Positions 1 through 64,000 of a stretch of DNA of 64,000 nucleotides are shown here, piece after piece. Source of the DNA: Olsenella uli DSM 7084 (GTDB lineage Bacteria; Actinomycetota; Coriobacteriia; Coriobacteriales; Atopobiaceae). Positions within the stretch are counted from its first letter, which is position 1; each line of letters begins with the position of its first letter. The notes under the pieces were generated by a model. The model was not told the DNA's origin. It was given only the letters and a program-made list of their open reading frames with translations, and did no database searches. The stretch is from positions 1 to 64,000 of the forward strand of contig NC_014363.1 in NCBI RefSeq assembly GCF_000143845.1. Reading direction: 5' to 3'. Both the position numbers and the translations under genes were made by a program.

Positions 1-46
1 TAAATAGCTTTTGCAACAGAATTCTAACGCGGCCACTGGAGGATGT

Positions 47-847
47 GTGAGCTATCAGGACGTGAAAAAAGCCTTTCCAGACAAACAGGGGAAAGTGATT
101 TCAATAATCAATCAGAAGGGCGGCGTAGGGAAATCGACCACCGCTGTGAATCTTTCCGCATGCCTTGGAGAGTCTAAGAAGAAGGTGCTCGTAATCGACC
201 TTGATCCACAAGGGAATACTTCCTCTGGTTATGGCATAGAGAAAGAAGGGTTGGAGCACGACATCTATGATGCCCTTCTGAACGATGTGCAGCTTGCTGA
301 CGTGATAGCTCCGACACTCGAGCCACACGTGTTTATCGTCCCTGCAACGATTCAATTGGCAGGTGCCGAAATAGAACTTGTCTCCGTTATGTCTCGTGAG
401 AGCGTTCTGAAGGGGATACTTACTGGAATACGCGACGAATTTGACTATGTTTTCATCGATTGTCCACCCTCGTTAGGCCTTTTGACCATAAACGCACTTG
501 TTGCTTCAGATGCGCTTCTCATACCTATTCAATGTGAGTTTTACGCGCTTGAGGGGGTCACAAAGCTCCTTGAGTCGATGAAGATGGTGAAATCGAGGCT
601 CAATCCAGAACTTGACATCTTTGGTGTCGTTATGACTATGTATGATGCTCGGACGACCTTGTCAAAGCAGGTTGTCGAGGAAGTAAGCACTTACTTTGGC
701 AAAAAGGTCTTCAAGAGTATCATTCCACGCTCTGTAAAGCTCTCTGAGGCCCCAAGCCATGGACTACCAATCAGCAAGTATGCCCGAATGAGCAAAGGTG
801 CTCTTGCCTATTCACGCCTAGCAAGGGAAGTGGTACGTCGTGGCTAG
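47..847 (+). CDS. parA: Chromosome-partitioning ATPase ParA (Soj)
   Basis: ParA/Soj is a deviant-Walker ATPase that binds DNA non-specifically and works with ParB in chromosome segregation. The sequence shows the deviant P-loop (INQKGGVGKST, about residues 21-31), Walker A' (VIDLDPQGN) and Walker B (YVFIDCPPSLG). I chose the GTG at 47, giving 266 aa, because GGAGGA at 38-43 precedes it and the family normally starts just before the P-loop. A TTG at 11 would add 12 residues. The stop overlaps the parB start by 8 bases, so the two genes are translationally coupled. No parS-like palindrome was seen nearby. The 46 bases upstream hold only the leader; the preceding gene lies outside the window. 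Confidence 0.95.
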   Translation: MSYQDVKKAFPDKQGKVISIINQKGGVGKSTTAVNLSACLGESKKKVLVIDLDPQGNTSSGYGIEKEGLEHDIYDALLNDVQLADVIAPTLEPHVFIVPATIQLAGAEIELVSVMSRESVLKGILTGIRDEFDYVFIDCPPSLGLLTINALVASDALLIPIQCEFYALEGVTKLLESMKMVKSRLNPELDIFGVVMTMYDARTTLSKQVVEEVSTYFGKKVFKSIIPRSVKLSEAPSHGLPISKYARMSKGALAYSRLAREVVRRG

Positions 848-1709
848 AAAAAGTGGTCTCGGAAAGGGATTGGAGTCGCTCATGGGCGGCGCCGATGGAG
901 AAATCGGCACCGTCGCTCCTGACTTATCGCTTTCCATTTCACGAATAAAGGCAAACAGGAACCAACCTCGTAAGAACTTTGATCCTGACGCCCTTGAGGA
1001 ACTGGCAGACTCGATACGACAGAACGGAATCCTGCAGCCCATCCTTGTCCGAAAGAAGGGGAAAGACTATGAGATCGTCGCAGGAGAACGTCGTTATCAG
1101 GCCGCGAAGAAGGCAGGACTAAAGGAAGTTCCCGTTGTAATACGCGACATCGAAGACGAGGAGGTGTTTAAGCTCGCGCTGATAGAGAACCTTCAGCGCT
1201 CGGATCTCGATCCCATCGAAGAGGCCTTGGGATATCAGCGTCTAATCAAAGACAATGGCTTCACCCAGGAGGAGCTTGGAAGGGCGCTCTCGAAGTCTCG
1301 ATCGGCCATCGCCAATACGCTTCGACTTCTCGATCTTCCTAAAGAGGTGCAAGAGATGATGGCAGCAGGAAAGCTGACTGCTGGTCATGCCCGTGCCATA
1401 CTTGCGGTAGGAAGCGAGGACGGCAGGCTGAAACTCGCTCACAAGGTCGTAGGGGAGAATCTGACCGTGCGTCAGACAGAAAGTCTTGCTCCGCTCTTTT
1501 CTGGCATGAAGGGCGATAGGCCAAAAAGGCAAGCACAGCCCCAGTACTTCAAGCGAGCCGCACGCCAACTGAGGCTGGCGTTGGATACGAACGTGAAGGT
1601 GAAGACGGTACGCAACAGGAACAGGATAGAGATCGAGTTCAAAGACGAAGATGATCTTGTTCGTCTGGTGAATGTACTGAGTCCGGTCGAGCCTCTGGCA
1701 GGGGAGTGA
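840..1709 (+). CDS. parB: Chromosome-partitioning protein ParB (Spo0J/Noc family)
   Basis: ParB binds parS sites, loads as a clamp and stimulates ParA. This is a 289-aa protein, normal length. The N-terminal ParB/Srx CTPase domain is visible: box I with NRNQPRKNFD near residues 38-48, box II with GERRYQAA near 81-88, and the ENLQRSDL motif near 115-122. A helix-turn-helix KorB-like region follows (GFTQEELGRALSKSRSAIAN, residues about 139-158), then a C-terminal dimerisation region. The start is GTG at 840, inside the end of parA, in the same operon. The next gene begins two bases after its stop. Confidence 0.95.
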   Translation: MARKSGLGKGLESLMGGADGEIGTVAPDLSLSISRIKANRNQPRKNFDPDALEELADSIRQNGILQPILVRKKGKDYEIVAGERRYQAAKKAGLKEVPVVIRDIEDEEVFKLALIENLQRSDLDPIEEALGYQRLIKDNGFTQEELGRALSKSRSAIANTLRLLDLPKEVQEMMAAGKLTAGHARAILAVGSEDGRLKLAHKVVGENLTVRQTESLAPLFSGMKGDRPKRQAQPQYFKRAARQLRLALDTNVKVKTVRNRNRIEIEFKDEDDLVRLVNVLSPVEPLAGE

Positions 1710-1710
1710 G

Positions 1711-1956
1711 ATGTCACGACTCCGACTTACGGCAGTCACTGTGACAGCTGTTACATGCGCGGTGATGGTTGGCTACAAGTTCCTTTTATCCGAGGAAGCA
1801 AGAGAGGCACTCCGTAGGACGTATAGCGTCACTGCCAAAATGACCTCGGCTGTGAAAGACAAGATTAATGACCTGGCAGGTATCGATGTGACGGAGGATG
1901 ACGTGGAGCAGAACAGACGGAGCGTGCTGTCGCAATGGGAGTCCCTCGGATACTAG
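1711..1956 (+). CDS. Small membrane-anchored protein, unknown function
   Basis: An 81-aa protein with a hydrophobic N-terminal segment (about residues 7-26) and a charged cytoplasm-like remainder. It starts with ATG two bases after the parB stop, and GGGGAG overlaps the parB end as its ribosome binding site, so it is probably the third gene of the parAB operon. The arrangement, one membrane helix then a helical tail ending in SQWESLGY, recalls YtxH-like small proteins, but I see no diagnostic motif. A link to the membrane positioning of partition proteins would be speculation from position alone. A strong hairpin lies immediately downstream. Confidence 0.65.
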   Translation: MSRLRLTAVTVTAVTCAVMVGYKFLLSEEAREALRRTYSVTAKMTSAVKDKINDLAGIDVTEDDVEQNRRSVLSQWESLGY

Positions 1957-1984
1957 GGCTTCTGTGTGGTCCTCCACATAAAGG

Positions 1985-2024
1985 GATCAAGCGGATGGGA
2001 ACATGTGTTCCCATCCGCTTGATC
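1985..2024. terminator. Bidirectional hairpin terminator between convergent genes
   Basis: A perfect 19-bp inverted repeat (arms 1985-2003 and 2006-2024, minimal loop) sits between the end of the parAB operon on the plus strand and the end of rlmN on the minus strand. There is no clear T-run on either side, so it may act as a transcription boundary or RNA 3'-end protector more than as a classic intrinsic terminator. Confidence 0.75.
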
Positions 2025-2068
2025 ATATCCTGGAAACGAGGGACATTCCCAAGGCAGCACGAAGCCGC

Positions 2069-3148
2069 TCAGCGAGAGAGACGCTCCATCTCTTGGCGAA
2101 GCTGCCCACAGGCGGCGTCGATGTCGGAGCCACGCGAGTTCCTGATGGTAGCATCGACTCCTACGGCACCCAGCCTGCGAACGAATTCCTCGGCCCTCCT
2201 ATCGGAGGAGGGTTGGAAGGGGGAGTCCTTTACGTCGTTAAGTCTAATGAGATTCACGTGGGCAAGGTTGCCACGACAGAAGTCGCACAGCGCCCCCATC
2301 TCGTCCTCGCTGTCATTGACGCCCTTGATGAGCGCATACTCGTAGGTGGGTCGCCTGCCCGTCTTGTCGACGTATTCCTCCATGATCTCGTACAGATGCA
2401 GTAGGGAGTATTTCCGAACGCCCGGCATGAGCATGTCGCGTGTGCGTTGTACGGCCGAATGTAGCGAGACCGCAAGCGTGAACTGCTCCGGCTCGCCCGC
2501 GAATCGCTTGATCATGGGGATGATGCCGCAGGTGGAAACCGTGAGGTGCCGTGCGCCGATCCCGGCTCCCTCGGGGGAGTTGAGCCTACGTAGGGCCCCA
2601 AGCGTTGCGTCGTAGTTCATGAACGGCTCACCTTGCCCCATGAGGACGACGCTCGTCACCCGTGCGTTGAAGTCATCGCGCGCATGCATGACCTGTTCGT
2701 AGATCTCTCCTGCCGTGAGGGAGCGCGTGAGTCCGGCAGCCCCCGTGGCACAGAAGGCGCAGCTCATGGCGCATCCCGCCTGTGTCGACGCACATACTGC
2801 CAGCTTGTTGCGCGTCGGCATGCCGACGCATTCGACGGAGACGCCATCCTCGTAGCGTAGGAGGTATTTCCGGCTGCCGTCAGAAGACTGCTGGCGACCC
2901 ACCTCTCTTGGGCCCCCCAGGGAGCAGGCCTGAGAGAGGTGGGCGCGCAAGGATTTTGGAAGGTTGGACATATCATCAAAAGATGAAACGTTTTTCTCCC
3001 ACACCCATTCCTCTATCTGTTTTGCGCGGAACCCCGGCTGTCCAAGATCCCCCAGCAGCTCAAGCAGCTGCCCATGTGACATGGCACGGAGGTCGCGCCT
3101 CTGTTTCCTCTTTTTTGCCGTGGGCTTGCCGCTATTCGCATCTTGCAT
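2069..3148 (-). CDS. rlmN: Dual-specificity RNA methyltransferase RlmN
   Basis: This radical SAM enzyme methylates C2 of A2503 in 23S rRNA and A37 in some tRNAs. The radical SAM cluster motif CxxxCxxC is visible (CAMSCAFC), followed by GEIYEQV and the GQGEPFMNY motif. The catalytic cysteines expected in the family are present: one in HLTVSTCGI and one near the C-terminus (DAACGQL). From ATG 3148 the protein is 359 aa, normal for RlmN. A TTG at 3175 would add 9 residues but lacks a good ribosome binding site. It is divergent from ddl across a short intergenic region. Confidence 0.95.
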   Translation of the reverse strand: MQDANSGKPTAKKRKQRRDLRAMSHGQLLELLGDLGQPGFRAKQIEEWVWEKNVSSFDDMSNLPKSLRAHLSQACSLGGPREVGRQQSSDGSRKYLLRYEDGVSVECVGMPTRNKLAVCASTQAGCAMSCAFCATGAAGLTRSLTAGEIYEQVMHARDDFNARVTSVVLMGQGEPFMNYDATLGALRRLNSPEGAGIGARHLTVSTCGIIPMIKRFAGEPEQFTLAVSLHSAVQRTRDMLMPGVRKYSLLHLYEIMEEYVDKTGRRPTYEYALIKGVNDSEDEMGALCDFCRGNLAHVNLIRLNDVKDSPFQPSSDRRAEEFVRRLGAVGVDATIRNSRGSDIDAACGQLRQEMERLSR

Positions 3149-3260
3149 GGTTTCGGGACCCCGTCTGTGCCTCAAAGTTCGTGTGGAGTATCCTCATCAG
3201 GACAGCTCACCCTACGACCTGAGTCTAGCGCAGTGCCCCTGCGCCCAAAGGAGTGCGTCA

Positions 3261-4253
3261 ATGGAGAAGACCGACGTTACACAATGCGCAGTCGCCGTGC
3301 TCTCAGGTGGGTGGTCTGACGAGCGCGACATTTCACTGCAGTCGGGCATGGCGTGCATGGGTGCCCTGCGCGAGGCGGGATTTGTGCGCGTCGAGCTCCT
3401 GGACATCGCCGCGCCCGACTTCGCGGCCAGGCTGCTTGACGGACGTTTTGACGTCGCCTTCGTGGCGTTGCACGGACGCTATGGCGAGGATGGCTGCATA
3501 CAGGGCTTGCTGGAGGTCCTGCATATACCCTACACCTTCTCGGGCGTACTGGCCTCTGCCGTAGGCACCGAGAAGGCCGTCGCCAAGGCGCTCTATCGTG
3601 AGGCAGGCATTCCCGTTCCTGAGGGAGTTGACCTTCCAGAGGGTACCAGGCTCACTTCCGACCAGGCAGACAGGCTGGTGCGGACGCTGGGACTCCCGCT
3701 TTTTGTCAAGCCCGCCGCCAACGGGTCGAGCTTCGGCGTGACGCGTGTCACGGAGACGGCCCAGCTTGCGGACGCGGTGGCACGTGCCGCCTCCGAGGGC
3801 GACCGCGTCCTCGTCGAGACCTGCGTCGAAGGTACGGAGATAACGGTCCCCGTCATCGGCAACGACGACCCCGTGGCGCTTCCCATCGTCGAGATCGCCT
3901 TCGACTCCGAGTTCTACGACGCCAAGGTCAAGTACGAGCCCGCCGCACTCCACCATGTCATCCCAGCTCGGCTTGACCAGACGACCTATGAGCGTGCCTC
4001 CGAGCTCGCGGTGCGTGCCCATAGGGCGCTCGGTTGCCGCGGCGTATCGCGTAGCGACTTCATTGTGACTGCCGAGGGGGCGCCCGTCATCTTGGAGACG
4101 AACACCATTCCCGGCATGACCGAGACCAGCCTCCTTCCCGATTCCGCCCGCCATGCGGGCATCGGGTTTCCCGACCTCTGCCGCCGCTTTGTCGAGCTTG
4201 CGCTCGAGGGACGCGGCGTGACGGGTGGCACCAGCGGTGGGGGAGAGGCGTAG
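3261..4253 (+). CDS. ddl: D-alanine--D-alanine ligase
   Basis: This ATP-grasp ligase joins two D-alanines for peptidoglycan precursor synthesis in the cytoplasm. I chose ATG 3261 because AAAGGAG lies 8 bases upstream and the protein then starts just before AVLSGGWSDER, the usual N-terminal motif. Its 330 aa length fits the family. Visible features are HGRYGEDGCIQG (the HGxxGEDG motif), KPAANGSSFGV in the ATP-grasp lysine region, GVSRSDF, and LETNTIPGMT as the metal and substrate site. An upstream extension of the reading frame to 2964 overlaps rlmN antisense and is not credible. The stop codon directly abuts the ATG of the next gene. Confidence 0.94.
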   Translation: MEKTDVTQCAVAVLSGGWSDERDISLQSGMACMGALREAGFVRVELLDIAAPDFAARLLDGRFDVAFVALHGRYGEDGCIQGLLEVLHIPYTFSGVLASAVGTEKAVAKALYREAGIPVPEGVDLPEGTRLTSDQADRLVRTLGLPLFVKPAANGSSFGVTRVTETAQLADAVARAASEGDRVLVETCVEGTEITVPVIGNDDPVALPIVEIAFDSEFYDAKVKYEPAALHHVIPARLDQTTYERASELAVRAHRALGCRGVSRSDFIVTAEGAPVILETNTIPGMTETSLLPDSARHAGIGFPDLCRRFVELALEGRGVTGGTSGGGEA

Positions 4254-7200
4254 ATGTCGGGGGAGACCCCCCCTTCGGAGGGGCGCCAGCCCTCTGGGCC
4301 CGGGACCACGCCATCGGTTGACGTCCTCCTCCTTCCCGGGACCCCGCCCTCCGTGGCCACTCGCTATCGCTCTCTCGCCGAGCGTGCTAAGCACGCTGAA
4401 CTGGGGCTACTTGGAGAGGACTTCGTCGTTCTCGACACCGAGACGACGGGGCTCTCCTTCAGGGACTGCGAGCTCATCGAGATAGCGGCGGCCCGCATCC
4501 GTGGGGGAGTGGTGGAGGAGCGCTTCCAGACCTTCGTCCACCCCATGGGCCCCATCCCTCCCGAGATCTCTGCGCTCACCCACATCAGCGACCTTGACGT
4601 CACGGATGCGCCGTCCGCCGTGGACGCGGTGGCCGCGCTCTCGGAATTTGTCGCAGGCGATCCCGTCCTTGCACACAATGCGACGTTCGATCGCACCTTC
4701 GTCGAGTCGGTTCCCGGTGGCAGGGACGTGAGCGACAACTGGATCGACACGCTGGCGCTCTCGCGCATCGCGCTCCCCCGGCTCTCGTCACATCGCCTTG
4801 CCGACATGGCGCGCGCCTTCGGCTGCGATTCCGCGACGCATCGTGCCACGGCGGACGTGGAGGCCCTGGCGGGGATGTGGCGCATCATGCTCGTCGCGCT
4901 CATGGACCTTCCCTCGGGCCTGCTTGACCTTCTGTCGACCATGCATGAGGAGGTCGACTGGCAGCTCAGGCCCATACTCTCCTATCTCGCCCACGAAGCG
5001 GCGGACGAAGGGGCAAGTGAAAGAGGAGCCGAGGTGGCGCCCTTCTCGCTCAAGCTCGCCCGTCGCGGCCTCGTAAGCGAGGGCCAGGGGCACGTGCGCG
5101 ATGACGCGGCCGAGAAGGATGAGCCCCTCTCGGCCCCTACGCGCCTGGAGGTCGAGGAAGCCTTCTCGGCCGATGGGATTGTCGGAAGTCTCTATGCCCA
5201 CTTCGAGGTACGTCCCGATCAGGTGCAGATGGCCCGCGAGGTCCGCGACGCGCTTGCGAGTTCGACCCATCGTTCGATCGAGGCGGGCACCGGTGTGGGA
5301 AAGTCCATGGCATACCTCCTCCCCGAAGTCCTCTTTGCCCAGCGCAACGACCTGACGGTCGGCATAGCGACGAAGACCAACGCCCTTACGGACCAGCTGG
5401 TGACCCACGAGCTTCCCATACTGGACAGCGCCCTGCCACAGGGCCTTCGCTTCACGAGCCTCAAGGGATACGAGCACTACCCCTGCCTCCACCGTCTCGA
5501 GCGGGCGGCTTTGGGCGAGCTTCCGACGGTGTTGGTGGAGGGGGAGTCGCGCTCGCTTGCTGCGATGGAGGCGGACATGCTCACCGCCATCGCCGTGACC
5601 TACGCATTCTGCTGCCAATCGCCCGAGGGAGACCTTGACGCGCTGGGCATCAGGTGGCGCTACGTTCCACGCATGATGCTGACGACGACCCCTGCGGAGT
5701 GCCTGCGCGGGAGCTGCCCCTATTATCCCAACGAATGCCTGGTCCATGGCGCCCGTCGCCGTGCGGCCTGCAGCGACGTGGTGGTGACCAACCATTCCCT
5801 CCTGCTCAGAGACGTCGAGATGGATGGGAGGATCCTCCCGCCCGTCAGGCATTGGGTCGTGGACGAGGCCCATGCCTTCGAGGCCGAGGCACGGCGACAG
5901 TGGGCCGTCGAGGTGTCCGGTGACGAGGCCCGCCAGGCCTTTGAGCTTCTCGGCGGCACGAAGTCGGGTGCACTGCACAACCTCATGGTGCAGACGGCCG
6001 GGCTCGAGGGAGCGGCCCTCATCCAGCGCCTCCTCACGAAGGCCGCCGCCGCCGTGGCACGCGCCGCCGCTTCGACGAGCGACCTCTTCCTCGCCCTTCA
6101 CAGCCTGGGCTGCCTTGCGAGTGGTGGGGGAGGCTACGAGAGCACCACCCTCTGGATCGATGGGGGTGTGCGCCTGACTCCAGAATGGGACGCGCTGTCC
6201 GAGGTCGCCCACGTTGCCCTCGCCCGACTCGAGGAAGCCTCCAAGGACATGGACGAGACGGCGGAGAAGATCTCCGAGAGCTCACCGCAGTTGGGCGCCA
6301 ACCTCATCGAGGCGGGTGGCTTCCTCCATGCCCTGCACGATGGCATCGACCTCATCGTCTCGGGCGAGGACGAGAGCTACGTGTACTCGGCACAGCTCTC
6401 TCGCCGCAGGAGAGACATCGGCAGCGAGAGGCTCCTTGCGGAAAAGATCGATGTCGGCGCAGACCTGGGAAGCCGTTGGCTTCCGGAGATGATGAGCGTC
6501 GTGTTCGCGTCTGCGACGATGGCCGTGGGGGAGAGCTTCGAGCACTTTGACCATTCCGTCGGCCTGGACCTGTTGGGCGGCTCGCTGCACAAGGACGTGC
6601 GCCTCTCATCGAGCTTCGACTATCGGGACAACATGGCGGTGATCGTCGCTCAGGACATGCCACAGCCAAACGACCCCAGATATCTTTCCGCTCTGGAGGA
6701 CCTCCTCTTTGACGTTCACCGATCCATGGGGGGCTCGGTGCTGACGCTGTTCACCAACCGCCGTGACATGGAGCGGGTGTACGCGGGGCTGCAGCCCCGC
6801 CTCTCGCAGCTGGGCCTTCCCGTCATCTGCCAGGAGCGCGGCTCCTCTGCCCGCAGGCTGAGGGAGAGGTTCATGGCAGACAGAAGCTGCTCGCTCCTGG
6901 CCCTGAGGTCGTTTTGGGAGGGCTTTGACTCTCCTGGCGACACGTTGCGGTGCGTGGTCATACCCAAGCTTCCGTTCGCCAGCCCCTGCGACCCGCTCGT
7001 GCGTGAGCGGGAGCTGAGGGAGGAGCGAGCCTGGTGGCGCCACTCACTGCCCGAGGCCGTCATATCGGTCAAGCAGGCCGCGGGCCGACTCATCCGCAGC
7101 TCGAGCGACGCAGGCGTGCTCGTCTTGGCAGACTCGCGCCTCGTGTCAAAGCGCTACGGACGTCAGTTCACGTCATCTCTGCCCAACCCCGACTGCACGC

Positions 7201-7259
7201 GCCTCAAGCGCTCGAACGTGAGCCGCTACATCGGCCTCTGGAGGTCGTCGCACGAGTAG
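4254..7259 (+). CDS. dinG: DnaQ-type exonuclease fused to DinG-family helicase
   Basis: A 1001-aa fusion. The N-terminal domain (about residues 55-220) is a DEDDh 3'-5' exonuclease: LDTETTGL, HNATFDRTFV and HRATADVEAL carry the acidic residues and the histidine. The C-terminal part is a superfamily 2 XPD/DinG helicase with Walker A AGTGVGKS (lysine near residue 350), a cysteine cluster in the expected iron-sulfur region (including CLRGSCPYYPNEC), the DEAH box VVDEAHAFE near 537, and the C-terminal motif QAAGRLIRSS. This architecture is known from low-GC Gram-positive DinG/YpvA-type proteins. It is likely involved in repair, resolving DNA or R-loop structures. It starts immediately after the ddl stop, so it is co-transcribed. 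Confidence 0.9.
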   Translation: MSGETPPSEGRQPSGPGTTPSVDVLLLPGTPPSVATRYRSLAERAKHAELGLLGEDFVVLDTETTGLSFRDCELIEIAAARIRGGVVEERFQTFVHPMGPIPPEISALTHISDLDVTDAPSAVDAVAALSEFVAGDPVLAHNATFDRTFVESVPGGRDVSDNWIDTLALSRIALPRLSSHRLADMARAFGCDSATHRATADVEALAGMWRIMLVALMDLPSGLLDLLSTMHEEVDWQLRPILSYLAHEAADEGASERGAEVAPFSLKLARRGLVSEGQGHVRDDAAEKDEPLSAPTRLEVEEAFSADGIVGSLYAHFEVRPDQVQMAREVRDALASSTHRSIEAGTGVGKSMAYLLPEVLFAQRNDLTVGIATKTNALTDQLVTHELPILDSALPQGLRFTSLKGYEHYPCLHRLERAALGELPTVLVEGESRSLAAMEADMLTAIAVTYAFCCQSPEGDLDALGIRWRYVPRMMLTTTPAECLRGSCPYYPNECLVHGARRRAACSDVVVTNHSLLLRDVEMDGRILPPVRHWVVDEAHAFEAEARRQWAVEVSGDEARQAFELLGGTKSGALHNLMVQTAGLEGAALIQRLLTKAAAAVARAAASTSDLFLALHSLGCLASGGGGYESTTLWIDGGVRLTPEWDALSEVAHVALARLEEASKDMDETAEKISESSPQLGANLIEAGGFLHALHDGIDLIVSGEDESYVYSAQLSRRRRDIGSERLLAEKIDVGADLGSRWLPEMMSVVFASATMAVGESFEHFDHSVGLDLLGGSLHKDVRLSSSFDYRDNMAVIVAQDMPQPNDPRYLSALEDLLFDVHRSMGGSVLTLFTNRRDMERVYAGLQPRLSQLGLPVICQERGSSARRLRERFMADRSCSLLALRSFWEGFDSPGDTLRCVVIPKLPFASPCDPLVRERELREERAWWRHSLPEAVISVKQAAGRLIRSSSDAGVLVLADSRLVSKRYGRQFTSSLPNPDCTRLKRSNVSRYIGLWRSSHE

Positions 7260-7281
7260 GGCGCCTCCCCCACGCTCGCCA

Positions 7282-8238
7282 TCAGCCCTTTCCCAGCAGT
7301 CCTGTGGCGTAGTCCGATACCTTTCGGCGGAGGTCTTCGTCATCGACGATGACGCCATCGCCGCAGGCTGCCAGTCGACGGATGAGCCACATGCCTCCGT
7401 AGAACGGGATCCTCGCCCGCGTACGCCCTCCCCCCTCCGCCATGACCTCGAGCGCGGGCCAGCGGAAGAACTCAAGGAGCCTCGGGTCCGTGAACGTGAG
7501 CTCCACCTCGCGTGTTCCCGTGATGCTGCCGTCGCGTCGCGGGCCGTCACCCTGCGTCCCACCCTCTGTGACAGCACTTGTTCCGAGCTTTGTCATACGG
7601 TCGCAGCGGAAGGTCCTCTCGCCCCTTCGGACGAGGTCAAATGCGTCCAGGTACCAAAGCCCCCCATCATGCCTGAGGCCCAGCGGCAACACCAGACGCT
7701 CGCTGGGCTCGCCCGAGACCGAGCGGTAGGCAAAGGAGAGCTCATCCCCGGCGGCGATCGCCTTGGCGCAGGCACAAACGGCGCCATTGGGGTCGTCCGT
7801 CTCCAAGGACTCCAATGACGTCTGCACGCCCGGTCCGGTCACGGGGTTACAGAGGGCTCGCCTGACCTTGTCTGCCAAGACATCGCCTTGTGCCACTCCA
7901 AGCGCGCGCAAGGCGGCTTCCACTGCGATGGTCTCGCTGGTCGTAAGGCGCAGGGCCCGGCCCGCGACCCCACCGAAGCACAGCTCCACCTCCATACCGT
8001 CATCGTCTGCGCCCAGGCACAGGCGGCCCGTCCCCTCCTCGTCGGCGACGTCAAGCAGGAGGTTGAGCAGATGCCGGGCGTGATCCAGGGAGCATCCCAT
8101 GCGGGCCGCGACCACTCCGGCGGAGAGCAGGTCGCCTTCGTGTCTCAGTGCGGAGATGAGCGTCACGAGCTCACGGGCCACCTCGATGCCGCCCCTGCGC
8201 CCCCTCCCGCGTCCAGCGGGACCCTCCCTAACGGCCAT
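7282..8238 (-). CDS. WYL-domain transcriptional regulator, PafC-like
   Basis: A 318-aa protein with an N-terminal helix-turn-helix-like region (RELVTLISALRHEGDLLSAG) and a central WYL domain (LSFAYRS, then the GLWYLDAFDL core near residues 215-225), then a C-terminal WCX-like extension. It overlaps by 11 bases with a second WYL gene directly upstream, the PafB-PafC arrangement of actinobacteria, where the heterodimer activates the mycobacterial DNA-damage response. Whether this pair does the same here is inference. It converges on the DinG-type gene with only about 22 bases between them and no clear terminator. Confidence 0.8.
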   Translation of the reverse strand: MAVREGPAGRGRGRRGGIEVARELVTLISALRHEGDLLSAGVVAARMGCSLDHARHLLNLLLDVADEEGTGRLCLGADDDGMEVELCFGGVAGRALRLTTSETIAVEAALRALGVAQGDVLADKVRRALCNPVTGPGVQTSLESLETDDPNGAVCACAKAIAAGDELSFAYRSVSGEPSERLVLPLGLRHDGGLWYLDAFDLVRRGERTFRCDRMTKLGTSAVTEGGTQGDGPRRDGSITGTREVELTFTDPRLLEFFRWPALEVMAEGGGRTRARIPFYGGMWLIRRLAACGDGVIVDDEDLRRKVSDYATGLLGKG

Positions 8239-9244
8239 GCCGGCTCGCCTCGTCCAGAATGCGCCTGCGCTCCTCTACCAGCTCGGGCGGTCCAAGGGGG
8301 ACGAGACCCACGTCGATTGACCACAGGGCCGCATCTCGTATGTCGGAGACGTCGACTCGCCAGGTCGATCCGTCAGGGGAGAGCGCTCCGTGTGTGGTCA
8401 GCGCCCGCCTCGCCTCCGGCGTCGCCGGGCGGGTGCAGGCGAAGGTCGCATGACCCTCGGTCGCGCCCATCTGGAAGGGGAGGAGCACGAAGTCGCGGAT
8501 GTCAAAATCCTCCGGCACCACATAGCGCTCTTGCGCGCAGGCACGGACCCTGACAAAGCGATCAAGGCGATAGGTCTTGGGCGTCTCGGCGGGCCGACCC
8601 CTCTCTCGATCGTAGCGTACGGCAACGAAATAGGTGTTTCCCCTCAGGCCGAAGCTCCCGTAGAGGGCTAGCAGCCGCTCGCTCTGGCATCCGCGGGCGT
8701 CGGTGTACGTGACCTCGGCGGCCTCCCCACGCTCGAGGCACCCGCGTAGCGTCGCGAGTCGCATGTCCACGCCTTCGCCCGCATGCCCCACCCGCCTGGT
8801 TGCGAGCGTATTGTACGAGGAGTTGATCTTCGCGAGCGCGCGGGCGAGCTCATCTCGATAGGCAAAGGCACCGTCGCTCACAAGACCCGCACACGCAGCG
8901 TCTATGGTCAGAGCCTCGTGTGCGGTGAGCGCGTCACCGTCGGCAAACGAGAGCGTGCGGTCTACGACCCAGGTGGTCTCCCCACCTGCCCTCCGGTCCC
9001 CTCGCAGCGCGATGCCGCAGAGCGCCAGCCTCGCTCGGTCTCGCAGGAAGGTGCGTCGGAAGCTGTCCTCGGAGAGGTGGGGGTAGTAGAGTTCCCGGAT
9101 GCGCCTGGACGTCAGGGCGCCTTGGGCATTCATGAAGGCTGTCGCCAGCGACGCCAGGCGCAGCGCCTGCTCGTCGTCCTTTGTACGACCCTCGACGGAC
9201 TCCCGTGACCCCTTGCCCACACGCCCCTCCCCGCCCACCGCCAC
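8228..9244 (-). CDS. WYL-domain transcriptional regulator, PafB-like
   Basis: A 338-aa protein. It has an N-terminal helix-turn-helix region (LASLATAFMNAQGALTSRRI, residues about 30-49) and a WYL domain in which the signature is modified (GNTYFVAVRYDRERG near the expected position). It is the first gene of a two-gene minus-strand unit with the PafC-like regulator and is divergent from the large M28-like gene, so the promoters of both units share about 140 bases. The GTG at 9244 is the longest start. A GTG eight codons in, preceded by a purine-rich GGGGAGGGG stretch, is an alternative. Binding of single-stranded DNA or nucleotides by WYL domains is family knowledge. Confidence 0.78.
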   Translation of the reverse strand: MAVGGEGRVGKGSRESVEGRTKDDEQALRLASLATAFMNAQGALTSRRIRELYYPHLSEDSFRRTFLRDRARLALCGIALRGDRRAGGETTWVVDRTLSFADGDALTAHEALTIDAACAGLVSDGAFAYRDELARALAKINSSYNTLATRRVGHAGEGVDMRLATLRGCLERGEAAEVTYTDARGCQSERLLALYGSFGLRGNTYFVAVRYDRERGRPAETPKTYRLDRFVRVRACAQERYVVPEDFDIRDFVLLPFQMGATEGHATFACTRPATPEARRALTTHGALSPDGSTWRVDVSDIRDAALWSIDVGLVPLGPPELVEERRRILDEASRHGR

Positions 9245-9305
9245 CGCAAAGCGTGTTCCCCTCGCGGAATATGGGTGCCATCAGCCTATTTGAGACGTCG
9301 TGCCT

Positions 9306-9334
9306 ACGACAACTCGCATGATAAGACGTATACT
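9306..9334 (+). promoter_or_regulatory. Putative promoter of the M28-like gene
   Basis: ACGACA at 9306-9311 and TATACT at 9329-9334 are separated by 17 bases and lie 54 bases before the ATG at 9388. The -10 sits in a GTATACT context that recurs at other genes in this window. The -35 is weak. Confidence 0.45.
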
Positions 9335-9387
9335 CGGACAAATGAACGTCGGAAGGCCCTACTTGCCTTGTGCAAAGGACGTATAGC

Positions 9388-12300
9388 ATGCCAAACTCAC
9401 GCACCTACCTTGACTATCTGAACGAGAAGATAGACATCTCGCCCGCCAACAGCCAGGAGGAGCTGGAGGCCGCGGAGCTCGTCCGGTCACTCATGGACGA
9501 GCACGGCCTCGAGACGACCGTGCAGGACTTCACCGTGCCGGCTGCGGGGGACCTCCCCCACAACGTGCTCTACGTGGTCATGTTCCTGGGTATGCTCCTC
9601 TCGGGCATCCTGGGCAGTGCCGTGGGCCTGGTGGGCCTGCTGCTTGTCATCGCGGCACTAGCCCTGCTTGTGGCCGAGTTCAGCGGTCATGACCTCCTGG
9701 GCAGGCTTGGTCCCGCCGCACGCAGCCAGAACGTGATCGGCGTCCATCGCGCGACAGGCCCCCTCGTCGTCAAGGGTAACCGTCCCATCGTCATAGTCGC
9801 ACACTACGACAGCCCCAACGAGGGACTGCTCTACCAGCCCCAGCTGGCCCGCTATCAGGTCCCCCTGCGCCGTGCGCGCTTTCTCTGCGTCATCGTCGTC
9901 TCTGTGCTCTCCCTGCTCCAGGCCATGCCCTTCCTGCCCACCACGGCCCGTCATGTCCTTTGGGTGCTGGGCATCCTGGCGTCGCTTCCCCTGTTGATAG
10001 TGGGCGTCTCCACGATCTACGCGCGCTTTGCCCCCTGCACCACGGGAGCCAATGACAACAAGGCCTCCATCGCGGCGATGCTCGGCGTCATGGATGCCGT
10101 GCGTCCCGCTGGGGATGAGGCGAAGCGCTATATGGAGCTTCACCCCCATACCGAGCCGGAACCCGAGCCCGTGGTCGAACCCGAGCCCGAGGATTACCCC
10201 GCCGCGCCCCTGCCCGTGTCGGGCCCCCGTCCCGGGCTTGATCTGGCGTCGGAGGAAGATCCTGCTTCCCCCCAGGCGGACGGGGACATCCCGTCTGTTT
10301 CGGATGAAGGTTCGTCCCCCGTCGGGGAGGCGCCGACACACGAACCTCCCGCTGCCCCCGCCCCCATGCCATCGGTGGATCGCGGGGGGCTTGTCGACTG
10401 GGGCGGCGTACGCCGTGGTCCAGAACTCATGCAGAGCCTGAACATCCTTCCGCCCGAGTGCGAGATCGTGTATCAGGAGCCGCCTGTCCCCAAGGTCGAC
10501 CCCGCCACCCTCCCGGAGATCCCCCGGTTCACCGACAAGGACTTCGCCGATGAGCTGAACACGAAGTATGGCCTGGATGGCATCGGTTCCACGGCAGCTC
10601 CGTCGGAGGAGGGGTCGTCCCTCCCCGACGGAGAGCCCCCGTCTCAGACGACGCGACCCGAGCGCCACACGGGCTACGTGCCATCGTTCTTCTCACAGGC
10701 AAAGGGCAGGGCAGAGCATCCCGACACCCGCATCCGCCTGGGGAAGGGTTATGCCGGCAAGCCTGCCCAAGACGCGTTGCCCTCACCGGGACGCGACGAA
10801 TACCCCACCTTCGACGAGGACTACCTTGTCGCCGAGTACGAAGTCATCGAGGATCCCACCAGTTCGCAAGAGGAGCCCTCTTCGCATCCGGACATCGTCA
10901 CGCCCCTCGAGGAGACCATCGCTCCCTCGGGTGCTGCAGATGCCGACGTCGCCGCTGGCGTTGCCGACGCACTGGGGGTCCCCGACGCCACCGGCGCGCC
11001 TGCGGACGCCGCAACGTCTGCCGGTGTGATGGAGCAACCCACCCTCGAGCGGCCAGCGCCTGAGGTGACCAAGCCCTCCGTCCCCATGAATGTCCCCGAG
11101 GTCACGGCGACCACCCCTCCGCAGACGTTCGAGACGGAGTACAACTACTATGAGCCCACCTCGGCCGCCGACACCGTCGTGTCCGAGCCGGTCTCCGATC
11201 AGGTCACGCCTATCGAGGGGTTGCCCACCATCGAAGAGGCCCCCGAGGGCCTGGACGCGGAGGCAACGTCGTCGACAGGCCCCATGTCGCAAGACGCCAA
11301 GGCCAACGATGCCCTTCCCTTGTCTGCGTCCGGGACCGAGCCCACGTCTGGGGTGTCTCCCGCATCCGAGGAAACGCCTCCCGAGGTCCCGGGTGCTCCC
11401 GCATCCGCATCCGGCTTCGTCCCAGCCGTCCGTTCCGCCTGGGGCCGCCTCGTCGGCGGCATCCGCAGGCATACTCTCCCTGCCACCAGCGAGCCCTCGG
11501 CAAGCTCCGAGAATGAGGTCGGGGCGACATCGGGGGAAGCTCCCCTGGCCGAGTGGGAGCCCATCGGGTCACCCGAGCCAACCGAGGCCACCTCGCCCAT
11601 GGCGGCCTCCGACGACGTCGAGGGTGACGACGCGGCCGAGAGAGGCGTGGTGCCTGCGACTGAGTCCGTCGGGCACGGCCGCGCTTCAGATTCCGAGACT
11701 GACCCTGGCTCCGGCGAGGAGCCTGTCGACGAGCCAATGGGGGAGGGGGCCGACGACGGGTCGACCGAGCACGATCCTGCAGCGTCCGACCCCGCCGCCA
11801 CCATCGCGATTTCGGCGGCCACGCTCTCCATCGACGAAGACATTCCCGAGAGCGAGCTCGCCTCCAAGGACGCCACCGGCCTCGACACGCTCTCCGACGA
11901 CCTCCCCTCGTCCCAGGATAGCGCCGATGAGGGAGACCGCCCCGCCGCTGTCGATGACCCCAACTGGGGCACGAGCGAGTTTCGTCCCGCCGAGCCCAAC
12001 CTCGCCCGCCGCGCGGTCCTGTTCGACCTGCCCGACCCGTCCGAAGCCACGAGCGACCCGTTCGTGACGGACCCCGACGCCTCCGGTACCATGCCCCGGG
12101 CCTTTGACAACGTGCTCGTGAGGGGGACCGCCTCCACCAAGCTGCAACCCCGTTACGCAAGGGACAGCCAGCCGCGTGGAACACGCGAGACCATAGGCCT
12201 TCTGACCGGCTCCGAGGTGGGGATGCACTCTCAGGCGGCCCGACCCAAGGCAAGTGACGCCCGCCAGGCAGGCAAGAGGCGCCTCCGCTTCTTCGGCCAC

Positions 12301-13077
12301 AGGGGCGATGCACGGCCCCAGCAGGAATCCCTGAGCGAGTGGCTGGGAGTCGAGGAGGACTACGACGCCAAGAAGGACGGCCGCGCCATCGGCAACTGGG
12401 ACAACTTCGACAAGGCCGATGGGGAGACCAAGGTCGACCCCAGCGAGGGGTCCGGTGAGCCCCCCCGTCGCGGCGACTGGAAGGGTGGCGCCACCACGCG
12501 CTCGGACCTTCATGTGGTGGAGGGGGCCGACCCCACGGCCGAGGTTCCCCCTGACGCGCAGGTGATCGAGGCCCAGTCGCCCGAGGAGATGGAGCAGCTC
12601 CGTGAGGCCATCCTCGGCATGGGTGACGACGAGCTCGTCTCGCACGACGTCTGGTTCGTGGCCCTGGGCGCCTCGAGCCTACGCCGCGCCGGCATCAAGG
12701 AGTTCCTGGCGGGCTTCCGTCGTGACATCCGTGGGTCCTTCCTGGTCAACCTGGACTCCGTCGGGGCGGGTGACGTGACGCTCCTCACGAGCGAGGGCGC
12801 AGGCAAGACGCGCCGCGCCGACCGTCGCATGGTCAGGATGCTCATGGGCATCGCCGATGACCTTCACATTCCCGTGAAGCGCTCGCGCTACGACTGGGCA
12901 TCGACAGACGCCACCCCTGCGATGCAGGCCTCGGTGCGTGCCGTGACGGTCATGGGTATGACCGACGACCGTCTGCCCGCGCTGTCCCACACCGCCGACG
13001 ACACGCCCGAGAATATCGACCAGGGTCAGGTTGCTGCGGTGAGCGACATGCTCTGCGAGCTGATCCGCCGTTCGTAG
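9388..13077 (+). CDS. Large membrane M28-peptidase-like protein with giant acidic insertion
   Basis: About 1229 aa from ATG 9388, which AAAGGA precedes by 8 bases; a GTG at 9370 is less likely. The ends match a zinc aminopeptidase of family M28: AHYDS (His139), TGANDN (Asp223), NLDSVG (Asp1123) and SHTADDT (His1201) are the expected metal ligands. Two paired membrane segments occur: one pair near residues 57-90, the other between the first two ligands near 170-215. From about residue 240 to 1060 there is an acidic, Pro/Glu/Ser/Ala-rich, probably disordered stretch. The conserved catalytic and metal-binding Glu-Glu pair is replaced by Ser-Ser (ALGASSL, 1092-1098), so peptidase activity is doubtful. 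Its role is unknown; the protein probably spans the cytoplasmic membrane. Confidence 0.75.
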   Translation: MPNSRTYLDYLNEKIDISPANSQEELEAAELVRSLMDEHGLETTVQDFTVPAAGDLPHNVLYVVMFLGMLLSGILGSAVGLVGLLLVIAALALLVAEFSGHDLLGRLGPAARSQNVIGVHRATGPLVVKGNRPIVIVAHYDSPNEGLLYQPQLARYQVPLRRARFLCVIVVSVLSLLQAMPFLPTTARHVLWVLGILASLPLLIVGVSTIYARFAPCTTGANDNKASIAAMLGVMDAVRPAGDEAKRYMELHPHTEPEPEPVVEPEPEDYPAAPLPVSGPRPGLDLASEEDPASPQADGDIPSVSDEGSSPVGEAPTHEPPAAPAPMPSVDRGGLVDWGGVRRGPELMQSLNILPPECEIVYQEPPVPKVDPATLPEIPRFTDKDFADELNTKYGLDGIGSTAAPSEEGSSLPDGEPPSQTTRPERHTGYVPSFFSQAKGRAEHPDTRIRLGKGYAGKPAQDALPSPGRDEYPTFDEDYLVAEYEVIEDPTSSQEEPSSHPDIVTPLEETIAPSGAADADVAAGVADALGVPDATGAPADAATSAGVMEQPTLERPAPEVTKPSVPMNVPEVTATTPPQTFETEYNYYEPTSAADTVVSEPVSDQVTPIEGLPTIEEAPEGLDAEATSSTGPMSQDAKANDALPLSASGTEPTSGVSPASEETPPEVPGAPASASGFVPAVRSAWGRLVGGIRRHTLPATSEPSASSENEVGATSGEAPLAEWEPIGSPEPTEATSPMAASDDVEGDDAAERGVVPATESVGHGRASDSETDPGSGEEPVDEPMGEGADDGSTEHDPAASDPAATIAISAATLSIDEDIPESELASKDATGLDTLSDDLPSSQDSADEGDRPAAVDDPNWGTSEFRPAEPNLARRAVLFDLPDPSEATSDPFVTDPDASGTMPRAFDNVLVRGTASTKLQPRYARDSQPRGTRETIGLLTGSEVGMHSQAARPKASDARQAGKRRLRFFGHRGDARPQQESLSEWLGVEEDYDAKKDGRAIGNWDNFDKADGETKVDPSEGSGEPPRRGDWKGGATTRSDLHVVEGADPTAEVPPDAQVIEAQSPEEMEQLREAILGMGDDELVSHDVWFVALGASSLRRAGIKEFLAGFRRDIRGSFLVNLDSVGAGDVTLLTSEGAGKTRRADRRMVRMLMGIADDLHIPVKRSRYDWASTDATPAMQASVRAVTVMGMTDDRLPALSHTADDTPENIDQGQVAAVSDMLCELIRRS

Positions 13078-13121
13078 ACCTACCGCACCCATAGGAGCTG
13101 TGATAGAATCTCCTCTCGTAC

Positions 13122-13196
13122 GCGGGCATCGCCAAGTGGTAAGGCAATGGCTTCCCAAGCCATCATCCGCGGGTTCGAATCCCGTTGCCCGCTCCA
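13122..13196 (+). tRNA. tRNA-Gly (CCC)
   Basis: A complete cloverleaf: acceptor GCGGGCA paired with TGCCCGC, anticodon loop TTCCCAA giving anticodon CCC, and a GGTTCGAATCC T-arm. The 3' CCA is encoded at 13194-13196. A strong terminator follows 10 bases downstream. Confidence 0.97.
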
Positions 13197-13206
13197 TGGA
13201 GTGACA

Positions 13207-13228
13207 GGGGCCCTGCGGGGCCCCTTTT
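13207..13228 (+). terminator. Intrinsic terminator after tRNA-Gly
   Basis: A GC-rich stem of 7 bp (13207-13213 with 13218-13224, loop TGCG) is followed by TTTT. It lies between tRNA-Gly and the M29 aminopeptidase gene. Confidence 0.85.
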
Positions 13229-13243
13229 GTGAGAAGGGGTTCC

Positions 13244-14527
13244 ATGAGCGCTCCCATGACGTCGGAAGAGTGCCTGCGTGCCATGGAGGGACTTTCCGTC
13301 CGGGTTGAGGGTTACGCCGAGCTCATCGTACGTCGGGGTTGCGCCCTTCGCCCTGGTCAGGAGCTGGTGCTGCAGGCCCCCGTCGAGCGCGCGGACTTCG
13401 CCCGCCTGGTCGTTTCCCAGGCTTATGCCGCAGGCGCGGGGCATGTGACCGTCATCTGGGATGACGATGCCATCACGCGCATGGACTACGAGAACGTCCC
13501 CCTCGAGTACTTCTCCCACACGCCCTCGTGGAGGCGGGAGCAGCTCGACTCTCTGGCCGAGGGAGGTGCGGCCTTCCTCTTCCTGGAGGGCGCGGACCCA
13601 TCGGCTCTCGACGGCATCGACCCCGCCAAGCCCGCTGCGGCCTCCCGTGCGCGCAACACGGAGTGCGTGGCGTTTCGCAGCGGGATGGACTTCGGCAGGA
13701 ATGCCTGGTGCATCGCGGGCGTGCCCGTCCGCGCGTGGGCCCGCCGCGTCTACCCCGGCCTCTCCGACGACGAGTCCGTGTATCGGCTGTGGAGGACCAT
13801 CCTCGCTGTCGCGCGCGCCGACGGCGAGGACCCGCAGGGCGCCTGGGAGGCGCATAACGCCACGTTCGAGAAGAACAAGCGTCGCCTGAACGCGTACTCC
13901 CTCGATTGTCTGCACTACCTCTCGAGAAACGGCACCGACCTCACGATCGGCATGAATCCCGGACATGTCTGGGAGGGCGGTGCAGGCCACCTGGCGGATG
14001 GCACCACGTTCTTTCCCAACATTCCCACCGAGGAGGTCTTTACCTCGCCTGACCGCCTTCGTGCCGACGGCATCGTCCACTCGGCCATGCCCCTCGTGCA
14101 TGCGGGCTGTGTGGTGAGCGACTTCTGGTTTAGGTTCGAGGCGGGCAGGGTCGTCGACTTCGGGGCCAAAAGCGGCAAGGACGTCCTCAGTCACATCGTC
14201 GAAACGGACGAGAACAGCTGCCGCCTGGGTGAGTGCGCGCTCATCTCGAAGAACACTCCCATACGCCAGACAGGCATCCTCTTCTATGACACGCTGTACG
14301 ACGAAAACGCAAGCTGTCATTTGGCCCTAGGGACAGGGTTCCCGGAGTGCTTGCCCGGCGGCCTTAACATGGACAGGGGACAGCTGCTGGCTGCGGGTGT
14401 GAACCAGTCCAGCACGCACGTCGACTTCATGATTGGCTCCGACGACCTGGACGTCTGGGGCATCACCGCGGCCGGTGAGGAGGTCCCCGTGTTCACGGAG
14501 GGCCAATGGGCCTGGGAGAACGAGTAG
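13244..14527 (+). CDS. M29-family metallo-aminopeptidase (AmpS/PepS type)
   Basis: A thermophilic-type aminopeptidase of family M29, a cytoplasmic dinuclear metal enzyme that removes N-terminal residues from peptides. I start at ATG 13244, preceded by AGAAGGGG, giving 427 aa, close to the family norm of about 410. Visible hallmarks are IPTEEVFTSPDR, the glycine- and glutamate-bearing C-terminal region beginning CRLGECALI, FYDTLYDENASCHLALG with the ligand histidine and glutamate environment, and STHVDFMIGSDDLDV, which carries the final His and Asp ligands. It stands alone between two tRNA genes and probably has its own promoter in the short gap after the terminator. Confidence 0.9.
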   Translation: MSAPMTSEECLRAMEGLSVRVEGYAELIVRRGCALRPGQELVLQAPVERADFARLVVSQAYAAGAGHVTVIWDDDAITRMDYENVPLEYFSHTPSWRREQLDSLAEGGAAFLFLEGADPSALDGIDPAKPAAASRARNTECVAFRSGMDFGRNAWCIAGVPVRAWARRVYPGLSDDESVYRLWRTILAVARADGEDPQGAWEAHNATFEKNKRRLNAYSLDCLHYLSRNGTDLTIGMNPGHVWEGGAGHLADGTTFFPNIPTEEVFTSPDRLRADGIVHSAMPLVHAGCVVSDFWFRFEAGRVVDFGAKSGKDVLSHIVETDENSCRLGECALISKNTPIRQTGILFYDTLYDENASCHLALGTGFPECLPGGLNMDRGQLLAAGVNQSSTHVDFMIGSDDLDVWGITAAGEEVPVFTEGQWAWENE

Positions 14528-14580
14528 GGGCCGCCCATGGTATGATTTTGCGGACGCGCGGCTCCTCGCTCGTCCGTGCC

Positions 14581-14656
14581 GGGTCGTTAGCTCAGTTGGT
14601 AGAGCAGGGGACTTTTAATCCCAAGGTCGTGGGTTCGAGACCCACACGACCCACCA
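14581..14656 (+). tRNA. tRNA-Lys (TTT)
   Basis: A full cloverleaf with acceptor GGGTCGT paired with ACGACCC, anticodon loop CTTTTAA (anticodon TTT) and an encoded CCA at 14654-14656. It stands at the left edge of the AT-richer sugar-acid block, a common insertion position for islands. I found no second copy of its 3' end at the right edge. Confidence 0.97.
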
Positions 14657-14963
14657 TCTAAAACACGAGGTCAGAGGTGTGAAACCTCCGATCTTTTTAT
14701 ACCTGTATAAACAAAACGAGAACCACTATGAACCGCCAAGGCTCTCACCTAGGGCCTGTGCACGCCGAAAGCCGATAACCTGGGTCCTGGTAGGTGCAAA
14801 AGAAACATGGCAAGGTACATTTCTGGTGTAGAGGACGCAATCATTAGACCACGCAGGCGCATCTGCGTTAAAAATTTGGGTCGGTGGAGTCATGCCGGCC
14901 TCAGCTCATGCACGCGACAATTGACCCATCGGAAAGACGAGGCCTTAGGTATAGGGGTAATCT
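14657..14963. other. Non-coding stretch between tRNA-Lys and the sugar-acid block
   Basis: No gene is supported here. A weak hairpin (GAGGT at 14674-14678 with ACCTC at 14684-14688) followed by CTTTTT at 14693-14698 could end tRNA-Lys transcription. The rest, to the ribosome binding site AGGGG at 14953-14957, shows no recognisable gene remnant or integrase. Base composition falls from the flanking chromosome towards that of the island. Confidence 0.5.
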
Positions 14964-16010
14964 ATGGGTGCTAACTGGGTAGTCTGCTCCACCGCCGTTA
15001 CGTTTGGGCGCAGTGCCAAGGAGCCTGTGCAGAGACTTGAATCGGCAGGCTGTGAGGTTCGGCTAAATCCATATGGACGTCCGTTGGACAAAAAGGAAAT
15101 GTATGAGTTCGCTCGCGATGCTGACGCGATCATTCTAGGTAACGACGATCTTCCGGCAAGTGTCATCAAAAGACTCAAGAAGCTCAAGATAATTGCCCGT
15201 TACGGCGTGGGTTTTGACGGGGTCGATATAAGCGAGGCACGCGAACGTGGCATCGAGGTGACCTACGCTCCGGCCGCCAACAGGGAAGAGACGGCCGACT
15301 TTACCCTTGGTCTGATTCTTGACCTTGAGAGGCACATCTCTCAGATGGTTATCGACACTCGAGCTGGGCTATGGAACAAACGTACTGGAACCAGCCTATA
15401 CGGCAAGACAATCGGCATTATAGGCGTGGGTCAGATCGGCACTGCAGTTGCCCGCCGCGCCATGGGCTTCGGGATGGACATCCTCGGCTACGATATTGAA
15501 CAGCGTAATGAGGCGACGGTCTATGGTGTTGTGTATACCACGCTAAATGACCTGCTCCGACGTTCCGACGTGATCACCATCCACCTTCCCCTAGATGACT
15601 CCACGCGCAACCTCATCGGGTCGCGCGAACTGCGCTTGGTAAAGTCGGGCTCTATCCTTATTAACACGGCACGCGCTGGCATCGTTAAGCACGGGGCGCT
15701 TGATCATGCGCTGCAGACAGGCGCTCTCGCAGGCTTTGCCATTGACGTTTTCAGCAAGGAGCCGCCCGAGCATCAACCGTATTACGACTATGAAAACGTG
15801 TTGGTTACACCTCACATTGCGGGCAATACGTACGAGAGCAGCCTTCGCATGGGCAACGTCGTTGTGGATAACGTTCTTGCAGTCAAGGACGGCGCACAAC
15901 CGCCTGATCCCGTGACTCCGCAACACCTATACGAAAGCATGCTGAGCATGGGCGTGAAGGCCATGTTTGGGCGGGACAAAAGGGTGCCACAACAAGCATT
16001 GTGTGACTAG
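14964..16010 (+). CDS. D-isomer-specific 2-hydroxyacid dehydrogenase
   Basis: A 348-aa NAD-dependent dehydrogenase of the phosphoglycerate dehydrogenase/glyoxylate reductase family. The nucleotide-binding motif GIIGVGQIGTAVARR is near residue 153. The catalytic arginine (NTARAGIV), glutamate (SKEPPE) and histidine (TPHIAG) are all present. The substrate cannot be fixed from sequence; in this block a sugar acid or a 2-keto/2-hydroxy acid from its breakdown is plausible. ATG 14964 has AGGGG 6 bases upstream. The gene is separated from the rest of the block by a 374-base AT-rich intergenic region, so it probably forms its own unit. Its codon use is visibly less GC-biased than the flanking chromosome. 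Confidence 0.88.
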   Translation: MGANWVVCSTAVTFGRSAKEPVQRLESAGCEVRLNPYGRPLDKKEMYEFARDADAIILGNDDLPASVIKRLKKLKIIARYGVGFDGVDISEARERGIEVTYAPAANREETADFTLGLILDLERHISQMVIDTRAGLWNKRTGTSLYGKTIGIIGVGQIGTAVARRAMGFGMDILGYDIEQRNEATVYGVVYTTLNDLLRRSDVITIHLPLDDSTRNLIGSRELRLVKSGSILINTARAGIVKHGALDHALQTGALAGFAIDVFSKEPPEHQPYYDYENVLVTPHIAGNTYESSLRMGNVVVDNVLAVKDGAQPPDPVTPQHLYESMLSMGVKAMFGRDKRVPQQALCD

Positions 16011-16384
16011 GGCAGGTCCGAGCGATCACCTGATTGCCGCGTATGCATCCGTGCTGCCCTTCCTAAGGGACGACTCCCCTCCCTTCAATCGGGCAATAAA
16101 CAAAAATATACACTTTAGTGTGATATCTATACATTTAAAAAGCCAAGTCATCTAAACAAATAAGTGTAGAAATAATGAAAGACTTATTCTTAATAAAATA
16201 TATATACGTAAAGTAAAAATGTTTTAGCAGATAATTTAAGAAAAATACACTTAATTTAATACATATTATACGTCAAAATAATTGAACGTTGTTGCTATGA
16301 AGAAAATATGTTCTAATTCTGATAAAGAAACAAAATATACAACTAAAGAAATACAGTGTCCAAATTTACAGAGGGGACTACAGC
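16011..16384. promoter_or_regulatory. AT-rich regulatory region before the aldolase-PTS operon
   Basis: No gene is supported in these 374 bases, and from about 16090 to 16370 the sequence is extremely AT-rich for this genome. The heptamer TACACTT recurs: 16109-16115 as part of the small palindrome ACACTTTAGTGT (16110-16121), inverted at 16162-16168, and direct at 16246-16252. This suggests operator sites for a regulator that is not encoded in the block. Several TATAAT-like hexamers are possible -10 elements; none can be chosen with confidence. Confidence 0.5.
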
Positions 16385-17014
16385 TTGATTGACTCCAGTA
16401 TCGTCACATACCCCAAAGTTACGGCTATTTTGAGGGGGTACGACTATGACCAGGTGCGTTGTGTGGTCAAGAATATGGTGGGCACCAGGTTGGGTGCGGT
16501 AGAGGTTGCCATGAACACTCCTGGGGCCCCGCAAATCATCCAGAAGGTGGCCGAGGAGTTCGGTGATGACATCCTAGTTGGTGCAGGTACTGTGATCTCA
16601 GCAGAGCGTGCGAAAGCGGCGGTTCGGGTTGGTGCCAAGTTCGCGCTCTCGCCCATCTGCTTTACTGAGGAAATCTTCCGTATCTGTAAGGACGGTGGCC
16701 TCATGACAGTCCCGTCCGCCTTCACTCCCAGCGAAGTTTGGAACATGTTCCAGATGGGTGCTGACATCGTAAAGGTTTTTCCTGCTGGAACCCTTGGCCC
16801 CCAATACGTCAAGGATATCCAAGCACCCCTTAATTCCATGCCACTTATGGTGGTGGGGGGGGTCAATGCGGACAACTGCCAGGAGTTTTTTGACAACGGA
16901 GCGACTTATGCGGGTATTGGTTCGGGCATCTTCCAGCACCGACACATCATTCAAATGGATAGCGAGGGATTAAAGGCCGACATCCAGGCATTCGAGAAGA
17001 AGGTCCGTTGGTAG
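16385..17014 (+). CDS. KDPG/KDPGal-type 2-keto-3-deoxy-6-phosphoaldonate aldolase
   Basis: A 209-aa class I aldolase of the Eda/DgoA family, which cleaves 2-keto-3-deoxy-6-phosphogluconate or -galactonate to pyruvate and glyceraldehyde 3-phosphate. The Schiff-base lysine lies in VKVFPAG, the acid/base glutamate in AVEVAMNT, and the GAGTV and GGVNADN phosphate-site motifs are present. The start is TTG at 16385, with GAGGGG at 16371-16376. It opens an operon with three PTS genes, a galactonate dehydratase-like gene and a lactonase-like gene, so the galacto-configured substrate is the more likely one (inference from context). Confidence 0.9.
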   Translation: MIDSSIVTYPKVTAILRGYDYDQVRCVVKNMVGTRLGAVEVAMNTPGAPQIIQKVAEEFGDDILVGAGTVISAERAKAAVRVGAKFALSPICFTEEIFRICKDGGLMTVPSAFTPSEVWNMFQMGADIVKVFPAGTLGPQYVKDIQAPLNSMPLMVVGGVNADNCQEFFDNGATYAGIGSGIFQHRHIIQMDSEGLKADIQAFEKKVRW

Positions 17015-17047
17015 TGGTGTCTCGATTGCGCGATTAGGAGGATTTTG

Positions 17048-17506
17048 ATGGCAATGAAGCTCTTTACTGAAGACGTTTTCTTGAATGTTGATGTGAAGTC
17101 AGATTCCGATGTGTTGAGCTTCATGGCCCGGCATTTGCTCAAGGAGGGGAAGGTTAAGAAGGGGTATGAAGAGCATTTGCTTGCGCGTGAGTTCGACTAC
17201 CCCACAGGTCTTTATCTTGGTGAAATTAATGTTGCTATTCCCCATACAGACTATCAGTACGCCAACACGACCCAAGTTGCCATAGCAACCCTAAGCAACC
17301 CTGTTCTTTGGCGCAGTATGGAAGACCCAGACGAGACTCTGAGTGTTTCTGTAGTCGTATTGTCTATTTTCGACCATCCAGAGCATCAGCTTAAGGTGCT
17401 CCAACAGATCATGGGCGTCCTACAAAACCAGGAGTGTGTTGCGGAGATCACGAAGGCCACCACTCCACAACAAGTAATATCTGCGTTCGAGAAAAAGGAG
17501 CGATAG
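17048..17506 (+). CDS. PTS enzyme IIA, galactitol/fructose-mannitol type
   Basis: A 152-aa EIIA protein that accepts phosphate from HPr and passes it to EIIB. The phosphorylated histidine lies in NVAIPHTDYQ, and the C-terminal region HQLKVLQQIMGVLQ is typical of the PTS_EIIA_2 fold. The ATG at 17048 is preceded by AGGAGG at 17036-17041; a TTG one codon earlier is less likely. The next gene, EIIB, starts three bases after the stop. The EIIA-EIIB-EIIC order as three separate polypeptides matches the GatABC family. Confidence 0.88.
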   Translation: MAMKLFTEDVFLNVDVKSDSDVLSFMARHLLKEGKVKKGYEEHLLAREFDYPTGLYLGEINVAIPHTDYQYANTTQVAIATLSNPVLWRSMEDPDETLSVSVVVLSIFDHPEHQLKVLQQIMGVLQNQECVAEITKATTPQQVISAFEKKER

Positions 17507-17509
17507 GAG

Positions 17510-17812
17510 ATGGAAAAGAAAACCGTAATCGTTTGCTGTGCATCATCCATGATTACCTCCACTATGGCTGTGGCTAAGGTCAAGGAGGTTGCGGCTTCTA
17601 TTGGCGCTCCTGAACCAAAAATAATCCAGTGCAAGTTTTCTGAGGTACAAGGCAATCTTGTATCTAACAGGGTCGACTTCATTGTTCCGACCGGCAAGCT
17701 CAAGGGCGTCGAAACAGGCGGCATACCCGTGGTCAAGGGAACTGCATTCATTACCGGCATTGGCGAGGACAAGGCCAAAGCAAAGATAGCCGAATGGCTA
17801 CAAGCGCAATAA
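17510..17812 (+). CDS. PTS enzyme IIB, galactitol type
   Basis: A 100-aa EIIB of the GatB type. The phosphorylated cysteine is in the N-terminal VIVCCASSMITST loop (Cys9 or Cys10), directly after the first beta strand as expected. It receives phosphate from the adjacent EIIA and transfers it to the sugar carried by EIIC. The ribosome binding site AGGAG overlaps the EIIA stop region. Thirty bases separate it from EIIC. Confidence 0.88.
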   Translation: MEKKTVIVCCASSMITSTMAVAKVKEVAASIGAPEPKIIQCKFSEVQGNLVSNRVDFIVPTGKLKGVETGGIPVVKGTAFITGIGEDKAKAKIAEWLQAQ

Positions 17813-17842
17813 ACATCTAATAGTGGTTGGAAGGAAAGAAAA

Positions 17843-19111
17843 ATGGAGATTATCGTTACGACGCTCCAGACCGTAGCGTCTATGGGCCCCATGGTCATGA
17901 TGCCGCTCATTATCTTGGTGCTTGGCCTAATCTTTCGCGTTAAGGCCAACATTCTATTGAAGTCCGCTCTTCTTGTTGGCATTGGCTTTGCCGGTGTCAA
18001 TATGGTTATCAACTGGTTTGTATCGCAGGTCGCCGGTTCTGTTTCTGGTATGGTCGCCAACTGGGGCATCCAAACTTCCATTATGGATGTGGGCTGGCCC
18101 GCGCGCGCGGCTGCCACTTGGGCATTTCCCTTGGCTGCCGTTGTCGTTTTTGTTGTGCTCGGCGCCAACGCTCTGATGCTCCTTACTAAGACCACCAAGA
18201 CCGTTATGGTTGATTTCTGGTCATACAACCACTTCATCTTTACCGGCGCTCTGGTCTGGTATGCCACCAACGGCAATCCTTGGGTCTCTATCATCGCTGC
18301 CGCCGTTGACTTCATCATTACGATTAAGATCGCTGACTGGACTACTCCGGTTGTTGAAGATTACTTTGAGCTTGAGGGGGTTAACTTCCCAACCTCAAAC
18401 TCCGTGATCTGGGCGCCTGTCTCATTTGCCCTCAACAAGCTCTGGGATGTGATTCCTGGCATCAATAGGATTGATGTCAACCCCAAGGGCGTTCAGGAAA
18501 AGTTCGGTTTTGTTGGCGAGCCCATGTTCATGGGCTTTATCATCGGTGCCGCCATTGGCATCCTTGCCGGTGACTCCGTTGACACGATTCTCATAGTTGC
18601 TATGAGCACCGCCGTCACAATGGTTCTCACTCCAAAGATGATGCAGATTCTGATGGAGGGACTGCTTCCGTTTGCCGATGCAGTTAAGGACATCCTCCAG
18701 AAAAAGTTTCCTGGAACAAACTTCACTATGGGTGTTGACGCTGCCCTGACTATCGCTAACGAGTCTGCAATTACCGTAGGCATCATCATGGTCCCCATCA
18801 CCTTGCTTCTCGCCGCAGTACTTCCGGGAAACAAGCTCCTTCCGATTGCAGACATTGCGTATCAAGCCATGTGGCTCTCTGCTTGGCCGGTAGCTTTTGG
18901 CAAGGGCAACATCTTCCGCGGCATCCTTTCGACCGTCATTATCACCTGCATTGTTCTTTGGATTGCAACTGCGCTCGCCCCCGTTCACACCCAGCTTGCC
19001 ATCTCTGGCGGGTTTGTGCTTCCCGACGGCATGCAGTTCATTTCGACCGAGGACGCTGGCGAGCATGTCATCGGCTTTATCTCCCAATGGCTTGCGGGTT
19101 TCATTGGTTAA
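17843..19111 (+). CDS. PTS enzyme IIC, galactitol type (sugar permease)
   Basis: A 422-aa integral membrane EIIC of the GatC family, with about ten hydrophobic segments beginning at residue 10. The conserved region GVDAALTIANESAITVG, where the family carries its substrate-binding Asn-Glu, is near residues 298-314. GGAAGG precedes the ATG. The substrate class of GatC-type permeases includes polyols and related compounds. Given the downstream dehydratase and lactonase, a sugar acid or sugar lactone delivered as a 6-phosphate is plausible here. A strong hairpin follows the gene. Confidence 0.88.
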   Translation: MEIIVTTLQTVASMGPMVMMPLIILVLGLIFRVKANILLKSALLVGIGFAGVNMVINWFVSQVAGSVSGMVANWGIQTSIMDVGWPARAAATWAFPLAAVVVFVVLGANALMLLTKTTKTVMVDFWSYNHFIFTGALVWYATNGNPWVSIIAAAVDFIITIKIADWTTPVVEDYFELEGVNFPTSNSVIWAPVSFALNKLWDVIPGINRIDVNPKGVQEKFGFVGEPMFMGFIIGAAIGILAGDSVDTILIVAMSTAVTMVLTPKMMQILMEGLLPFADAVKDILQKKFPGTNFTMGVDAALTIANESAITVGIIMVPITLLLAAVLPGNKLLPIADIAYQAMWLSAWPVAFGKGNIFRGILSTVIITCIVLWIATALAPVHTQLAISGGFVLPDGMQFISTEDAGEHVIGFISQWLAGFIG

Positions 19112-19137
19112 GCGATGCGTCCAAGAACCGCATCTGA

Positions 19138-19166
19138 CGAGGCGAGGTCATGCTGGCCTCGCCTCG
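19138..19166 (+). terminator. Intra-operon hairpin after the PTS genes
   Basis: Thirteen paired positions (19138-19150 with 19154-19166, one G-T pair, three-base loop) are followed by TTTA. It lies between EIIC and the dehydratase gene on the same strand, so it may attenuate transcription or stabilise the upstream PTS mRNA. Confidence 0.6.
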
Positions 19167-19191
19167 TTTAAGAAGAAGGAGGTTGTGTACC

Positions 19192-20337
19192 TTGAAGATA
19201 ACGAGTGTCAAGATTTATGAGGTAAAGCCTCGCTGGATCTTTTGCAAAGTATCGACTGATGAGGGAATAGTCGGCTGGGGAGAAATGATCTCTGGCACCA
19301 AGACCCGTACAGTTGTGGAGGGTACAAAGGAGCTTGCCGACCGCATAGTTGGGCGCGACCCATTTGAGATTGAACGACTTTGGCAAGAGCTTCATCGTTC
19401 GTTCTTCCGCGGTGGCCCTATTAACGGGACCATAGTCTCTGGCCTTGAGATGGCGCTATGGGACATCAAGGGCAAGGCTTTCGACGTGCCCGTGTGGCAG
19501 CTTCTTGGCGGAAGGGCCCGTGATAGGATTCGCGTCTACTCATGGGTCGGAGGGGATCGTCCCTCTGATGTCGCGAATGAAGCGATGGATCGTTTGAGCC
19601 GTGGATTCCGCGCAATAAAAATGAACGCAGTAGAGGAACTTCACTACGTTGATACGTACGACAAAGTGAAGTCAGCTGTTGACAGGATTGCTTCCATCAG
19701 GGATGTATGTGGCGACGATATTGAGGTCGGAATCGATTTCCATGGTCGCGTACACAGGCCGATGGCAAAGGTCCTTGCCAACGCACTCGTGCCATATCAT
19801 CCCATGTTCATCGAAGAGCCGGTCTTGCCCGAGAACTGGGAATCCTTTGCAAGCCTTGCTGCCGAGGTGCCCATCCCAATTGCTACGGGAGAGCGACTTT
19901 ATACCCGCTGGGAGTACAAGCGTCTGCTTGTCCAAGGGGCGGTAGACATTGTTCAGCCTGATGTATCCATGTGTGGAGGTATCCTCGAGGCTCGAAAGAT
20001 TATTGGAATGGCCGAAGCGTTTGATGTTGCTGCAGCTCCACATGCGCCATACGGTCCCATCGCTTTGGCAGCGACGCTCCAAGTTGATGTCTGCTCCCCA
20101 AACGTGTTTATCCAAGAGCAGAGCCTTGGCATTCATTACAACCAAGGGTTTGACCTTCTTGACTTTATCCAAAACAAGGACGTCTTTGAGTTTACGGACG
20201 GGTATATCCGAGTGCCAACCGAGCCCGGACTAGGTCTGGTCATGGATGAGGAGAAGATTCAAGCGGTTTCTGCAGAAGGTCTAATCTGGCGTAACCCAAG
20301 CTGGAGAAATTACGATGGCACCATTGCGGAGTGGTAG
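19192..20337 (+). CDS. dgoD: D-galactonate dehydratase-like enzyme (enolase superfamily)
   Basis: A 381-aa mandelate-racemase-type enolase-superfamily dehydratase. From TTG 19192, with AAGGAGG at 19176-19182, the N-terminus is KITSVKIYEVKPRW, which aligns well from memory with E. coli DgoD. Matching motifs are GWGE, RGGPINGT, YSWVGGDRP, DFHGRV (metal-binding Asp and general acid region), FIEEPV (Glu ligand), GERLYTRWE (Glu ligand) and the C-terminal PHAPYGPIALAA with the catalytic histidine. DgoD converts D-galactonate to 2-keto-3-deoxygalactonate. Whether this enzyme takes the free acid or the 6-phosphate that a PTS would supply is open. Confidence 0.88.
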   Translation: MKITSVKIYEVKPRWIFCKVSTDEGIVGWGEMISGTKTRTVVEGTKELADRIVGRDPFEIERLWQELHRSFFRGGPINGTIVSGLEMALWDIKGKAFDVPVWQLLGGRARDRIRVYSWVGGDRPSDVANEAMDRLSRGFRAIKMNAVEELHYVDTYDKVKSAVDRIASIRDVCGDDIEVGIDFHGRVHRPMAKVLANALVPYHPMFIEEPVLPENWESFASLAAEVPIPIATGERLYTRWEYKRLLVQGAVDIVQPDVSMCGGILEARKIIGMAEAFDVAAAPHAPYGPIALAATLQVDVCSPNVFIQEQSLGIHYNQGFDLLDFIQNKDVFEFTDGYIRVPTEPGLGLVMDEEKIQAVSAEGLIWRNPSWRNYDGTIAEW

Positions 20338-20345
20338 GAGGGGCG

Positions 20346-21254
20346 ATGGTCAATACCGTACTCGGCACAATCGAGACAAGCAAGCTTGGCAAGACCCTCA
20401 TTCACGAGCATCTTTACGTAGCCCCTGACGAGCTTCATCGTAACTACGCATACACGTTGGACGTTCTACAGAAGAGCGTCGAAGAAGCTCGACTGTTTGG
20501 CCTGGCAGGTGGAGAAACAATCGTTGAGCTCACTCCGCTGGGATATGGTCGTAACACCGAGGCGCTTCGGGAGATATCGCGGAGGTCAGGTGTCAATATT
20601 ATCTGCGTCACCGGGTTTCACAAGGATCTCTGGCTTCCCCGCTGGTTTGATCAGCTTACTGATAACGAGATTGAAGCAGAACTGCGTCGTGAGATTGTAG
20701 ATGGCATTGGCTACTCTGGGGTGCACCCAGGAGCTGCCAAGCTCGGGACATCTTTCGGTGAGGTGACGAGTCGCGAACACAGGGCCTTCTCGATAGTCGC
20801 TCCCTTGGCGCGCGAATACCACTTGCCTATCATCACTCACTGCGACAAGGGAACGATGGGACACGAGCAGCTTGACTTGCTCGAAAAATATAGTTTTGAT
20901 GCCAAGCACGTCTGTTTGTCACATACGGACTTGACGATGGACTTTGGTTACATCCGAAGTCTTTGTGAACGTGGGGCATACCTGTCGTTTGACCATGTTG
21001 GGCGTGATTTAGAGGGTCATGACCACGAACGTGTGGAAATGATTGCGAACCTTGTTGAGACGGGGTGCGGCGACAAGATATGTCTGGCAGGAGACATGGG
21101 AAAGAAGGACTACTTCGTATCATACGGAGGAAGACCTGGACTTGCCTACATCTTGACAGCTTTGAGAAGCTATCTATTGGAGAGTATTTCTGAGGCTGAA
21201 TACACGAAGATGATCGTGGACAACCCTCGCCATGTTCTTGCGTGGGATGAGTAA
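20346..21254 (+). CDS. Phosphotriesterase-family metal hydrolase, probable sugar lactonase
   Basis: A 302-aa amidohydrolase-fold protein of the phosphotriesterase family (COG1735). The binuclear metal ligands are visible: HEHLY (two His), the carboxylated lysine in GAAKLGTS, then ITHCDKG, CLSHTDL and the aspartate in LAGDMGKK. Bacterial members include phospho-furanose lactonases acting on 1,4-lactones of sugar-acid phosphates such as galactonolactone 6-phosphate (family knowledge). That fits a PTS-fed galactonate pathway, but the assignment is inference. ATG 20346 is preceded by AGGAGGGG and lies 8 bases after the dehydratase stop. Confidence 0.8.
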   Translation: MVNTVLGTIETSKLGKTLIHEHLYVAPDELHRNYAYTLDVLQKSVEEARLFGLAGGETIVELTPLGYGRNTEALREISRRSGVNIICVTGFHKDLWLPRWFDQLTDNEIEAELRREIVDGIGYSGVHPGAAKLGTSFGEVTSREHRAFSIVAPLAREYHLPIITHCDKGTMGHEQLDLLEKYSFDAKHVCLSHTDLTMDFGYIRSLCERGAYLSFDHVGRDLEGHDHERVEMIANLVETGCGDKICLAGDMGKKDYFVSYGGRPGLAYILTALRSYLLESISEAEYTKMIVDNPRHVLAWDE

Positions 21255-21302
21255 TAAGGGCGGACGAACTTCGTTTCGCGAACTCTTAGGGGGAGAGATA
21301 CC

Positions 21303-22543
21303 GTGCGACGCAAGATTGATCGGCTTGAGCCATTCTAGAGGGCTATCAGCAAGGCTTACCTTGCTTCCGCTGGAATCTCAATCGATTCGCTTGAGGATAC
21401 TGATAAGCCTTTCATCGCGATTGCGAACAGCTGGAACAAAGTCTGCCCCGGTCACGAACCCCTGCGCCAGCTGGCCCAAGAAGTTAAGAAGGACATTCTC
21501 GAGGTGGGTGGTGAACCAATCGAATTCAACACTATTGCCACGTGTGATGGAATAGCACAGGGCCACTCGGGCATGCGTTACTGTCTACCTCACCGCGATC
21601 TGATAACCGACTCCTGTGAGGCGATGATCGTGGGGGGCGTATTCGACGGAGTCGTATACATGGGGTCATGCGATAAGATTATTCCGTGGATGCTTAATGC
21701 AGCGGTGCGCCTCAATCTCCCTTCTGCGTTGATTACTGCCGGGCTTTGCTACGATGAAATCAAACCCTCCGAATCCAAGGCCTTAAGGGCCGCGTTCTTG
21801 CGTGACGAAGTTACGGAACGTGATGTGATTGAAGGTACGCTTAAGTACTACACAGGTCCCAGCGCCTGCCCCTTCCTCGGAACGGCAAATACCATGGCCT
21901 GTCTGAGTGAGGGGCTGGGTATGATGCTTCCGTATGGGGCACTATTGCCCAGCAGCACAAGCCAGCGCAGATTCAGTGCGCGAAGAACGGGCGCGCGTGT
22001 GGTCGATATGGTTTGGAGGAACATCAAACCCTCTGATATCATGACGCAGGCAGCTATCGACAATGCCGTTAGACCGCTCGCCTTCATAGGCGGCTCGTTC
22101 AATGCGCTCATTCATCTGTCTGCGCTTGTCGCCGAACTCGGACTTAAGTGCACGTGGGCATGGTGGCTGAAATTACGAGCAAGACGCCCGTTGTCTGCAA
22201 CGTTGTTTCCAATGGCAACATCAGCTGCATCAACCTGTATAAGGCTGGCGGCGTTCCCGCAGTGATGAAGACCACAGAGAAGGATCTCGACGTTTCCGTC
22301 TTGACGGTGACGGGTGAGACCCTGCAGGCTAACCTCGATTGCGACGTGTCAATCGACCGTGGCATCATTCGTGTCCGGGATGATCCCACATCTGCTGCGA
22401 ACGGAATTCAGGTGTTGTGCGGTAACGCTAATGGCTTGCATTTCCTAAGGGAGTCTGTTGATAAGCATTGGCGTCTATGGAGTGCCAAGGCGCTTTTACG
22501 GCACTCCTCATCTCGACGTGCGGTTAGCCTTGGCGGAGGCTAA
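21303..22543 (+). pseudogene. Decayed IlvD/Edd-family sugar-acid dehydratase
   Basis: A broken member of the dihydroxyacid/6-phosphogluconate dehydratase family. GTG 21303 with GGGGGAG upstream begins MRRKIDRLEPF, then meets an in-frame TAG at 21336-21338 (codon 12). The same frame continues with family motifs PFIAIANSW, EFNTIATCDGIAQGHSGM and GSCDKIIPWML. Near 22146 one base appears lost: the frame changes and resumes as HVGMVAEIT, INLYKAGGVPAVMK and LTVTGETLQANL. Homology fades after GIQVLCGN near 22430, so roughly 150 C-terminal residues are missing. The usual CDKxxPG reads CDKIIPW, with Trp in place of Gly. At least three lesions make a functional product unlikely. Confidence 0.85.
22479..22507 (+). 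other. Hairpin at the right edge of the sugar-acid block
   Basis: An 8-bp perfect stem (GGAGTGCC at 22479-22486 with GGCACTCC at 22500-22507) lies just past the last recognisable part of the dehydratase pseudogene. There is no T-run, so it may be an old terminator or a junction remnant. Confidence 0.35.
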
Positions 22544-22584
22544 GCTGTACCATCGCAGGAGAGACGTCGTACAGAGGACACGCC

Positions 22585-23049
22585 ATGGCATACGCAAACG
22601 AGGACGCATACCGCGCCGACGGCATCACACCGCAGCTGGACGCGCTGTCCTCGCAGCTGATGGGCGACGCGTTCGACCTCCTGGCGGAGGGCAGGCCGGT
22701 GAACGTGCTGCTGGTCATCTCGGACGCCCAGGGCAACGTGGCCTCGTATGAATTTGCGGCCGATGGCGTGGAGGCCTGTCTTGACGGGGCCCACGATAAG
22801 GTTCGCCAGCTGGTTCGTGCTGGCGGCGACCAGAAGAGCGGCCTTGCGTCGCCGGTGCGCTATGCACTTGCCTACGAGGGTGCCGTGGCCGACGAGTCTG
22901 GCGCTTACCAGGATGCCCTGCTGCTGGAGTTTGGCGAGGAGGGCCACAAAGCCTTCTCGGCCTATTCGTACGTGGACGGCAGGGGGGAGGGCGATGGCTT
23001 CAGGTGGACCGATCCTGCGCCTGCCGGTGAGGTGGAGCCGCTGATCTGA
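22585..23049 (+). CDS. Hypothetical protein, 154 aa
   Basis: A soluble, acidic 154-aa protein with no recognised motif. It starts MAYANEDAYRADG after an AGAGGA ribosome binding site and ends in VEPLI. Regular alternation of hydrophobic residues (VNVLLVISDAQGNVASYEF) suggests an alpha/beta fold. There are no signal peptide or membrane segments. Its base composition returns to the GC-rich norm of the chromosome, so it marks the resumption of core sequence after the sugar-acid block. It stands alone before typA with about 150 bases between them, and nothing in the context gives a function. Confidence 0.75.
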   Translation: MAYANEDAYRADGITPQLDALSSQLMGDAFDLLAEGRPVNVLLVISDAQGNVASYEFAADGVEACLDGAHDKVRQLVRAGGDQKSGLASPVRYALAYEGAVADESGAYQDALLLEFGEEGHKAFSAYSYVDGRGEGDGFRWTDPAPAGEVEPLI

Positions 23050-23115
23050 CCGTCGGGCATCCCCCTGGACGCGCCCGTCCCCATGACCGTCCGCGGACAG
23101 AGCAGTTTACGTGGA

Positions 23116-23167
23116 GTGACGCATGTGGTATGGGGTGACGCCTGCGCCTGATATACAGTTGTCAGGC
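23116..23167 (+). promoter_or_regulatory. Possible promoter/operator region before typA
   Basis: GTGACGC occurs twice, at 23116-23122 and 23135-23141, 19 bases apart (about two helical turns). It is followed by an inverted repeat GCCTGA/TCAGGC (23146-23151 with 23162-23167) whose loop holds TATACA, a possible -10. The typA ATG is 32 bases further on. No regulator can be named. Confidence 0.35.
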
Positions 23168-23198
23168 TACAGCGCTTGAACCCGTCGAAGAGGTGCCT

Positions 23199-25037
23199 AT
23201 GCTCCAGGAGCACATCAGGAACATCGCAATCATCGCCCACGTCGACCACGGCAAGACGACCCTCGTCGACCAGATGTTGAAGGCGACCCACGCCTTCCGT
23301 GACAACCAGCAGGTCGAGGAGCGCGTGCTCGACTCCAATGACCAGGAGCGCGAGCGCGGCATCACCATCCTCGCCAAGAACATATCCATCGAGTACAACG
23401 GCGTCAAGATCAACGTCATCGACACGCCCGGCCACGCCGACTTTGGCGGCGAGGTCGAGCGCGTCCTCAAGATGGCCGACGGAGCCGTCCTGCTCGTCGA
23501 TGCGGCCGAGGGCCCCATGCCCCAGACCCGCTTCGTGCTGAGCCACGCCATCGCAGCCGGGCTCTCCATCATGGTCTGCATCAACAAGATCGACCGTGGC
23601 GGCGCAGACCCCGAGAAGGCCCTCAACGACTGCCTGGACCTCATGATGGACCTGGGTGCCGACGACGCGCAGCTCGAGTTCAGCATGGAACACGTGGTCT
23701 ACGCCTCGGCCGTGAACGGCTTCGCCCGCCTCGATCCCGAGGACGGCAACGGTGACATGCTGCCACTCATGGACATGATCGTCGATTCCCTGCCCGCTCC
23801 CGACGTCGACCTGGACGGCCCTCTCGCCATGCAGTGCGTCACCATCGACCATTCCGACTACGTCGGACGCGTTGGCATCGGTCGCATCTACTCCGGCTCC
23901 ATCCATACGGGCGACAGGATCCTCGTCGTGAAGAACGACGGGTCGCGTGCCATGAGTCAGGTCAAGCAGCTCTTCACCTTCGACTACCTGGGCCGCAGGG
24001 AGTGCGGCGAGGCCCAGGCCGGTGACATTGCCGCCGTCGTGGGCGTCGACTCCACGGACATCGGCGACGTCTACACCGACCCCGACAATCCCGTCGAGCT
24101 CGAGCCCATAGAGATCGACCCGCCAACCCTCTCCATCGTGTTCGAGCCCTCGACCTCTCCCCTCGTCGGCCGCGAGGGCGACATCGTCGGCGGGCGCCAG
24201 CTCAAGGAGCGCCTGGAGGCCGAGCGCGAGAACAACGTGACCATGCGCATAGAGGAGCTCCCAGACAAGACGGGTACCGAGGTCAGTGGCCGCGGCATCC
24301 TGCACCTGTCCGTCCTCATGGAGCAGATGCGCCGCGAGGGCTTCGAGTTCCAGGTCGGTCGTCCGCGCGTGCTCTTCAAGAAGGACGAGCACGGCAACAC
24401 CGTCGAACCTGTCGAGCAGGCGGTCGTCGAGTGTCCGGGCGAATTCTCCGGCAAGGTCATCGAGGTCTTCGGCAATTCTGGCGGGGCCATGGTCTCCATG
24501 GACGCCGGAACCACGCAGACGCACCTCGAGTTCAAGATCCCCACCCGCGGCATCATGGGCCTCAAGAATCGCATCCTCAACGTCACGCACGGTGAGGCGG
24601 TCTTCTACCACACCTTCCTGGAGTATGGACCCTACGCCGGTGAACTGGGCGTCCGCCAGAACGGCGCCATGATCTCCATGTCCACCGAGAAGGCCGTGGC
24701 CTATGCGTTGGGTACCCTCCAGGAGCGCGGCACGCTCTTCGTCGAGCCCGGCACCGAGTGCTACGAGGGCATGCTCGTGGGCGAGCGCTCCAAGCCAGGC
24801 GACATGGTCGTCAACATCGCGCGCACCAAGTCGCTTGGAAACCAGCGCTCATCGACCGCAGACATCGCCGTCCAGCTGACGCCGCCCAAGACCTTCTCGC
24901 TCGAGGAGGCACTCGAGTACATCATGGATGACGAGCTGGTTGAGATCACGCCCCGGAACGTCCGCATGCGCAAGCGCATCCTGAACGAGACCGACCGCCG
25001 CAAGTGGCGCGTTCGCCATGGGATGGTCGACAAGTAG
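23199..25037 (+). CDS. typA: Ribosome-associated GTPase TypA/BipA
   Basis: TypA/BipA is a translational GTPase that assists 50S subunit assembly and stress adaptation. G-domain motifs are intact: AHVDHGKTT (G1), DTPGHADF (G3) and INKID (G4). The ERERGITI switch sequence, the domain II region and the C-terminal EF-G-like domains follow. The length, 612 aa from ATG 23199, is normal. GAAGAGG lies just upstream; a GTG two codons earlier is an alternative. It converges on a TRIC-type gene with 76 bases between the stops and no clear terminator. Confidence 0.95.
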   Translation: MLQEHIRNIAIIAHVDHGKTTLVDQMLKATHAFRDNQQVEERVLDSNDQERERGITILAKNISIEYNGVKINVIDTPGHADFGGEVERVLKMADGAVLLVDAAEGPMPQTRFVLSHAIAAGLSIMVCINKIDRGGADPEKALNDCLDLMMDLGADDAQLEFSMEHVVYASAVNGFARLDPEDGNGDMLPLMDMIVDSLPAPDVDLDGPLAMQCVTIDHSDYVGRVGIGRIYSGSIHTGDRILVVKNDGSRAMSQVKQLFTFDYLGRRECGEAQAGDIAAVVGVDSTDIGDVYTDPDNPVELEPIEIDPPTLSIVFEPSTSPLVGREGDIVGGRQLKERLEAERENNVTMRIEELPDKTGTEVSGRGILHLSVLMEQMRREGFEFQVGRPRVLFKKDEHGNTVEPVEQAVVECPGEFSGKVIEVFGNSGGAMVSMDAGTTQTHLEFKIPTRGIMGLKNRILNVTHGEAVFYHTFLEYGPYAGELGVRQNGAMISMSTEKAVAYALGTLQERGTLFVEPGTECYEGMLVGERSKPGDMVVNIARTKSLGNQRSSTADIAVQLTPPKTFSLEEALEYIMDDELVEITPRNVRMRKRILNETDRRKWRVRHGMVDK

Positions 25038-25113
25038 GTCGGGCGTGGAGACCCGGACCCTCGATGACCAACGACGGTGATGTGGAGCGCGACCCTTGGC
25101 CGCGCCCTGTGCC

Positions 25114-25884
25114 CTACAGGTCGCCCGCCCCGCGATGAGGTCGGCGGATGACGCGCCTGGAGCGCGCGACGCCCTCGTTCTTTGCGTAGGTCACGACGGT
25201 CCGGGCCCTGTCCATCACGCGCGGGGTCAGGTCGATGTCTGCGGGCGACATCACGTTGAAGCGAAGCGACCAGCGCCTGAGCAGCACCGTGATGAGCACG
25301 CAGAGGACCGTCGCCCACAGGCGCTGCAGATGGATGAGCGTGACGGGGAGGTAGTAGGACATCGACCCACCGATGGCGCAGATGGCGTAGAAGTTGCTGC
25401 GACGGAAGATCCTGGGGACGTCCCCCAAACACACGTCGCGCAGCATGCCGCCGCCCACGCCCGTGATGGTTCCCATGAGTACGCAGGCCAGGGGGTTGAG
25501 CGAGAAGACCATGGCCTTGTCGGTGCCCGCGGCGGCAAACAGGCCGACCGATATGATGTCGACCCACTCCAGTAGCCCGGGAAAGCTGCCGAACATCCCT
25601 GGAAACAGGAAGCCCACGACTCCGGCGGACACCGTCGCGAGGATGGCGTAGGGCGAGCTGAGCATGTAGACCGACCCCCGCTGCATGACCACGTCGCGGA
25701 CGAGTCCGCCGCCCAGGCCGCCGAACATGGCGAGCGCAATGTAGCCGATGAGGTCGAGCCTGCGCTCGCGTGCGACGAGAATGCCGGAGATGGCGCCGAC
25801 GACGACGGCGGTGATGTCGAGCCACGCGGGAATGGCGACGGCGGCGGTGTCCGGGCTGGCAGAGGATATCAGCTCTGAGATCAC
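25114..25884 (-). CDS. TRIC-type cation channel / UPF0126 membrane protein
   Basis: About 256 aa from GTG 25884, chosen because GGGAGAAG precedes it; the open frame reaches 25989 but that extension is basic and unlike the family. The protein has about seven transmembrane segments in two homologous halves, each with the diagnostic glycine motif: GGLGGGLVRDV near residue 55 and GVGGGMLRDV near 140. Prokaryotic TRIC homologues form trimeric monovalent-cation channels (family knowledge). The C-terminal tail is basic. It is transcribed towards typA. Confidence 0.87.
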   Translation of the reverse strand: MISELISSASPDTAAVAIPAWLDITAVVVGAISGILVARERRLDLIGYIALAMFGGLGGGLVRDVVMQRGSVYMLSSPYAILATVSAGVVGFLFPGMFGSFPGLLEWVDIISVGLFAAAGTDKAMVFSLNPLACVLMGTITGVGGGMLRDVCLGDVPRIFRRSNFYAICAIGGSMSYYLPVTLIHLQRLWATVLCVLITVLLRRWSLRFNVMSPADIDLTPRVMDRARTVVTYAKNEGVARSRRVIRRPHRGAGDL

Positions 25885-26006
25885 GTTCTTCTCCCATGGG
25901 ACGGAGGGTGTCGGGCGCGTCCGTGCCCTGCCATGGTAATGCCTCGGCACCCTCCCTGACCCCCTTTGTAGAAAAAATGTGCTAGCCAAAGGGAAGCCTG
26001 GTCATG

Positions 26007-26012
26007 TATACT
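26007..26012 (+). promoter_or_regulatory. Putative -10 element of the tRNA-Ser genes
   Basis: TATACT in a GTATACT context lies 18 bases before the mature 5' end of tRNA-Ser(GGA), a fitting distance. No consensus -35 is seen 16-18 bases upstream. Confidence 0.4.
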
Positions 26013-26029
26013 GTCATGCGCGGTTTTGA

Positions 26030-26120
26030 GGAGAGTTGTCCGAGTGGCCGAAGGAGCACGATTGGAAATCGTGTATACGCCTAAAGCGTATCCTGGGTTC
26101 AAATCCCAGACTCTCCGCCA
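26030..26120 (+). tRNA. tRNA-Ser (GGA)
   Basis: A class II tRNA of 91 nt including CCA. Acceptor GGAGAGT pairs with ACTCTCC, the anticodon loop TTGGAAA gives anticodon GGA, there is a long variable arm (TACGCC..GGCGTA type pairing around 26074-26093), and CCA is encoded at 26118-26120. Confidence 0.97.
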
Positions 26121-26167
26121 GAATTATTCGAGTGGCGCCTGCGGGCGCCACTTTCGAATCGCCCTTC

Positions 26168-26257
26168 GGAGGGGTGGCAGAGTGGTTGAATGCGGCGGTC
26201 TCGAAAACCGTTTACCCTTTCGAGGGTACGAGGGTTCGAATCCCTCCTCCTCCGCCA
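26168..26257 (+). tRNA. tRNA-Ser (CGA)
   Basis: A class II tRNA of 90 nt. Acceptor GGAGGGG pairs with CTCCTCC (one G-T pair), the anticodon loop CTCGAAA gives anticodon CGA, the variable arm is long, and CCA is encoded at 26255-26257. It lies 47 bases after tRNA-Ser(GGA), so they may share one transcript ending at the terminator below. Confidence 0.95.
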
Positions 26258-26267
26258 TCGTTGCAAC

Positions 26268-26297
26268 GGGGGCCCGCTGGGAAGCGGGTCCCCTTTT
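26268..26297 (+). terminator. Intrinsic terminator after the tRNA-Ser pair
   Basis: An 11-bp stem (26268-26278 with 26283-26293, one G-T pair, loop GGGA) is followed by TTTT. Confidence 0.9.
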
Positions 26298-26492
26298 CAT
26301 GCCTCCGACTCGGGTGCTCGCCCGAATCGCACCAACCCGAGCTTCCGTCCCCCCGTCGCAGCCCCCAAATCGTTCGATAGTCCTTAAACCCCCGTTAACA
26401 TGGTTCATCTAAACTAGTGGCACCCAAACGGGTTGCGCACTTCCGGAAGAACTGGCCCGCGCTAGACAAGGCGCCAGCGAAAGGAGACATAC

Positions 26493-27623
26493 ATGGCAGG
26501 CGAGACGAACTACTACGGCCGCTCATGGCGGTTACTCACGCGCGACAAGGGCTGGATCAAGGTCCTGTTGGTCATGGCGATTGCCACCGTCGTACCCATA
26601 GCCGGCCCCCTGGGCGTCTTGGGCTATGCCCTCGAGTGGGCGCGACTCACGGCATGGGGGGTCGACGCAGCCCCCAAGCAGAAGGGCGTGGGCGTGGGGG
26701 CCTGCATCAAGAGCGGTTGGCGCGGCTTCGTCGTCATGCTGGGTTGGAACCTCGCGCTCATGCTCGTCTTCGCTCTGCTGAGAAGCCTGTTCCACTACAG
26801 CTCCGTCCTTGAGATCCTGATCTTGGTGGTCACGGTCTTCTCGGAGGTCCTGTTCTTCGTGGCCGCCCTACGAGCCGCAATCTACCAGGACTTCAAGGCG
26901 GGCTATCAGGCCAACAGACTCTATGACATGCTCAAGCGCGACTTCGGCGGCGTCGCCCACGTCACGGGCGTCACTTGCCTGATGAGCCTCGTGGTGGGCA
27001 TCATCATGGCCGTCCTCTTCTCGGTCCTGCTGATGCCCCTGATCATGCAGCTGGCCACCTTCGTGGCCACGAGCTCCAGTGGCTACTACGGCAGCTACTA
27101 CTACGGTTATCCCTCCACCGACGCCATGGCCCTTCGTATGATGGCCGATACGGTCGGCTCGATGGTTCCGGGCATCGTTGTCGCGATCTACCTTGGCAAC
27201 GTCCTCGCGTCGTTCTACTCGCTCATCACCGTCACCATGGTTGCACTGTGGATGCGCCAGTTCAACGTCCCCGCTTGGGGCGCTAGCGGTGATCCCCTGC
27301 CCGAGGTCGGGCCCGTGGGCCTGCCGGCGACACCCCCCTCGCCCGCGTCACAGCAGGCGTCCCCGACCGAAGTCCCCGCCCAGCCCGCACCCCCCGCGTC
27401 TGCCGAGGCTGCCACCTCCGCCCAGCCGACCGCCGAGGTCCCCACGGAGTCCGCAGCGGCACCTGCGACAACCGTCGTGCAAGAGGCCGAGGCAGCGCCG
27501 CAGCCCGCTGTCGAGCAGACCCAGGACCCCGCTGAGGCTGCCGAGGTCACACCTGCTTCCGAACCCGGTCCCGAGCCTGCCTCCGCACCTTCGGCCGAGA
27601 CCGCTGACGGCACGGCCGAGTGA
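26493..27623 (+). CDS. DUF4013-like multi-pass membrane protein with Pro/Ala-rich tail
   Basis: A 376-aa membrane protein. Hydrophobic segments lie near residues 22-45, 80-95, 103-125, 160-190 and 225-250, with the DUF4013-type motif PIAGPLGVLGYALEWAR in the first hairpin. A Tyr/Gly/Ser-rich loop (GYYGSYYYGYPS) precedes the last segment. The last roughly 110 residues are Pro/Ala/Glu/Thr-rich and probably disordered. AAAGGAG lies upstream of the ATG. It is a single gene between the tRNA-Ser terminator and its own terminator. The function of the family is unknown to me. Confidence 0.75.
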   Translation: MAGETNYYGRSWRLLTRDKGWIKVLLVMAIATVVPIAGPLGVLGYALEWARLTAWGVDAAPKQKGVGVGACIKSGWRGFVVMLGWNLALMLVFALLRSLFHYSSVLEILILVVTVFSEVLFFVAALRAAIYQDFKAGYQANRLYDMLKRDFGGVAHVTGVTCLMSLVVGIIMAVLFSVLLMPLIMQLATFVATSSSGYYGSYYYGYPSTDAMALRMMADTVGSMVPGIVVAIYLGNVLASFYSLITVTMVALWMRQFNVPAWGASGDPLPEVGPVGLPATPPSPASQQASPTEVPAQPAPPASAEAATSAQPTAEVPTESAAAPATTVVQEAEAAPQPAVEQTQDPAEAAEVTPASEPGPEPASAPSAETADGTAE

Positions 27624-27674
27624 GGCCTCTCCTTCCCGGCGAAGACTGATGTGGTGCCCATGCGTTAGATGGCG

Positions 27675-27711
27675 GCGCCCCCTGGCAAGCTTCTGGCGAG
27701 CCAGGGGGCGC
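27675..27711 (+). terminator. Terminator after the DUF4013-like gene
   Basis: A perfect 12-bp GC-rich stem (27675-27686 with 27700-27711, 13-base loop) lies about 50 bases after the stop. The T content downstream is low (GCCTTTGC). Confidence 0.75.
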
Positions 27712-27887
27712 GCCTTTGCAAGCGCCCTGTGCCAGCATTCCCGTATGTGGGGACTGTATGGGAGGCTGGCACCAGAGAACGTCATTGGAAGATCGCAAGA
27801 CATCTGTGCTACCATCGAACGCCGACCTTTCCTGCTCCGGGTGCAACCTTCACGAACCGGAGCCGTTAGCCCAGAGGAGGTGACCAC

Positions 27888-28181
27888 ATGAAGGCTTATG
27901 AACTGCTGTATTTTGTCGATCCCGCGTGTACCGAGGAGGTTCGCGCCGGCGTCATGAAGCGCATTGACGTCGCTGTCACCGAGAACGGCGGCACAATCGA
28001 CAACGTCGAGGACTGGGGCAAGCGCAAGCTTGCCTTCGAGATCGACAAGCTCAACGAGGGCGACTATACCCTCATCGACTTCCACGCAGACCCCGCAGAC
28101 ATCGCCGAGCTCGACCGCGTTCTCCGCATCAACGATGCGGTGAAGCGCCACATGGTCGTTCGTCGAACCGACAGGGACTAG
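27888..28181 (+). CDS. rpsF: 30S ribosomal protein S6
   Basis: A 97-aa S6 protein that binds 16S rRNA in the platform together with S18. It begins KAYELLYFVDPACT, the usual S6 start, and contains the WGKRKLAFEIDKLNEG motif. The ribosome binding site is AGAGGAGG, 7 bases before the ATG. It leads the conserved cluster rpsF-ssb-rpsR-(membrane protein)-rplI. The 264 bases upstream contain the terminator of the previous gene and presumably the promoter; TTGGAA at 27785 and TACCAT at 27810 are candidates but are 19 bases apart. Confidence 0.97.
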   Translation: MKAYELLYFVDPACTEEVRAGVMKRIDVAVTENGGTIDNVEDWGKRKLAFEIDKLNEGDYTLIDFHADPADIAELDRVLRINDAVKRHMVVRRTDRD

Positions 28182-28219
28182 TTCCGGAAGTGTGGGCCTC
28201 GGCCCACGGATGAGAGGCA

Positions 28220-28690
28220 GTGAGCTACGTGAGCATCAACAGGGTGAACATCTCAGGAAACCTCACGCGCGACCCCGAGCTTCGCGCGACGGGCAGCGGC
28301 ACCCAGGTCCTCACCTTCGGCGTCGCCGTCAACGACCGTCGCCGCAACCCGCAGTCGGGCGACTGGGAGGACGTCCCCAACTTCGTCGACTGCGTCGTCT
28401 TCGGCAACCGCGCCGAGCCGCTCTCCCGCTTCCTCTCCAAGGGGCAGAAGGTTGCCATCGAGGGCAAGCTCCGCTGGAGCCAGTGGGAGCGCGACGGCCA
28501 GAGGCGCAGCAAGCTCGAGGTCATCGTCGACGAGGTCGAGTTCCTCTCCCAGAGGGGCGCGGGCCAGCAGGGCGGTGACGGCTATCCCAGCTATGCGACC
28601 CCGGCGCCCACGCCCGCCCCACAGGCCCCGCGTCCCCCCGTATCCACCCCGCCCGCGGCGGACGTGTACGACGAGGACATCCCGTTCTAA
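28220..28690 (+). CDS. ssb: Single-stranded DNA-binding protein
   Basis: A 156-aa SSB from GTG 28220, between rpsF and rpsR as in most bacteria. The OB fold spans about residues 1-110 (INRVNISGNLTRDPELR, FVDCVVFGNRAEPL). A short Pro/Ala-rich linker and the acidic protein-interaction tip DEDIPF at the C-terminus follow. It protects single-stranded DNA and recruits replication and repair partners through the tip. Confidence 0.96.
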   Translation: MSYVSINRVNISGNLTRDPELRATGSGTQVLTFGVAVNDRRRNPQSGDWEDVPNFVDCVVFGNRAEPLSRFLSKGQKVAIEGKLRWSQWERDGQRRSKLEVIVDEVEFLSQRGAGQQGGDGYPSYATPAPTPAPQAPRPPVSTPPAADVYDEDIPF

Positions 28691-28733
28691 CGAGACGGCG
28701 ATCCTTTGGTCGCCGATGGAAAGGCATTAGGAC

Positions 28734-29006
28734 ATGGCTAAGCAAAGGCAAGTCGAACAGCGCCAGCCGCGTCGCAAGTATTGCCAGTTTTGCAAGGAGG
28801 ACGTCGAGTTCATCGACTACAAGGACACGCAGCTCCTCCGCAAGTACATGACCGATCGTGGCAAGATCAAGCCTCGTCGTGTCACTGGCGCCTGCACGCA
28901 GCATCAGCATGACATCGCGGTCGCCATTAAGCGCGCCCGCGAGATGGCCCTCCTGCCGTACACCGTCTCCGTGGTCTCCAGCCGCGGTGGCCGTGGTCGC
29001 GGCTAG
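28734..29006 (+). CDS. rpsR: 30S ribosomal protein S18
   Basis: A 90-aa S18 that pairs with S6 in the small subunit. It shows [16 protein letters not shown] with a cysteine pair near residues 17-20, then [15 protein letters not shown]. It carries the zinc-type pair CxxC, with a further cysteine at ACTQ. The last residues, GGRGRG, form a basic tail. It lies 43 bases after ssb. Confidence 0.96.
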
Positions 29007-29035
29007 CGAGCCGGTACCAAAGATCGCTTACGTTC

Positions 29036-30070
29036 GTGAGTGGCTCTTCCGACAGACGACCGGTCATACCGGACGGACTCCGCAGTGGGTACGCGCACCT
29101 CAACCCCCATGGGAGTGCGTCTCGGGGGACGTCTGCGCCCAGCGGGGTCCAGCGGGGCCTTCTCTGGGCCGTCGCGGGTGGCATGTGTGCCACGATGCTG
29201 AGCCCCGTGGTCTCATGTGCCCTGATCGCATACGGAGTCACCGTCGCGTCTGCTAGGGATGGCCAAGGGGCACGGCTCTCGGCCTTTGCCGTCGCCGCGG
29301 TGTCGGCCGTCCTTGCGGGTCTCGTGGTCGGGGTGGGGTACGTTCCATCCGCGCTGGTGGCATGTTGCATCTCCCTTGGCTACGTTGTGGCCACATCGGG
29401 ACGCGGGAGGTCGCTCGGCCCGGAGTGCCTGGTCATGGCAGGGGGTTCCCTCGCCGCGATCGGCGTCGACTCCATGGCCGCCCTGCAGAGCGGGACGACG
29501 CTCCCCGCGTATCTCGAGCACCTGGCTGATGGTTACCTGGGCATGCTGGGAGGTTCGGTAGAGATGAGCCGGAGGATGGAACTCGCATCTGCCCTCCAGC
29601 TCTACAAGGCCTTCTGGCCCATGGCGTACCTCCTACAGTCGGCCCTGTCCGCCCTTCTCGCCCGGCTGGGCACGAGGGCGGCCCAAAAGGCCTGCGGGCT
29701 TCCCCGCACGTCGTTGCGCCTGACGGAGATGAGGCTGCCACTTTGGATGGGCCTTGCCTTTGTCCTGGGTGCCGTTGCGACCGTGCTTGGGGTGCAGTCG
29801 CCCTATCAACCGGATCTCATCCAGCTGGTGGGGAGGAACGTTTTCACGGCGGCTCGTGCTGCGCTTGCGGTTCAGGGAATCGCGGTGCAGATGTGGGCCA
29901 TCGGACGCGCGGGCAACTCGCGTCTCACGAGTTTCCTGTGGGTCATCGTAGCGGTCTGGCTCGAGACGGCCTTCTTCGTCTCGAGCGCACTTGGCCTGGT
30001 CGACCTCGTCGCGGACTTCCGCGGCCTTGGGGGCGGCGGGGCTGAACATGAAAGCAAGAAGTCGGCCTAG
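29036..30070 (+). CDS. Multi-pass membrane protein between rpsR and rplI (DUF2232/YybS-like)
   Basis: A 344-aa protein with about eight hydrophobic segments starting near residue 43. Its place between rpsR and rplI and its topology match the DUF2232/YybS family, which resembles the S-components of ECF transporters and sits at this locus in many Gram-positives. The motif RLPLWMGLAFVLG near residue 235 fits the family pattern. The start is GTG 29036 with no strong ribosome binding site, so translation may depend on rpsR; an internal start is possible. No substrate can be assigned. Confidence 0.72.
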   Translation: MSGSSDRRPVIPDGLRSGYAHLNPHGSASRGTSAPSGVQRGLLWAVAGGMCATMLSPVVSCALIAYGVTVASARDGQGARLSAFAVAAVSAVLAGLVVGVGYVPSALVACCISLGYVVATSGRGRSLGPECLVMAGGSLAAIGVDSMAALQSGTTLPAYLEHLADGYLGMLGGSVEMSRRMELASALQLYKAFWPMAYLLQSALSALLARLGTRAAQKACGLPRTSLRLTEMRLPLWMGLAFVLGAVATVLGVQSPYQPDLIQLVGRNVFTAARAALAVQGIAVQMWAIGRAGNSRLTSFLWVIVAVWLETAFFVSSALGLVDLVADFRGLGGGGAEHESKKSA

Positions 30071-30094
30071 GCCGATCACAGCGAAGGAGTTCCC

Positions 30095-30616
30095 ATGAAA
30101 GTCATCCTCTTGGGTGAGCTCAGGGGCAAGGGCGGCGAAGGCGACATCGTAGAGGTCGCCCAGGGCTATGCGGAGAACTACCTGTTCCCCAACAAGATCG
30201 CCCAGCCCGCCACCCCGGGTAACGTCAAGCAGCTCGAGGAGCGCCGCCACAACATCGAGAAGCGCGAGGAGAAGCGCATCTCCGATGCCAACGCGACCAA
30301 GGAGCTGCTCAACGGCAAATCCGTCACCGTCGATGCCAAGGTTGGCGAGAACGACCAGCTCTTTGGTTCCGTCACCACCAACCAGATCGTCGATGCCATC
30401 AAGGCCGAGCTTGGCGTTGAGGTGGACCGCAAGCGCGTCGCTCGCGGCGCCACCATCAAGACCGCCGGTCGCCACGAGGTCGAGATCAACCTCTATCGTG
30501 ACATCAATGCCATCATCACCGTCCTTGTCGGCATCGACGAGGAGGCTCCCGAGGCAGGCACCACCGAGACTTCCGAGCCTAAGGCCGAAGAGAGGCCCGA
30601 GGACGTCACCGAGTAG
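30095..30616 (+). CDS. rplI: 50S ribosomal protein L9
   Basis: A 173-aa L9. The N-terminal rRNA-binding domain is clear (KVILLGELRGKGGEGDIVEVAQGYAENYLFPN with its conserved glycines), followed by the long connecting helix and the C-terminal domain (LFGSVT, EVEINLYRDI). It has a somewhat long acidic tail (EAGTTETSEPKAEERPEDVTE region), about 20 residues beyond the usual end. AAGGAG precedes the ATG. It is the last gene of the ribosomal cluster, followed by a strong terminator. Confidence 0.96.
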   Translation: MKVILLGELRGKGGEGDIVEVAQGYAENYLFPNKIAQPATPGNVKQLEERRHNIEKREEKRISDANATKELLNGKSVTVDAKVGENDQLFGSVTTNQIVDAIKAELGVEVDRKRVARGATIKTAGRHEVEINLYRDINAIITVLVGIDEEAPEAGTTETSEPKAEERPEDVTE

Positions 30617-30720
30617 GTTTTGGTGCCCTCCATCGCCCTCTTCGCGAGCTGGGGATATCAACAAGACCAACAGGTCAGGTACTGGGCGTCGAAGGCCCGG
30701 CAGCCAAGGCGCCCATGGCC

Positions 30721-30764
30721 GTCCCCACCGCAACCCTCAAGTTGCGGTGGGGACTTCTCTTTTT
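30721..30764 (+). terminator. Intrinsic terminator of the rpsF-rplI cluster
   Basis: A perfect 13-bp stem (30721-30733 with 30742-30754, 8-base loop) is followed by TTCTCTTTTT. This is the strongest intrinsic terminator in the window. Confidence 0.93.
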
Positions 30765-30877
30765 ATGTAATTTGGCGCTAGGCAATTTACCTGCGGAAAC
30801 GTGACTTGACATGCGGAGAAATATGTTAAACAGCACCTAGAAGGCCCAATTGCTTAAATCACTCCAAAGGCTCGCCG

Positions 30878-30949
30878 GTGTCGAAAACCGAGCTGGAAAA
30901 ACTTTCCAAACTTGTTGAAAACGTCGAAAAGGTAAAAACGCGCCGCTAG
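30878..30949 (+). CDS. Possible 23-aa helical peptide upstream of dnaB
   Basis: GTG 30878 to TAG 30949 reads MSKTELEKLSKLVENVEK plus a basic tail, KTRR. AAAGG lies 8 bases upstream of the start. The composition is strongly helical and amphipathic, with Leu/Val at heptad-like intervals. It could be a leader peptide, a small regulatory peptide or the remnant of a truncated gene. The evidence is only the ribosome binding site and a non-random amino acid pattern. Confidence 0.3.
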   Translation: MSKTELEKLSKLVENVEKVKTRR

Positions 30950-30958
30950 CTCCGAGTA

Positions 30959-30984
30959 GCTATCAACAATGCCCTGTTGATAGC
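30959..30984 (+). promoter_or_regulatory. Perfect hairpin/operator in the dnaB leader
   Basis: A 10-bp perfect inverted repeat (GCTATCAACA with TGTTGATAGC, 6-base loop) lies 10 bases after the possible small peptide and 79 bases before dnaB. There is no T-run. It could be a protein-binding operator or an mRNA structure. Confidence 0.45.
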
Positions 30985-31062
30985 AGTTATGGTCAGAGAA
31001 AGTGTCTCCACCATGAGGTACCATTCCGGCGCATCCATCTCACACGAGCGATCGGACCAGAC

Positions 31063-32457
31063 ATGTCAGACGACTATGGCAGCCATGGGGGAATTTCGGA
31101 CGGTGCCCTTCCGGGTGGCGGATCCATGCCGCAGGACCTTGCGGCCGAGAAGTCCATCCTTTCAGCCATGCTGCTCTCCCAGGACGTGTTGCAGGAGTGC
31201 TTGGTTCACCTTGAGGAGACGGACTTCTACCTCCACTCGCATCGCACGGTCTTCAACGCGATGAAGGAGATGTTCGACCGGGGCCGCCCGGTCGACCCCA
31301 TCTCCCTTTCCGACCATCTCAGGAGTGCCGGTAGCCTGGAGCGCATCGGCGGCATGGCCTTCCTGCTCGAGCTCAACAACAACTCGTTCTCCCTGGCCTC
31401 GTGGGAGCATCACGTCGAGATCCTTCACAGGGACGCGACGCTTCGGGCCATCATCGAGGCGTCCGCGAAGATCACCGCCCTCGCCTTCGATGCCCCGGAG
31501 GACACCAAGGAGGTCGTGGACTCCGCCGAGAACCTCCTTCTGGGCGTGACGAACCGCGAGATCGGCGATAGCTACTCGGACCTCTCCGAGGTCATGGGCG
31601 ACCTCTATACCGAGTTAGGCGAGGCCTGCATGGACCCCGCAGAGTTCATGGGCGTCCAGACGGGGTACCCGGGCATCGACTCCCGCCTGCAGGGCCTCAG
31701 GCCTGGCCAGATGATCGTCGTCGGCGCACGGCCGGGCGTCGGCAAGACCTCCTTCGCGCTGAACCTTGCCACCAACGCGGCCGCCCACGGTGCGTCCGTG
31801 GCGTTCTTCTCGCTCGAGATGTCAAAGGTCGAGATCGCCCAGCGCCTGCTCTCCGCCTATGCACACATCCCCCTGTCCGCCATCCGGGGGGCTCGCATAC
31901 AGGACAACCAGTGGCCCACCATCCTGGATGCCACGCGCGACCTCTCGCGGCTCGACATCATGATCGACGACACGCCAGGCACTACCGTCACGGAGATCCG
32001 CGCCAAGGCGCGGCGCATGCTCAACGGGAAGGAGCGCGGCATCGTGCTCGTAGACTACCTGCAGCTGCTCTCTCCGCCCTCGGGACGCCAGCGCATGGAC
32101 TCTCGCGCCACCGAGGTCTCCGAGATGTCGCGTGGCATCAAGATCATGGCCAAGGACCTCGAGGTGCCCGTCGTCGCACTGTCTCAGCTCAACCGTCAGG
32201 TGACGGACCGCAAGGGCCAGCGCCCGCAGCTCTCTGACCTGCGCGAGTCCGGCTCCATCGAGCAGGACGCCGACATCGTCATCCTGCTCGACCGCTCCAT
32301 GACCGAGGAGGAGTCCGAGAGGCCCGACCGCCCCGACATGAACGTGACCGAATTCATCATCGCCAAGAACCGTTCGGGCCCCTTGGACATCGTCCCGCTC
32401 ATGTTCCTCCCCGGCTCGACCAAGTTCGTCGAGGTCGACCGGACGCATTCGGAGTAA
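31063..32457 (+). CDS. dnaB: Replicative DNA helicase DnaB
   Basis: A 464-aa hexameric 5'-3' helicase of the replication fork. The N-terminal domain begins near PQDLAAEKSILSAML (residues about 24-38) and the C-terminal RecA-like ATPase has Walker A GARPGVGKTSFAL, the SLEM motif (FFSLEMSK), Walker B IVLVDYLQL and DLRESGSIEQDADIV. No intein is seen and the length is normal. The ATG at 31063 has only a weak ribosome binding site. purA follows 72 bases downstream with its own -10-like element. Confidence 0.96.
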   Translation: MSDDYGSHGGISDGALPGGGSMPQDLAAEKSILSAMLLSQDVLQECLVHLEETDFYLHSHRTVFNAMKEMFDRGRPVDPISLSDHLRSAGSLERIGGMAFLLELNNNSFSLASWEHHVEILHRDATLRAIIEASAKITALAFDAPEDTKEVVDSAENLLLGVTNREIGDSYSDLSEVMGDLYTELGEACMDPAEFMGVQTGYPGIDSRLQGLRPGQMIVVGARPGVGKTSFALNLATNAAAHGASVAFFSLEMSKVEIAQRLLSAYAHIPLSAIRGARIQDNQWPTILDATRDLSRLDIMIDDTPGTTVTEIRAKARRMLNGKERGIVLVDYLQLLSPPSGRQRMDSRATEVSEMSRGIKIMAKDLEVPVVALSQLNRQVTDRKGQRPQLSDLRESGSIEQDADIVILLDRSMTEEESERPDRPDMNVTEFIIAKNRSGPLDIVPLMFLPGSTKFVEVDRTHSE

Positions 32458-32465
32458 CGCTGCCG

Positions 32466-32471
32466 TATACT
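32466..32471 (+). promoter_or_regulatory. Putative -10 element of purA
   Basis: TATACT in a GTATACT context lies 9 bases after the dnaB stop and 58 bases before the purA start. No good -35 is visible because that position falls within the end of dnaB. Confidence 0.4.
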
Positions 32472-32529
32472 TGAGACTGCCCGCTGCTACCCTGCGGGCC
32501 GGACGGACCATCCAGCAAGGGAGACTCAC

Positions 32530-33810
32530 ATGCCGGCATCAGTGCTTGTTGGAACGCAATGGGGGGACGAGGGCAAGGGCAAGGTCACCGATCTCATCTC
32601 CGGCGACTTCGACGTGGTGTGCCGCTATGCCGGTGGCGCCAACGCCGGCCACACGGTCATCGCGAACGGCCACAAGCTCGCACTGCATCAGGTGCCTTCC
32701 GGAGTCATGTACGACGGGACCTACCCCGTCATCGGCAACGGATGCATCGTCGACCCCGAGGTGCTCCTCGGCGAGATCGACATGCTCGAGGCCCAGGGCA
32801 TCTCCTGCGACGAGCTAAGGATCTCAGGCAACGCCCACATCGTCATGCCCTACCATAAGGACCTCGACGGCGCGCATGAGAAGAGGCTCGGTAAGAACCT
32901 CATCGGTACCACCAAGCGCGGCGTCGGTCCCACTTACATGGACAAGATGAACCGCACGGGCCTACGCGTCCAGGACATGTTGGACGAGAAGATCTTCCGC
33001 GAGAAGCTCGAGGCGGCCCTCGCCTACACCAATCCCATCCTCGAGAAGGTCTACGAGATGCCGACCTATACGGTCAATCAGGTCTGCGAGACCTACCTCC
33101 CGTATGCCGAGCGCATCCGCCCTTACATCGTCGAGAGCTCGCTGTTCCTCAACGAGCAGCTCGAGGCGGGGAGGAGCATCCTCTTCGAGGGGGCCCAGGC
33201 GACCATGCTCGACATCGACCACGGCACCTATCCGTTCGTCACCTCGTCCAACTGCACGGCTGGCGGAGCGGTGACCGGCTCGGGCGTGGGTCCCACCAAC
33301 ATAGGCCGCGTCCTGGGCATCGCGAAGGCCTATCTGACGCGTGTGGGTTCCGGACCCTTCCCGACGGAGCTCGAGGGCGAGATCGGCGACAGGCTGGGCG
33401 AGGTGGGTCACGAATATGGCGTGACCACCGGGCGCAAGCGCCGCTGCGGCTGGTACGACTCCGTTGTCGTCAACTATGCGGCTCGCGTCAACGGACTCAC
33501 GGACCTCGCCATCACCAAACTTGACGTGCTGGGCTGCCTGGACGAGATCAAGGTCTGCGTCGCCTATGAGTGCGATGGCAAGACCTACCGCACCGTCCCA
33601 GAGCACCAGAGCGTCTTCTACCATGCCAAGCCGGTCTACGAGACCCTGCCTGGCTGGGGCTGCGACATCTCTGGCGTACGCGACTTCTACCGGCTCCCGC
33701 GCGAGGCCAAGGACTACATCGACTTCCTCGAGCAGCTCGCGGGCGTCCGTGTCTCCATCATCACGGTCGGCCCCGACCGCGACCAGACAATCGATAGGTA
33801 TTGGAAGTAG
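32530..33810 (+). CDS. purA: Adenylosuccinate synthetase
   Basis: PurA joins IMP and aspartate using GTP, the first committed step to AMP. The 426-aa protein shows the P-loop-like GTQWGDEGKGK, NAGHTV, KRGVGPTY, the GAQATMLDIDHGTYPFVTS signature and TTGRKRRCGW, plus the C-terminal guanine site TVGPDR. GGGAGA lies upstream of the ATG. It ends overlapping the longest possible frame of the downstream DegV gene, so purA, degV and purD are probably one unit. Confidence 0.96.
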   Translation: MPASVLVGTQWGDEGKGKVTDLISGDFDVVCRYAGGANAGHTVIANGHKLALHQVPSGVMYDGTYPVIGNGCIVDPEVLLGEIDMLEAQGISCDELRISGNAHIVMPYHKDLDGAHEKRLGKNLIGTTKRGVGPTYMDKMNRTGLRVQDMLDEKIFREKLEAALAYTNPILEKVYEMPTYTVNQVCETYLPYAERIRPYIVESSLFLNEQLEAGRSILFEGAQATMLDIDHGTYPFVTSSNCTAGGAVTGSGVGPTNIGRVLGIAKAYLTRVGSGPFPTELEGEIGDRLGEVGHEYGVTTGRKRRCGWYDSVVVNYAARVNGLTDLAITKLDVLGCLDEIKVCVAYECDGKTYRTVPEHQSVFYHAKPVYETLPGWGCDISGVRDFYRLPREAKDYIDFLEQLAGVRVSIITVGPDRDQTIDRYWK

Positions 33811-33812
33811 CC

Positions 33813-34757
33813 TTGTCAACCCTGTCGTCCGTAGCGCGCAGCAAATTTGCGATCGTGTGTGACAGCGGGTGCGACCTTTCCCTCTCCAGTCTCGAGAGGG
33901 CGAAGGTCTCGCTCGTTCCCCTTGTCGTGCGTATGGGCGGCACCCGGTATCGTGACTGCGTTGAGCTTGATCCCACGGACTTCTTCGTCCGCTACTCCTC
34001 GACGAGGGGCCAGGTTGGTGTCTCTGCCCCCTCACGTGGGGAGTTTGAGCGCTGCTATCACGAGCTCGTCGGGCAGGGCGTCGTGGACATCGTGTCCCTG
34101 CATACCTCGAGCGCGCTGAGCGACGCGTACGACCTTGCGCTCGACGCGGCGTCCTCCGTCGAGGGGGCCGTCATCCGCGTACTGGACAGTCGCTGCTACT
34201 CAGGTCAGCTGGCAATCGTCCTCGCGCGCATGGTCGCCGACCGCGACGCGGGCCTTTCGGCGGACGCTGCCGTCATCAGGGCCCAGGAGCTCGCCTCTGC
34301 TACCCGGGCGCTGTTCGTCCCGGCGTCCGAATCCTCGCCCCTCCCACACGGCACCACCCGTCAAAGCGGCATCTTGGGGAGGGCGGATCGCCTGCGGACG
34401 CGCGCCCTGGGGCTGCGTCGGGTCTTTAGCGTCAACCAGGACGGCACGCCCACCGAGCTCTTCAGCTCCAACGACCTGTCGCGCCTTGCCGGCAACATGG
34501 CCCGCGCCATGAGCGCCTACGCCCGCAAGGTGGGCCCCCTCACCTACGTCGAGGTCACCGCCGGCGTTCCCCGCCAGCTTGCGGTGGTCGAGAAGCCCCT
34601 GGTCACCAACGAGTTCGAGGCGACCCGCTCCGCGATCCTCAGCACCAACCCGTCGACGACGGCCCGGCTGGGCATTGGTGCCGTCGGGCTGTCCTATGCC
34701 CCATCCTCGCTCATCAAGCCCGATGAGGCCACTTCCCTCATGCGCCCTGTCGACTGA
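33813..34757 (+). CDS. DegV-family fatty-acid-binding protein
   Basis: A 314-aa DegV/EDD-fold protein. DegV proteins bind fatty acids and in Gram-positives act as FakB-type partners of the fatty acid kinase FakA. The N-terminus FAIVCDSGCDLS is the family start, with the TSAPSRGEF-like loop as VSAPSRGEFERCY and HTSSALSDAYDLA following. The TTG at 33813 has GGAAG just upstream; a TTG at 33801 overlaps purA. No FakA gene is in this window. It lies between purA and purD, with 15 bases to purD. Confidence 0.87.
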   Translation: MSTLSSVARSKFAIVCDSGCDLSLSSLERAKVSLVPLVVRMGGTRYRDCVELDPTDFFVRYSSTRGQVGVSAPSRGEFERCYHELVGQGVVDIVSLHTSSALSDAYDLALDAASSVEGAVIRVLDSRCYSGQLAIVLARMVADRDAGLSADAAVIRAQELASATRALFVPASESSPLPHGTTRQSGILGRADRLRTRALGLRRVFSVNQDGTPTELFSSNDLSRLAGNMARAMSAYARKVGPLTYVEVTAGVPRQLAVVEKPLVTNEFEATRSAILSTNPSTTARLGIGAVGLSYAPSSLIKPDEATSLMRPVD

Positions 34758-34772
34758 ACATTGGAGGACACT

Positions 34773-36068
34773 ATGGCCGCCGCCGAAAAGATCGATATCC
34801 TGCTCCTGGGTTCTGGTGGCCGCGAGCATGCGCTCCTCGTCAAGCTCGCCGCCTCCCCGCGCGCGGGGAGGCTCTGGGTCGCGCCAGGCAATGGCGGCAT
34901 GCGCGATCTGGCCCAGGTGGCAGACGTCAACCAGGAGTCCCCTCGGGACGTAGCGGGCTTCGCGCGACGCGAGGGCATCGGCCTTGTGGTGATCGGTCCC
35001 GAAGCCCCGCTCGTCGCCGGCGTGGCCGATACCGTGCGTGCCGAGGGGATCCCGGTCTTCGGGCCCTCGGCGGCGGCGGCGCAGATGGAGGGTTCCAAGA
35101 AGTTCGCCAAGGAGGTCATGTCCCGTGCGGGCGTTCCCACCGCCGCATACCAGAGCTTCACGGATGAGCGTGCCTGTGCCGACTACGTGCGTGGCCTGGG
35201 CGGTCCCTGCGTCGTGAAAGCGGACGGCCTTGCCGCCGGCAAGGGCGTCATCGTCGCCCAGACCACCGAGGAGGCCCTCGTCGGCGTCCACGAGTGCTTC
35301 ACGGACTTTGGCGCTGCGGGCAGCACCGTCATGGTGGAAGAGATGCTCGACGGTCCCGAGTGCTCCCTCCTTGCCCTGACCGACGGCACCACGGTCGTAC
35401 CGCTCGCCACCTCGCAGGACCACAAGCGCGCCCTCGACGGGGACCGCGGCCCCAACACGGGTGGCATGGGCGTCTACTCGCCCGTACCCATCCTGCTTCC
35501 CGACGAACTCGAGCAGATGGTCCGAATCGAGCGGCAGGTGGTCGGTCAACTCCGCGCCGATGGCATCATCTACCAGGGCTGCCTCTACGGTGGCTTCATG
35601 TTGACCAAGGACGGTCCCAAGGTCCTCGAGTTCAACGCGCGCTTTGGTGATCCCGAGACCCAGGTGGTCCTTCCGCGCATGAAAGCCGACCTCGTGGAGT
35701 GTTTTCTCGCCTGCGACGATGGCTCGCTCGATGAGGCCATGGTCCGCTGGGAGGATGACTGGGCGGTGTCGGTGGTGCTGGCCTCGAAGGGGTATCCTGG
35801 CCACTACGAGAAGGGCAAGCCCATCTCGGGCATTGCCGACGCCAACGCCATGGAGGGCGTCTTCGTCTATCACGCCGGCACCACGCTCGACGACGAAGGC
35901 AACGTCCTCACCAACGGTGGCCGCGTACTCGACGTCACGGCCATCGCACCCAGCTTCGAGGAAGCTCGCAACAAGGCCTATCAGGCCTGCGACAGGATTT
36001 CCTTCGAGGGCAAGACGTACCGCCATGACATAGGCATCAAGGCCATCAAGGGCCGCGCGAACCTCTAG
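34773..36068 (+). CDS. purD: Phosphoribosylamine--glycine ligase
   Basis: PurD is an ATP-grasp ligase for step 2 of purine synthesis. The 431-aa protein shows LLLGSGGREHAL at the N-terminus, GPEAPLVAGVAD, FGPSAAAAQMEGSKKFAKE, VKADGLAAGKGV (ATP-binding lysine), the GPNTGGMGVYSP signature and FNARFGDPETQ (metal site). The ATG at 34773 has GGAGGA immediately upstream; a TTG four codons earlier is less likely. The NUDIX gene follows after 9 bases. Confidence 0.95.
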   Translation: MAAAEKIDILLLGSGGREHALLVKLAASPRAGRLWVAPGNGGMRDLAQVADVNQESPRDVAGFARREGIGLVVIGPEAPLVAGVADTVRAEGIPVFGPSAAAAQMEGSKKFAKEVMSRAGVPTAAYQSFTDERACADYVRGLGGPCVVKADGLAAGKGVIVAQTTEEALVGVHECFTDFGAAGSTVMVEEMLDGPECSLLALTDGTTVVPLATSQDHKRALDGDRGPNTGGMGVYSPVPILLPDELEQMVRIERQVVGQLRADGIIYQGCLYGGFMLTKDGPKVLEFNARFGDPETQVVLPRMKADLVECFLACDDGSLDEAMVRWEDDWAVSVVLASKGYPGHYEKGKPISGIADANAMEGVFVYHAGTTLDDEGNVLTNGGRVLDVTAIAPSFEEARNKAYQACDRISFEGKTYRHDIGIKAIKGRANL

Positions 36069-36077
36069 GGGGCAGTG

Positions 36078-36797
36078 ATGTCAGGCAAGGGAGACGGAGA
36101 CCCACTCGGCGAGGCCATCGACGCGATGGCCGGCAGCGCGCGGGCCTTCACGTTTGACGGCGACCTTCCGGCTGCCGACCACGAGTCCGGCGCTCCCGAG
36201 TCGCGCCGCCTGGTCCTGGGCGAGGAGGACCCGCGGGACAGTGGCCTGGCGGAGCATGTCGTGTCCGAGGACGTGGCGTGGACCGGTCGCATCTTCAACG
36301 TGGATCGACTGCGGGTGAGGATGCCAGACGGCCGCGAGGCGTTGCGTGACGTAGTGCGCCACCCAGGCGCCGTCGCCGTCGTGGCGCTTACGGACGACGG
36401 TCGCATCTGTCTGGTCCGTCAGTACCGCACGGCATTGGGGCGCGTGACGGTCGAGCTGCCCGCCGGCAAGCTCGATCCCGGCGAAGACCCGCTCGACTGC
36501 GCCGTGCGCGAGCTTGCCGAGGAGACGGGCGTGCGTGCCGAGCGCATGGCCTTCCTCACCACGATCGCCACGTCAGCCGGTTTCGCCGACGAGCTCATCC
36601 ACATCTACATGGCAACCGGGCTCAGAGTGACCCGGTCCTCGCCAGATGACGACGAGTTCATCAACGTGGACCTCGTCCCGCTGTCCGAGCTCGTGGACGC
36701 CGTGCTGGACGGGCGCATCGAGGACGCCAAGACCGTCGTGGGCGCGCTCGTCTGCGATGCCGTGGCCCGCCGCCTGGCCCCCACGTCAGAGGAGTAG
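36078..36797 (+). CDS. NUDIX hydrolase, ADP-ribose pyrophosphatase type
   Basis: A 239-aa NUDIX protein. The Nudix box is intact: GKLDPGEDPLDCAVRELAEE then TGV, matching Gx5Ex7REUxEExGU. The pattern VVALTDDGRICLVRQYRTALG then VELPAGK resembles ADP-ribose pyrophosphatases of the NudF type, which hydrolyse ADP-ribose to AMP and ribose 5-phosphate. About 65 residues before the core domain are acidic and unusual for the family. It is in the purD transcription unit; linking its product to purine and ribose phosphate recycling is inference. Confidence 0.87.
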   Translation: MSGKGDGDPLGEAIDAMAGSARAFTFDGDLPAADHESGAPESRRLVLGEEDPRDSGLAEHVVSEDVAWTGRIFNVDRLRVRMPDGREALRDVVRHPGAVAVVALTDDGRICLVRQYRTALGRVTVELPAGKLDPGEDPLDCAVRELAEETGVRAERMAFLTTIATSAGFADELIHIYMATGLRVTRSSPDDDEFINVDLVPLSELVDAVLDGRIEDAKTVVGALVCDAVARRLAPTSEE

Positions 36798-36853
36798 GGC
36801 CGCTCGCGGGGGCGTGCCGCCTTCCGGCCGCCCAACGCATGCGGGGCTATGCG

Positions 36854-36859
36854 TATACT
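36854..36859 (+). promoter_or_regulatory. Putative -10 element of the membrane-protein gene at 36927
   Basis: TATACT in a CGTATACTGG context lies 67 bases before the ATG. The same ten bases occur before purE. No consensus -35 is seen. Confidence 0.4.
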
Positions 36860-36926
36860 GGACGCAGACCCAAGGATTCGTGTCGGCGCACCTCGTCGGC
36901 ATGGGCATACGCCAGAGAGAGGCTAC

Positions 36927-37952
36927 ATGGCTAAGAAGAGAGAAGCGGCGCGCATCCAGAAGGGCGCCCTCTCGGCGGAGCAGGCCGAGGAGCTCTTTAC
37001 CACGGTTGACGAGACCGGCCACACCAACGAGGAGACGGCCAAGAGGCAGCGGCGCCGTCGCAGGGAAGTGGGCCAGGGCGTCGATGTCGACCCGTTGTCC
37101 GAAGCCGATCCCTCGGGCTCCAACGTCGAGAAGGTCATCACGGCGACGGCCGTGGGCTTTGTTGTCGTGTTCCTGCTGATAATCGTCATCTCGCAGGTCG
37201 CCACGGGGCTCGCACGCCGCGCCGGTACCGCAGACCTCTCCGACGACGTCACGGTCACGACCGTCGCCACGGCCTTGGACAAGGGTGTGGAATGGGGCAA
37301 TGGATTCACCCAGTTCCCCGACCGCTTCTCGGTCCAAGAGGCAGACGAGAACACGCACCGCATCGAGGTCACCGTCGTGGACACCTCCTCGAAGGACGTG
37401 CTCGAGGCCTTTGCCGGCTCTCAGATCCAGGCGGCCGCCCTTTCAGTCAACGCGCTGCTCAACCCCAACATCGACACGATCACCTACCACGTCAACGTCT
37501 ACGTGAACGACGAGGGCGAGTTCCAGAACGCGAAGTTCTTTGGCCTGGTCCAGCCCGAGGGAAACATGAAGACCCTCATGACCTTCGTCTGGACCAAGAC
37601 CACGACCGAGGAGGGCGTCCGCTTCAACTGTGCCATCACGGGCGTCGACTCGGCCACGCAGGAGCAGCTGCGCAAGGCGATCACGTCGTCCTTCACCCCG
37701 TCCTCGATCATCAGCTCCCTCTTGGGCGACTCGGACGATGCGGCCACGGCGACGGTCGATTCCGGCGAGCCCTCTCCCGGTGTCACAGGTTCGAGTACGG
37801 GAGGGCCCTCTGCGACGGGAGCGTCGACCTCGAATGCCGTCTCGCCTGACGGCGCCGCCACAACGTCGGCCGAGGCGAGCGCATCGCCCTCGGCCGTCGA
37901 CGCGTCTTCGGGCGACGCGTCTGCCTCGACCACGAGCACAAGTGGCAGCTAG
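36927..37952 (+). CDS. Single-pass membrane protein with Ser/Thr/Ala-rich tail, unknown function
   Basis: A 341-aa protein from ATG 36927 with an AGAGAGG ribosome binding site. It has a charged cytoplasmic N-terminus with a run of arginines (RQRRRRRE, about residues 40-47), one transmembrane helix (VGFVVVFLLIIVISQVAT, near 75-92), a roughly 170-residue extracytoplasmic region with a mixed alpha/beta pattern, and about 75 residues of Ser/Thr/Ala/Gly. The tail could act as a cell-wall spacer, but there is no sorting signal. I do not recognise the extracytoplasmic domain. It is a single gene between the NUDIX gene and a terminator shared with the pyridoxal kinase. Confidence 0.7.
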   Translation: MAKKREAARIQKGALSAEQAEELFTTVDETGHTNEETAKRQRRRRREVGQGVDVDPLSEADPSGSNVEKVITATAVGFVVVFLLIIVISQVATGLARRAGTADLSDDVTVTTVATALDKGVEWGNGFTQFPDRFSVQEADENTHRIEVTVVDTSSKDVLEAFAGSQIQAAALSVNALLNPNIDTITYHVNVYVNDEGEFQNAKFFGLVQPEGNMKTLMTFVWTKTTTEEGVRFNCAITGVDSATQEQLRKAITSSFTPSSIISSLLGDSDDAATATVDSGEPSPGVTGSSTGGPSATGASTSNAVSPDGAATTSAEASASPSAVDASSGDASASTTSTSGS

Positions 37953-37985
37953 GCAGGCGGTCACGGCATTGCGACCGCCTGCCTG
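37952..37985. terminator. Bidirectional hairpin between convergent genes
   Basis: A perfect 12-bp stem (37952-37963 with 37974-37985, 10-base loop) begins at the stop codon of the upstream plus-strand gene and lies 22 bases from the end of the minus-strand kinase. Confidence 0.8.
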
Positions 37986-38007
37986 CAGACAGCTTCTTCG
38001 AGCAGGG

Positions 38008-38877
38008 CTACACGAGGCCGGTGACCTCGCCCAGGACGCTCTCGAAGCTCACACCGCGTAGTTCGAAGTCGGGTTGGTCGCGCGTGATGACCATGGCGTC
38101 GCGCACCAACCTACCGGCGAAGGCGACGCTCTCGTAGAGCGACTTGCCGGCCATGACGGCGGCGAGAAGGGCCGACGCGTAGAGGTCGCCCGTGCCGTGG
38201 AGCATGTAGGGTAGCTGCTCGGCCGCGACCTCCTCGAACGCCACGTCGCTTCCCGCAAGGTAGTTGCGGATCTTCCCGTCGCCGCGACTTATGCCCTTGA
38301 TCACGACGTTCTTGGCGCCCATGTCCAGGAGCCGCCGCATGTTCTCGCGCACGAACTCGTCCGTGACGTCCTGCCCCTGGTAGTCGACGCCCGTCAGGAT
38401 GGATGCCTCGGTCAGGTTGGGGGTCAGCAGGTCCGCGCCATCCACGAGCGCGGCCATGGCGGCGCACATCTCGTCCGTGTAGGTGGGGTACTTGGCCCCG
38501 CCGTCGCCCATCACCGGGTCGACGATGCGCAAGGCCTGGGGATGGTCGGCGTAGATGCGCTGGATGGCACCTACTTGCCCGGCCGATCCCAGGAAACCGG
38601 AGTACACCGCGTCGAGCCCGATGCCCACCTCGGACCACGCGTCAAGGTAGCCGTCCAACATGGAGGTGGTGTCATGCATGTAGAAGGTGGGGAACTTAGT
38701 GTGCGCCGAGAAGAGGGATGTCGGCACGGGGCATACGTCGCAGCCCGCTGCGGACAGCACGGGAATGGCGACGCCCAGCGAGCACTTGCCGTAGCCGCAT
38801 AGGTCGTGAACGGCGGCTATGCGGGGGATGTACGCGCCCTCGCGCCGGTACAGGAACAGCTCCCTAGCGTTGGTCAT
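38008..38877 (-). CDS. Pyridoxal/pyridoxamine kinase (PdxY/PdxK type)
   Basis: A 289-aa ribokinase-family enzyme of vitamin B6 salvage. Features are the N-terminal AAVHDLCGYGKCSLG, the substrate-site region PTSLFSAHT, IVDPVMGDGGAKY, LLTPNLTEA and the anion-hole/catalytic motif HGTGDLYASAL, where the aspartate of GTGD acts as base. The substrate could be pyridoxine, pyridoxal or pyridoxamine. The start ATG 38877 is preceded by AAAGGA. It is monocistronic and divergent from purE across about 250 bases. Confidence 0.88.
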   Translation of the reverse strand: MTNARELFLYRREGAYIPRIAAVHDLCGYGKCSLGVAIPVLSAAGCDVCPVPTSLFSAHTKFPTFYMHDTTSMLDGYLDAWSEVGIGLDAVYSGFLGSAGQVGAIQRIYADHPQALRIVDPVMGDGGAKYPTYTDEMCAAMAALVDGADLLTPNLTEASILTGVDYQGQDVTDEFVRENMRRLLDMGAKNVVIKGISRGDGKIRNYLAGSDVAFEEVAAEQLPYMLHGTGDLYASALLAAVMAGKSLYESVAFAGRLVRDAMVITRDQPDFELRGVSFESVLGEVTGLV

Positions 38878-39057
38878 GAGGTATTCCTTTCAAACATGGA
38901 CTGATGGACCGATGCTTGACCCCACAGCATAGCCCAAAGCGGTGGAACATCGCACGCGGCGCCCCGTCGGCATCGAGGGCCGGGCCATGCGCCCCCTGTC
39001 TTCGGGAGGATTGTGGCAAAGGTGCTAACGGCAGCGTACCTTGTCGGGGCTTGCACG

Positions 39058-39063
39058 TATACT
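39058..39063 (+). promoter_or_regulatory. Putative -10 element of the purE operon
   Basis: TATACT in a CGTATACTGG context lies 70 bases before the purE ATG. No purine-riboswitch or PurR-type box was recognised between it and purE. Confidence 0.4.
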
Positions 39064-39133
39064 GGATGTGTTGTGCAGCCCGGATGCCGCGTGTGCGTCC
39101 GGTGACGTTCGGCAGTCTAGTTGGGGGGATGCA

Positions 39134-39595
39134 ATGGCAGACGCACCACTCGTGGGGATCATCATGGGCTCCAAATCGGACCTTCCGGCCATGGAGGCCT
39201 GCATCAAGCAGCTCGAGGAGTTTGGCGTTCCCTACGAGCTCGTCGTCGCCTCGGCACACCGCGCCCCCACCAAGGTGCGTGAGTGGTCGTCCACCGCAGC
39301 CGAGCGTGGCATCAGGGTCATCATCGCCGCGGCTGGCAAGGCCGCCCATCTGGGCGGCGTCGTTGCCGCGTACACCCCGCTGCCCATCGTCGGGGTTCCC
39401 ATGAAGACCTCCGATCTGGGAGGCATGGACTCGCTGCTATCCATGGTGCAGATGCCTGCCGGCGTTCCCGTCGCCTGCGTTGCCATCGGGGGCTCCAGGA
39501 ACGCGGCGATCTACGCCACGCAGATCCTGGGCACTGCGCTCCCCGCATACGCCACCAAGGTTGCGGAATTCAAGCGGCAGATGGCGGAGGCGTAG
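39134..39595 (+). CDS. purE: N5-carboxyaminoimidazole ribonucleotide mutase
   Basis: Class I PurE converts N5-CAIR to CAIR. The 153-aa protein begins ADAPLVGIIMGSKSDLP, with SAHRAPTKV, IAAAGKAAHLGG and IGGSRNAAIYA as family signatures. I chose ATG 39134, preceded by GGGGGGA, because it gives the normal length; the frame stays open upstream but has no support. No purK is next to it. The sortase gene follows after 8 bases. Confidence 0.94.
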   Translation: MADAPLVGIIMGSKSDLPAMEACIKQLEEFGVPYELVVASAHRAPTKVREWSSTAAERGIRVIIAAAGKAAHLGGVVAAYTPLPIVGVPMKTSDLGGMDSLLSMVQMPAGVPVACVAIGGSRNAAIYATQILGTALPAYATKVAEFKRQMAEA

Positions 39596-39603
39596 GAGAA
39601 GCG

Positions 39604-40467
39604 ATGGCAAAGCACAGCGCCCCACACCACGCCGGCAACGTTACCCCGCCGCTCTCGGCAGTGCCCTCGGCTGCACGCCGGCCCCCCGCCCCCCGCAGGC
39701 CGTCCGCCTCCCGCGTCGTCTCCAACGTCCTGATCGCCCTCGGCATCATCCTGCTGCTGGTCGCAGCGGGTCTCTGGGGATTCGCCCAGTGGCGCTATCA
39801 CGAGCAGGACGTGCAAAACCAAAAGCTTGCGGCTTACGTCCAGCTACCTACGGAGGAACAGTCCTCGGAGGCCCCCGTGGTCGACTGGGCCGGTCTCAAG
39901 GCCATCAACGGCGACGTGGTCGGTTGGCTCTACGTGCCGGGAACCACCATCAACTATCCCGTCTACCAAGGCGACGACAACGAGTACTACCTCCGTCACT
40001 CGGCCGAGGGCGACTGGATCATCGCTGGCCAGCTCTTCATGGACTACGAGAACAGCACCCCCGGCATGGTAGACAACCAGAGCATCATCTACGGTCATCA
40101 CCTCAAGAACGGCACGATGTTCGAGCAGGTAGCCGCCATGGACGACCAGTCACGCTTCGACGAGATCACGACCGTCTGGTACGTCACCGAGACGGGATCC
40201 TTCGAACTCGAGCCGCTGATGCTCTACTACACCGACCCTGATGACCAGAACGTGCGACAGTTCACCTTCGAGAGCACGGATGCCTTCCATAGCTACCTGG
40301 GTGCCCTGCTGTCCAAGGCCGTCACCAGGCGCGGTGATGCCGAGCAGGTCATCCAGGGCGCGGAGCACGTCCTGACGATGTCCACTTGCAACTACTATGA
40401 CGGCTACGGCCGCACGATCTTGGTCTGCGTTCCCAAGAGCGAGGCCAATGCCTCCGCGTCCAGCTAG
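39604..40467 (+). CDS. Class B sortase
   Basis: A 287-aa membrane-anchored transpeptidase. It has a Pro/Arg-rich cytoplasmic N-terminus, one transmembrane helix (VLIALGIILLLVAAGLWGFA, about residues 43-62) and a sortase domain with catalytic His165 (IYGHHLKNG), Cys262 (TMSTCNYY) and Arg270 (GRTILV). The domain pattern, including NGDVVGWLYVPGTTINYPVYQ, matches class B enzymes, which attach specialised proteins to peptidoglycan. It sits 8 bases after purE and 10 bases before purF, so it is transcribed with purine genes. An LPQTG-bearing surface protein lies about 3.5 kb downstream; whether it is the substrate is unknown. Confidence 0.9.
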   Translation: MAKHSAPHHAGNVTPPLSAVPSAARRPPAPRRPSASRVVSNVLIALGIILLLVAAGLWGFAQWRYHEQDVQNQKLAAYVQLPTEEQSSEAPVVDWAGLKAINGDVVGWLYVPGTTINYPVYQGDDNEYYLRHSAEGDWIIAGQLFMDYENSTPGMVDNQSIIYGHHLKNGTMFEQVAAMDDQSRFDEITTVWYVTETGSFELEPLMLYYTDPDDQNVRQFTFESTDAFHSYLGALLSKAVTRRGDAEQVIQGAEHVLTMSTCNYYDGYGRTILVCVPKSEANASASS

Positions 40468-40477
40468 GAGAGGCCCT

Positions 40478-42028
40478 GTGAGAGACCCGTCTGATCTCCC
40501 GCGTTCCGTATTTGCTGACGAGGACGGAGACGCGCTGCACGAGGAGTGCGGCGTCTTCGGTGTCTGGGCTCCGGGTCGTGACGTCGCCCGCCTGACTTAC
40601 TTCGCCCTGCGCGCGCTGCAGCACCGCGGCCAGGAGTCTGCGGGCATCGCCGTGGGCAACGGGCACACCGTGCTGGTCCGCAAGGACCTGGGCCTGGTGA
40701 GCACGGTCTTCTCGGACAACGACCTGGCGGCCATGCCCGGGAAGGTCGCCGTAGGTCACGTGCGCTATGGGACCTCGGGCGCCCGCAGCTGGGAGGCCGC
40801 CCAGCCTCACTTCTCCACGATCAACGACGTGATCATCGCTCTGGCACACAACGGGACGCTGGTCAACTCGGACATGCTTCGTGGCGAGCTGGTGCGCTTG
40901 GGAGTGCCGTTTCGGTCCAATACGGACTCCGAGGTTGCGGCCAAGCTGATTGGCTACTACACCGAGCAGACCAGCCACCTGCGTGACGGCATCCGCCACA
41001 CCATGTCCCTCATCGAGGGGGGCTATGCCATGGCTCTCGTGCGCGAGAATGCCCTCTATGCCTTCCGTGACCCCAACGGCATCCGACCGCTTGTGCTGGG
41101 GCACATCCCCGCCCACCAGGCTTCAGATGCCGTCTGCGATGATGGTGGCCTTGGGGACGTCCCGCTTGGCGAAGGCTGGGTCGTCGCGTCCGAGACCTGC
41201 GCCCTGGACATCGTCGGTGCCCGCTACGTGCGCGACGTCCGTCCCGGAGAGCTTATCCGCATCAGCGATGACGGCTTGATGTCCGAGGAGGGGACCGTCC
41301 CGCGAGCCTGCGCCAGCTGCATCTTCGAGGAGGTCTACTTCTCGCGTCCCGATTCCATCGTGGGCGGCCATTCGGTCTACTCCATGCGTTATGCCATGGG
41401 TCGGCAGCTGGCTCGCGAGGCCCCGGTTGAGGCCGACCTGATCATCGGCGTGCCTGACAGTGGTCTCCCGCCTGCGGAGGGCTTCGCGCATGAGCTGGGC
41501 GTGCCGTTTGGGGAGGGGCTCATCAAGAACCGCTATGTGGCGCGCACCTTCATCCAGCCCACGCAGGAACTCCGTCGCCTGGGCGTCCGTCTCAAGCTCA
41601 ACGCGCTGCGCGATAACGTCGCAGGAAAGCGCATCGTGATGGTGGATGACTCCATCGTCCGCGGCACCACGTCAAAGCAGATCGTCCGTATGCTCAAGGA
41701 CGCGGGTGCCACCGAGGTCCATGTCCGCATCAACTGTCCCGAGGTCAAGTGGCCGTGCTTCTACGGAATCGACACCGACGTCCAGGAACAGCTGATCTCG
41801 GCCACGAGGGGCGTCGAGGAGGTCCGCGAGTTCATCGAGGCGGACTCGCTCGCCTTCCTCTCGCTGGCCGGCCTGCATTGCTGCGTCCCGCACGGCGGCC
41901 GATGTACCGCCTGCTACGACGGCCATTATCCGGTGCCCATACCCGCGTCCTTCTCGGCGGGGAAGTTCCTGCCCGGCTTCGCTCCCGTCTTTGGGGGCGT
42001 GGTGGCCCCGGGATGCGGGGGAGCCTAA
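40478..42028 (+). CDS. purF: Amidophosphoribosyltransferase
   Basis: PurF makes phosphoribosylamine from PRPP and glutamine, the first step of purine synthesis. From GTG 40478, with AGGAGAGG just upstream, the protein is 516 aa with a 23-residue propeptide before the N-terminal nucleophile Cys24 (EECGVFGVW). The glutaminase part shows HVRYGTSGAR and LAHNGTLVN; the phosphoribosyltransferase part shows the PRPP loop VMVDDSIVRGTTSK. Conserved cysteines (CASC and later) fit the iron-sulfur type seen in B. subtilis. A purM gene follows after 69 bases. Confidence 0.95.
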   Translation: MRDPSDLPRSVFADEDGDALHEECGVFGVWAPGRDVARLTYFALRALQHRGQESAGIAVGNGHTVLVRKDLGLVSTVFSDNDLAAMPGKVAVGHVRYGTSGARSWEAAQPHFSTINDVIIALAHNGTLVNSDMLRGELVRLGVPFRSNTDSEVAAKLIGYYTEQTSHLRDGIRHTMSLIEGGYAMALVRENALYAFRDPNGIRPLVLGHIPAHQASDAVCDDGGLGDVPLGEGWVVASETCALDIVGARYVRDVRPGELIRISDDGLMSEEGTVPRACASCIFEEVYFSRPDSIVGGHSVYSMRYAMGRQLAREAPVEADLIIGVPDSGLPPAEGFAHELGVPFGEGLIKNRYVARTFIQPTQELRRLGVRLKLNALRDNVAGKRIVMVDDSIVRGTTSKQIVRMLKDAGATEVHVRINCPEVKWPCFYGIDTDVQEQLISATRGVEEVREFIEADSLAFLSLAGLHCCVPHGGRCTACYDGHYPVPIPASFSAGKFLPGFAPVFGGVVAPGCGGA

Positions 42029-42097
42029 GGCGGGGGGTCCTCGCCTCGCGCGCGTCGCACCTCGCACGGTCCGTGCCCATGACAAAGGAGATTCCAG

Positions 42098-43171
42098 ATG
42101 GAGAGCTCGCAGGCCAAGCATGTGACATACGCCGATGCAGGCGTCGATGTGGACGAGGGCGCCCGCGCGGTCGACGCCATCAGGGACGCCGTCAGGGCGA
42201 CGAGCCGCCCTGAGGTCATTGGTGGCTTGGGCGGCTTTGGCTCGTGCTTCTCCATGAAGTCGTTCAAGGGCATGGAGGATCCCGTCCTGGTGTCTGGCAC
42301 GGACGGCGTGGGCACCAAGCTCGCCGTCGCCCAACTGCTGGGCCGCCATGACACCGTGGGCCAGGACCTGGTCGCCATGTGCGTGGATGACGTGGTGCCC
42401 ATCGGTGCGGAGCCACTGTTCTTCCTGGACTACATCGCCATCGGCAAACTCAGGGCCGAGCAGGTGGAGGAGATCGTTCGCGGCATCGCCGAGGGCTGCA
42501 GGCTCTCTGGCTGCGCGCTCGTGGGTGGTGAGATGGCCGAGCATCCTGGTGTCATGGACCCGGACGACTATGACCTGGCGGGCTTCGTCGTGGGCGTGGT
42601 TGACCGTCCTAAGATGATAGGGCCCGACAAGGTCCGCGTGGGCGACGCCATCCTGGGCCTTCCAAGCTCGGGCATCCACTCCAATGGCTACTCGCTGGTA
42701 CGTAAGGTTGCCATCGAGGGCAGGACCCTCGACGAGCTCAACGCCCCCCTCGACGAGCTGGGAGGCGAGTCCCTGGCAGACGCCGTGCTGCGTCCCACCA
42801 CCATCTACGCTGGGAAGCTGATGAGAGTCCTTCGAGACGGTGCGCCCATCCATGCGATGGCGCACATCACCGGCGGAGGCATCACCGAGAACCTCAACAG
42901 GGCACTGCCCACTGGGGTTGATGCGGCAGTCGATCGCGGCGGTGAGGATGGCCCCGCCTGGGACGTGCCGCCCATCATCGACTACTGCGTGCGCGCGGCC
43001 GGACTTACGCCGGACGAGGCTTACAGGACCTTCAACATGGGCGTGGGGATGAGCCTCATCGTCGCCCCCGCTGATGTCGATCGCATTCGGGACATGCTGG
43101 CGCTCGAGGGGCTCGATTCCTTCGTGATGGGGTCCTGCGTCCCCGGTGCGGGCAAGGTGATCTACCGATGA
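42098..43171 (+). CDS. purM: Phosphoribosylformylglycinamidine cyclo-ligase
   Basis: PurM (AIR synthetase) closes the imidazole ring in an ATP-dependent step. The 357-aa protein begins VTYADAGVDVDEGARAV, with SGTDGVGTKL, DDVVPIGAEPLFFLDY, GGEMAEHPG, GLPSSGIHSNGYSL and HITGGGITENL all typical. AAAGGAG precedes the ATG. It overlaps purN by 4 bases (ATGA), so the two are translationally coupled. Confidence 0.95.
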   Translation: MESSQAKHVTYADAGVDVDEGARAVDAIRDAVRATSRPEVIGGLGGFGSCFSMKSFKGMEDPVLVSGTDGVGTKLAVAQLLGRHDTVGQDLVAMCVDDVVPIGAEPLFFLDYIAIGKLRAEQVEEIVRGIAEGCRLSGCALVGGEMAEHPGVMDPDDYDLAGFVVGVVDRPKMIGPDKVRVGDAILGLPSSGIHSNGYSLVRKVAIEGRTLDELNAPLDELGGESLADAVLRPTTIYAGKLMRVLRDGAPIHAMAHITGGGITENLNRALPTGVDAAVDRGGEDGPAWDVPPIIDYCVRAAGLTPDEAYRTFNMGVGMSLIVAPADVDRIRDMLALEGLDSFVMGSCVPGAGKVIYR

Positions 43172-43806
43172 GCGCGCAAGGGGCTGGCGCTCGTCGCCCC
43201 ATCAAGCTGGGTGTCCTCATCTCGGGATCCGGCACCAACCTGCAGGCCATCATCGACCGCATCGCTGCAGGTGCGCTCGATGCCACGATTGAGATGGTGA
43301 TCTCCTCCCGACCCAGCGCGTATGGCCTGAAACGTGCGGAGGACGCCGGCATACAGACCATGACCCTCTCCAAGGAGATCTACGCCGACCCCATCCAGGC
43401 CGACGAGGTCATCGCAACGGCGCTACGGGCTCGTGGCGTGGACTATGTCATCATGGCCGGTTACATGCGCATGGTCCACGCGCCCATCCTGCGAGCATTC
43501 GAGAATCATGTGGTCAACTTGCATCCGGCGCTACTGCCCAGCTTCAAGGGGGCGCATGCCATCCAGGACGCCTTCGACCGCGGCGTCAAGGTGACGGGCG
43601 TCACGGTCCACTTTGCGGACGATCGCTACGATTGCGGTCCCATCATCGCCCAGAGGGCCTTGTCGGTGGGGGAGGACTGGTCCGTGGCCGAGCTCGAGGA
43701 GCACATCCACACCCTCGAGCACGAACTCTATCCGGACGTGATCCAGCTCTTGTCCGAGGGTCGCGTGCACGTCGGCGCCGACGGGCGGGTCTCTGTGGAC
43801 GAATAG
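43168..43806 (+). CDS. purN: Phosphoribosylglycinamide formyltransferase
   Basis: PurN transfers a formyl group from 10-formyl-THF to GAR. The 212-aa protein shows LGVLISGSGTNLQAI for substrate phosphate binding, AGYMRMV, the NLHPALLPSFKG motif with the catalytic His, and VHFADDRYDCGPIIAQ with the catalytic Asp. The N-terminus is about 10 residues longer than usual. It is the last gene of the purE-srtB-purF-purM-purN unit; no clear terminator was found in the 184 bases that follow. Confidence 0.95.
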   Translation: MSAQGAGARRPIKLGVLISGSGTNLQAIIDRIAAGALDATIEMVISSRPSAYGLKRAEDAGIQTMTLSKEIYADPIQADEVIATALRARGVDYVIMAGYMRMVHAPILRAFENHVVNLHPALLPSFKGAHAIQDAFDRGVKVTGVTVHFADDRYDCGPIIAQRALSVGEDWSVAELEEHIHTLEHELYPDVIQLLSEGRVHVGADGRVSVDE

Positions 43807-43867
43807 GCATCGTCTCGGGTTTGCATAGGCCCCCGCGGTTCCTGGCCAAAAAAAACGCAACGAAGCA

Positions 43868-43895
43868 TTGCCTTATATGCATACAATCTTAAAAT
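43868..43895 (+). promoter_or_regulatory. Putative promoter of the LPXTG surface-protein gene
   Basis: TTGCCT at 43868-43873 and TAAAAT at 43890-43895 are separated by 16 bases, in an AT-rich pocket 96 bases before the ATG at 43991. Confidence 0.5.
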
Positions 43896-43990
43896 AGCTT
43901 GAAGATGGGGGTTGTCGGGGGACCGTTTCGGATACCCTGGCAGGTTTTTTTGCGGACCTTTCGTGGGCCCGCCGTCTTGAGGAGACATGC

Positions 43991-46900
43991 ATGAGGGTAG
44001 CAAAGAGCTTCGTTGCTGGACTTCTGGCCGCGGCCGCGTTCGTCGCCGTCATGCTCCCCGGCATGCACGTCGCCTACGCCGACGACACCACCGGTTTGGC
44101 ATTCGACTCCGTCACGATAGAGGAAGCCGAATCGCACACGCAGGTCGCTGACCTGATGGCAGGCGAAGTCCCCGCACTTAAGGCCGGCGTCACCTACGCC
44201 CTCGATGTGAGCTACAAGGTTCCGTCCGGCCGGCAGTTCTCCCCGACGTATCTCAACGTCCGCCTGGGCGACGGCATCTATGTCACGGGCCTTCCCGGCG
44301 CGACGTTCACCGAGGGCGATATTTCGAACACGAGCTTCAGCAAGCTCCTGAAGACGCCGACGGGTACGGGAACCTCTCCGTACGGGTATCCCGAGGCAGG
44401 TTCTGAAAAGAGTCGGAACGGCGATCTCAAGTACATGACCAAGAACGGCCTCGTTCGCGTGGACACCAAGTCCGAAATCCGCTTCCGCATCGACGATGCG
44501 TACGAAAACCAGGATGCGTCCCAGGTCATTTCCGATGCCATCAAGGTGAGCTTGAGCACGGACGAAACGTCCGAGGTCGACGCGCATTCCTATGCGATCA
44601 ATCCCGCCGACGAGCTGAAGTACGGCTTCTGGGTGGACCAAGCGACCGAGGTCATCTCCAAGGGCGGCACGACCGGTACCATCGAGGCTTCCAACTCGGG
44701 CAGCGGCGCGTCTCTCACCGAGGTCGGCAGCAAGACCACGGTCCAGCTTATCTATCCGAAGGACGTCGAACTCGTGGGTCTCGAGGAGACGGCCCTCTAC
44801 AAGACGAACGGCACGGTCGTGAGCACCGTGGAAGACGGCGACAACAAGGTCGTCACCATCGAGTGGGACGAGCCCGGCTCGTATTCAGGCGGCCTGACCT
44901 TCAAGCCCCATCTGAAAGTCGCTTCCGACAGCGCGCGTCCCAACGGCTCGTCTTTCGACGTCACGCTGAAGAACTTCAAGAAGACCATCTGGAACGACGT
45001 GCCGAACGCCGACAGGACGTCCGGCACGCAGAGCGCGACCATGAAGGTCACGGTCATCGACGGCGCGGTTCCCGAGAAGATCACGACCCATGCGCTCGTC
45101 GACTATGCGCCCAACTGGGCGCTTAAGAAGTACGACACGTACAATACGCGCCTGGGCGCCTATCTCATCAAGAATGAGCTTGCGTCTCCCACCTTGCCGA
45201 AGACCCTCGAGATGACCATCGATGAGGGCAACACGGCCATCGTCCGCGGTGTCACCATCCCCTATAAGGAGGGCATGGCCTACGGCGCCATCTCATGGAC
45301 CGCATCCGACGGCACGAGCGGCACCGCCGATCCGAGCATTCTGAAGAAGTCCGACGTTTCGGCGCTCATCACCAATACGGCGCTGGGGCTCGACATCAAT
45401 ACATCCATCACGTCCATCAAGGTCGATCTGGGACCCATTCCCGGCGGCTACGACGGCATCAGGCCCATGCAGGACATCCTGACACCTGGGATCCCTCCAA
45501 CAAGCATGTGACCGATGAGTACTATGGCTGGAGCTACATCTCCAACGGCGTGTACGGATCCTGGAAGCAGGGAACCGATGCCGACGTGAAGACCACGGTC
45601 AAGCTCTACACGGTTGGGGACGAACCGGGCGACGGAGAGGCCATCGTCGGCAAGTCGAGCGCACCCGAGGTGCTCAACGGACAGGGTTCCATCAGCAAGA
45701 CCCAGATCAACGGCGGCGACTCGTTCACGATCCAAGGCGTCATCAACGATGCCAACTGGGATTGGAATCCTCTGCAAGAGCCTGTCCTCTACGCCATCAT
45801 GCCCGAGGGGTTCTCCTACAGCGACCTGAACGTCACGGAAGGCACGCTTGGCGATCCCGAGTTCGTAGGGTCGTTCGACAGGAACGGCACCGAGGTCAAG
45901 GTCTGGAAATACCCCATCGACATCGGCGATGGAACGCGCGGCCAGTACCAGCCCGATTTTTCCATCAAGAGCATGAAGCTGAGCATGACGGTCAGCACCA
46001 ACAAGCTCGCTGCGAAGGGCGTGTACCATATCAACGACTTCGTGGGATTCACCACGAAGGACTTCAAGGATATCGGTGCGGTCATCAAGAGCGAGAAGTG
46101 GGATCGCAGCAACTGGAACACCGATAAGTACACGGCGCTGTTCGGCGACAAGGTGAACTCCGGCGAGACGATGGTGTCTCTGTCCGAAGGCCGTGGCATC
46201 ACCGTCGACCAGGCGTCCGAAATCGCCGCCGCCTCGACGTTCTCCGTGAAGGACGGGCAGACCGGCGACGTGACCGATTTCGCGTACGACCCGGCGAACA
46301 AGCCGGCCACCACCGCCGTTCTTCAGAAGGGCGATACCGCTACGGTCCGCATTGCCGTGCGGAACAACGCCGGCGTCGAGGCCTCTTCCACATCGCTGTT
46401 CGTGCCGCTGCTGTCCAAGGCCACAAACCTGGGGGATTCGTTCACGCCCGAGGGCTCGACCGAATTGCCGCTCAAGCTTGCGTCGGTCTCGGCCTCGTCC
46501 AACTACGCGGTGAAGTACCTCAAGCTGAGCGCCGGCAAAACGTACGACGTGAACCACGCTCCGCGGCCCGGCGATTACACCGAGGTCGACGACCCGTCCG
46601 AGGCCGATATGCTGCTTCTGGAATCCACCAGGCCCCTTGAGGCCAACGAGGGCGGCTACGTCGCCGTGTCCTACGCGGTGAACGATACGGTAGGTTCCGC
46701 CTGCAATGACAAGCGCGACGTGTTCAATACCGTCCTTGACTACGACATCGAAGGCAATCACTCCACATTGACGCTCGCCACCAATGCGGCGACCTTCGCA
46801 GGAACCGATGTGCTCCTGACCAAGGTTTGGAACGACGGCAACGATGCGGGCAAGCTGCGCCCGACCCCCGATGCCTTCGCGGCCGCGCTCACGCTTACGT

Positions 46901-47739
46901 CCGACAAGGGCATCGACCTGAGCGCCTTCGCGCCGCAGGTCAAGGACAAGGGCGACGGCACATATGAGGTGTCGTACCGGGGTCTTCCCAAGTACAAGGG
47001 GAATGCGGGCAATATCGTCGCCTACACGCTGACCGAGGGCGACATCGCGCATTACACGACGGATTCCGCGTCCATCCAGGGCAGCGGCACCACGGTGGAG
47101 GGGACCATCACCAACACCTACGCCCCTCGGCCGACCACGCATGATCCTGCGGTGGAGAAGAAGATAGAAGGGCCGAAGCCCTCGAGCCCCGACACCTTCT
47201 CGTTCGTGCTGAAGCGCACCGATGCGTCGTTCCCCATGCCCGCGGGCAGCGACGGCGATACGAAGACGATTACGGTCGAGGGCGCGGGCAGCCCCGAATT
47301 CGGCGACATCGCGTTCACCCTGCCGGGAACCTATACGTACACGATCACCGAAACGAAGGGGGGCGCCGCCTGCACCTACGACGGATCCTCGTATGCGCTG
47401 ACGTACGAAGTGGCGGACGACGGTCAAGGCAAGCTTCGGGTGAAGCGGTCCATGACGAAGACCGTCGACGGCACGACCACGGTCGTCGACCTGGGTGCCC
47501 AGGGCGATGCCATCGGGGCGGTGTTCACCAACGTCTATCCCACGCCCGACATCCCGACGCCTACCCCGAACAACCCGACGTCCCCCGACCGGCCCAAGGC
47601 AACGAAGGTCCGAAAGACCGTCGGGACGCAGGCCCTCCCGCAGACCGGTGATGGCACGTCCTCGCCTGTTGGACTGCTTGCCCTATCTGCGCTTGTGCTT
47701 GCGTCGGGTTCTGTCGTACGCTGGCATAAAGGTCAGTAG
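43991..47739 (+). pseudogene. LPXTG-anchored surface protein with Cna-B and pilin domains, interrupted by one frameshift
   Basis: A surface protein that should be about 1250 aa. The first part (43991 to the TGA at 45511) has a signal peptide (cleavage after MHVAYA) and a long extracellular region. The correct frame then moves by one base near 45470-45490 and continues without interruption from DTWDPSNKHV to 47739. The C-terminal part has a Cna-B-like domain (LLTKVWNDGND to GTITNTY, about 46810-47120), a Spy0128-type pilin domain (DPAVEKKIEG to AVFTNVY, about 47145-47535), a Pro/Thr-rich spacer, and the sorting signal LPQTG (47635-47649) with hydrophobic segment and basic tail. The clean downstream frame suggests a recent indel, phase variation or a sequence error. 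Confidence 0.82.
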
Positions 47740-47834
47740 GGCATAATTGGGAGCACGTCTCGATATAGCCCCTACGATGAAGCACGTTCGCGATACCTGA
47801 ATTGCGTTATGGGGTTCGTGATCCGGCTTTTATC

Positions 47835-48602
47835 CTATGCCGGCAGGCGCATCCACGCGGTCAGCCTCTCGCAGAACTCCTCCGGGTGCAGCGTGAAGAA
47901 CTCCGCGTGGCCCATCCCTTCGTTCTCGACGATCCGCGCACAGGGGAACGCCTCGCGAACGTACGCGATGTCCCACCTCCGCGCCCTCCTCTCGTCGGAG
48001 CCGTACCAGTACGCCACCCGGCAGCCGACGGGCGGCACGGGCCTCGGCATGGGGTAGTTGTTGCAGGAGTAGAACGAGCGCCAGATGGTCTTCGCGCTCA
48101 TGCCGTGCATGGCCTCCTTGATGTACCCGAGGTCGTCCTCCGTGTACTTCCCAGGGTCGAACACGCCTCGCAGCGCCTGGACGCTCATGTGCTTGCCGAT
48201 CTCCATCATCGCGAAGTCACGGGCGCCGATCAGGTAGGTCAGCGGCCTCCAGAGCCGATACGGGGTCATGCCGCCGTCCATCACGGCGCAGTCGGCGCCC
48301 GCCTTCCCGACCGCCAGCATCCGGGCCACGATGGCCCCGCCCATGGAGCAGCCGTAAAGGCACGTGACATGTCCGAAGCCATGCCCCACGAGCCATGCGG
48401 CCACCTCGTCGGCGACCTGTTCCACGCTCGTGAAGTCCGCCTCCGGCGCGTCCGGGTCGAAGCCGGGAATTGCCGGGATAACGAGGTGATAGTCTTCCCT
48501 CAATATCGGTATCACAAAATTGAAGACGTCCCAGCGCACGCCAAGGGGGTGGAACAAGACGATGGTCCCCTCGTTCTCCTCGCCGAACTCATGGATGGTC
48601 AT
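47835..48602 (-). CDS. Alpha/beta hydrolase
   Basis: A 255-aa alpha/beta-hydrolase-fold protein. The nucleophile elbow is YGCSMGGA (serine near residue 86), with HPLGVRWDVF as the oxyanion-side loop, GSDE as the likely acid region, and the catalytic histidine in EGMGHAEF. The substrate is unknown; general esterase/lipase-like or C-C hydrolase roles are possible. It overlaps the upstream methyltransferase gene by 4 bases, so both are on one transcript. It converges on the surface-protein gene. Confidence 0.82.
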   Translation of the reverse strand: MTIHEFGEENEGTIVLFHPLGVRWDVFNFVIPILREDYHLVIPAIPGFDPDAPEADFTSVEQVADEVAAWLVGHGFGHVTCLYGCSMGGAIVARMLAVGKAGADCAVMDGGMTPYRLWRPLTYLIGARDFAMMEIGKHMSVQALRGVFDPGKYTEDDLGYIKEAMHGMSAKTIWRSFYSCNNYPMPRPVPPVGCRVAYWYGSDERRARRWDIAYVREAFPCARIVENEGMGHAEFFTLHPEEFCERLTAWMRLPA

Positions 48603-49849
48603 TCTTCTTCACACTCCCCACAAGGGCCCTGCCCACGTGTCCATTCTCCCCCATTCCTCGTCATCAGCGCTATCGTCTCCACGTGCTTGGTGTGAGGGAA
48701 CATGTCCACCAGCTCGACGGTGCTGACGGCGTAGCCCAGCTGCTGGAACTCTTTTAGGTCGCGGGCCTGCGTCGTGGGGTTGCAGCTTATGTAGACCACC
48801 CGGTGCGGCGCCAACCCCGCAACGCCGTGTATGAACGCCGGGGTCGACCCCGCACGCGGCGGGTCCATGAACACCACGTCAAAGCGCCCCTCCCCACACC
48901 CGGCGGCCTTGCGCATAAAGGCCGTGGCGTCTTCCCTCACGAAGGAGCAGCTCCCTCCCAGGCCGTTTGCCGTGGCGTTGCGACGGGCACAGGCCACCGC
49001 GTCGCCCACCTGCTCAACGCCGATGACACGGACGTCCTGCACCTCGGCGCCCCTGCGTCGCGTCGCCGCTGCGGCACAGATGCCGATGGTGCCGGTGCCG
49101 CAGTAGGCGTCAAGCACGCGCTCGCCACCCCGCAGGCCGGCTGCCTCTACGGCGAGCGCGTAGAGGACCTCTGTCTGCCTGGGGTTGGTCTGATAGAAGC
49201 TCGTGGGCCCAATCTCGAAGGTGCAGCCCAGCAACTTGTCATGCATGACGCCGGGCCCAAAGAGCGTGCGACACTCCCGTCCCAGGATGGCGTTGGTGCG
49301 CCGCTGGTTCACGTTCTGCACGATGGAGGTGACCTCGGGGTGGGAGCGCACGATCCCCTCCACCAGTTCGTTGGAGCGGGGGAGCTGCTGACCGTTGGTC
49401 ACCAAGGTCAACAGGATATCGTCCGTGGCGTAGCCACAGCGCACCACCGCGTGTCGCAGGATCCCCCGCCCACGGTCCTCCTGGTAGGCATGGATGCCTA
49501 CCTGTGCGCAGATGCACGCGACGTCATTCAGGATGGGCCGAGCGCGTGGGTCTTCGACAAGGCAGGCGTCACAATCCACGATACGGTGCGTGCCGGCGGC
49601 ATAGAAGCCCGAGCGGATGGCCCCTCCCCTCGTGGGCGAGAAGGGCGTTGCGGCCTTGTGACGAAAGGAGACGGGCTCTTCCATGCCGTGGATTCGTCCC
49701 AGCCTTGCACCGTCGCGCCCCGCCACGGGACCCAGGAGCTCCTCCATCATGGACTGCTTGCGCCTCAGTTGGATGGGGTAGGGAACAGCGAGCCACTCGC
49801 AGCCTCCGCAATGGCGGGATATGGGACAGGTGTACGTGCGAAAGCTCAT
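48599..49849 (-). CDS. RNA (uracil-5-)-methyltransferase, RlmD/RlmCD (RumA) type
   Basis: An SAM-dependent m5U methyltransferase of the TrmA/RlmD family, about 416 aa from ATG 49849 (AGGGGA upstream; the open frame reaches 49915). The N-terminus has an iron-sulfur cysteine set CPISRHCGGC with a later CDAC. The catalytic domain shows QTNPRQTE, VLDAYCGTGTIG (SAM site), DPPRAG and the nucleophile motif YISCNPTT, with the C-terminal VDMFPHTKHVETI. There is no clear N-terminal TRAM domain. The target is probably U1939 or U747 of 23S rRNA; the exact site cannot be decided. Confidence 0.88.
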   Translation of the reverse strand: MSFRTYTCPISRHCGGCEWLAVPYPIQLRRKQSMMEELLGPVAGRDGARLGRIHGMEEPVSFRHKAATPFSPTRGGAIRSGFYAAGTHRIVDCDACLVEDPRARPILNDVACICAQVGIHAYQEDRGRGILRHAVVRCGYATDDILLTLVTNGQQLPRSNELVEGIVRSHPEVTSIVQNVNQRRTNAILGRECRTLFGPGVMHDKLLGCTFEIGPTSFYQTNPRQTEVLYALAVEAAGLRGGERVLDAYCGTGTIGICAAAATRRRGAEVQDVRVIGVEQVGDAVACARRNATANGLGGSCSFVREDATAFMRKAAGCGEGRFDVVFMDPPRAGSTPAFIHGVAGLAPHRVVYISCNPTTQARDLKEFQQLGYAVSTVELVDMFPHTKHVETIALMTRNGGEWTRGQGPCGECEEE

Positions 49850-50059
49850 GGGTTCCCCTGCAGACGTGGAGTAAGGTTGAGGCACGCCGTCGATGGCGTG
49901 TGCCAATCCGGGCATGGCGCACGTTTCGAGAGAGGCGGGATGGGTGCGCCAGCGAGACTGACGTGCGACATTGTAGTTGAGCCCGGGGCAACGTTGATCC
50001 TGGGGTCGCGGTCGGCGTCCCCACGGCGGTGGGCCTCAGGGCTCGCGGAGGGAGCGAAC

Positions 50060-51007
50060 ATGGGCATGGTCACCAAGATCGGCATCATCGGCATGGGCCA
50101 CGTTGGCGCGCACGTCGCCAACGCCATCCTCTACCAGGGACTCGCGTCCGAGATCTACTGCGTGGACTCCATCGAGAGCAAGGTCGCCTGCGAGGTCAAC
50201 GACCTTCAGGACGCCATGCCGTTCTACCCGCGCCAGGCGCGCGTCTACAACTGCCACGAGAACTACGACGAGCTCCTCGCCTGCGATGTCGTGGTCAATG
50301 CAGCCGGTCACGTGGCCCAGAGCGCTGGCAACCGCGACGGCGAGCTGTTCTGCACAGCTGAGGAGACCAAGAAGTGGGCACCCCATTTCCAAGGCTACGA
50401 GGGCGTCGTCGTCACAGTCTCGAACCCCTGCGACGTCATCGCTACCATGATCTGGAAGCTGGCCGGGCTGGACCCGCGTCGCGTCATCGGGTCGGGCACC
50501 GCTCTTGATTCCGCGCGCTTGCGCCACGCCCTCTGGGCCGAGACGGGGTGCAACCCCAACTCCATCACCTCCTGGATGATGGGGGAGCATGGCGCCAGCC
50601 AGTTCGCCGCCTGGTCTCACGTCTCGTTTGGCGCCACGCCCCTCGCAGAGCTCGAAAAGAGCGACCCCGAGCGCTTCTCCCTTGACAAGGACGCGGTGGA
50701 GGAGGCCGCCCGTCGCGGGGGCTATGTGACCTACGCCGGCAAGGGCTGCACCGAATACTCCATTGCCAACGCCGCCACCGAGCTGGTGAAGGCCGTGGTC
50801 CAGGACTCCAAGCTCATCACCCCCTGCGGCACGCTCCTGGAGGATGTCTACGGGGGAAGCGGCCACTTCACCTCCATCCCCTGCGTCGTGGGGAAGGACG
50901 GTGTCGAGAGGACCTTCCCCCTCGCCCTGAGCGAGGTCGAGCAGGCAAGCTTCCACGCCAGCTGTGCCCACATCCAGGAGAACGTCGAGAAGATACGCTG
51001 TTGGTAG
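50060..51007 (+). CDS. L-lactate/L-2-hydroxyisocaproate dehydrogenase-like protein
   Basis: A 315-aa NAD-dependent dehydrogenase of the LDH/MDH superfamily, from ATG 50060 with GGAGGGAG upstream. It shows KIGIIGMGHVGAHVAN (NAD site), VVTVSNPCDV, GSGTALDSARLR and the catalytic histidine motif GEHGASQF. The loop GHVAQSAGNRD, in place of the usual AGxxxxPGExR, suggests the L-2-hydroxyisocaproate dehydrogenase subgroup, which reduces branched 2-keto acids. The long upstream extension of the frame to 48803 lies antisense to the methyltransferase and is not real. Confidence 0.87.
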   Translation: MGMVTKIGIIGMGHVGAHVANAILYQGLASEIYCVDSIESKVACEVNDLQDAMPFYPRQARVYNCHENYDELLACDVVVNAAGHVAQSAGNRDGELFCTAEETKKWAPHFQGYEGVVVTVSNPCDVIATMIWKLAGLDPRRVIGSGTALDSARLRHALWAETGCNPNSITSWMMGEHGASQFAAWSHVSFGATPLAELEKSDPERFSLDKDAVEEAARRGGYVTYAGKGCTEYSIANAATELVKAVVQDSKLITPCGTLLEDVYGGSGHFTSIPCVVGKDGVERTFPLALSEVEQASFHASCAHIQENVEKIRCW

Positions 51008-51041
51008 AAGGCCTATGGCTCTCGTCCCACCGCTCTTCCAG

Positions 51042-51071
51042 AGGCACCCCTGCGTCCACGCAGGGGTGCCT
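51042..51071 (+). terminator. Terminator after the L-2-hydroxyacid dehydrogenase gene
   Basis: A perfect 13-bp stem (51042-51054 with 51059-51071, loop TCCA) lies 35 bases after the stop. The downstream sequence is TCCTC, not a T-run. Confidence 0.82.
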
Positions 51072-51100
51072 TCCTCATGTAGCCCCCTTCGTTAAGCACG

Positions 51101-51119
51101 TTTTAAAAAGAGGTCAAAA
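51101..51119 (+). promoter_or_regulatory. Operator-like site 1 upstream of the radical SAM gene
   Basis: TTTTAA-N7-TCAAAA, a 19-base element that repeats with the same layout exactly 60 bases downstream. It reads TTTTAAAAAGAGGTCAAAA. The shared GGTCAAAA half and the AT-rich halves around a 7-base centre suggest a dimeric regulator site. Confidence 0.55.
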
Positions 51120-51160
51120 AGACGACCTGACGTTCTGCCAAAGGGGTACAGTAGGCTTAG

Positions 51161-51179
51161 TTTTGAAACGGGGTCAAAA
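51161..51179 (+). promoter_or_regulatory. Operator-like site 2 upstream of the radical SAM gene
   Basis: TTTTGA-N7-TCAAAA, a perfect 6+6 palindrome with a 7-base centre (TTTTGAAACGGGGTCAAAA), 29 bases before the ATG at 51209. It is the second copy of the element at 51101-51119. Confidence 0.6.
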
Positions 51180-51208
51180 CATGGCTTCATGAGAAGGGGT
51201 GTGTCGCT

Positions 51209-52681
51209 ATGCAGTCCAAGATCGCGCACGCGGCCGAACGCAAGGCGTTCGGGATGGTCCTCGACCAGATCATCAAGAGCGCCTCGGGCGATGACCGTGA
51301 GAAGAACATCGGCCACCTGGTCGATATGGCAGGCAAGTTGCTGAAGGACACCTCCCCCGGGGCCACGCGTGGCATCAAGAAGGGGCTCTACCCTGGGTCC
51401 AAGTGGGAGAAGTACCTGTTCAGGATCATCGACGAGACCAATCCGCACGTGCTCAAGACCGCCATACTGAATGGGGGCTACGAGGCCGCGTTCCGTGGAC
51501 TGCGCACCACCACGGCCAACGCCGAGAGGGAGCAGTGCAACGTTCCCTGGATCATCCTCTTCGATCCCACGAGCGCCTGCAACAAGCACTGCGTGGGCTG
51601 CTGGGCCGCAGACTACGGGAACCGCCTGAACCTGACCTTCGACGAAATGGACCGCCTGGTGAGCCAGGCCAAGGACCTCGGTACGCACCTGTTCATGCTC
51701 ACGGGAGGGGAGCCGCTGGTCCGCAAGGGTGACGTGCTGAAGCTGGCCGAGAAGCACCACGACTGCCTCTTCAACATCTTCACCAACGCAAGCCTCGTGG
51801 ACGACGCCTTCTGCCGGGACGTCCAGCGCCTGGGCAACATCGTGTTCTCCGTGAGCCTCGAGTCCTATGAACCCAGCGTGAACGACGGTCGCCGCGGCGA
51901 TGGCTCGTTCGAGGAGGTCATGAACGCGTTCGACCTCATGCACAAGTATGGACTGCTGTACGGCACCTCGACCGCCTATACGCGAGACAACACCGAGCGT
52001 GTCTCCAGCGACGAGTTCTTTGACCTCATCATCAGCAAGGGTTGTCGCTTCGCCTGGTATTTCCACTACATGCCCGTGGGAGAGGGCGCCAACGCCGACC
52101 TCATGCCGACGGTCGAGCAGCGTGAGTACATGTTCCGCCGCATCCGCGAGATCAGGGGGATCGAGGGCGGCAAGCCCATCTTTGCGATGGACTTCCAGAA
52201 CGACGGCGAGTTCGTGGGCGGCTGCATCGCCGGCGGCCGCGTGTACTGCCACGTCAACGCGCGTGGCGACGTGGAGCCCTGCGTCTTCATCCACTACTCC
52301 AACGTCAACATCAAGACGGCGGACAGCTGGCTCGATTGCCTGAAGCAGCCCCTATTCCAGGCCTATCGCGCGCACTATCCCTGGAACAAGAACATGCTCC
52401 AGCCTTGTCCCATGCTGGAGAACCCCGCCATCCTGCCTCGCCTGGTCAACGAGTCGGGTGCGGCGACGTCCGAGTACGTCGCCCCGGAGAGTGCCGAGGA
52501 CCTGTGCGGGCGCACCAGCCCCTACGCCCGCAAGTGGGCTCCCAAGGCCAAGGAACTCTGGAACGAGATGTATCCCACGGGAGAAAAGGTGTATGCCGAC
52601 GAGATGTCCAGCAAGGACGTCAGCTACAAGGCCAAGGTCATTGCCGCTGAGGATGCAGCCGAGGAGGCCGTGGTCGACTAG
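51209..52681 (+). CDS. Radical SAM protein with SPASM-like C-terminal cysteines
   Basis: A 490-aa radical SAM enzyme. The cluster motif is CNKHCVGCW (Cys124, Cys128, Cys131), followed by MLTGGEPLVR and the SVSLES strand. A C-terminal cysteine set (GGCIAGGRVYCHVNARGDVEPC, split by strands, then QPCPML and DLCGR) resembles a SPASM or twitch domain, suggesting an auxiliary cluster. An N-terminal helical extension of about 110 residues precedes the core. There is no small precursor-peptide gene and no partner in the unit. The ATG at 51209 follows AAGGGG. Two palindromic operator-like sites upstream suggest tight regulation. The substrate is unknown. Confidence 0.82.
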   Translation: MQSKIAHAAERKAFGMVLDQIIKSASGDDREKNIGHLVDMAGKLLKDTSPGATRGIKKGLYPGSKWEKYLFRIIDETNPHVLKTAILNGGYEAAFRGLRTTTANAEREQCNVPWIILFDPTSACNKHCVGCWAADYGNRLNLTFDEMDRLVSQAKDLGTHLFMLTGGEPLVRKGDVLKLAEKHHDCLFNIFTNASLVDDAFCRDVQRLGNIVFSVSLESYEPSVNDGRRGDGSFEEVMNAFDLMHKYGLLYGTSTAYTRDNTERVSSDEFFDLIISKGCRFAWYFHYMPVGEGANADLMPTVEQREYMFRRIREIRGIEGGKPIFAMDFQNDGEFVGGCIAGGRVYCHVNARGDVEPCVFIHYSNVNIKTADSWLDCLKQPLFQAYRAHYPWNKNMLQPCPMLENPAILPRLVNESGAATSEYVAPESAEDLCGRTSPYARKWAPKAKELWNEMYPTGEKVYADEMSSKDVSYKAKVIAAEDAAEEAVVD

Positions 52682-52866
52682 CCTCGCCGAGGCCTATGTG
52701 ACGTCTGCGGTGTGGTCCCGTGCGTTGCCCGATGCGCGCCATCGCAAGACCGTCCGACTGGCTACGCTGGGTCCAGCGCACTCGTGCGTCGTTTGGTGAT
52801 GGATGGTGGCCTCGCCGCTGCGCTCCCTCGGCGGGGCCGCCTCACAATGCGGCTCGAGGAGGACCC

Positions 52867-54942
52867 ATGGCTACATGCACCGAGAAGGTAAAGAACCTAG
52901 CGCTCGTGGGCCAAGGCGGCGTGGGCAAGACCATGCTGGCCGAGGCCATGCTCCATCTGACGGGCAGGACGTCCCGCCTTGGTGGGCACGCCGGCACCAA
53001 GCCCACGCTTGACTACGATAGCGAGGAAGGCGCGCGCGGCTTCTCCATCTCCACCACGATCGCCCCGGTAACGTGGGGTGGCTGCCGCATCAACGTGCTC
53101 GACGCGCCGTGCTATCCAGACTTCGTGGGCGATGCCTACGGGGCCCTGGCCGCGGCCGAGACCGCACTCTTTGTGGTGGACGCCGCCTCGGGGCCCGGCA
53201 CCATCACCACGCGCCTGTGGTATGCGGCCGAGGATCTCGACATAGCCCGTGCCCTCTTCATCAACCGCCTCGACCGCCCGGATGCGGATTGGGACACCGC
53301 TCTCCTGACGGCCCAGGAGCGCTATGGCAGCCGCCTGGTCCCCGTGACCATGCCCATGGGGTCTGGCGCTGAGTTTGGCGGGATCATCGACGTGGTGCAC
53401 ATGACAGCGCGTCACCTTGAGGACGGCAAGCCCGTCGAGGAGGAGATCCCCCCGGCGTTCCGCGACGTCGCAGAGACGGTGCGCGCCCAGCTCATCGAAC
53501 TCGTCGTCGAGGCCGATGACGATGCGATGATGGAGTACCTCGACGGAGGCACCATCGGACAGGAGCAACTCGAGGACCTTCTCGGCAAAGCGCTGGTCGG
53601 GCGCATCTTCGTCCCGGTCTTCGCGGGTTCGTGCGTGCACGAGGAGGGCGTCATCTCGCTTTTGAGCGCAGTGGCGGGGTGGTTTCCGACCATGGCTGAT
53701 TACGGGCGCGTGCCTTTGGTCAACGGAGAGGAGCTTGACATCTCGCCCGACGACGACCGACCTGTTGCCTTCGTGTTCAAGTCGTTGCAGGACGCTCAGA
53801 ACGGGAAGCTGTCCTTCGTCAAGGTGCTGGCGGGGACCGTCGCCCCGGGTGCCGAGCTCATCAACGCACGTACCCGCAAGACCGAACGCCTGGGCCATCT
53901 CTATCTGATGACCGGCCACGACATGGTCGACGTCAAGTCGGTGGCCTCGGGTGACGTCTGCGTCGTCCCCAAGCTTGACGCCATGACCGGAGACACGCTC
54001 TCCGTCACGGGGAAGGTGGAGGCGGCAGAGTTCCGCTTTCCCAACTCGCTCTACCGTGTGGCCATCGAGCCCGACCAGCGCGGCAGCGAGGGGAAGGTCT
54101 TCGCCTTCCTGGAAAAGGCCGCCGATGCCGATCCCACGCTCTCCGTCGGCCGCGACGAGGACACCGGTCAGACCATCGTCAGCGCCATCGGCGAGGCGCA
54201 GGTGTCCGTTCTGCTCGACCGTCTCGAGGATCGGGCTGGCGTGACGGCACATACCGTCAAGCTCCGCATCCCGTATCGCGAGACCATCCGTCGTGTGGCC
54301 AGCGCCCAGGGCCGCCACAAGAAGCAGACCGGAGGTGCCGGGCAGTACGGTGACTGCTGGCTGCGCGTCGAGCCCAACCCCGGGGCCGGCTACGAGTTCG
54401 TGGACGAGGTCGTGGGCGGCCACGTGCCACGCAACTTCATTCCCGCCATCGACAAGGGCGTCCAGGAGACCATGCGCGAGGGCGTCCTTGCCGGCTATCC
54501 CCTGATCGACGTCCGCTGCGCCGTCTACGACGGGTCCTACCACCCCGTCGACTCCAACGAGATGGCGTTCAAGACCGCCGCGCGGATTGGCTTCCAGAAG
54601 GCCGTGGCCCAGGCCGAGCCCGTCTTGCTGGAACCCATGGCGCACCTCAGGATCACGGTTCCCGATAGCTATGCGGGTTCCATCATGGGTGACGTGTCCG
54701 CCTCTCGCGGGCGTGTCGAGGGGATGGCCGCCGCGTCCGGCGCGGTGGAGGCCGGCCTCACCACCATCGAGGCCACCGTCCCGTACGCGGAGGTCACGGA
54801 CTATGCCACGCGCCTGCGCTCGCTCTCGCGCGGCACCGGCGAGTTCGAGATGGAGCTCTCTGGCTACGAGCAGGTCCCGCATGACGTCCAGCAGCGTCTG
54901 GCCGAGGAGTACGCGGAGCGTCGGGCCGCTGGCGACAAGTAG
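52867..54942 (+). CDS. EF-G-like protein (FusA2 type) with degenerate G domain
   Basis: A 691-aa elongation-factor-G paralogue from ATG 52867 (GGAGGA upstream). The overall EF-G layout is present: G domain, domain II (PVAFVFKSLQDAQNGKLSFVK near residue 297), domain III, domain IV with RKKQTGGAGQYGD-like RHKKQTGGAGQYGDCW, and domain V. The G motifs depart from EF-G: G1 is GQGGVGKTM where GHVDAGKTT is expected, G3 is DAPCYPDF where DTPGHVDF is expected, and G4 is NRLD where NKxD is expected. The catalytic histidine is Tyr, as in FusA2 proteins I recall, and the G3 glycine is Cys. It is probably not the translocase. Its cellular role is unknown. Confidence 0.85.
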   Translation: MATCTEKVKNLALVGQGGVGKTMLAEAMLHLTGRTSRLGGHAGTKPTLDYDSEEGARGFSISTTIAPVTWGGCRINVLDAPCYPDFVGDAYGALAAAETALFVVDAASGPGTITTRLWYAAEDLDIARALFINRLDRPDADWDTALLTAQERYGSRLVPVTMPMGSGAEFGGIIDVVHMTARHLEDGKPVEEEIPPAFRDVAETVRAQLIELVVEADDDAMMEYLDGGTIGQEQLEDLLGKALVGRIFVPVFAGSCVHEEGVISLLSAVAGWFPTMADYGRVPLVNGEELDISPDDDRPVAFVFKSLQDAQNGKLSFVKVLAGTVAPGAELINARTRKTERLGHLYLMTGHDMVDVKSVASGDVCVVPKLDAMTGDTLSVTGKVEAAEFRFPNSLYRVAIEPDQRGSEGKVFAFLEKAADADPTLSVGRDEDTGQTIVSAIGEAQVSVLLDRLEDRAGVTAHTVKLRIPYRETIRRVASAQGRHKKQTGGAGQYGDCWLRVEPNPGAGYEFVDEVVGGHVPRNFIPAIDKGVQETMREGVLAGYPLIDVRCAVYDGSYHPVDSNEMAFKTAARIGFQKAVAQAEPVLLEPMAHLRITVPDSYAGSIMGDVSASRGRVEGMAAASGAVEAGLTTIEATVPYAEVTDYATRLRSLSRGTGEFEMELSGYEQVPHDVQQRLAEEYAERRAAGDK

Positions 54943-54945
54943 GGT

Positions 54946-55023
54946 TGCAGGCAGGCGGGGCACACCGGCGGTCGGTGCGGAGCTGCTCAGGGCGTGGGCC
55001 CGCCCATCGTCGCCCTGCCTGCA
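54946..55023 (+). other. Possible long-range hairpin after the EF-G-like gene
   Basis: TGCAGGCAGG (54946-54955) is the exact reverse complement of CCTGCCTGCA (55014-55023). The 58 bases between contain further GC-rich self-complementarity (GGGC..GCCC). It could be a terminator-like structure for the upstream gene or a leader of the array. Confidence 0.4.
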
Positions 55024-55058
55024 TTGGTGTGCATCGACGTGGGCATGCGGGTTGGCGT

Positions 55059-55367
55059 GGACGTGTGGTGAACCTTTGTGAGTCGTGCGCTGGAGAGACT
55101 CACACTACCTCGCCACACGTCCATTTTTTGGGGCCTTGGGGATGGCTGGTGAACTACTGTGAGTGGCCTGAGAGGCGAGACTCACAAAGGTTTCTGTCAC
55201 GTCCGCAAAAGCGCAAAAGAGCGGACGGGAGAGGAACTTCTGTGAATTGCCCGTTGCAATTGCTCACAATACTTCCCCTCTCGTCCAGATACTGCCCGAA
55301 AGCGGATGCGTGGCGAGGTAGTGTGAACTTCTCTCGGCTCGTACTCACAAAAGATGTCCTCCCATCC
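55059..55367. repeat. Tandem array of four hairpins made of eight 26-nt inverted arms
   Basis: Arms alternate in orientation: 55059-55084 (+), 55097-55122 (-), 55140-55165 (+), 55179-55204 (-), 55223-55248 (+), 55261-55286 (-), 55304-55329 (+) and 55342-55367 (-). Every arm is 26 nt, hairpin loops are 12-13 nt, spacers between hairpins are 17-18 nt, and the hairpin period is 81, 83 and 81 bp. Read in one orientation, all eight arms share GGAYG at positions 1-5, A at position 13 and TGTGA at positions 19-23; other positions vary. Identity between partner arms is 20, 14, 18 and 15 of 26. Some non-partner arms match better, up to 21 of 26, suggesting unit-wise duplication. Loops and spacers are unrelated in sequence. 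It is not a CRISPR array. Confidence 0.9.
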
Positions 55368-55656
55368 AGCGTATCCCGAATTGCAGTGCCGGATGTCAAG
55401 AAAGCTGATGCCTGCGGTCAGCCTGCGGCTTGATCTCGATTTGCCCCTTGTGGCAGTCGCCCGAGGCTCTCAGCCACGCCGCCCGCCCGAAGCCCCCGTC
55501 CGCGTCCCCGCTTCCGTGCAATCCGTTGCGTAGGCCCGTCCGTCAGCGGAACGCCACTGGCACATGGTAAAATCTCACCCCAAACGGCGGGCCTGCCCAA
55601 AGGAGGTTCGCCGCCGCGCAGTCCAAACGCAATCCTAGGAGGTCGCGCGCTCGCGC

Positions 55657-56991
55657 ATGGACGTAGTCATCTCTGTCACCGTCACGATTCTGCTCACCAT
55701 CGTCAACGGGTACTTCTCGATGTCCGAGATGGCCCTCTCCACCGCCAAGCGCGTCATGCTCGAGCACGACAGGGACGAGGGCGACGCCAAGGCATCCCAG
55801 GCCGTCTCCGTCATGGAGAACGACACCACCTTCCTTGCGGCCATCCAGGTTGCCATCACGTTGGTGGGTTTCTTCAGCTCGGCATTTGCCGCCACGAGCC
55901 TGTCAGAGCCGCTGGGAGGCGTCCTCGCGTCCCTCGGCCTGGACGCTGCCGTGGCAGGGGGCATGGCCACCGTCCTCATCACGCTGGTGGTCTCGTACTT
56001 CTCCATCGTGGTGGGCGAGCTCGTCCCCAAGCGCATCGCCATGGCGGACGCGGAGCGCGTGGCCAAGCAGGTGGCTGGTCCCATCAGTGGCTTCTCCGCC
56101 CTCGCTCGGCCTCTCGTCTGGCTGACGTCGGCCAGCGCCGACGGCCTTTCGCGCCTTTTGGGCATCAAGTCCACCGATGACCGCCAGGATGTGTCCGAGG
56201 ACGAGATACGCTACATGGTCACCGACTCTGACGACCTCTCCGACGAGGAGAAGTCCATGATCCACGAGATCTTTGACCTAGGCGATGCCATCGCCCGCGA
56301 GGTCATGGTTCCGCGCGTTGACATGACCGCCTTGGAGGACAGCTCCACGCTGACCGAGGTCCTGGATGTCATGCGCCGCACCGGTTACTCGCGCATCCCC
56401 ATCTACCACGATGACGTGGACCGCATCGTGGGCATCGCCCACATCAAGGACCTCATCGGGCCTGTCGTGGACGACCATGCGGGGCCCTCGCGCATAAGCG
56501 CCCACCTGCGAAGCGCCGACTTCGTGCCCGACACCAAGGACATCATCCCCCTGCTCTCCGAGATGCAGACCAGCCACGACCAGATGGTCATCGTCGTGGA
56601 TGAGTACGGCGGCACGGCCGGCGTCATCACGATCGAGGACATCATCGAGGAGGTCGTGGGCGAGATAGAGGACGAGTTTGACCCCGACAACAAGTACCTC
56701 ACGCAGCTCTCGGATCGCGAGTGGCTCGTGGACGGGCGCTTCCCCATCGACGATGCCATCGAGTTGGGTTGGCCCATCGAGGACAACGAGGAGTACGAGA
56801 CCTGTGCGGGCTTCGTGCTCGACCTCGCCGACGGGCTGCCCCGCCCCGGTGACGTCTTTGCGGTCGACGGCTACACCTTCCGCGTCCAATCCATGCGCGG
56901 ACGCCGGGTTGCCATGCTGCGCGTGAGCGCGCCCGACCCCGCGACCAACGGCGAGGATGCGGCTGATGAGAAGGGCGTGGGATCCGACTAG
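55657..56991 (+). CDS. CNNM/CorC-type (hemolysin C family) membrane protein with CBS domains
   Basis: A 444-aa membrane protein. The N-terminal DUF21/CNNM domain has about four transmembrane segments (residues about 1-150, with FSMSEMALSTAK and GELVPKRIA). Two CBS domains follow (MVPRVDMTAL, YSRIPIYHDDVDRIVG; then MVIVVDEYGGTAGVITIEDI), and a C-terminal CorC_HlyC transporter-associated domain (DREWLVDGRFPIDD). Bacterial CNNM/CorC proteins are Mg2+ exporters or exporter regulators (family knowledge). AGGAGG lies about 14 bases upstream of the ATG, an unusually long spacing. It follows the repeat-bearing non-coding region. Confidence 0.9.
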   Translation: MDVVISVTVTILLTIVNGYFSMSEMALSTAKRVMLEHDRDEGDAKASQAVSVMENDTTFLAAIQVAITLVGFFSSAFAATSLSEPLGGVLASLGLDAAVAGGMATVLITLVVSYFSIVVGELVPKRIAMADAERVAKQVAGPISGFSALARPLVWLTSASADGLSRLLGIKSTDDRQDVSEDEIRYMVTDSDDLSDEEKSMIHEIFDLGDAIAREVMVPRVDMTALEDSSTLTEVLDVMRRTGYSRIPIYHDDVDRIVGIAHIKDLIGPVVDDHAGPSRISAHLRSADFVPDTKDIIPLLSEMQTSHDQMVIVVDEYGGTAGVITIEDIIEEVVGEIEDEFDPDNKYLTQLSDREWLVDGRFPIDDAIELGWPIEDNEEYETCAGFVLDLADGLPRPGDVFAVDGYTFRVQSMRGRRVAMLRVSAPDPATNGEDAADEKGVGSD

Positions 56992-57177
56992 CGTTCCCTC
57001 GTCCGGACCGATGCCCCCACAGCGGGGCGTTTCCGCCCCGACGGCGCGTCCCACTCGGATGTTTACTACAATGTCGGGTGTGCGGCGTCACCGTGATCCA
57101 GGCGGCTGTCCCCTTGCCGCACGCTCAGTGGGACGCACGTGCGACAGACGCGAGAGGCTCGGACGGAAGGTCACCCC

Positions 57178-58323
57178 ATGGCACAGCTCATTGACATCCA
57201 AAGGGTCGAGGTCGGCCTGGAGAACCTCACCGCGCGCGTCCGCCTGTCAGACGATGCGCCGCTCATGACGAGCGAGGACCTGCATGGGACCACGCGCGTC
57301 TACAACCTGATGCCGCACATCATCGAACATGCCTGTCTGGGCGATGCCGGTAAGACGTTCAAGGCCGCCATGGGTAACACCGAGCTGGCGCACCTGCTGG
57401 AGCACGTGACCGTCGAGCTGCTTGCCCAGACCAACCTCGCCGGTGACGTGACCTCGGGGCGGACGTATCCCATCGACGGTGACGAGCGCCTGTACGACGT
57501 GCAGATCTCCTGTGCGGACGACGTCCTGACCGCAGGTGCCCTCTCGAGCGCATGCTGGATCATGGGCTGGGCCTTCTCGGGTGGTGGAGACCCTGCGCCC
57601 GACGTGGAGGCCATCGTCCGGGGGCTGTGCGGTCTGGTGGACTCGCTGGGTGACGAGCCAGGCAAGCGCTACGAGCACGAGGTCGAGGGCAGGGTGGCCG
57701 CCGAGGTCGAGGATGAGCGCCGTCGGCTTCTGGCCGAGCGCGAGGCGGAGATCGCTTCAGCCCGCGAGGTGGCCTACGCTGCGGCCGAGAGGGCCGCGCG
57801 GGAGCGTGCGGCAGCACATGCCGCCGAGAGGGCCGCACGTGTCGCTGCCGAGGAGGAGCGCCGCCAGGAAGCGGACCGTCGCGCGGCGGCGCGCCTGGAG
57901 GCCGAGCGCGTGCTGGCACAACGTGAGGAGGAGCTGAGGCGCCTGGAGGCCGAGCGCCAGCGCCTGGAGGCCGAGCGCCTGGAGGCCGAGCGCCTGCTGG
58001 CAGAGGTCTATGCGGCGGCCGAATGCGACGAGGGGCGCACGACGGACGGGATGGCTGCCACGGACGTTGCGCCCGGCGCAGCCGGCGCGAGCGCCGAGGA
58101 CCCGCACCAGGCCCCGCGAGCCCAGGAGGATGAGCCGATCCCCGACTTCCTCGTGGACGCCACTGCGGGCACCGTCGATCCGGAATCGCCATCCGAGCCG
58201 GAGCTGCCCGCCGATCCAGCGCCGCAGGCCGAGCCCGATGCCTACGCCGCCCCGTGGGAGGACGTTTCCTCAACCGACGATCGGCGTCATGATGATATGC
58301 CTCCTACCCAGGGGGTACGATAG
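57178..58323 (+). CDS. Stand-alone cyanophycin-synthetase-N-like domain with coiled coil
   Basis: A 381-aa protein from ATG 57178. The first roughly 160 residues resemble the N-terminal domain of cyanophycin synthetase (LMPHIIEHACLGDAGKTF, then NTELAHLLEHVTVELLAQ with two conserved His-containing helices), but the ATP-grasp and Mur-ligase domains of that enzyme are absent. From about 170 to 285 there is a highly charged Glu/Arg/Ala coiled coil with repeats of the type LEAERLEAERLLA. The tail is acidic and Pro-rich. A TACAAT at 57067-57072 may be the -10. It leads a unit with YtxH and PRC-barrel genes. The function is unknown; no cyanophycin gene is seen. Confidence 0.65.
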   Translation: MAQLIDIQRVEVGLENLTARVRLSDDAPLMTSEDLHGTTRVYNLMPHIIEHACLGDAGKTFKAAMGNTELAHLLEHVTVELLAQTNLAGDVTSGRTYPIDGDERLYDVQISCADDVLTAGALSSACWIMGWAFSGGGDPAPDVEAIVRGLCGLVDSLGDEPGKRYEHEVEGRVAAEVEDERRRLLAEREAEIASAREVAYAAAERAARERAAAHAAERAARVAAEEERRQEADRRAAARLEAERVLAQREEELRRLEAERQRLEAERLEAERLLAEVYAAAECDEGRTTDGMAATDVAPGAAGASAEDPHQAPRAQEDEPIPDFLVDATAGTVDPESPSEPELPADPAPQAEPDAYAAPWEDVSSTDDRRHDDMPPTQGVR

Positions 58324-58397
58324 GGGGAACCGCGCGGGTGATTCCCGTGTGAGATAGCGAGCGACATCTGGCTTTGGCCAGGGCGAAGGAGGAAGTC

Positions 58398-58841
58398 ATG
58401 AACGCAAGGGGTGCGATCGGTTTTGTGCTTGGCAGCATCATGGGTGCCGTTGCGGGGGTCACGGCCGGCGTCCTTTTGGCACCCCGCCCTGGTGCAGAGT
58501 CACGCGCCATGGCCGCAGACGCCATGAACGACGCATGGGACACCGCGGTCGACTCCTACGAACGCGGCGCCCGTGTCGTGAACGAGAAAATCAACTCCGT
58601 CCGTCCGGGCGTGGACGCCACCACCGACGAGCTTCGCGCCAAGGTCGACCTTGCCCGCGAGCGCATGGACCAGCTGCGCGACTCGCTGTCCGATGCCGTG
58701 ACTGCCACCTCCACCCAGGTGCAGGATGCCGTGACGGCCGTGGCCGACAAGGTCAACGCAGCGGCGGATGATGCTACGGCCGCAGGCGAGACCGCAGCGG
58801 AGTCCGTCCGCATCGAAGTCGTCGACGGCGACACAGAGTAG
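58398..58841 (+). CDS. YtxH-domain small membrane protein
   Basis: A 147-aa protein from ATG 58398 with a strong AAGGAGGA ribosome binding site. One glycine-rich transmembrane helix occurs at residues about 5-27, followed by LLAPRPGAESR, the signature of the YtxH/GvpP-like family. A long amphipathic helical tail then repeats every 11 or so residues (VQDAVTAVADKVNAAADD), resembling apolipoprotein/LEA-type helices. YtxH proteins are associated with general stress in Firmicutes (family knowledge). The PRC-barrel gene starts 4 bases after its stop. Confidence 0.8.
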   Translation: MNARGAIGFVLGSIMGAVAGVTAGVLLAPRPGAESRAMAADAMNDAWDTAVDSYERGARVVNEKINSVRPGVDATTDELRAKVDLARERMDQLRDSLSDAVTATSTQVQDAVTAVADKVNAAADDATAAGETAAESVRIEVVDGDTE

Positions 58842-58845
58842 CCGT

Positions 58846-59874
58846 ATGCCCAAAGTCAGCGACCTCGTGGGGCGCAAGGTTTTCAGGCCCAAGCCAAGCC
58901 GTAGGGCGCAGGACGCGCGCTCGCGACTTGGAAAGGTGCATATGGCCGTCTTCTCGCCCGGGGGGTCGCGTCTCGTCGGCTTCACGGTGAAGCAGCCGGA
59001 CGTCGCAGGCATGGTCAGACGGCCCGACCTCTTTGTGGCACTTGATTCCTGGAGGCCCACGGAGGGGGGGCTTCTCGTCACAAACGGCAAGGACTCCTAC
59101 GACGAGCGCGCCCGCAGCCGCCTGGGCATCGACTGGGACCGCTGCATCATGTGGACGGGCATGGACGCCAGGACGGTCTCCGGCAGGACGCTGGGGTATG
59201 TGAGCGATGTCGAGTTCGATTCCCAGACTGGTTCCGTCTCGTCGTTCCTCGTGGGGGACGGCTCCGTGGCGCAGTCGCTCGTCGGGTCCATCGCCGTGCC
59301 CTCGGCCATGGTCCGCGGGCACGAGGACGGCTTCATGGTCGTCGATAATGCCGCAGCACAGCTCAGGCCCACGGGTGGTGCCGCGGCGGCCGCAGGCGAG
59401 GCCTCAGCGAAAGCGAGGGTCCAGGGCGCGAAGGCTGCCAGGGGAGCCGGCAAGGCCGCATCCTCTGCAGTGGACAGGGGGTCGCACGCCCTGGGCCGTG
59501 CCCTCGGAAAGGCCAAGCGCGCGCTTGAGGACGCATCTGCGGACGAGGGCGAGGTCCAGGGACAGCTGCCCGCGACCGCCGCACAGAACGTCAACGTCGG
59601 CGAGCCCCAGGCATCTGGGCGTCTGCACAGGTCGTCGGAGGAGAGGGCGGGCGAGAGCCCCAGGACCTACCGGCCGGCAGGGAGCGCTACCAGGGGGGGA
59701 TCCGCTCCAGCCGAGAAGCCCGCCACCAAGGCCAAGAAGGCCCCCGCAAGGAAGGTCGCGCCACAGAGCGGGGGCCAGGGCCTCGATGCGGCCAGGGTGG
59801 TAGGGAGACAGCTAGGCAGGACCAAGGGGATGTTCGGCTCGTTCATGGACGAGTACAAGAAGGCCAGCAAGTAG
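58846..59874 (+). CDS. PRC-barrel domain protein with basic low-complexity tail
   Basis: A 342-aa protein from ATG 58846. The first part holds two PRC-barrel-like units: SDLVGRKVFRPKPSRRAQD to about residue 90, and GMDARTVSGRTLGYVSDVEFD to about 170. An Ala/Gly/Lys-rich region and a basic Pro/Lys/Ala tail follow (KKAPARKVAP), ending MFGSFMDEYKKASK. PRC barrels bind proteins or RNA; the tail might contact nucleic acid or wall polymers (speculation). It is co-transcribed with the YtxH gene. It converges on the NRAMP-like gene, where the MgtE-like partner also carries a PRC-like N-terminus. Confidence 0.72.
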   Translation: MPKVSDLVGRKVFRPKPSRRAQDARSRLGKVHMAVFSPGGSRLVGFTVKQPDVAGMVRRPDLFVALDSWRPTEGGLLVTNGKDSYDERARSRLGIDWDRCIMWTGMDARTVSGRTLGYVSDVEFDSQTGSVSSFLVGDGSVAQSLVGSIAVPSAMVRGHEDGFMVVDNAAAQLRPTGGAAAAAGEASAKARVQGAKAARGAGKAASSAVDRGSHALGRALGKAKRALEDASADEGEVQGQLPATAAQNVNVGEPQASGRLHRSSEERAGESPRTYRPAGSATRGGSAPAEKPATKAKKAPARKVAPQSGGQGLDAARVVGRQLGRTKGMFGSFMDEYKKASK

Positions 59875-59943
59875 GTCATACCCGAGCGCATCACCGTGCG
59901 GGTGGCGACTCGTCCCCATCCAGCCAAGAGCACCGCCTTGGCC

Positions 59944-61182
59944 CTAGTACCCCAATGCCTGCAGGACAAACATCACGACGGTCAGAATCGTCACGGTAAC
60001 GATGGTGAACCACATCAGCGCGTTCCACATGCGCCCGTTGGCATGACGCCCCATGACATGGCGGTCACCGGCGATGCTTACCATGCAGAACAACAGGATG
60101 GGCAGCAGCACGCCGTTGATGACCTGGGCGACCATCATGATCGCAAACAGGTCGACGTTGGGGATGAGCACGATGAGCGCGGACGTTACGGTGATGGCAG
60201 TTATCATGCCTCGGTACACCGGGGCCTCGCGCCAGCTGCGGTCGGCGCCGCGCTCCCAGCCAAAGGCCTCGCACACTGCGTTCGCCGTGATGCCGGGCAG
60301 CACGCAGGCGGCCAGAAACGAGGCCCCCACCAATCCCACGGCGAACAGCGCCGAGGCATACCCCCCGGCCAGTGGCACCAGCGCCTTGGCCGCGTCTGCG
60401 GCATCGTTCACGCTGATGCCGGCAGGGAAGAGCACGGTCCCGGTCGTCAGGATGATGAACCAGGTCACGATCTCGGCGGCGATTGCGCCCGAGACGTTGT
60501 CGGCACGCTGTCCTGCGATGTCCCTCTCGCCCAGGTTCTTCTCGACCACGTTGCTCGAGACCATGAACATCATGTAGGGCGAGATGGTTGTGCCGATGTT
60601 CGCCACCAGCAGCGACACATAGCCAGGATCGCTCGACCACTGGGGCACGATGGTGCTGTGCAGCGCCGTGCCCCAGTCGGGCTGTGCGATGATGCCCGAG
60701 ACTATGTAGGTCAGGAAGACGGCACTGAGCGCAAGCAGGATCTTCTCGATGCGCCGATAGGACCCGCTCAGCGTCAGAAGCCAGGTGGCGACGGCGGCGA
60801 CGGGGACGCTGACCTGTATGGGGACGTTGAACAGCAGCATGCCCGAGGCGATACCCGCGAACTCGGACAGCGTGACGGCGAAGTTGGACACGATGAGCGA
60901 CAGCATCGCGACGGCCGAGATGCGCACGCCAAACTGCTCGCGGATGAGCGATGCGAAGCCCTTGCCGGTCGCGCAGCCCATGCGCGCGGCAGTCTCCTGC
61001 ACCACGACGAGCAGCAGGCACATGAGTGGGACCGTCCACAGCATCCCGAGACCGTACTGGGCGCCGGTCGTGGAGTACGTCGCGATCCCTCCGGCGTCGT
61101 TTCCGGCAAACGCCGTCAGGATGCCCGGCCCCATCGTCGCGAGGATGGCGAGCATCCCCGCCTTCTTGGTGTCACGTGTCAT
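59944..61182 (-). CDS. NRAMP-family transporter of the magnesium (NRMT) type
   Basis: A 412-aa, roughly eleven-helix protein of the SLC11/NRAMP fold (GPGILTAFAGNDAGGIATYS in helix 1, GTTISPYMMFMVSSN in helix 6). The transition-metal site is altered: helix-1 DPGN reads DAGG, and the helix-6 MPHN-type motif reads SPYM, so the Asn and the metal-selecting Met are gone. This matches the NRAMP-related magnesium transporters described structurally from Eggerthella lenta, another coriobacterium. It starts one base after the stop of the MgtE-like gene, so the two are co-transcribed. Mg2+ uptake is more likely than Mn2+ or Fe2+ uptake. Confidence 0.85.
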   Translation of the reverse strand: MTRDTKKAGMLAILATMGPGILTAFAGNDAGGIATYSTTGAQYGLGMLWTVPLMCLLLVVVQETAARMGCATGKGFASLIREQFGVRISAVAMLSLIVSNFAVTLSEFAGIASGMLLFNVPIQVSVPVAAVATWLLTLSGSYRRIEKILLALSAVFLTYIVSGIIAQPDWGTALHSTIVPQWSSDPGYVSLLVANIGTTISPYMMFMVSSNVVEKNLGERDIAGQRADNVSGAIAAEIVTWFIILTTGTVLFPAGISVNDAADAAKALVPLAGGYASALFAVGLVGASFLAACVLPGITANAVCEAFGWERGADRSWREAPVYRGMITAITVTSALIVLIPNVDLFAIMMVAQVINGVLLPILLFCMVSIAGDRHVMGRHANGRMWNALMWFTIVTVTILTVVMFVLQALGY

Positions 61183-61183
61183 G

Positions 61184-63025
61184 CTAGATGCCCCATCCGC
61201 CCAGGACGGACGACGCCACGACGACGAACACCGCCACCGCCGCGACCATCTGGCACAGTGCGAGGGTGGTGCCCGAGGTCTCGAGGTTGCGCTCGTCCCG
61301 CCATCGCAGCGTCCTCAGGGTGGCAGGGGCCATGGCAAACGAGAAGAACGCGCCCGCCGCCGCGGCGCCAACACCTCCCAGCGCGAGGCGTCCCAGGTCG
61401 GAGTCCATGCCGAACAGGCTCCCGATGACGCCTCCGGCGACAAGGGCGACCAGCCCCGCGAACAGGAGCCCCAGCCCCAATCCCTTGAACGCGAACCCCA
61501 CCATGGAGGGCGCGTCCTCGTCATCGGGGTCGTACGCTATGAACGAGTTGATGGAGTAGCTCGCCGCGTCGTTGCCTGCGATGACCGCGACGGGCAGCGC
61601 AAGGGCGAGCAGTGCCACGCCGATCAGGCCTATGCGGGTCCCGAGCAGAAGGGCCACCGCGACGGTCCCGGCCATCCAGACGAAGAACCAGGCCTCGTTG
61701 CGTATGAGCCAGGCCACGTCGTGAGAGCGGCCGCCCTCGCCGCCGTCACTGTGGCCGGCGCCTGCTATCTGCAGGTCCTCCTCGTGCTCCTCCTCGAGGA
61801 CGTCCAGCGCGTCGTCGACCGTGACGATGCCCAGCAGCCTCCTGTTGTCATCCACGACGGGCATGGCCAGCAGGTTATACTTCGCGATGTCCTTGGCCAC
61901 GTCCTCCTGGTCGTCATCGGGGCCTGCGGTGATGATCTCCTCGTCGATCGCGATGCTGGCCAGCCGCGCCGTCGGCTCGGCCAGGAGCAGGCTGTTCAGG
62001 GTGACGATGCCCGACAACCTCCCCTCCTCGTCCTTGAGGTAGACGTAGTGGACGGTCTCGAAGTCCTCGTCCAGGTTGCGCAGCGCATCGACGGCGTCTG
62101 CGGCCGTGCCGCCCTCGGGCAGGGAGAGCGCCTCCGAGGTCATGATGCGCCCCGCGGTGTCCTCCCGATAGCCAAGCAGCTGCCGGATGGCCTTGCGCTC
62201 CTGGACGCCCATCAGGCGCAGGAGCTTCTCGGCCTTGTCGTAGTCCAGCTCCGAGACGAGCTCCGCCGCGTCGTCCGGGTCCATCTCGGACAGCATGCGC
62301 GATGCGTCGCCCTCGGCCATGTCCCCCACGATCCTCGCCGCCATCGCGTCGTCGTCGAACTCGGCCATGGCCTCGGCGGCCTGCTCGTCGTCCAGCTGGG
62401 CGAAGACCTGTCCACGCAGGCGCGGGTCCAGGCGTTCCAGGATGTCGGCGATGTCTGCGGGATGAAGCTCGTCGAGCGTCTTGTGCGAGACCGAGAGCTT
62501 CACGTCGGAGAGGTCGCGGTCCAAGAGGTCCATGTAGTTCCAGGCGATGATCTTCTCGGGCAGGGGCTTCCCCAGCGCCTTCGCCGCCCTCAGCACCGCG
62601 CGCTCGAACGCGGGGGAGAGCGTGCGGAGTATGCCGCGCACGCCCACCTCGGCGCCCAGAAGGCGCAGCTGGGAGGAGCTGGTGTCAGAGAGCTTGAGGT
62701 CGTTCACGCGGACAACGCGCATGCCGCGCGTGTCGACGATCTGCTTGTTGAGCAGGTCGCGTGCGATCAAGACCTCGGTTGGCTGCAGGTACGAGAAGCG
62801 TATGTCCGTCTTCACGACCTTGAGGCGCAGCTCGTTCTCGTCGAACGAGTCGACGTACTTGCGCCAGGAAATCATGAACGGGGTCTTGCCGGGCCCCTCG
62901 ACGGCGAGTGCCGTGACGCGGGGGAAGACCTCACCGGTGGCGATGCCCAGGTCGTTGACGCGACCGATCCTTTCGCCATCCAGGTCGAAGACGGGGTTTC
63001 CCAGTATCTGGGACAGGTAGATCAT
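61184..63025 (-). CDS. MgtE-like protein: PRC barrel, MgtE N-domain, CBS pair and membrane domain
   Basis: A 613-aa protein. Residues 1-85 are PRC-barrel-like (GNPVFDLDGERIGRVNDLGI); the MgtE N-domain is near 180-300 (LHPADIADILERLDPRLRGQVF, EMDPDDAAELVSEL); two CBS domains follow at about 300-420 (TAGRIMTSEALSL, NLLAMPVVDDNRRLLGIVTVDDALDVL); then five transmembrane segments. The membrane part lacks the glycine/asparagine selectivity motif I expect in MgtE channels and instead has IAGNDAASYSINSF. In MgtE the N and CBS domains sense cytosolic Mg2+. A regulator or partner of the adjacent NRAMP-type transporter is a reasonable inference. AAGGAG precedes the ATG. Confidence 0.83.
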   Translation of the reverse strand: MIYLSQILGNPVFDLDGERIGRVNDLGIATGEVFPRVTALAVEGPGKTPFMISWRKYVDSFDENELRLKVVKTDIRFSYLQPTEVLIARDLLNKQIVDTRGMRVVRVNDLKLSDTSSSQLRLLGAEVGVRGILRTLSPAFERAVLRAAKALGKPLPEKIIAWNYMDLLDRDLSDVKLSVSHKTLDELHPADIADILERLDPRLRGQVFAQLDDEQAAEAMAEFDDDAMAARIVGDMAEGDASRMLSEMDPDDAAELVSELDYDKAEKLLRLMGVQERKAIRQLLGYREDTAGRIMTSEALSLPEGGTAADAVDALRNLDEDFETVHYVYLKDEEGRLSGIVTLNSLLLAEPTARLASIAIDEEIITAGPDDDQEDVAKDIAKYNLLAMPVVDDNRRLLGIVTVDDALDVLEEEHEEDLQIAGAGHSDGGEGGRSHDVAWLIRNEAWFFVWMAGTVAVALLLGTRIGLIGVALLALALPVAVIAGNDAASYSINSFIAYDPDDEDAPSMVGFAFKGLGLGLLFAGLVALVAGGVIGSLFGMDSDLGRLALGGVGAAAAGAFFSFAMAPATLRTLRWRDERNLETSGTTLALCQMVAAVAVFVVVASSVLGGWGI

Positions 63026-63374
63026 GAGGGCTCCTTAGTTGGTGGTGCCGCCGTGACGTCGCGTGGCGCAACGGCTCGTTCTCCGGCGTCCCTGCGGCGC
63101 GGCCAACTAGGGCAGACGCCGAGGGCTCATCGACTGTGAGGTCGGGGTTTCATCAATGACCTTTCTCCTGGACTACGGGATGGCTGGCGTGGCGCGACGC
63201 CAGGACCGTGTGTATTGTACACGGGCTGGCGAGACGTGGACCGTCTGGGAATTTAATGTGACGCGAGACGCTGCCTGCGATTTGCGGCCAAGGAGGGCAG
63301 TCTAGAATGGCACTGGCAAGACGGGTCGTCCGCAGGGCTAGGGACTGGGCCATCCCCCAGAGAGAAGGCAGAGC
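63026..63374. other. Divergent intergenic region between the Mg-transport operon and the aldolase gene
   Basis: No gene is supported in these 349 bases. They must contain the promoters of both divergent units. A small inverted repeat CCGTGT/ACACGG (63206-63211 with 63219-63224) surrounds GTATTGT and could be an operator. I looked for an M-box or ykkC/ydaO-like riboswitch on the minus-strand leader and did not recognise one. Confidence 0.5.
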
Positions 63375-64000
63375 ATGGACAAGTTCGAACTCATCCTCGA
63401 CACCGCCGACGTGGAGGGCATCAAGCAGTGCCTCGACATCCTCGACGTCCAGGGCGTTACCACAAACCCCACGATCATCACCAAGTCCGGCAAGCAGCCC
63501 GAGCGGGCGATCCAGGACATCATCGATGTCCTGGACGAGGACCAGAAGCTCTTCGTGCAGGTCGTCGCCACCGGCTATGACGACATCATGGAGGAGGCCC
63601 GCCACATCGCGTCTCTGCGCGGCGGCAAGAACGTCTACGCCAAGGTCCCCGTCACCCACGCGGGCCTCAAGGCCATCAAGCGGTGCCACGTCGAGGGCAT
63701 CAAGACCCTGGCAACCGCCATCTACAGTGCCGACGCCGCCTTCATGGCCGCCCACAACGGAGCTGACTACCTGGCGCCCTATGTCAACCGCATGTGCAAT
63801 TACGGTGACGGTGTCGAGCAGGTCTGCGATCTCATCGACATGCTTGCCGTCCAGGGCTCGACCACCAAGGTCCTCGCCGCCTCCTTCAAGAACGCCGACC
63901 AGGTCCACAGACTCGTCCTGAATGGCATCCAAGCCGTCACCATTCCCGTGGACGTGGCCCTCGGCATGGTCGGCCATCCCGGCACCGCCATCGCGGTCGA
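63375..64000 (+). CDS. Transaldolase-family protein (fructose-6-phosphate aldolase type), partial
   Basis: The first 208 codons of a gene that continues past the window end. It begins DKFELILDTADVEGIKQCL, with VTTNPTIITKSG, then NVYAKVPVTHAGLKAI, where the lysine is the Schiff-base residue, and ATAIYSADAAFMAAHNGADYLAPYVNRM. The compact length and these motifs fit the small transaldolase/fructose-6-phosphate aldolase (FSA/TalC) group more than the large transaldolases. AGAAGG precedes the ATG. It interconverts sugar phosphates or makes dihydroxyacetone adducts in central carbon metabolism; the exact reaction cannot be fixed. Confidence 0.87.
   Translation, partial: MDKFELILDTADVEGIKQCLDILDVQGVTTNPTIITKSGKQPERAIQDIIDVLDEDQKLFVQVVATGYDDIMEEARHIASLRGGKNVYAKVPVTHAGLKAIKRCHVEGIKTLATAIYSADAAFMAAHNGADYLAPYVNRMCNYGDGVEQVCDLIDMLAVQGSTTKVLAASFKNADQVHRLVLNGIQAVTIPVDVALGMVGHPGTAIAV

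Follow-up and report, generated by a model that had tools for sequence, protein, structure and literature searches.

The 64,000-nucleotide stretch of Olsenella uli DSM 7084 DNA analyzed here (the window) contains a long open reading frame with two M28 peptidase half-domains at its ends, an 819-aa acidic linker between them and Ser-Ser where M28 aminopeptidases have a catalytic Glu-Glu pair. This raised the question of whether the gene encodes an enzyme, a former enzyme kept for another use, or nothing functional. The likely start codon is the ATG at 9388, preceded by AAAGGA (9374-9379) and matched in the alignment by a conserved Met of the orthologues; the alternative, GTG at 9370, would add six residues (1235-aa frame). 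Pfam recognized the C-terminal half only (PF04389, residues 1123-1231 of the 1235-aa frame, 30 bits against a cut-off of 21.3, E 5.4e-7). The N-terminal half (267 aa) was identified through homology, being matched in 56 of 60 relatives and in 44 of 45 good genomes. In the relatives that we fetched, the halves lay at the two ends of one frame, save at contig ends and in a few split frames. Since this architecture recurs across the order, it is not due to chance. Searching the PDB by sequence returned weak M28 matches only, and the limited collection of papers that we searched contained no description of this protein. The features of the locus are collected in Table 1, in which the ends of the linker, set by profile matches, are approximate.

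Table 1. Features of the O. uli M28 locus, in window coordinates and 1229-aa residue numbering
Feature	Position	Strand	Basis
Second WYL-domain regulator; PafC helix-turn-helix match below cut-off	7282..8238	-	Pfam
Divergent WYL-domain regulator, PafB-like position	8228..9244	-	Pfam PF13280, synteny
Promoter-like site, consensus match only, weak (1 found vs 0.4 expected)	9306..9334	+	
CDS, probable membrane M28 pseudo-peptidase, 1229 aa	9388..13077	+	Open frame and orthologues
N-terminal half of M28 fold, including both membrane hairpins	9388..10170	+	Profile, alignment, orthologue L078 model
Membrane hairpin 1, about residues 56-98	9553..9681	+	Hydrophobicity; equivalent helices in L078 model
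His139, metal-ligand position, AHYD motif	9802..9804	+	Alignment
Membrane hairpin 2, about residues 164-211	9877..10020	+	Hydrophobicity; helices in L078 model
Asp223, bridging-ligand position, GANDN motif	10054..10056	+	Alignment
Acidic linker, 819 aa, 159 Asp/Glu, 57 Lys/Arg; disordered in modelled orthologue L078	10171..12627	+	
Motif M1, residues 341-370, RxG...LxILPxxCxIxY	10408..10497	+	Alignment
Motif M2, residues 856-892, ARRAxLFDLPDP...DPF	11953..12063	+	Alignment
Motif M3, residues 982-1037, SxWLGVxxDxDAKxxGxxIGxWDNF...WKGGAT	12331..12498	+	Alignment
C-terminal half of M28 fold	12628..13074	+	Pfam PF04389, alignment, orthologue model
Ser1096-Ser1097, in place of catalytic Glu-Glu pair	12673..12678	+	Alignment
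Asp1123, metal-ligand position	12754..12756	+	Alignment
His1201, metal-ligand position	12988..12990	+	Alignment

Orthologues were gathered in two sets. The first comprised 24 + 29 loci and that of O. uli, which yielded 54 N halves and 51 C halves for the alignment, the missing C halves falling at contig ends. In the second, the halves shared one frame at 108 of 115 loci, and loci with halves in different frames were excluded from later full-length counts. Setting aside 19 of 197 rows, identical to another row over residues 40-230, left 178 distinct rows, to which the counts below refer unless stated otherwise.

An AlphaFold2 model was obtained for a short orthologue, L078 (654 aa, alignment of 56 rows). 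Its pLDDT exceeded 90 over both halves and was mostly below 50 in the linker. Compared with the aminopeptidase BSAP (6hc6), the model gave a Z of 30.7 and an rmsd of 2.8 for 272 aligned residues, in a range spanning both halves. Thus, in the orthologue the two halves together form a complete M28 fold, and the O. uli protein itself carries PF04389 on its C half; the proposal, made at the outset, of a single M28 domain split between opposite ends of the protein was borne out by this model. A second model, of a protein with an intact site (L216, 603 aa, 53 rows), gave the same picture. The stretch holding the M3 motif had block means of 57-77 in that model, values that would fit a motif becoming ordered upon binding.

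The protein has four membrane segments in two hairpins, the first preceding the first metal ligand and the second lying between the first two ligands, and helices of the L078 model fit both (54-73 and 77-100; 153-178 and 186-215). The original prediction had rightly seen a pair of membrane segments between the first and second ligands and had overlooked the earlier hairpin (residues 56-98). In 119 Coriobacteriales rows, Lys/Arg residues averaged 2.4 in the flank after the first hairpin and 2.1 in that before the second, both on the domain side, as compared with 0.08 and 0.97 in the hairpin loops; the flank after the second hairpin (mean 0.89) added nothing to this signal. This excess on the domain side points to a cytoplasmic domain, and judging from this simple charge count both fold halves and the linker probably sit on the cytoplasmic side of the membrane.

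The six residues singled out in the original prediction (His139, Asp223, Ser1096, Ser1097, Asp1123 and His1201) were all placed exactly in the 1229-aa numbering. We take Ser1096 to stand at the general-base position and Ser1097 at a ligand position, as these are known from M28 enzymes. The O. uli protein thus has no general-base Glu and has four of the five metal ligands (His, Asp, Glu, Asp, His), Ser1097 replacing the Glu. With His, Asp, Asp and His kept, it could still bind one metal ion. The loss extended across the clade, a point that the original prediction had proposed to check: none of the 119 distinct Coriobacteriales rows had Glu-Glu, which was present in 22 of 35 rows from the remaining orders of Coriobacteriia and in 8 of 24 from other classes of the phylum. 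The base position was Ser in 103 of the 119, and Glu, followed by a non-Glu residue, in nine. All five ligands, counted with Asp allowed in place of Glu and with either acidic residue allowed for the Asp at the fourth position, were found in 17/119, 26/35 and 7/24 rows, respectively. Of 138 Coriobacteriales rows, duplicates included, 125 kept the first His, 88 the bridging Asp and 70 the last His. Another conserved Glu taking over in the active site had been named as a finding that would speak against a pseudo-enzyme. A screen of acidic columns specific to Coriobacteriales gave no convincing candidate, and none was evident in the O. uli protein; the candidates nearest in sequence, 1172 and 1204, were clade-variable, and 1172 is Ser in O. 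uli. As for the serine at the base position, a Ser at a helix start could readily be explained as an N-cap.

Of 149 Coriobacteriia genomes, 140 had the gene, including 122 of the 124 good ones, mostly as one full match to the N-half profile; Collinsella also carries it. Across an even sample of the phylum, a single-sequence query matched in 53 of 296 genomes. A tree of 97 of the 178 rows, made by a quick method and hand-chosen for Coriobacteriales, placed this order on one side of a branch with a support of 99, and required at least three changes of the Glu-Glu state. It also nested five compact relatives inside other orders, on a long branch; the order of gains and losses around them is unsure, and the root is uncertain. 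Since intact-site rows of other orders also carry the insert and M3, the insert is older than the loss of the site in Coriobacteriales. The simplest reading is that an intact-site protein first gained an insert with M3, and only afterwards lost the site in Coriobacteriales. Site loss apparently also occurred in a few other lineages (L233-L237, L248, L249), and Lys-Glu stands in place of the pair in L086-L088 and L242. Orthologues with an intact pair, which were to count against the original prediction, therefore exist only outside Coriobacteriales, where they date the loss and do not refute it.

To what extent the fold is maintained was read from dN/dS in 15 close pairs, chosen by hand. The C half gave 0 in three pairs and 0.026-0.096 in the other 12, and the N half 0.015-0.21 in 13; the two N-half outliers were a near-identical pair (0.75, on a handful of changes) and a saturated one. 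The linker gave 0.10-0.30. Purifying selection on both halves indicates that the fold is maintained and not decaying. Together with the order-wide loss of catalytic residues, these values give good support, for this order, to the pseudo-enzyme originally proposed.

The linker was net acidic in all 119 Coriobacteriales rows, with lengths of 198-1689 aa (median 608). The insert measured 76-356 aa in the other orders of the class (median 199, n = 35) and about 0 in other classes of the phylum (-6 to 93, n = 24). The disordered, acidic and variable region, which had been expected to vary between strains, thus holds at the level of species, with the disorder seen in the L078 model. A 63-row alignment of linkers revealed three conserved islands, M1, M2 and M3. 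The M3 core was found in 35/35 rows of other class orders, in 47/119 Coriobacteriales (57/119 with a looser pattern) and in 0/24 rows of other classes; M2 was found in 82/119 Coriobacteriales, 0/35 and 0/24. Because the patterns for all three motifs were simple regular expressions written after the alignments had been seen, these counts are descriptive of the set and are no test of it. When the linkers of the 154 class rows were shuffled, the M3 core occurred in 0.0/154 and M2 in 0.05/154. Several Atopobiaceae had lost the first part of M3 and kept its WKGGA end; M3, partly lost in many Atopobiaceae, is thus not indispensable. A search for M3 elsewhere in the O. uli genome found only the protein's own copy. 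M1, M2 and the WxGGA end were all recognized in 62 of the 119 rows. There, the M1-M2 distance (73-1489 aa) tracked total linker length (r = 0.96), and the spacing between M2 and the WxGGA end (29-191) was independent of it (r = -0.01). The ends of the linker are fixed and its middle is adjustable, length varying almost only between M1 and M2. Tandem repeats in the O. uli linker were few and short; some orthologue linkers hold EPEP-type repeats. The fixed linear motifs had escaped the original prediction, as had the class-wide distribution and the ancestral neighbors of the gene.

At their firmest, these data show that a membrane M28 fold, apparently disabled for catalysis, exists throughout the order under selection and carries an acidic tether of variable length with conserved motifs. 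We consider it probable that the Coriobacteriales protein is a membrane-anchored, presumably cytoplasmic pseudo-peptidase kept as a binding or scaffold module, a binding scaffold being its most likely use. A near-universal protein of Coriobacteriia, built on the M28 aminopeptidase fold, would be held to the membrane by its two hairpins. In Coriobacteriales it has lost the general-base Glu and usually the second-metal ligand as well, and for that reason should not hydrolyze peptides by the M28 mechanism; binding may be the role for which the fold was retained. What was a loop between the halves would now be a disordered acidic tether that carries M1 near the N half and M2 and M3 near the C half; its middle can expand, and it may recruit partners. 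A more specific version, possible but offered tentatively, is that this order-core pseudo-exopeptidase reads the ends of proteins or peptides but leaves them uncut, and that the adjustable tether with its end motifs organizes a membrane complex. If true, this would make it a bacterial counterpart of the dead animal M28 receptors, with close lineages still carrying an intact site.

Known systems resemble the O. uli protein in part. In the orthologue model, the combined halves fold like the M28 aminopeptidases BSAP/YwaD (6hc6) and those of Aneurinibacillus (2ek8), Streptomyces griseus (1cp7) and Vibrio (1amp), with Z of 28.7-30.7, and share their His, Asp, Asp and His ligand positions. These enzymes are soluble and contiguous and have Glu-Glu, whereas the O. 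uli protein has two membrane hairpins, the insert and Ser-Ser. Transferrin receptor 1, an M28B relative (7zqs, 1de4), matched the fold with a Z of about 25-26. It is a non-catalytic M28 fold kept as a membrane-anchored binding module, but this eukaryotic protein has one membrane anchor, its fold lies outside the cell, and it is without an insert of the O. uli kind between the halves. In other classes of the phylum, the compact membrane M28 proteins (L089-L105, L119-L125) have the same membrane layout with a linker near zero, and differ in having neither insert nor M3 (0/24), eight of the 24 keeping Glu-Glu. Insert-bearing proteins of other Coriobacteriia orders (L086-L088, L216-L250) share the hairpins and M3 (35/35) with O. 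uli, but their insert is short (76-356 aa) and 22 of 35 have a complete catalytic set. The family forms a natural series, from compact proteins with the site intact or lost to insert-bearing ones with the site intact or lost, in which one can test directly how an enzyme turns into a binding module and how a disordered region grows within a folded domain. It also bears on annotation: the gene is near-universal in a gut and oral class and a Pfam match at best says peptidase, yet the catalytic residues are gone in Coriobacteriales, and labeling it an active aminopeptidase would mislead metabolic models of Olsenella, Collinsella and their relatives.

Other explanations were weighed against the binding scaffold. 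The linker might be neutral filler that changes length by replication slippage next to a functional fold; the wide range of lengths, the EPEP-type repeats of some orthologues and a linker dN/dS mostly above that of the halves would suit this, but every Coriobacteriales linker is net acidic, its dN/dS is well below 1, and the three motifs keep their order while only the middle varies, so that we hold it unlikely. Less probable still is a remodelled enzyme, working with one metal held by His139, Asp223 and Asp1123 or by a mechanism using the near-invariant Ser at the base position. Conservation of both halves, that Ser in 103/119 rows and the five ligands of 17/119 rows would fit, but no ligand position is kept throughout Coriobacteriales, no replacement base is evident among the order-specific acidic columns, and the Ser may simply be an N-cap. 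As for a decaying pseudogene or a chimeric open frame, the halves do lie in different frames at a few loci (L059, L067/L130, L135). However, the break is a scaffold gap in L059, coincides with a perfect inverted repeat in L135 and falls near EPEP repeats in L130; strong selection on the halves of a near-universal gene refutes this explanation, which we regard as practically eliminated.

The gene neighborhood brings in a further alternative, a role in potassium homeostasis in which the protein serves as a membrane platform for TrkA proteins encoded alongside it in deeper lineages. One or two trkA genes follow the M28 gene in 15 of 72 loci (L041, L043, L048-L051, L054-L056, L221-L223, L228, L235, L245; that of L041 is TrkA_N by Pfam). 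No trkA adjoins it, however, in the scanned Atopobiaceae and Coriobacteriaceae loci or among the O. uli neighbors, and the adjacency may be chance retention; we therefore judge this role very improbable as compared with the binding scaffold. In O. uli, the gene is divergent from two WYL genes, with a dinG-like gene preceding it and an M29-like aminopeptidase gene following it, the WYL genes being assigned by Pfam and the other two presumptively, by recognition. Within the fetched stretch of 67 loci, O. uli included, the first WYL gene was present in 39, dinG in 38 and the M29-like gene in 21. Control by DNA damage through the WYL pair was considered, with P1, a DNA-damage promoter consensus given in a passage of PMC5656591, as the query. 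P1 occurred upstream of 1 of 116 orthologues vs 11 of 2320 random stretches, and a full match was absent upstream of the O. uli gene; as P1 was not enriched, this reading was dropped. In deeper lineages, the fullest order was two WYL genes on the opposite strand, a gene for a single-pass membrane protein, the M28 gene and one or two trkA genes. Most of these loci show only part of it, and some of the lineages have an intact site. The upstream partner gene had no matches in the O. uli genome; in the deeper lineages, its product is a single-pass membrane coiled-coil protein with a helical outer part.

The Glu-Glu pair, which supplies the base and a metal ligand in M28 enzymes, was also absent from related compact membrane M28 proteins, with a linker near zero, that form two clades in other classes of the phylum. 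Thus, loss of the M28 site is not exclusive to Coriobacteriales. The open frame of the longest orthologue runs to 2148 aa, of which the acidic linker takes up ~1689 aa. In Thermophilibacter provencensis, the frame of the M28 gene was interrupted within the linker at a perfect inverted repeat of >20 bp, which is either an assembly artefact or a true fold-back.

In many Coriobacteriia, the M28 gene was preceded by an uncharacterised single-pass membrane protein (the two loci tabulated and 12 further ones), whose N-terminal part is disordered and whose outer part is helical. A Pfam search of seven copies gave no family at cut-off. Genes that we take to be ParA- and ParB-like lie at the start of the window, and this suggests that the M28 gene is close to the replication origin.

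Coordinates of the features
Feature	Locus	Position	Strand
Compact M28 relatives without Glu-Glu, two clades	L090, L093, L096-L105, L124, L125		
Longest M28 orthologue	L069	238-6681	
M28 frame break, T. provencensis	L135	7038-7144	
Upstream single-pass protein	L041	1743-3269	
Upstream single-pass protein	L050	4937-6223	
Presumed ParA-/ParB-like genes	window	11-1709	
Presumed IlvD/Edd-like dehydratase	window	21339-22543 (frames 21339-22265, 22148-22543)	+

Incidentally, the gene that we recognised as presumably encoding an IlvD/Edd-like dehydratase, located inside a cluster for sugar-acid catabolism, was apparently split into two overlapping frames and is probably a frameshifted pseudogene.

Follow-up and report, generated by a model that had tools for sequence, protein, structure and literature searches.

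Among the repeats described in bacteria, the BIMEs of enterobacteria, reported to bind IHF and gyrase (PMC2817692), resemble the arrays of the oral bacterium Olsenella uli in regular spacing, alternating orientation of the units, extragenic location and an abundance of tens or more per genome. The O. uli arms differ from BIME units in not being themselves palindromic, the number of units per array is nearly fixed at 7 with a spacing held to about 1 bp and jumps of one helical turn, and the O. uli genome contains no RAYT. REPINs and GTAG-tagged REPs share with the O. uli arrays the inverted doublets, the units of about 25 bp and the species-specific families, but the O. uli arms carry neither a GTAG head nor an internal stem, and no IS200/IS605 transposase accompanies them. 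CGTC-tagged REPs, for which a dedicated transposase is likewise not known, have stems of 8-9 bp and loops of 4-5 bases (PMC3733652). About half of the O. uli arms also show CGTC at one end, on the other strand (CGTCC/CATCC), position 4 of the arm being C or T equally often; the arms, in contrast to CGTC-tagged REPs, have no stem, and neither Olsenella nor Coriobacteria is mentioned in the paper on those repeats (PMC3733652). Like MITEs, the O. uli arrays are short, non-coding and dispersed copies with sharp ends, but no single pair of terminal inverted repeats is apparent in them, the 7-arm arrays having unlike ends, nor did inspection by eye reveal a clear target duplication, and their boxes are preserved across otherwise diverged copies. 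The genome paper of O. uli VPI D76D-27C uses the words 'repeat' and 'CRISPR' once each, for a single CRISPR repeat (PMC3035265), and our literature search found no published mention of the O. uli repeat.

Single arms gave a mean folding energy of -0.4 kcal/mol against -0.6 for shuffles, with less than 1% of the arms below -3, and no internal stem or palindrome was detected in them by folding. The O. uli genome gave no match to Y1_Tnp (PF01797; IS200/IS605-like, RAYT), a domain matched in 5 of 14 genomes, and a search for an rve transposase gene in O. uli found none. Among ten genomes tested, Y1 transposases were present in the relatives G006, G040 and G041 and absent from O. uli, G054 and G055. 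The O. uli arrays work like BIMEs but are not REPs, because two features that define REPs, the internal palindrome and the RAYT gene, were both tested for and neither was found. A preliminary description of the locus had named a REP/BIME-like element mobilised by a transposase as one candidate. The BIME side of that suggestion stands, in architecture and in location; the arm-internal palindrome and the transposase, of Y1/IS200 (RAYT) or rve type, do not.

A family of phased arrays in the O. uli genome

The window, a stretch of 64,000 bp of the O. uli genome (2,051,896 bp, one contig), contains an array of 309 bp with 8 exact sites (Table 1). The preliminary description had read this array as four tandem hairpins built from eight arms of 26 nt, and its geometry was confirmed in the sequence throughout: the position and orientation of all eight arms, loops of 12, 13, 12 and 12 nt, gaps between hairpins of 17, 18 and 17 nt, a period of 81-83 bp, the boxes GGAYG, central A and TGTGA invariant in 8/8 arms, and the likeness of non-partner arms, with 21 of 26 positions identical between arms 1 and 4. 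It had also set the array apart from CRISPR and from known riboswitches. The repeats alternate in orientation and differ from one another, unlike the near-identical direct repeats of a CRISPR, and the sole Rfam match was sub-threshold and outside the window array. When up to one mismatch was allowed, 10 sites were found in the whole window against 2.25 expected from shuffles. By gene call, the array begins 116 bp past the stop codon of the EF-G-like gene, and the CNNM/CorC gene starts 289 bp beyond the array. Between this stop codon and the array lies a separate strong GC-rich hairpin (54945-55029, GCAGGCAGG..CCTGCCTGC).

Table 1. Parts of the window array (55059-55367) and its neighbouring genes
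Feature	Position	Strand	Remarks
EF-G-like translational GTPase, upstream neighbour	52867..54942	+	Pfam EFG_IV, GTP_EFTU, EFG_C
Arm 1	55059..55084	+	GGACGTGTGGTGAACCTTTGTGAGTC
Arm 2	55097..55122	-	
Spacer between arms 2 and 3	55123..55139		T-run (ATTTTTT); TTTT there common to most other arrays
Arm 3	55140..55165	+	
Arm 4	55179..55204	-	In other arrays, adjoining intervals show 10-11 bp shifts
Central divergent spacer, between arms 4 and 5	55205..55222		43-bp interval, symmetry centre of the array
Arm 5	55223..55248	+	
Arm 6	55261..55286	-	
Spacer between arms 6 and 7	55287..55303		A-run (GAAAGC); AAAA there common to most other arrays
Arm 7	55304..55329	+	
Arm 8	55342..55367	-	In 2/26 arrays only: the window array and 1706194-1706502
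CNNM/CorC transporter-associated protein, downstream neighbour	55657..56991	+	Pfam CNNM, CorC_HlyC, CBS

Across the whole genome the pattern GGAYG-N7-A-N5-TGTGA has 141 exact matches, whereas its reversed form has 0; within this genome the result disposes of the possibility, left by the preliminary description, of a one-off local duplication. With a weight matrix applied over the stretches fetched around the arrays, 164 arms were assigned to 26 arrays. A typical array is about 270 bases long and usually holds 7 copies of the 26-base site, the number of arms being 7 in fifteen arrays, 6 in five, 8 in two and 2-4 in four. The orientation of the arms alternates without exception in all 26. Convergent neighbours are separated by an interval of 39 or 40 bp in 62 of 67 cases and divergent neighbours by one of 42 or 43 bp in 68 of 71, so that the commonest 7-arm array reads, in one orientation, + 39 - 42 + 40 - 43 + 39 - 42 +.

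Eight intervals are non-modal, namely 29, 33, 50 (three) and 53 bp (three). In seven of these the departure from the mode is 10-11 bp, equal to one helical turn, and all seven flank arm 4; in the array at 696k it is arm 4 itself that has moved, by 11 bp. The interval of 33 bp belongs to a decayed 4-arm array. Because the three 50-bp intervals have a common loop sequence, the independent shifts number only about three, and the shifts may go back to a few ancestral events. Extra or degenerate arms were sought at the expected positions past the array ends and none were found, indicating sharp ends; a weak hit lying 147 bp outside the 1428k array was excluded as out of register. The positions of the arrays on the chromosome showed no significant non-uniformity.

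BLAST aligned the arrays with each other over their full length, with identities of about 66-74%, and the alignments end at the array edges. Spacers in the same register are 34% identical, against a baseline of 24% for other registers, and their GC content is 53% compared with 64% in the flanks. Across the 164 arms as a whole, conservation at the box positions is 91-100%. These figures carry an upward bias from a matrix trained on perfect boxes, but no arm devoid of boxes came to light when the arrays were extended in register. Perfect boxes are present in 134 of 151 arms of the larger arrays. Given the end-to-end alignment, the same-register likeness of the spacers and the held boxes, the arrays descend from one common ancestral array, of which nearly every arm has been kept while the spacers have become nearly saturated with changes.

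Putative platforms for sequence-specific proteins

A nucleoprotein array is expected to keep its sites while the spacers drift, and to hold its spacing nearly fixed with occasional shifts of one helical turn; all of this was found here. Together with the lack of preferential pairing between partner arms, described below, these features favour the paired protein-binding sites that the preliminary description had listed among its candidates. We propose, with a probability of roughly 0.55, that the arrays are platforms of asymmetric 26-bp double-stranded DNA sites for one or more sequence-specific proteins and act as genome-wide architectural elements. The architectural role and the identity of the putative binder are speculative, and are suggested by the location near gene 3' ends and by analogy with BIMEs. 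A single protein could read both boxes of the site, possibly with one domain for each box, or two proteins could read one box each. Neighbouring sites face each other head-to-head and tail-to-tail by turns, and their helical register is nearly fixed, so that bound dimers would stack on one face of the DNA, assembling across the alternating palindromes, while the A/T tracts in the outer divergent spacers may help DNA bending. Some 26 of these complexes, the majority of them situated shortly after the ends of genes, could then serve as loop anchors or as barriers to supercoiling or transcription spill-over, an architectural role of the kind thought to be played by the BIMEs of E. coli. If a protein does bind the arrays, about 164 sites would be occupied in a genome of 2 Mb, in an arrangement as regular as that of any BIME and in a group of bacteria for which the literature searched holds no such element, and the arrays would offer a clean system for learning how phased arrays shape chromosome topology.

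The strongest alternative is that of an old mobile repeat served by an unrecognised recombinase. The arrays would be BIME/REP-like non-autonomous elements spread by copying, their arms would bind a transposase or recombinase that has since been lost or belongs to an unrecognised class, and their present locations would be tolerated insertion sites. End-to-end homology with sharp edges, spacers lower in GC than the flanks and restriction to one species are all as expected for such a repeat, as is an extragenic location near gene 3' ends, which is reported for REPs (PMC3733652); the O. uli genome also has five Phage_integrase matches, though none of the five is linked to arrays. Weighing against it are the lack of Y1_Tnp and rve genes noted above and the array flanks, in which no clear target duplication was seen by eye. 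Among the neighbours examined, where most genes within 4 kb are unannotated, no transposase gene was seen to be flanked by an array. In addition, random loss of arms would be expected in dead copies, whereas nearly all arms of the full arrays retain their boxes. On balance we regard a mobile origin of this kind as rather unlikely.

Genomic location, base pairing and other alternatives

All 26 arrays are intergenic by our own gene calls. The genes on either side are convergent for seven arrays, co-directional for 16 and divergent for 3; of the co-directional group, 14 of 16 are nearer to the 3' end of the upstream gene (p=0.004). Divergent regions are avoided, holding 3 of 26 arrays compared with 15 of 25 control regions (Fisher p=0.0004), the control being intergenic regions of more than 300 bp in the same stretches, defined by the same gene calls and not by curated annotation. 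This preference for 3' ends is also compatible with a spreading repeat that is passively tolerated there. Genes next to the arrays have varied housekeeping functions; among them are those for DnaK, pyruvate kinase, an FGGY sugar kinase, UvrA and four tRNA synthetases. As a post hoc observation, the arrays at 897606, 1155589, 1589705 and 1648933 adjoin the Val, Leu, His and Met tRNA synthetase genes, respectively. Two arrays, at 695683-696411 and 1306499-1307230, adjoin paralogous GntR/UTRA regulator genes, one downstream and one upstream.

Multi-site operators, through which an ordinary transcription regulator would control the flanking genes, could account for a bipartite site with a TGTGA box and for the phasing of the sites, a typical operator feature, and the proximity of two arrays to GntR/UTRA regulator genes would suit them. 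However, the arrays avoid divergent promoter regions and are mostly found 50-250 bp past stop codons, seven of them between two 3' ends, the flanking genes have no pathway in common, and no sigma-70-like promoter was found in the window array. We consider operators highly improbable.

The preliminary description had also proposed a multi-hairpin RNA, that is, a 3' UTR or non-coding RNA acting through its paired arms. The region is indeed predicted to fold strongly on both strands (z -6.1 and -7.1), and the arrays stand downstream of genes; the strong folding is, however, explained by the inverted repetition of the arms, which would give it in any such set. Over the 15 variable positions, convergent neighbours scored a similarity of 7.87 compared with a between-array value of 7.52 (p 0.19 by permutation); no such excess was seen for divergent neighbours. 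Duplex energies of cognate and permuted pairs did not differ on either strand (p 0.19-0.46; about 0.2 for convergent and 0.34-0.46 for divergent neighbours). At position 4, divergent neighbours prefer C with T, against pairing, and at position 8 they show a mild preference for the same letter. By mutual information, the couplings within an arm almost all join adjacent or nearly adjacent bases, and such near-neighbour dependencies are typical of readout by a protein. The covariation expected of hairpins was thus not observed: there is no selection for base pairing between partner arms, and because partners pair no better than random arms, the hairpin reading is unsupported. Odd-numbered arrays would moreover leave one arm unpaired, the arrays have no apparent polarity relative to the adjacent gene, and the Rfam search offered no fitting family. 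From arm similarity, duplex energies and mutual information the RNA reading was rejected, and we hold it to be highly improbable. Least probable of all are terminators or bidirectional insulators made of a hairpin and a T-run, since, although most arrays lie near 3' ends and have TTTT after arm 2 and AAAA before arm 7, no terminator-like site was found in the window array, the T-run side of 7-arm arrays is not consistently the one towards the neighbouring 3' end, and pairing is not selected.

Arrays of other motifs in related species

The O. uli motif itself was not detected in relatives. The two-arm pattern, which the preliminary description had suggested searching for, occurred in 0 of 139 other genomes of the family, all of them from other genera, and the one-arm pattern with one mismatch gave no clear excess in 20 relatives. 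A profile of arms 2-4 matched O. uli alone among 299 genomes of the order and 396 of the phylum, under strict filters that can lose weak matches, and there was no match in viral contigs (3-arm pattern) or in phage and plasmid records. For a core architectural system such absence from related genera is odd, unless the motif and its protein turn over fast.

When 800 kb of DNA from relatives was scanned, with no motif preset, for chains of palindrome centres, a few candidates emerged; several weak chains, located inside open frames in GC-rich coding DNA, were discounted. The relative G055, which is among the nearest by its EF-G-like protein (87% identity), has an array of CTGTCAGAWAGTG sites in the interval that separates a tRNA-like stretch from an rph-like gene, these two features having been identified by eye. 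Three strictly alternating CTGTCAGAWAGTG arrays were located in G054 and G055 (L230:16878-17150, L287:1479-1806 and L288:1398-1795), with a divergent interval of 22 bp in 18/18 cases and convergent intervals of 18, 27-29 or 59 bp. An array other than that beside the rph-like gene stands at an orthologous locus in both genomes, where the flanks are 72-96% identical and the array only 42-65%; the sites are nevertheless kept, with 12 and 14 arms of at most 2 mismatches each. In G040 several other motif families were found, in which spacings of 31 and 41 bp recur and direct sites are mixed with inverted ones.

The arrays of G054/G055 and G040 resemble those of O. uli in that short inverted sites cluster in non-coding DNA, and their spacings are often near multiples of the helical turn. 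They differ in their unrelated motifs, in their periods and, in G040, in the mixture of direct and inverted sites. From this likeness of design we suggest that the O. uli arrays may share a mechanism with those of the relatives. A wider reading, which we put forward only tentatively, is that species of this family carry fast-evolving site-protein systems of an undescribed kind, in which each species has at least one DNA-binding protein, every such protein recognises a motif of its own, and intergenic arrays, helically phased and numbering in the tens, serve to organise the chromosome or to insulate genes, while between genera motif and protein are replaced and the array design is kept. If a protein binds the arrays, turnover of the motif between relatives would make site-protein co-evolution testable.

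A 51-bp tandem repeat in G006 (L194:3840-4200), with the palindromes CGCTTAG..CTAAGCG and TTCCCGA..CGGGAA, was rejected as an orthologous array, since its place is on the promoter side of the EF-G-like gene and it is an element of another kind. The dense G040 arrays built on CACTGCCACT/AGTGGCAGTG were located at L250:17919-18310, L251:12623-13310, L272:6677-6935 and L274:13922-14325, the one in L250 having a unit of 105 bp. A second G040 family, AAAAGCGC, with spacings of 31, 41 and 72 bp, was found at L269:5023-5310, L272:18290-18587, L273:6700-7224, L273:13744-14269 and L275:7045-7405, and none of it in a sample of G039, a genome of the same genus. At L251:12246-12411 of G040, four copies of CAGTGTACACAAA follow one another in alternating orientation with a period of 104 bp.
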